This document shows positions 1 to 6,311 of a DNA stretch of 6,311 nt, piece by piece. The notes under the pieces are model-generated. The model ran no database searches. It saw only the letters and a list, made by a program, of their open reading frames with translations, and was not told where the DNA came from. This DNA is from a bacterium (GTDB lineage Bacteria > UBP18 > UBA7526), in contig JAUXAI010000062.1 of NCBI GenBank assembly GCA_030619985.1, forward strand, positions 1 through 6,311. The letters run 5' to 3'. A program made the translations under genes and the position numbers. Each line of letters opens with the position of its first letter. Within the stretch, counting starts at the first letter, position 1.

Positions 1-1
1 G

Positions 2-685
2 GGAGATTTAGTCCGGCTCTCGGATTTAGCGAGAAGGTTAAGAACTTATTTACTCATCGGTTCTTTAGATTTGGCTTCTGAAGATAATTATTACAACAGC
101 GCCTTTCTCATCTCCCCCAAAGGGGATATCGCCTATCAATATAATAAAATCCATCTCGTCCCCTTCGGAGAGGTTATTCCTTTAAGGAGACAGATTCCTT
201 TCCTGGCCAGGTTGGTGGAGGGAATGGGGGGAGGGGGCTTCAAGGCCGGAGAGGAGTTAACCATCTTTAGTATAGATAGAAAGAGGTTTGGGGTATTAAT
301 CTGTTACGAAGGAATCTTTGATAATCTGGTAAGAAGATTTGTTGAGAAAGGGGCTGACTTCATGATAAATATCACAAACGATGCCTGGTATGAGAGAACA
401 TCTGCCCCTTATCAACACTTCTCCTTCTCCATCTTCCGGGCCATAGAGAATAGGGTCCCCATTGTTCGGGCAGCAAATACCGGGGTCTCGGGATTCATCG
501 ACTCTCAGGGACGAATAAGAAAGGACCTAGATATATTCATTGAAGGAACCCTGGTTGATAAGATTAGTCTGAAGAAACAGGAGACCTTCTACACCAGGTT
601 CGGCAACCTCTTCGCCTATCTCTGCCTTGCCCTAAGCGGCCTTTTCTTAACCGGAGTACTAATTAGGAAAAAGTTGACAAGTTGA
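2..685 (+). CDS. lnt: Apolipoprotein N-acyltransferase, C-terminal part (5' truncated by window edge)
   Basis: Lnt is an inner-membrane enzyme that transfers an acyl chain from phospholipid to the N-terminal cysteine of apolipoproteins, the last step of lipoprotein maturation. The reading frame is open from base 2, so the gene starts upstream; the TTG at 71 is internal. The 227-residue fragment covers most of the periplasmic nitrilase-like domain. YNKIHLVPFGE holds the catalytic Lys (codon 146-148), with the essential Glu eight residues later. GVLICYE holds the catalytic Cys (codon 302-304), with Glu two residues on; both spacings match E. coli Lnt (K335/E343, C387/E389). NDAWY, PYQHFSFSIFRAIENR and RAANTG are typical family motifs. 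The first triad residue (E267 in E. coli) lies outside the window. A hydrophobic segment near fragment residues 200-221 is the usual C-terminal membrane helix. The last three codons and the stop lie in an octamer repeat. Confidence 0.95.
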   Translation, partial: GDLVRLSDLARRLRTYLLIGSLDLASEDNYYNSAFLISPKGDIAYQYNKIHLVPFGEVIPLRRQIPFLARLVEGMGGGGFKAGEELTIFSIDRKRFGVLICYEGIFDNLVRRFVEKGADFMINITNDAWYERTSAPYQHFSFSIFRAIENRVPIVRAANTGVSGFIDSQGRIRKDLDIFIEGTLVDKISLKKQETFYTRFGNLFAYLCLALSGLFLTGVLIRKKLTS

Positions 686-736
686 TAAGTTGATAAGTTG
701 ACAAGTTGATAAGTTGATAAGTTGACAAGTTAATAA
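673..736. repeat. Octamer tandem array, eight copies of GTTGAYAA
   Basis: Eight contiguous 8-bp units are present. Copies 1, 4 and 7 read GTTGACAA; copies 2, 3, 5 and 6 read GTTGATAA; copy 8 is GTTAATAA. The C/T pattern gives a 24-bp higher-order period (one GACAA unit, then two GATAA units). The array starts inside the last codons of lnt and supplies its TGA stop at 683-685. There are no spacers and no open frame across it. It looks like a simple-sequence repeat that grew by slippage or unequal exchange of 24-bp blocks. Confidence 0.95.
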
Positions 737-749
737 GGATTAAACCATT

Positions 750-831
750 TCCCGTAAAGTCGTCCCACCTCCATCGGGACTCCCACGGGATAGGCGCGAG
801 CCATGCCGAAGGCAGGTCCGCCTCTAGCGGA
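750..831. repeat. GC-rich palindromic cluster (three hairpins)
   Basis: Three inverted repeats lie side by side. TCCCGT (750-755) pairs with ACGGGA (785-790) and encloses GTCCC (762-766) paired with GGGAC (776-780), giving a two-tier stem. TGCC (804-807) pairs with GGCA (811-814) around a three-base loop. TCCGC (817-821) pairs with GCGGA (827-831). No T-tract follows, so it is not a classical terminator, though it could protect the lnt transcript's 3' end. Its CCGCC/GGCGG-like and CGAAGG-like pieces resemble the GC-rich elements near 3634-3654 and 5145-5176, suggesting an interspersed palindrome family. Confidence 0.7.
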
Positions 832-892
832 AATTGGAAAGTGTTAAAATGCGGGCCATAACTTAAAACCTATTTCCTAATTTCCAATATTT

Positions 893-930
893 TTAGAGTC
901 AGATTTGGTATTGTATATATTCGCGCGAAT
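893..930 (+). promoter_or_regulatory. Weak candidate prfB promoter with overlapping 12-bp palindrome
   Basis: TTAGAG (893-898) and TATATT (916-921) are 17 bp apart. The -10 is reasonable and the -35 is poor. The perfect palindrome ATTCGCGCGAAT (919-930) overlaps the end of the -10, where an operator could act. The CG-rich palindrome stands out from its AT-rich surroundings. A promoter is expected in this gap, but this choice is weakly supported. Confidence 0.25.
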
Positions 931-990
931 GCGCAAACACTCATATGCAAATAGTGCGGAATAGAAAAAGTAGAGAACAAAGGGGGTAAG

Positions 991-2083
991 ATGATTGAAA
1001 AATTGACCAGGGAACTGGAAAGGTTGAAGGAAGGATTGGAAGAGATAAGGGGCTATCTTTGACTTAGATAAAGTAAAGGAAGAGATTGAAAGGATAGAGA
1101 AAGAGACTCTGGCCCCTGACTTCTGGAAGGATAGGAAGAAGGCAGCGAGCACCACAAAGGGAGTAAATACCCTAAAGATGAAACTCAACTCCTGGACGAA
1201 ACTAAAAGAAGATTATGAGGAGCTGGAGGTATATTTAGAGCTACTTAAAGAGAAAGAAGACAGAAAGGTCTTAGGGGAAGTAAAAGAAGGAATCTCTAAA
1301 CTCTCTAAGGAACTGGATAGCCTGAAACTGAAGAGCATGCTCAAGGAGGAAGAAGACCCCAATAATGCCATCTTATTCATCCATGCTGGTGCTGGAGGAA
1401 CGGAGTCCTGCGATTGGGCGAACATGCTCTTAAGGATGTATCTCAGATGGGCAGAGAGGAGGGACTATACCTCCCAGATTTTGCATGTCACGGGAGGAGA
1501 GGAGGCGGGGATAAGGTCGGCAACTCTCCTCATCAGTGGCTCCTATGCCTATGGCTATCTTAAGGCAGAAAGCGGGGTCCATAGGTTAGTTAGAATCTCT
1601 CCCTTCGATGCGGCAAAGAGGAGACATACCTCCTTTGCCTCTGTCTTCGCCTCTCCCGAGATCGATGAGTCCATAGAGGTAGAGATTAAGGATGCTGATT
1701 TGAGAATAGATACCTATCGGGCAAGTGGGGCTGGTGGCCAGCATGTCAATGTCACTGACTCCGCGGTGAGGATTACCCATCTTCCCACGGGGATTGTTGC
1801 CCAGTGCCAGAATGAGAGGTCGCAGCACCAGAATAAAGCAACCGCTTTAAAGATTCTACGTTCCCGGCTATTTGAATATTATAGAGAGCAGGAAAGGGAA
1901 AAGTTAGCCGAGATCGAGAAGAAAAAGAAGAAGATTGAGTGGGGCTCCCAGATCCGTTCCTATGTCTTACATCCCTATAAAATGGTCAAGGACCATCGGA
2001 CAAACTTAGAGAAAGGAAATGTGGATAAAGTTCTGGATGGAGAGATAGATGAGTTCATAGAGGCCTACTTAACGCGTGCTTGA
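991..2083 (+). CDS. prfB: Peptide chain release factor 2 (programmed +1 frameshift)
   Basis: RF2 recognises UGA and UAA in the ribosomal A site and triggers release of the finished protein. Translation starts at ATG 991 behind AGGGGG (981-986). It meets an in-frame TGA at 1060-1062 after 23 codons and continues in the +1 frame by skipping T1060, so the product is join(991..1059,1061..2083), 363 residues (E. coli 365). The N-terminal helical domain covers roughly the first 110 residues. The stop-recognition tripeptide SPF is at 203-205 and the catalytic GGQ at 248-250, both offset by two from E. coli (205-207, 250-252). SPF, rather than the P-x-T of RF1, fixes the identity. The residue matching E. 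coli K-12 Thr246 is Ala (RASGAGGQ), the form common in other bacteria. ATG 1178 is internal (Met63). lysS follows after 56 bp. Confidence 0.97.
1048..1063 (+). promoter_or_regulatory. prfB +1 recoding site
   Basis: The codons AGG GGC TAT CTT TGA are followed by C. This matches the E. coli prfB site (AGG GGG TAT CTT TGA C) except for one base in the internal Shine-Dalgarno-like element. The slippery CTT T and the poor-context TGA C are intact. Known logic: when RF2 is scarce the ribosome pauses at UGA, slips by one base from CUU to UUU and makes more RF2; when RF2 is plentiful, translation stops after 23 residues. The downstream frame (from GAC 1061) runs uninterrupted to the stop at 2083. Confidence 0.95.
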
Positions 2084-2109
2084 CATATAGAAGCAATATG
2101 TGATATGAT
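2080..2109 (+). promoter_or_regulatory. Predicted sigma70-type promoter for lysS
   Basis: A perfect -35 TTGACA (2080-2085) is followed after 18 bp by TATGAT (2104-2109), five of six matches to the -10. A TG at 2101-2102 makes an extended -10. The -35 contains the TGA stop of prfB (2081-2083). Transcription would start near 2116, leaving a leader of about 25 bases before the GTG of lysS. This is the best promoter match I found in the window and suggests lysS can be transcribed independently of prfB. Confidence 0.6.
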
Positions 2110-2130
2110 GAAAATTCAAATAATTGACGT

Positions 2131-2142
2131 GAGGTAAAAGTG
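2131..2142 (+). promoter_or_regulatory. lysS ribosome binding site and GTG start
   Basis: GAGGT (2131-2135) sits four bases before the GTG at 2140. The protein sequence after this GTG ([17 protein letters not shown]) matches the usual LysRS N-terminus. This supports a GTG start rather than a later ATG; the next in-frame Met codon is at residue 61, inside the OB fold. Confidence 0.75.
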
Positions 2143-3609
2143 GAAGAACTCATTAAAGTAAGGCATGAGAAGCTCAAAAGGTTGAGGGAAGAGAAGATAG
2201 AGCCCTATCCCCATAGGTATAAGATCACCCATAAGGCAAGAGAAATATTGGAGAAATATAAAAAACTAAAGATTGGGGAAAAGGTAAAGGGCTCCAAGGT
2301 TTCTTTGGCAGGAAGGATTATGAGTAAGAGGGGTCATGGGAAGAGCGGATTTGCCCATATAATGGATGGCAGTGGCAAGATTCAAGTATATACCAAGTTC
2401 GATGTTGTGGGGGAGAAGAAGTATGACCTCTATAAGAAGCTCGATATCGGGGACTTCATCGGAGTTGAAGGTAGAATATTTAAGACCAAGACTGGGGAGA
2501 TAACTGTCCTGGTTGAAGATTTTACCCTTTTGGCAAAGTCTCTGAGGCCCTTGCCAGAGAAATGGCACGGATTAAAAGACGTGGAAATGAGGTTCAGGCA
2601 GAGATACATTGATCTAATTATGAATCCAGAAGTCAAAGAGGTCTTTCTGAAAAGGTCACGGATCACGTCTCTAATAAGAGAGTTCTTAGATAAAAAGGGT
2701 TTCCTAGAGATTGAGACCCCCATGATGCAGCCCATTCCAGGAGGAGCAGCCGCTACACCATTTATTACCCACCATAAGGCATTGCACCGAGATTTATACC
2801 TGAGGATTGCTCCGGAACTTTACTTGAAGAGGTTAATCGTGGGAGGGATGGAGAGGGTCTATGAGATAAATAGGAACTTCAGGAATGAGGGGATCTCCAC
2901 CAAGCACAATCCAGAGTTCACCATGCTCGAGTTATACCAGGCATACTCTGACTATGAAGACTTAATGGAATTGACAACTGAACTAATCGCTAAAATAGCC
3001 AAAGAGGTCCTAGGGACCCTGAAAATAGAGTATCAGGGAGAGAAGATAGATCTAAAGACCCCCTGGAAAAGACTTACTTTAAAAAGCGCTATAAAGAAAT
3101 ACACCAAACTCGATATCGATAAAGTCAAGGATATTAAAAAAGAAGCGAAAAAGATGGGTTTAAGCCTTGAAGAAGTCTTGACCGATACCCAGGTGATAGA
3201 TCATATCTTCAAGGAGTTTGTGGAACCCAAACTCATCCAGCCCACATTCATCATCGATTACCCCAGAGAGCTGTCCCCCTTAGCAAAGGCGAAGAAGAAT
3301 AACCCTAATTTGGCAGAGAGGTTTGAACTCTTCATTGGGACTCTGGAACTAGCCAATGCCTACTCTGAGTTGAATGACCCTATTCTGCAGAGGGAGAGAT
3401 TGAAGGAGCAACTGGCCCTAAGGTGGGCGGGCTCCGAAGATGCCCATATGATGGACGAGGACTTCTTGAGGGCCCTGGAGTATGGTATGCCTCCCTGTGC
3501 GGGATTGGGAATTGGGATCGATAGATTGGTTATGCTCCTAACCGACTCTCCCTCCATTAGGGATGTTATCCTCTTTCCTCATATGAGACCGGAAAAAGTA
3601 GGAAAGTGA
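2140..3609 (+). CDS. lysS: Lysyl-tRNA synthetase, class II
   Basis: This cytoplasmic enzyme activates lysine with ATP and charges tRNA-Lys. It has 489 residues, near the usual 490-505. An N-terminal anticodon-binding OB fold spans about residues 55-135. The class II catalytic core follows: motif 1 around 188-198 ([11 protein letters not shown]), motif 2 around 247-264 (starting FRNEG, with the KHNPEF loop), and motif 3 at about 455-468 ([13 protein letters not shown]). The segment [18 protein letters not shown] and the end [12 protein letters not shown] are typical of bacterial LysRS. All catalytic motifs look intact and no truncation is seen. It follows prfB by 56 bp, the same neighbour as in E. 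coli, but has its own strong promoter-like sequence. A repeat-rich 248-bp gap separates it from lolC. Confidence 0.97.
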
Positions 3610-3620
3610 GAGAATTTCTA

Positions 3621-3663
3621 ATTACCAATTCCTCCCGAAGGACAAGCCTACGGGACAGGTAAT
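3621..3663. repeat. Small GC-rich palindromic element in AT-rich flanks
   Basis: ATTACC (3621-3626) pairs with GGTAAT (3658-3663), enclosing CCCG (3634-3637) paired with CGGG (3651-3654). AATTCC occurs as a direct repeat at 3627-3632 and 3661-3666 around the GC-rich core. It lies 11 bp after the lysS stop. The composition (CCCGAAGG, ACGGGA) echoes the hairpin cluster after lnt, so it may belong to the same interspersed family. Confidence 0.5.
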
Positions 3664-3667
3664 TCCC

Positions 3668-3799
3668 AATGAGGGAAAGGTAGTTGGGTTAAGGTAAGGT
3701 AGTGAGTTTAGTAGTTGGGTAAGGGTTAGGTGTTTTTAAAAAGACCAACTACCTAACCTAACAACCAAACCAACAACCTAACCCTAACCCTTTAACCAA
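3668..3799. repeat. Strand-asymmetric imperfect inverted repeat (C-free arm, then G-free arm)
   Basis: Bases 3668-3744 (77 nt) contain no C, and 3744-3799 (56 nt) contain no G. The two arms are related by inversion. GGTAGTTGG (3679-3687) is the exact complement of CCAACTACC (3745-3753), and the 15 bases from 3717 pair with those from 3776 at 14 of 15 positions. The centre is a T5A5 run (TTTTTAAAAA, 3733-3742). Units such as GGGTTA/TAACCC resemble telomere repeats, but here they look like a degenerate simple repeat. The RNA could fold into a long hairpin and act as a processing or termination signal between lysS and lolC; this is inference. Confidence 0.75.
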
Positions 3800-3814
3800 G
3801 TGTGAAATGTTTTG

Positions 3815-3848
3815 TTAGAAATTGGATATTAGACATTAGAAATTGGAG
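3815..3848. repeat. TTAGAAATTGGA direct repeat before lolC
   Basis: The 12-mer TTAGAAATTGGA occurs at 3815-3826 and 3836-3847, a spacing of 21 bp, with the related TATTAGACATTAGA between. The second copy ends in GGAG, which doubles as the lolC ribosome binding site. It belongs to an AT-rich simple-repeat type different from those in the other gaps. Confidence 0.8.
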
Positions 3849-3860
3849 TTTCGAATAATG
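3845..3860 (+). promoter_or_regulatory. lolC ribosome binding site (inside a repeat) and ATG start
   Basis: GGAG (3845-3848) lies nine bases before ATG 3858. A TTG at 3843 is in frame but would add only five residues and would place the ribosome binding site inside the gene. From 3858 the protein begins MRYSLFIALRYL, the usual start of LolC/E proteins. ATG 3858 is therefore chosen. Confidence 0.75.
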
Positions 3861-5078
3861 CGTTATTCTTTATTTATTGCTTTGAGATATTTAAAGGGAG
3901 GAAAGGGAAGCCCTTTCCTCTCAGTCATTACTTTAATCTCTATCGGGGGAGTAACCTTAGGGGTGGCTACTCTAATCATTACCCTATCTGTAATGAATGG
4001 CTTCCATGAGGACCTGCGGGACAAGATCGTAGGGACCAATGCCCACATCGTCATCCTGAAAGAGGGCTCAGAGGGCTTAGCTAACTATGAAGAATTGGGA
4101 AGAAGGGTTGAGGGAATGGAGCATGTCCTGGCCACCTCTCCCTTTATCTTCGGCCAGGCCATGATAAGATCCTCTACAGGTTCTTTAGGGGTTGTGATAA
4201 GGGGGATAGATATAGATAAAGAGACTAAGGTAACAGACCTCGATGAAAATATCATAAAGGGAAACTTGAAGGGGTTTGGTTCCAATAGCCTTATCCTGGG
4301 TAAGGAGCTGGCCATGAGCCTGGGAGCGGATGTTGGCGAACGGGTGAAGATTATATCTCCCAAGGGAATTGCGACGCCCATAGGTATGAAACCTAGGTTC
4401 AAGAATTTTAAAGTCACTGGAATATTCGATACCGGAATGTATGAGTATGACTCAACCCTAGCCTATGTAACATTGGATAGCGCCCAGGGATTATTTGGGA
4501 TGGGGGAGGTGGTTACCGGGCTCCAGGTGAAGATAGATGATATCTACCAGGCAGGTAAGATGGATAAAAGAATCCAGAAGAAATTGGGCTATCCCTACTG
4601 GGTGAGGAACTGGATGGAGCTCAATAGCAACCTCTTCGCTGCCCTAAAGATGGAGAAGATTACCATGACCGTTATTCTGGTTCTTATCATCCTGGTGGCT
4701 GCCTTTAACATCGCCAGCGCCCTGATCATGAAGGTCATCAGGAAGACGAAGGAGATTGGAATACTGAAGGCCATGGGTGCTCAGCGCAAAAACATCATGT
4801 CTATCTTCATCCTGGAGGGATTGATCATCGGCCTTATGGGAACCCTTTTGGGGACATTCATCGGCTCTTTAATCTGTTTCCTGCAAGATAAGTACCATCT
4901 CGTCAAACTTCCTGGAGGAGGAGAGGTTTACTATATCAGCATTCTGCCTATTTCCATAAGAGGAGGCGATATCCTTCTCATTATCTTAGCAACTATCGGG
5001 ATAAGTCTATTGGCCACCATCTATCCTGCCTGGCGGGGAGCAAGACTGGATCCAGTAGAGGCCATTCGTTATGAATGA
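3858..5078 (+). CDS. lolC: Lipoprotein-releasing ABC transporter permease, LolC/LolE family
   Basis: This inner-membrane permease, with the ATPase LolD, lifts mature outer-membrane lipoproteins out of the inner membrane and hands them to a periplasmic carrier (LolA in E. coli). The 406-residue protein has the family layout. A first membrane helix at about 20-45 leads into SVMNGFHEDLRDKI. A periplasmic MacB/LolC-type domain spans about 50-265 and includes the typical KFXVTGIFDTGMYEYDS-like stretch. Three helices follow at about 267-292, 312-342 and 372-391, forming the FtsX-type domain. The cytoplasmic EIGILKAMGA (about 299-308) is the coupling segment that contacts the ATPase. It ends with YPAWRGARLDPVEAIRYE, as expected. 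Only one permease gene is visible, and lolD is followed by an unrelated gene, so LolC and LolE cannot be told apart; it may form a homodimer. Confidence 0.88.
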   Translation: MRYSLFIALRYLKGGKGSPFLSVITLISIGGVTLGVATLIITLSVMNGFHEDLRDKIVGTNAHIVILKEGSEGLANYEELGRRVEGMEHVLATSPFIFGQAMIRSSTGSLGVVIRGIDIDKETKVTDLDENIIKGNLKGFGSNSLILGKELAMSLGADVGERVKIISPKGIATPIGMKPRFKNFKVTGIFDTGMYEYDSTLAYVTLDSAQGLFGMGEVVTGLQVKIDDIYQAGKMDKRIQKKLGYPYWVRNWMELNSNLFAALKMEKITMTVILVLIILVAAFNIASALIMKVIRKTKEIGILKAMGAQRKNIMSIFILEGLIIGLMGTLLGTFIGSLICFLQDKYHLVKLPGGGEVYYISILPISIRGGDILLIILATIGISLLATIYPAWRGARLDPVEAIRYE

Positions 5079-5092
5079 TAGAAGAATAGAGG

Positions 5093-5120
5093 TTTACAGT
5101 TTACAGTTTACAGCTTACAG
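5093..5120. repeat. Heptamer tandem array, TTTACAG x4
   Basis: Three perfect TTTACAG units (5093-5099, 5100-5106, 5107-5113) are followed by CTTACAG (5114-5120). The array starts 14 bp after the lolC stop. CAGTAA (5118-5123) and TTACTG (5133-5138) then form a small inverted repeat around an A-run. Confidence 0.9.
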
Positions 5121-5128
5121 TAAAAAAA

Positions 5129-5187
5129 CTGGTTACTGTTCGTCCGCCCCAGAGGGGCGAGACCTCGCCTTCGGCGGGCTGGTTACT
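5129..5187. repeat. GC-rich palindrome flanked by 9-bp direct repeats
   Basis: CTGGTTACT occurs at 5129-5137 and 5179-5187, exactly flanking 41 bp of GC-rich sequence. Inside are a perfect hairpin, CGCCCC (5145-5150) with GGGGCG (5154-5159) and a 3-base loop, and a second one, CGCC (5166-5169) with GGCG (5173-5176). The 9-bp flanks look like a target-site duplication of a small non-coding element, or like two units of a simple repeat that the element interrupted. It lies in the lolC-lolD gap, just before the lolD ribosome binding site AGAGGT (5197-5202). Confidence 0.7.
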
Positions 5188-5209
5188 AATTACTTTAGAG
5201 GTTTCTGCG

Positions 5210-5926
5210 ATGGATGACATTATCGTAGCTAAAAATTTATATAAGACCTATTATCAGAATGGCCAGACCATTCCAGTTTTAAAAGGAGTGAATCTCAAAG
5301 TAAAGAAGGGGGAGATTATATCCATCGTTGGTCCCTCTGGTGTAGGAAAGAGCACTCTTCTCCATCTTCTGGGTGCTTTGGATAAACCAACCAAGGGAAA
5401 GGTCTTTTTAGGAGAAGAAGAGGTCTATAGTTTAGATGATAAAGAGCTTGCTACTTTAAGAAATAGAAGGATCGGCTTTCTCTTCCAGTTCCATCACCTC
5501 TTAAGCGAGTTCACTGCTTTAGAAAATGTGATGATGCCGGGACTCATAAAAGTCCAAAGTCCAAAGTCCAATGTCCAAAGTCATCGAGAGATAGAGGAGA
5601 GGGCGAAGGGGATATTGGAGGAGATGGGGTTGGAAAAGAGGTTGGATCATAGACCATGTGAGCTATCGGGAGGAGAGCAGCAGAGGGTCGCTTTGGCAAG
5701 GGCTTTAGTAAATGAGCCAGATGTAATTATAGCGGATGAACCAACAGGAAACCTGGATAGGAAAACAAGCGAGGCGATACATAGCCTTCTCTGGAGGTTG
5801 AGTGAAAAGAAGGGAAAGACCCTCATTATTGCTACCCATAATGAGGAGTTAGCTAAGAGAGCCGAGCGCATGGTTCGCCTGGTGGATGGCAGGACCGCAG
5901 ATGACCGCAGATCGAAACGCAGATGA
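5210..5926 (+). CDS. lolD: Lipoprotein-releasing ABC transporter ATPase LolD
   Basis: LolD is the cytoplasmic ATPase that powers the LolC/E permease encoded just upstream. The 238-residue protein carries a full ABC domain: Walker A GPSGVGKS (41-48), Q-loop Gln93 (FLFQF), signature LSGGEQQR (152-159), Walker B VIIADE (172-177) with catalytic Glu177, D-loop in GNLD (180-183) and H-loop His210. FHHLLSEFTALENVMMP is typical of the LolD/MacB group and, with the neighbour, supports LolD. ATG 5210 has AGAGGT (5197-5202) seven bases upstream. Two oddities appear. Residues 114-124, between the Q-loop region and the helical subdomain, are encoded by a heptamer repeat. Residues 229-238 and the TGA stop are encoded by another repeat that begins at 5893. 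All ATPase motifs are intact, so the protein is probably functional. Confidence 0.93.
   Translation: MDDIIVAKNLYKTYYQNGQTIPVLKGVNLKVKKGEIISIVGPSGVGKSTLLHLLGALDKPTKGKVFLGEEEVYSLDDKELATLRNRRIGFLFQFHHLLSEFTALENVMMPGLIKVQSPKSNVQSHREIEERAKGILEEMGLEKRLDHRPCELSGGEQQRVALARALVNEPDVIIADEPTGNLDRKTSEAIHSLLWRLSEKKGKTLIIATHNEELAKRAERMVRLVDGRTADDRRSKRR
5549..5583. repeat. Heptamer array AAAGTCC x5 inside lolD
   Basis: Three perfect AAAGTCC units (5549-5569) are followed by AATGTCC (5570-5576) and AAAGTCA (5577-5583). The array encodes LolD residues 114-124 (KVQSPKSNVQS). Because three 7-bp units make 21 bp, gain or loss of three units keeps the frame. By comparison with LolD proteins as I remember them, the segment between MMPxLI and ERA is about seven residues longer than usual. 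Confidence 0.9.
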
Positions 5927-5980
5927 CCGCAGATTTATCAGCGACAATCAGCGCACTATATCAGCGACAATCTGCGTTTA
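5893..5980. repeat. Composite repeat at the lolD 3' end (GACCGCAGAT and ATCAGCGACAATC units)
   Basis: GACCGCAGAT occurs at 5893-5902, 5903-5912 and 5925-5934. ATCAGCGACAATC occurs at 5937-5949 and 5960-5972. AAACGCAGAT (5915-5924) and ATCTGCGTTT (5970-5979) form a 10-bp perfect inverted repeat. The element begins inside lolD, supplies its last ten codons and stop, and ends one base before the ribosome binding site of the next gene. It is unlike the other repeats here; its form recalls interspersed repeats seen in several uncultivated bacterial lineages. Confidence 0.85.
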
Positions 5981-5996
5981 AGGAGGAATGATTATG
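5981..5996 (+). promoter_or_regulatory. Ribosome binding site choosing the PilZ-gene start
   Basis: A near-perfect AGGAGG (5981-5986) precedes two in-frame ATG codons, at 5988 and 5994. The first is only one base away, too close for initiation. The second is seven bases away and is the likely start. Confidence 0.8.
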
Positions 5997-6311
5997 GAAA
6001 AGGAATACAAGGGACCGAACAGGAGGAAGGCCCCGAGGGTGAAGAGGGCCATTCCAGTAAGGTATATGTTTCCCTTAGAGTTCTCGGGAGGAACTTGGGA
6101 GACATCTACCTATGAGGTAGGAGGAGGAGGGCTGAGGATAAAGAGGAAAGAACCTATTAAAGAAGGGATCATTGCTGCCTTAGAGATCGACCTTCCCACG
6201 AAAGAGGGAGAGATGGATAAGGTTAAAACCATCGCCCAGGTCGTCTGGTGCCATAAGGTGGAAAAAGAAGAGGATTATTCTGTAGGCCTTAAGTTCGTTC
6301 TTCCTGATGAT
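5994..6311 (+). CDS. PilZ-domain protein (3' truncated by window edge)
   Basis: The frame is open from ATG 5994 to the last base (106 residues), so the end lies outside the window. It starts with a charged tail and RRKAPRVKRAIPVRY, where R11 and R15 fit the RxxxR motif that binds cyclic di-GMP in PilZ domains. A beta-rich stretch follows, then EVGGGGLRI (41-49) at the position of the second motif (D/N)xSxxG, here with Glu for Asp/Asn and Gly for Ser. VGLKF near 97-101 matches the usual closing strand of the domain. No signal peptide or membrane helix is seen. It starts 67 bp after lolD, across a repeat, so co-transcription with lolD is possible. It may bind cyclic di-GMP weakly or not at all. 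The specific role and partner are unknown. Confidence 0.75.
   Translation, partial: MEKEYKGPNRRKAPRVKRAIPVRYMFPLEFSGGTWETSTYEVGGGGLRIKRKEPIKEGIIAALEIDLPTKEGEMDKVKTIAQVVWCHKVEKEEDYSVGLKFVLPDD

Follow-up and report, generated by a model that had tools for sequence, protein, structure and literature searches.

The lolD gene of the window, by which we mean the whole stretch of 6,311 nucleotides analysed here, contains an array of AAAGTCC heptamers that lies in frame and encodes a loop of the ATPase, and this array is not unique, being one of dozens of in-frame short repeats in core genes of the clade. The clade is the window's GTDB phylum, which is represented in the searched set by six species (G000 to G005) of a single family, one of them being bacterium UBP18_UBA7526. 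With a probability of roughly two in three, the lolD array is a copy of a clade-wide dispersed repeat of heptad periodicity that enters or re-forms at tolerant loops and whose copy number drifts by steps that keep the frame.

A heptamer-encoded loop in LolD

The genes of the window are ordered as lnt (its end), prfB, lysS, lolC/E, lolD, and a PilZ-domain gene, prfB and lysS having been identified by their translated sequences. The features at and around lolD are the following.

3858..5078, + strand: lolC/E permease gene, the partner of lolD (TIGR02212, 394 bits, above the cut-off)
5092..5121, + strand: GTTTACA heptamer array of the same heptamer class, in the gap between lolC/E and lolD
5141..5177, no strand assigned: GC-rich double-hairpin element CCGCCCCAGAGGGGCGAGACCTCGCCTTCGGCGGG in the same gap, with TGGTTAC-type heptamers on both flanks
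5210..5926, + strand: lolD-like ATPase gene of 238 aa, directly 3' of lolC/E
5549..5583, + strand: AAAGTCC heptamer array of three perfect and two one-mismatch units, LolD residues 114-125
5893..5934, + strand: decamer array GACCGCAGAT, which gives the final codons of lolD (DDRRSKRR) and its stop

At the other end of the window, an octamer array (AAGTTGAT, 671-737, 8.4 copies) gives the final codons and stop of lnt, and prfB (991-2083) has the usual +1 programmed frameshift site, GGGGC TAT CTT TGA C, near 1048-1063.

The best NCBIfam match of the ATPase is LolD (TIGR02211), and the name leans on the gene context too because the score of 283.8 bits lies under the curated cut-off of 307.75. The Walker A motif, LSGGE, and DEPTGNLD are all found in the protein, and LolD chains came out on top in a PDB sequence search. 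The AlphaFold2 model, with a mean pLDDT of 90.9, has Aquifex LolD (2pcj) as its best structural match (Z 32.8, rmsd 1.2, 218 aligned) and also matches the chains of E. coli LolCDE.

A heptamer array within LolD, lying between the Q-loop and the signature motif, had been put forward in a preliminary description of this DNA, and it proved to be real and correctly placed. The five units at 5549-5583 are, in order, AAAGTCC, AAAGTCC, AAAGTCC, AATGTCC, and AAAGTCA, and TRF calls the array at 5549-5582 with period 7, 4.9 copies, a 92% match, and a score of 61. Codon 114 begins at 5549, and the array-encoded residues 114-125 (KVQSPKSNVQSH) sit between Q93 and the LSGGE signature at 152-156. When the sampled clade DNA (~1.1 Mb) was simulated with an order-2 Markov model, no array of period 7 passed the threshold used here. 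Three perfect AAAGTCC units (21 bp) are present in four of the six clade genomes, compared to none of 187 other genomes. In the AlphaFold2 model, the array-encoded segment is predicted to form the loop joining helices 103-112 and 125-138, with residues 111-120 as the sole internal block of low confidence (mean pLDDT 65). No hairpin was formed by the DNA of the array on folding. We infer that the array is neutral for LolD function.

The same loop was compared among the six species, its length being counted by eye from P110 to the GL that ends the next helix. The loop has 25 residues in the closest LolD-like protein from another phylum (L041), 32 in the window, 28 in each of G003, G001, and G005, 39 in G004, and 78 in G002. 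Seven extra residues had been equated with three repeat units; the excess of seven shows up whether the protein is aligned to E. coli LolD or to LolD-like proteins from other phyla, but its equation with three inserted units is a counting coincidence, because about 12 residues are array-encoded and the excess in the relatives amounts to 3, 3, 3, 14, and approximately 53 residues.

In all six species, the loop is encoded by repeat-derived DNA that is open and in frame, with units that differ between lineages: AAAGTCC-type units in genus g1 (G000, G003, and G004), ATATCAG in G001, and GGAGTTC/AGTTCGG in G005 and G002. Inside the array of G004 lies a GC palindrome, CTGCCTCGCCGGCCGGCAGG, while the long loop of G002 holds, in frame, a GC element (CCGCCCCAAAGGGGCGAGACCTCGCCTTCGGCGGG) that is one base off the element at 5141-5177 of the window, together with a second copy of an EIGERAREIL-like segment. 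The repeat is absent at the corresponding loop position of the nearest paralogue of LolD, which is 52% identical and occurs in G000 and G003. Close relatives of equal length with a non-repetitive segment, which would mark ancestral protein sequence, are thus not what the alignment of LolD proteins displays. The proposal that a simple repeat had entered or grown at a place where frame and fold allow it is supported by the other repeats at this site in orthologues, by the predicted loop, and by the same pattern in many other genes.

Period-7 arrays across the clade and its core genes

Array densities were obtained from 20 sampled stretches of each of four clade genomes and from two controls, one of 296 kb made up of loci from other organisms and one of 647 kb taken from 40 genomes belonging to other families. 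The sampled stretches contain 11.8 (G000), 13.2 (G003), 7.5 (G004), and 5.8 (G005) period-7 arrays per 100 kb, compared to 1.0 and 1.9 in the respective controls. Heptamer arrays therefore do occur beyond lolD, at 6-13 per 100 kb in the clade against 1-2 in other phyla, AAAGTCC being only one of many units. Within ORFs of at least 150 aa, 68 arrays were found in 1.12 Mb of clade DNA, compared to none in the 296 kb and four in the 647 kb of control DNA. In a stricter self-match scan, periods 7 and 8 were in excess, octamers being the second most enriched period, and periods 6 and 9 hardly at all. Most arrays span 30-35 bp with about 4.5 units, a distribution whose lower end is shaped by the TRF threshold. 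Per base, arrays are enriched outside ORFs, yet about half or more overall, and 12 of 13 in G005, lie within long ORFs. Among 58 consensus units, 47 are stop-free in the sense and 26 in the antisense direction, a difference that is partly circular, the arrays having been picked inside ORFs.

The units are diverse, with 52 classes among 114 arrays, and are nevertheless shared between sites: 18 sharing pairs in G000, 47 in G003, and 10 in G004, numbers reached by none of 2000 simulations each. In simulations with random 7-mers, sharing in G005 was not significant, so that some arrays may have been born locally. In the AAACCGT family, an intergenic pattern (ACCGTAAACCGTACACCGTTAACCGTAAACC) has identical unit variants in identical order at many loci, which argues for copying. 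Unit sharing and variant order suggest that the arrays were dispersed through copying. In consisting of tandem 7-bp units dispersed across the genome above chance, the arrays agree with the heptameric SSR or STRR class.

One alternative is that nothing is dispersed and that every array had its own, independent local birth, a chance heptamer in a tolerant loop having been multiplied by replication slippage. The number of unit classes, the three-unit copy-number steps described below, and the lack of significant unit sharing in G005 are what such local slippage could produce. However, unit sharing in the other three genomes lies well above that of random 7-mers, intergenic copies have a common variant pattern, and slippage predicts neither the sharp preference for 7-8 over 6 and 9 nor a most frequent length near 31-34 bp. 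We consider slippage as the only source unlikely.

By NCBIfam names, the array-bearing ORFs include UvrA, IleS, MurF, Fmt, TsaD, enolase, adenosylhomocysteinase, ProC, TrpE, LpxK, ThrC, Lnt, NadC, and an asparagine-synthase-like (asnB-like) amidotransferase; a ValS ORF bears two octamer arrays. Orthologues of several of these were compared. At the first site of the asnB-like gene, G000 has TCCAAAGTCC... (AAAGTCC) and G003 AATGCAAAATGC... (AAAATGC), and G005 has GGGTCAAGG without an array; at the second, ACCGATC heptamers surround the GC element known from 5141-5177 of the window in G000, and AAAATGC is found in G003. In proC, ileS, trpE, and lpxK, orthologues hold unlike units at one shared place, whereas at thrC and an 810-aa ORF two species have the identical unit in near-identical arrays. 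The uvrA gene has six AAAAATC units in G000 and about three in G003 between similar flanks, a difference of exactly 21 bp, and the murF orthologues also differ by 21 bp at the array. These comparisons imply that array sites persist while their content turns over. A test of common descent for the units at orthologous sites, run on pairs picked by hand, gave a borderline P of ~0.05. Units exclusive to one lineage were ruled out, since three copies of AAAATGC are found in G000 and further species too. Between G000 and G003 orthologues, most indels are other than heptamer arrays, and an apparent RecA insertion in G005 turned out to be a run of N in the assembly, with no real sequence.

Hydrophobic, signal-peptide-like stretches near the N-terminus are also encoded by heptamer or octamer arrays at L110:6380-6410, L177:5481-5510, L134:10813-10846, and L112:3383-3417; the L110/L177 orthologue pair has different units at this stretch.

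These comparisons bear on three further explanations. The array had also been suggested to be a length-variable switch, since 7 is not divisible by 3 and gain or loss of a single unit would put the gene out of frame; as a phase switch, it would thereby turn LolD off. Heptanucleotide switches are indeed known in other bacteria, one example being neuO of E. coli K1 (PMC13001214). This suggestion is not supported: the frame is kept in all six species with no off-frame allele among them, the two clean copy-number differences (uvrA and murF) are three-unit steps, the lolD array is short and imperfect, and lolD, as a core lipoprotein exporter gene, is atypical for surface variation. A phase-variable role is thus highly improbable. 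Artefacts of assembly or binning might be suspected because the clade sources are all draft MAGs and short repeats are prone to collapse, but separate MAGs agree on the thrC and 810-aa ORF arrays and on repeats at the same lolD loop, and an ordinary short read is longer than an array of ~35 bp, which makes this explanation barely credible. Lastly, the repeats could be selected for a function, either because a period-specific factor binds or recombines DNA there or through a role of the loop in the protein; a strong preference for period 7-8 whatever the unit sequence and a favoured copy number near 4.5 would fit such a function, whereas orthologues differ freely in unit sequence and peptide and one orthologous site is arrayless, so that we regard selection as very doubtful.

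Palindromic elements, mismatch repair, and a proposed origin of the arrays

The GC element at 5141-5177 of the window is also present in frame in the asparagine-synthase-like gene of the same genome. Further copies of this double-hairpin element were observed at L100:3379, L109:3810, L111:968, L126:17685, L140:7634, and L015:531, and the sampled copies are flanked by two heptamer-like runs of any heptamer sequence, as if the element inserted into heptamer arrays at a fixed phase. Another element, a 26-bp GC palindrome (CCCCGCCCCTGNNNNCAGGAGCGGGG), occurs in all six clade genomes and is absent from 943 kb of control DNA. Its copies include L123:4618-4643, L131:17279-17304, L134:17160-17185, L138:10350-10375, L140:8431-8456, and L233-L242:1501-1526. 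Exact 4-bp T-A-rich direct repeats (TAAA, TTAA, TTTA, TGAA, and TTCA) flank nine of about 13 copies; since 26 + 4 = 30 bp, insertion preserves the reading frame, and for two copies within coding sequence of G003 the G000 counterpart is an empty site. This palindrome looks like a very short MITE. More clean in-frame insertions of GC-rich palindromic DNA, 30-66 bp long and present in one of two orthologues, were seen at L121:6006-7278, L106:4551-5418, L115:5170-6094, and L117:15192-17634. For the heptamer arrays themselves, neither a target-site duplication nor a mobilising enzyme was found, and a Y1 (RAYT-type) transposase or a reverse transcriptase was rejected as their generator, with no match in the six genomes.

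No match to MutS_III (PF05192), MutS_V (PF00488), or MutL_C (PF08676) was obtained in any of the six clade genomes, which are draft MAGs of at best ~93% completeness, whereas 11 of 14 control genomes match each of the three; RecA was found in all six. These profile searches are suggestive of a phylum without MutS and MutL. Loops of 7 nt normally escape correction by mismatch repair. The likelier link to repair would be a lost brake on recombination between diverged repeats.

Under the dispersed-repeat reading that we prefer, repeats of ~31-34 bp, comprising about 4.5 heptamer units of many sequences, would enter or be rewritten at tolerant places, including surface loops of core proteins. A stop-free array is open in every frame because 7 mod 3 = 1, and a stop-free 7-bp unit, covering three frames per 21 bp, would be translatable wherever it landed. 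Within genes, selection would retain only copies whose net length is divisible by three. Slippage or unequal recombination may then change the copy number, three-unit changes (21 bp, 7 aa) being those expected to survive in genes, and the unit sequence may turn over by drift, homogenisation, or replacement. The apparent loss of MutS and MutL may help by permitting recombination between diverged copies. A stronger version, which we put forward tentatively and hold to be improbable, is that the phylum, apparently lacking MutS and MutL, has a dedicated process by which tracts of ~31-34 bp with period 7-8 are written or copied into the genome nearly regardless of sequence; loops on the surface of essential enzymes would be its lasting landing sites, their repeat content being rewritten between species.

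If the dispersed-repeat reading is true, the clade would offer a natural example, of unusual density, of core proteins that take up non-triplet repeats and stay intact. The repeats would be a source of variation in protein loops throughout a phylum and a test case for the fate of short repeats after loss of mismatch repair. Annotators and structure modellers would then have to treat such loops as recent repeats rather than conserved sequence.

Comparison with known repeat systems

A literature search that had most subscription journals outside its range returned no paper on UBP18 repeats or on heptamer arrays in core proteins with unit turnover. Heptamer arrays and in-frame repeats are each known already; the scale, the internal positions in core enzymes, and the turnover of units look new. 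The heptameric SSR/STRR of Nostoc, Calothrix, and Xanthomonas (GGGNATC), which are mainly intergenic (Rehm et al. 2015, PMC4692102), resemble the clade arrays in their period of 7, genome-wide occurrence, and preference for about four units. Those repeats, however, comprise one or few G-rich units over-represented in non-coding DNA, whereas the clade has many units, dozens of them within conserved genes. Marine Beggiatoaceae have TAACTGA direct repeats in 169 sets, mostly just 5' of starts (MacGregor 2015, PMC4679880). These are likewise heptamer direct repeats, in two to six copies, with a few in ORFs and one of these in an RNA-polymerase-like ORF, but they consist of a single unit, and those in ORFs mostly affect hypothetical proteins or the ends of proteins.

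Phase-variable SSR switches, such as those of Haemophilus and neuO, share with the clade arrays a tandem repeat that lies within an ORF and has a unit length not divisible by 3; the clade arrays differ in their three-unit steps, their core genes, and the absence of off-frame alleles among six species. The Rickettsia palindromic elements, as summarised in PMC10969869, are palindromes of ~150 bp that encode conserved peptides and lie in frame in many metabolic genes. The likeness is in how they work, as repeats translated in frame across many unrelated metabolic genes; the lolD array, at ~35 bp, is non-palindromic and does not fold, its kind encodes peptides that vary between sites, and it falls outside this element class. 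A closer analogue of the Rickettsia elements than the heptamer arrays is the 26-bp palindrome of the clade. The clade thus joins both known kinds, having heptamer arrays in the core proteins of a whole phylum, with units that turn over at fixed sites.
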